DNA of 5,254 nucleotides, taken from contig MGQK01000084.1 in assembly GCA_001797815.1 (NCBI GenBank), positions 4,524 through 9,777 on the forward strand, given 5' to 3'. The DNA comes from Deltaproteobacteria bacterium RBG_13_61_14. Lineage in GTDB: Bacteria > RBG-13-61-14. Below the pieces are notes generated by a model, which had not been told where the DNA came from, searched no databases, and was given only the letters and a program-made list of their open reading frames with translations. Both the position numbers and the translations under genes were made by a program. Of the stretch, positions 1 through 5,254 are shown piece after piece; the first letter of the stretch is position 1, and each line of letters opens with the position of its first letter.

Positions 1-496
1 CCCGGGCGTAGTTGACGATCCGCCGGGCGATGAAGCCGGCGATCTGGACAAACATGTAGAAGCGGCCTTGCGGGTCCTTGACGATGGTCGCGGCCTGCTC
101 GTTGTCCAGGCTCGCCTTGTCCAGGTTGGCCGAGAGGAACTTCCCCGGGTGATAAATCACGTCCACCACCGTCCCGGTCCTCGGCACCCGGTTGACGTGC
201 ACGTCAAAAGGCGACATGAAGATCGAGACCTTCTGCATCTCCCGGTGCAGGTAGCGGTCCTCCTGCACCCGGCCCACCGACAGCACCCGGCCGTCCGCCG
301 GGCTCAGGTAAGCGGCCGGGTCCGACGGGATCCGCCGCTCCGGGTTGCGGAAGAAATAGGCGGAGAACAGGGTCAAGAGCGCGAGCGGCAAGGTCAGCCA
401 CCCCTGGCCCAGCGGCAAGGTGACCATGAACAGGGCCAACGGGATCAAAATCCAGAGATATCCCTCTTTGGCAAAAATGGTATCGCGGTTCTGCAT
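1..496 (-). CDS. psd: Phosphatidylserine decarboxylase proenzyme, short type, 3' end cut by the window edge
   Basis: It decarboxylates phosphatidylserine to phosphatidylethanolamine at the inner membrane. No in-frame stop occurs before the window edge, so 165 codons of an expected ~210-220 are visible. Residues ~13-29 and ~33-48 are hydrophobic and look like two N-terminal membrane segments. They are followed by FFRNPERRIP (48-57), SPADGRV (65-71), IFMSPFDVHVNRVPRTG (92-108) and YHPGKFLSANLDKAS (115-129), all typical of the short Psd family. D68 and H100 match the conserved Asp and His needed for self-cleavage. The GS-type cleavage motif that forms the pyruvoyl group would lie in the missing C-terminal part. 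The ATG at 496 is the only standard in-frame start after the repeat, but no Shine-Dalgarno precedes it. The gene lies downstream of ilvC in the same direction, an order seen in several Gram-negative lineages. Family identity is secure; the missing end cannot be judged. Confidence 0.93.
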   Translation of the reverse strand, partial: MQNRDTIFAKEGYLWILIPLALFMVTLPLGQGWLTLPLALLTLFSAYFFRNPERRIPSDPAAYLSPADGRVLSVGRVQEDRYLHREMQKVSIFMSPFDVHVNRVPRTGTVVDVIYHPGKFLSANLDKASLDNEQAATIVKDPQGRFYMFVQIAGFIARRIVNYAR

Positions 497-503
497 AAGA
501 GTA

Positions 504-512
504 ATTTTACCA
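504..512 (-). promoter_or_regulatory. Possible extended -10 element giving a leaderless psd transcript
   Basis: On the minus strand TGG (512-510) precedes TAAAAT (509-504), a 5/6 match to TATAAT with the TGn extension. No good -35 box is present. A start site about 7 nt downstream would fall at the psd ATG (496), giving a leaderless mRNA. This would fit the absence of a ribosome binding site. The TGG comes from the end of the inverted repeat. AT-rich chance matches are common, so this is tentative. Confidence 0.25.
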
Positions 513-596
513 TAGAGACACAGAGAGCGCAGAGAAAGAAAGGGGAAAAAAATAAAAGAGTTTTTAAATTCTCTGTGTCCTCTGTGCCTCTGTGGT
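509..596. repeat. Long imperfect inverted repeat (CACAGAG/CTCTGTG type), probable dispersed MITE/REP-like element
   Basis: The arms 509-536 and 569-596 (28 nt each) are reverse complements. In plus-strand RNA they form 23 Watson-Crick pairs, 3 G-U pairs (513/592, 527/578, 529/576) and 2 mismatches (518/587, 526/579). The 32-nt loop (537-568) is A/T-rich. Each arm is a decayed tandem of a unit of about 8-9 nt (CACAGAGA on one side, CTCTGTGTC on the other). The element fills nearly all of the 111-nt gap between the ilvC stop and the psd start. Similar CTCTGTGTCCTCTGTGCC-type arms recur in the intergenic DNA of many environmental bacteria, as I recall. No long U-run follows the stem on the minus strand, so it is not a canonical intrinsic terminator, though it could still attenuate or protect the ilvC mRNA 3' end. 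Confidence 0.75.
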
Positions 597-607
597 TTTG
601 TTCTATC

Positions 608-1621
608 CTATTTGGACCGGGGATCCTCCTTGGCCTCGATCCACTTCATCATTTTCCGCAGTTCCTTGCCCACCTTTTCGATGGGATGGTCCCAGCCGCG
701 CTTTTCCAGGAGCAGGAACATGGGCCGGCCGGCCTGGTTCTCCAGGATCCATTTCTTGGCGAAGTGGCCGGTCTGGACCTCTTCCAGCACCTGCTTCATC
801 TCCGCCCGCACCGCGGCGTTGATGATGCGCGGGCCCACGGTCAGGTCCCCGAACTCGGCTGTATCCGAAACTGAATAGCGCATCCAGGAGATGCCGCCCT
901 CGTAGAACAGGTCCACGATCAGCTTCAACTCGTGCATGCACTCGAAGTAAGCGATCTCCGGCTGATACCCGGCTGCCACCAGGGTGTCGAAACCGGCCTT
1001 GACCAACTCGGAAACCCCGCCGCAAAGCACGCACTGCTCGCCGAACAGGTCGGTCTCGGTTTCCTCCTTGAAGCTGGTCTCGATCACGCCGGCCCGGGTG
1101 GCGCCGATGCCCTTGGCATAAGCCAGCGCGGTCTTCTTGGCTTTGCCCGAGGCGTCCTGATGGATGGCGATCAGGCTGGGCACGCCCGCGCCCTTCTCAA
1201 ACTCCCGGCGCACCAGATGCCCCGGTCCCTTGGGCGCGACCATGATCACGTCCACCTCCTTGGGCGGGATGATCTGCATGAAGTGGATGTTGAACCCATG
1301 CGAAAAGAGGAGCGTTTTGCCCTTTTTCAGGTGGGGCTTGATCTCTTTTTGATAGACCGCGGGCTGGACATGGTCCGGCACCAGGATCTGGATAATGTCG
1401 CCCTTCTTGGCCGCCTCCGCGGCCGGAATGGGATGAAAACCCTGGGAGCGCGCCAGCTCGTAGTTCTTGGTGCCCGGAAGCTCGGACACGAGAACCTCCA
1501 CCTTGGAATCGCGCAGGTTCTGGGCCTGGGCATGCCCCTGGGAACCGTAGCCGATGATGGCCACGGTTTTGCCCTTGAGTAGCTTCAAGTCCGCGTCCTT
1601 GTCGTAATACATCTTGGCCAT
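608..1621 (-). CDS. ilvC: Ketol-acid reductoisomerase, class I
   Basis: It catalyses Mg2+-dependent isomerisation and NAD(P)H reduction of acetolactate/acetohydroxybutyrate in valine, leucine and isoleucine synthesis, in the cytoplasm. From M1 (MAKMYYDK) the protein has 337 aa, the usual class I length. The N-terminal Rossmann domain carries GYGSQGHA (24-31). The knotted C-terminal domain follows after ~residue 182. Catalytic residues are present at class I positions: H108 (SHGFNIHF), K131 (APKGPGH), D191 and E195 (TDLFGEQ), E227 and E231 (FECMHEL), S252 ([11 protein letters not shown]). An in-frame ATG 14 codons upstream (1663) was rejected, because AAGGAGG lies 8 nt before the chosen ATG and the extra residues are not family-like. 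The cofactor-selecting loop reads [12 protein letters not shown] (46-57) and lacks the usual Arg. Upstream is a GT9 gene with a promoter-bearing spacer; downstream come the inverted repeat and psd. Confidence 0.97.
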
Positions 1622-1629
1622 GCTTCGAG

Positions 1630-1636
1630 CCTCCTT
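1630..1636 (-). promoter_or_regulatory. Ribosome binding site of ilvC
   Basis: AAGGAGG, a full Shine-Dalgarno match, lies 8 nt upstream of the ATG at 1621. It fixes this start over the in-frame ATG at 1663, which would place the site inside the coding region. Confidence 0.85.
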
Positions 1637-1651
1637 ATCTGAATTGGGCTT

Positions 1652-1680
1652 ATTATGCCACAATCCGGACCGATTGAAAA
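1652..1680 (-). promoter_or_regulatory. Putative sigma70-type promoter of ilvC
   Basis: On the minus strand TTTTCA (1680-1675, 4/6 match to TTGACA) is separated by exactly 17 nt from CATAAT (1657-1652, 5/6 match to TATAAT). TGG directly before CATAAT forms an extended -10. Transcription would start near 1645, giving a leader of about 25 nt that contains the AAGGAGG site. The leader is too short for a T-box or peptide attenuator, so classical branched-chain leader control is not visible. It suggests ilvC is transcribed independently of the glycosyltransferase block. Confidence 0.55.
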
Positions 1681-1734
1681 GCCGGGGGCGGAAGGTGGGT
1701 TAGCCTGCCCTTTACAAAAGTTTAGAATCGGGGG

Positions 1735-3021
1735 TCAGTCTTTTTCCGCAGGAAGACCGGCGGGTGATTTCTGGCACGTTTGCGCCTGGAGCAGGAGTTC
1801 TTCCACCACGGTCTCGACCATGGGGACGGTGATCTGGCGCATGCATTCGGGGTCCTGGCAGGCGATGGGCGTGGACCAGTCCCAGCAGGGCGAGCAGGAG
1901 ACCGGGCTTCTCACCTCCCGGTGGATGGCCGGGTCCCCCCAGGGGCCGTAGGAGGGAGGGGTCGGCCCGGAGATACAGACCACGGGCGCCTTGGTGGCCA
2001 CCGCGACGTGCATCCACACCGAAGAGCCGGACACCACCGCGTCCATGCGCTCGATCAGGGCCATGGCCCCCCGCAGCGAAAGCTCCCGGCCCACGATCCG
2101 GGGCGGCCGTTCGAGGCCCGCGGCCACCCGGCGCACCTCTTCGGTCTCGTCCGGCCCTTCCAGAATGAAAATCGCGCCACCCCTCTTCCGCTGCAGGCGG
2201 TTGCCTAGCTCGATGAAATAATCGGCCGGCCATTTTTTCTGGGGCAGGCCCGGGGTGGAGCCCACGTGAAAGCAGACCCAGGGCTTGGGCGGATGGGTTT
2301 TTCCCAGCCAGGCCGCAGCCTCCGCCCGCTCCGCTTCGGTCAGCCAGAGATCCATGGGCGGGACGTCGCCCGCGCAGCCCGCGGCCGCGGACAGGTCGGC
2401 ATTGACCAGAACGGTGTGGCGGTCGTCGGGAATGGGGACGCGGACAGTGCCGCGGCCGGGCTTGAGGTCCAGCTCCGGGGCGATGACCCAGCGCGCGCCC
2501 AGGCGTTCAAGGATCTCGCGGATGCGCCAGAAATTCATCGGGTAGGAGACGAGCAAAAGCTCGGGCGCGAGCAGCTGCACCCGGCGGAAAGCGCGGTACA
2601 GAGCGGGCGAGGGACCCAGGCGGAAAAGAAAATCGTCCTGGGGCAGCTCCACGACCTCGTCCAGGACCGGAGTGCCCCGCAACACCCCGCAGACCGCAGA
2701 GGGCGCCACCAAAATGATCCGGGCGGCGGTAAAATGCCGCCGCAGCATCTTAAGCGCCGGCGTGGCCATCACCGTGTCTCCCAGACCCCAGAGCTTGAGG
2801 AAAGCCACGGTGCGCACTTGGTCAGGGGTGATGGGGACCTCGCGGTGCGCCGCGACCCGGCCGGGCAGACCCCGGCTGTGCCAATAGAGCCATCCCCGGA
2901 GCGCCTCCGCGCCCAGCCGGCGCCAGCTCTTGTAGCGGACACCGGCCCAGCCCTCCTCCCGGAAGGTGCGGTAGGCCCGTTTCCAGATCGGCGCTAATTT
3001 GGCCTGGTGAACCTTGGGCAT
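1735..3021 (-). CDS. Glycosyltransferase family 9 protein (heptosyltransferase-like)
   Basis: GT9 enzymes (WaaC/WaaF and relatives) transfer heptose or a similar sugar from a nucleotide donor to lipopolysaccharide core or related glycans on the cytoplasmic face of the inner membrane. The 428-aa product has a basic ~70-residue N-terminal extension without a signal peptide. Next comes the first Rossmann domain with VAFLKLWGLGDTVMATPAL (72-90), then FHVGSTPGLPQKKWPADYF (251-269), and the donor-site region SGSSVWMHVAVATKAP (331-346) followed by GPTPP (352-356). A Cys cluster (C376, C379, C388, C393) ends in ECMRQI, as in many GT9 proteins. The canonical D-S/T-G before MH is replaced by S333-S334-V335, so donor binding may differ. 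AAGGGA lies 6 nt before the ATG. It follows a methyltransferase, a kinase-fold gene and a truncated GT9, suggesting one glycan operon. Sugar donor and acceptor cannot be read from sequence. Confidence 0.88.
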   Translation of the reverse strand: MPKVHQAKLAPIWKRAYRTFREEGWAGVRYKSWRRLGAEALRGWLYWHSRGLPGRVAAHREVPITPDQVRTVAFLKLWGLGDTVMATPALKMLRRHFTAARIILVAPSAVCGVLRGTPVLDEVVELPQDDFLFRLGPSPALYRAFRRVQLLAPELLLVSYPMNFWRIREILERLGARWVIAPELDLKPGRGTVRVPIPDDRHTVLVNADLSAAAGCAGDVPPMDLWLTEAERAEAAAWLGKTHPPKPWVCFHVGSTPGLPQKKWPADYFIELGNRLQRKRGGAIFILEGPDETEEVRRVAAGLERPPRIVGRELSLRGAMALIERMDAVVSGSSVWMHVAVATKAPVVCISGPTPPSYGPWGDPAIHREVRSPVSCSPCWDWSTPIACQDPECMRQITVPMVETVVEELLLQAQTCQKSPAGLPAEKD

Positions 3022-3027
3022 GGCCCG

Positions 3028-3033
3028 TCCCTT
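3028..3033 (-). promoter_or_regulatory. Ribosome binding site of the GT9 gene
   Basis: AAGGGA lies 6 nt before the ATG at 3021 and supports that start. It is in the 39-nt gap after the stop of the truncated GT9 remnant. Confidence 0.6.
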
Positions 3034-3060
3034 ATCTTCGCTTTCCGGCCCCGGTCCAAA

Positions 3061-3255
3061 TCAAGCCCGCCGGGAAACAAATGCTTCCACTCTCTGCTCG
3101 ACCGTCTCCACCGGAATCTCCCTCATGCAACGGCCACCGCAGCAGCGGAGGGGAACGCGGGGGACCAACCGGGGCCGCTCTCGGCCGCGTTCCGCCGGCG
3201 TTTCTCAAATTTTCTTCACCTCGGGAATTTTTCTATACCTTCTGTGCTCCATCAT
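3061..3255 (-). pseudogene. Internally deleted GT9 glycosyltransferase remnant
   Basis: The 230 bp between the kinase and the intact GT9 holds two pieces in the same frame. The first, 3255-3205, starts with ATG overlapping the kinase stop (ATGA) and encodes MMEHRRYRKIPEVKKI before a TGA. Its KKI ending is where GT9 proteins usually begin their first beta strand (KKILVI...). The second, 3204-3061, has 47 sense codons and a TGA. It contains TPAERG, then VPLRCCGGRCMREI and VETVEQRVEAF. This resembles the GT9 C-terminus and the intact neighbour (TPPSYG, then SCSPC and ECMRQI with VETVVEELL). About 290 residues typical of the family middle are absent. I infer a gene originally coupled to the kinase that lost ~0.85-0.9 kb internally. 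An assembly collapse could look the same. The 21-codon ORF at 3126-3061 is probably just its tail. Confidence 0.6.
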
Positions 3256-4259
3256 CCCCAGGGCAATCCGCGGAATCTTTCCCTCCGTAAAAAGGCCTGA
3301 AAATTGGATCGCAAATTCCGGAGCAGGGGGTCATCCCTCTGGCCTTTGTTTTCGCGGAGGAGGATATCCATAAAGGTATACACCGAGAGCGCGCTGGCCT
3401 CGTCGGGGCCCAGGCCGATTGAGCGCCGCACCTGGGCAATCATTCCTTGGATCAGACGGTCGAGGATCTCCGACGGAAACTGCAGGGAGGAGAAATACCA
3501 TTCCAGATTGATCGCAAAGATGATCGCATCCACCAGGGGCAGGCCGGGGGACCGGGCATGCTCCCAATCAATCAGGGCCAAGCCGCCCTCAGGAAGAGAT
3601 AACAGGTTGGAGAGGACCAAGTCCCCATTCTGCCATTTTACCCAGGGCAGAAGTCCTCGCGCCCCTGAGACGACGGCGAGCGCTCTCCGGATGGCCTCTT
3701 GTTCCAGGGACTCTGGCCTCGAACTCCCTTGGTATTCAAGAAGGCGTTGTCGAACAACCTCGGCGGCATCGGCTTCCATCTCCGCTTCCGGGCACACCTC
3801 GACTCCCCCTAAGAGCGAGGTCATCTTTTCTACCAACTGAGCCGTCAAGGTAACTCGTTGGGAAGGTTTGGAATGGTCCAGGATGCTATCCCAGGGAATT
3901 CCGCTCACATACTCCCGCACCAGAACCTGGATTCCCTCCAGATCCATCCGCGCCAGCAGCTTCGGGATCCGGGAAGGAATCGGAAGGGAGGCGAGTTGCT
4001 GTAAGTTTTGGGCTTCGGCCTCAAGCAAGTCATCGGTGAGGGGGCCTCGACTCAGTTTGACCACGAGGGCGGGATCCCTCCTCGGCCCATCAAAAATGAT
4101 GGCGGTTTTGCACCGCTGCACTCTCATGCCTTTCCAGACCACCGCGACTTCCGAAGCCGACCGCGCGGACAAACCCAGCCGCTCCCGTTCCTGGATCAAC
4201 CAGGCCACCAGGCGGCTCTCCAGACGATCCCGCTTCGCGGTTGGAGGCTCGGTTTTCAC
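3252..4259 (-). CDS. Aminoglycoside phosphotransferase / choline kinase-fold protein
   Basis: It is a predicted cytoplasmic small-molecule kinase of the protein-kinase-like APH superfamily, 335 aa; the substrate is unknown. Visible motifs: VVKL with K68 as the likely ATP-binding lysine; LLEAEAQNLQQL (78-89) as the helix C region with its glutamate; VREYVSGIPW (114-123) as the hinge; WQNGDLVLSNLL (209-220) as the catalytic loop with D213 and N218; ALIDWEHA (228-235) with metal-binding D231. N211 replaces the usual His of HGD. The start is GTG: it overlaps the methyltransferase TGA as GTGA and has GGAAGG 5 nt upstream. The open frame continues to 5015, but that extension is the shadow of the methyltransferase. 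Coupling to a methyltransferase and location before GT9 genes suggest phosphorylation of a sugar or lipid-linked intermediate. An antibiotic-resistance role is not supported by context. Confidence 0.82.
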   Translation of the reverse strand: MKTEPPTAKRDRLESRLVAWLIQERERLGLSARSASEVAVVWKGMRVQRCKTAIIFDGPRRDPALVVKLSRGPLTDDLLEAEAQNLQQLASLPIPSRIPKLLARMDLEGIQVLVREYVSGIPWDSILDHSKPSQRVTLTAQLVEKMTSLLGGVEVCPEAEMEADAAEVVRQRLLEYQGSSRPESLEQEAIRRALAVVSGARGLLPWVKWQNGDLVLSNLLSLPEGGLALIDWEHARSPGLPLVDAIIFAINLEWYFSSLQFPSEILDRLIQGMIAQVRRSIGLGPDEASALSVYTFMDILLRENKGQRDDPLLRNLRSNFQAFLRRERFRGLPWG

Positions 4260-5179
4260 CCTGCCCTTCCAATGAAAAAGAAATCTTCCGCGGTTCGGGA
4301 CCAGACCCAGACCAGGAGGCGCGCGATTTTGCCCTGGGTATGGATCAAACGACGGCGGAGGGAATGGCCGCTCCACCAGTCCCCCAGGTACCAGCACAGG
4401 GCCGGCTCTGAAGCCACGGGAAGGATGGTATGGGGAACATTGTAAGAATGGATGGGAATATAAGCCTGGACCGCTCGAAACCCCGCCTGCTCCAACATGC
4501 GAGAATAAACAGGAAGGCTGTGGGTCCAGGTTCGATACCCCTCTCGTTGTCGGCCCATTCTTTGCTTCATCCCTTGAGGCCACCACCGCGCTGCGGCTCG
4601 GACCACCCCGTTGGCCAAACTTCGGGGCAGGATCGCGGTGCCGCGTAAGCCGGAATGGGGATCCCTCTGGCCCTTCAGCTGAGACCGCGCGTAGCGATTT
4701 TCGATACCAATCAGAATCCAGCCGTGGGGGGCAAGCCATTCTCGAACCCGCGCCAGGACCGCCGCCTGGATCTGATTCGGACCTCCCGAACAGGATAAGG
4801 GCAGCCATTCCAGAACGCCATTGAGCAAAGCCAGGGAGAGGCAACCCGGCTTCAACCGGAACCGGGTAATGTCGGCATGGATAAAGATCACGTTGTGGAA
4901 ACCTTCTTGCTCCAGGCGAAGTTGCGCGAAGCGCAGACGCTCCCAGGTCAGATCCACGGCCATCACCAACCGGGATTGCGCGGCAAAGACCTGGGTCAAG
5001 GTCCCCAGCCCGCAACCGAGATCGAGCACGATCGCCTCCGGATCCTGGGGGAGCAAAAAGCGAAAGTCGGCCCGGATCAAGTCGGCCACGAAATCGCGTT
5101 GGACTTCATCGGAAGGGGTCAGGAGTCCCAATCCTGTATACCAGCCTTCTTCTTTCGTCACCTCCACGATTTTAACCAT
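4256..5179 (-). CDS. Class I SAM-dependent methyltransferase, surface-glycan type
   Basis: It is a predicted cytoplasmic methyltransferase of 307 aa from this ATG. The Rossmann core shows motif I VLDLGCGLGTLT (51-62), the acidic end of strand 2 AVDLT (74-78), FIHADI (99-104), LLNGVLEWL (118-126) and the strand-5 region WLAPHGWILIGIENRYA (148-164). The stretch ENRYARSQLKGQRDPHSG (160-177), and later YSRMLEQAGF (225-234), resemble methyltransferases encoded in polysaccharide clusters, often beside APH-like phosphotransferases (recalled pattern, not searched). The downstream kinase gene overlaps the stop by four bases. The start is uncertain: no Shine-Dalgarno is well placed (GAGGAAG is 14 nt away), and 24 in-frame sense codons precede the ATG without ATG, GTG or TTG. 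The methyl acceptor is unknown; a sugar or glycolipid is plausible from the adjacent GT9 genes. Confidence 0.82.
   Translation of the reverse strand: MVKIVEVTKEEGWYTGLGLLTPSDEVQRDFVADLIRADFRFLLPQDPEAIVLDLGCGLGTLTQVFAAQSRLVMAVDLTWERLRFAQLRLEQEGFHNVIFIHADITRFRLKPGCLSLALLNGVLEWLPLSCSGGPNQIQAAVLARVREWLAPHGWILIGIENRYARSQLKGQRDPHSGLRGTAILPRSLANGVVRAAARWWPQGMKQRMGRQREGYRTWTHSLPVYSRMLEQAGFRAVQAYIPIHSYNVPHTILPVASEPALCWYLGDWWSGHSLRRRLIHTQGKIARLLVWVWSRTAEDFFFIGRAG
4265..4270 (-). promoter_or_regulatory. Ribosome binding site that fixes the GTG start of the kinase-fold gene
   Basis: GGAAGG lies 5 nt upstream of GTG (4259-4257) and inside the last codons of the methyltransferase. With the GTGA overlap it indicates translational coupling of the two genes. 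Confidence 0.7.
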
Positions 5180-5251
5180 GCGCGGGGTAGGAACTTCCTC
5201 ATAGACCGTTTCGCCGGAAAAGAAATCAATAATTCCGAGTCCAGGACGGAA
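5180..5251 (-). other. In-frame, protein-like sequence upstream of the annotated methyltransferase start
   Basis: Twenty-four sense codons run in frame into the methyltransferase ATG and read plausibly as protein, for example IIDFFSGETVYEEVPTP. A TAA in the same frame occupies 5254-5252, the last three bases of the window. No ATG, GTG or TTG lies between; two ATT codons are at 5233-5231 and 5230-5228. It may be a true N-terminus with a rare start, a leader, or the effect of a frameshift near the edge. Confidence 0.35.
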
Positions 5252-5254
5252 TTA

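Follow-up and report, generated by a model that had tools for sequence, protein, structure and literature searches.

A likely C-terminal relic of a GT9 glycosyltransferase gene between an APH-like kinase gene and an intact GT9 gene in a deltaproteobacterial MAG

The spacer that separates an APH-like kinase gene from an intact GT9 glycosyltransferase gene likely holds the non-functional relic of another GT9 gene, which would once have formed a tandem with the intact one, on its upstream side, and would since have lost most of its 5' part. The window, that is the whole 5,254-nucleotide stretch of DNA analysed, lies on contig C84 of a MAG of 4.74 Mb (132 contigs, completeness 95%). On its minus strand the genes are ordered as flippase-like gene (beyond the window), SAM methyltransferase, APH-like kinase, spacer, GT9, ilvC and psd, where flippase, ilvC and psd are what we take these genes to be from reading their translations and not from a profile search. 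The features that concern us are:

1735..3021, minus strand: intact GT9 glycosyltransferase, 428 aa (PF01075, 2.4e-21)
3061..3204, minus strand: 47-codon frame ETPAERGRERPRLVPRVPLRCCGGRCMREIPVETVEQRVEAFVSRRA plus TGA (codons 3204-3064, TGA 3063-3061; by translation)
3067..3141, minus strand: putative GT9-like C-terminal remnant CGGRCMREIPVETVEQRVEAFVSRR, 25 codons, residues 22-46 of the 47-codon (tail) frame (by custom GT9 C-terminus profiles)
3205..3255, minus strand: 16-codon frame MMEHRRYRKIPEVKKI plus TGA (codons 3255-3208, TGA 3207-3205; by translation)
3252..4259, minus strand: APH-like kinase, 335 aa (PF01636, 8.4e-13)
4256..5179, minus strand: SAM-dependent methyltransferase, 307 aa (PF13649, 3.2e-11)

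The intact GT9 also matches the heptosyltransferase II model TIGR02195 (3.1e-22), yet under that model's own cut-off. Tandem GT9 genes are present elsewhere in the genome (contig C59). The GTG start of the kinase overlaps the methyltransferase stop by four bases (GTGA).

Retranslation confirmed the coordinates and translations of the original prediction, both for the ATGA overlap and for the two short frames. The kinase stops at TGA 3254-3252, and an ATG (3255-3253) overlaps this stop as ATGA (3255-3252). The 16- and 47-codon pieces lie in one frame, split by a single TGA, and 39 bases separate the TGA of the longer piece from the GT9 ATG at 3021; the spacer could hold no more than 64 codons. 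The first start in the 47-codon frame is a TTG at residue 13, and the codon-usage score of this frame is the best of the six, but still negative. Searches of the spacer with a promoter scan and with Rfam gave no match, and no PF01075 domain with a donor-binding region is found in it.

To evaluate the 3' half of the spacer, we made custom profiles from the GT9 C-termini of this and other genomes (about 37 and 76 sequences, respectively). Against the smaller profile the 47-residue frame scores 16.4 bits, compared to at most 11.1 among 10,000 shuffles, and 15.1 when the intact neighbouring GT9 is left out of the profile. With the 76-sequence profile the tail scores 14.2 bits, which is above all of 10,000 shuffles (best 12.3), and it ranks first against real-DNA controls consisting of 8,718 non-GT9 six-frame segments from 505 kb of DNA (next 10.2). 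The alignment spans residues 22-46 only. Residues 1-21, including the TPAERG that had been counted as part of a recognisable GT9 tail, show no homology, as 399 of 500 shuffles score equally well or better; that claim is therefore supported for the last 25 residues and not for the part before them. Pfam and NCBIfam give no match for the tail, and the missing Pfam match is uninformative, because PF01075 stops short of the Cys-rich tail: in the intact neighbour, of 428 residues, it matches only as far as residue 380 and misses most of that region. True GT9 tails of equal length usually score higher, and in a leave-one-out analysis only two of 38 fall under 14.2. Such a low-end score fits a decayed relic, or a divergent tail without the CxxC and the loop. 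Of 76 pairwise matches, only two are better than that to the intact neighbour (23 residues, ungapped), which fits an old tandem paralogue. Judged from these sequence comparisons, the 3' half of the spacer is probably a real GT9 C-terminus of ~25 codons.

The evidence is different for the 5' half. It had been proposed that a second GT9 gene is reduced to its two ends, with the true C-terminus brought next to the genuine first 16 codons, themselves coupled to the kinase through ATGA, by one internal deletion of ~290 codons. We consider this scenario unlikely. It would agree with both pieces being in the same frame with one TGA between them, with the similar four-base overlap of the methyltransferase-kinase pair, which makes operon coupling plausible, and with KKI, the end of the 16-residue peptide, commonly opening strand 1 of GT9 proteins, although [KR][KR][IV] occurs there in only five of 23 GT9 N-termini. 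However, 957 of 1,000 shuffles of MMEHRRYRKIPEVKKI align to GT9 N-termini as well or better, a comparison in which 16 residues have little power, about 3% of its shuffles end in [KR][KR][ILV], and the peptide contains the motif at another place too (RKI). An ATGA overlap takes just an A ahead of the TGA stop, which happens by chance in about one of four cases, and a shared frame in one of three. Moreover, since residues 1-21 of the tail frame lack homology, the supposed join is flanked by recognisable GT9 sequence on neither of its sides. The GC content of the 16-codon stretch is 37.5%, compared to 59% for the kinase, as a spacer might have, and we regard this stretch as AT-rich spacer without support as a GT9 N-terminus. 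What is supported of the proposal is a remnant, through the C-terminal 25 residues and their position upstream of the intact GT9; the assignment of KKI to strand 1, and with it the pair of ends and the single coupled deletion, is not. It is quite improbable, on the other hand, that the spacer is ordinary intergenic DNA whose translation looks like a GT9 C-terminus by chance. The match is short, worth few bits and without counterpart in the curated families, the codon signal is weak, and a search of 386 other genomes with the tail as a single-sequence query returned compositional noise only. Yet the tail tops all shuffles and all real segments, and it sits in the one spacer that adjoins a GT9 gene, on the right strand and in the right orientation.

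The remaining explanations concern the junction and its surroundings. An assembly artefact, in which a complete second GT9 would have lost its middle part while the MAG was assembled or scaffolded, is very unlikely. As a scaffold, the contig contains N gaps, among others at either end of the window, and other GT9 pieces lie at contig ends (C59 and C62), so that GT9 genes can break assemblies; but there is no N in the spacer, and misassembly is thus possible but not indicated. In addition, there is no direct repeat near the junction that would collapse (none of at least 9 bases in 2950-3320, just scattered short inverted pairs), and no fitting orphan GT9 middle was found in the MAG, in which the 301-bp region is present as one copy, as is the tail. 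The GT9 fragments of C59 and C62 are contig-edge truncations with ends of their own and not the missing middle. A GT9 N-terminal part runs off the start of C62 and a GT9 C-terminal part enters at the start of C59 (L113 2-397, L114 3-524); the two may be one gene split by assembly. A further candidate relic, on C102, found no support from the custom profile. Phase-like variation of the glycan locus in a population had also been suggested. It would mean that the population carries both the intact tandem GT9 and the deleted form, the deletion being a recent or recurrent variant that would change the surface glycan. We think this highly improbable: direct repeats of at least 9 bases are absent around the junction, and neither a second nor an intact copy is present in the MAG. 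Two other genomes of the same phylum, both of the same order, were available for comparison, and neither yielded the kinase; a scan of genome contigs for syntenic relatives yielded just two distant Aminicenantes GT9s. Among the genomes scanned, none shares the locus, and no relative with an intact GT9 at this position was found. Least probable of all is a working small gene, either a 16-codon leader peptide or a protein of 47-64 residues produced by TGA readthrough or re-coding. The ATG overlapping the kinase stop and the open 47-codon frame would be compatible with it. However, the first start that the 47-codon frame offers is the TTG, no small-protein homologue of the tail was found in the 386 genomes, and TGA is a stop here, because the kinase, the methyltransferase and the tail frame all end in TGA.

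We thus favour the relic of a tandem gene. For it speak the place of the tail piece, which has the orientation of the intact GT9 and lies directly upstream of it, and the tandem GT9 genes elsewhere in the genome; against it stand the length of the match, just 25 residues, its 14-16 bits, the lack of Pfam and NCBIfam hits, the negative codon score and the failure to find a relative with an intact gene at this position. In this reading, the intact gene would formerly have been preceded by a tandem GT9 paralogue, most of whose 5' part would have been taken out by a deletion or recombination in the glycan locus. About 25 codons of its C-terminus would still be recognisable in front of the GT9 that survived. 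Ribosomes translating the kinase would stop at its TGA, and reinitiation at the overlapping ATG would end after 16 codons, so that no glycosyltransferase would be made from the spacer, which now probably serves only as a leader for the downstream GT9.

The neighbouring genes were surveyed as well. Methyltransferase and kinase (window 3252-5179) recur side by side in three other genomes (loci L197, L198, L201 and L202 are listed with the pair), and some of these pairs adjoin flippase-like genes. At a second locus of the MAG, the two are apparently fused in a 785-residue frame. No GT9 was detected in the retrieved flanks of six other methyltransferase-homologue loci and one kinase-homologue locus, and the idea that GT9 is a fixed partner of the pair was therefore abandoned. 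The pair has a GC3 of 0.68-0.69 versus 0.78-0.91 for most contig neighbours; a foreign cassette was considered and dropped, because the genome-wide median GC3 is 0.73 (crude sample of 209 ORFs). In the kinase (window 3252-4259), NGDLVLSN is found where homologues have HGDxxxxN, meaning that the catalytic-loop motif differs in its first residue. The pair recalls WbdD, a methyltransferase-kinase chain terminator (PMC3482155); a sequence match of the pair to WbdD was not seen. Further downstream, between psd and ilvC, lies an imperfect inverted repeat (window 508-602; ACCATAGAGACACAGAG ... CTCTGTGCCTCTGTGGT). The motif CTCTGTGNCTCTGTGG occurs 36 times in the MAG with at most one mismatch, compared to 0 for the reversed control, several copies forming facing pairs, and is a dispersed palindromic repeat.

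If correct, the relic would document that a surface-glycan locus of an uncultured lineage has lost one GT9 paralogue, with little meaning beyond annotation. Since PF01075 does not extend into the Cys-rich tail, GT9 C-terminal relics of this kind escape it. The tail frame looks like the end of a GT9 protein in residues 22-46, where a Cys-Met is followed by the last helix. Unlike a GT9 protein, however, the remnant has neither a catalytic domain nor a start codon of its own, and it lacks, or has in shortened form, the usual CxxC and the loop that precedes the last Cys. Surface-glycan loci (LPS, O-antigen and capsule) contain pseudogene remnants in the form of short 3' glycosyltransferase fragments between intact genes; a literature search on glycosyltransferase remnants returned nothing specific. 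In contrast to such remnants, neither a mobile element nor a repeat is seen at the junction described here, nor does an intact relative prove the ancestry; like them, it would be a short 3' glycosyltransferase fragment amid intact genes.
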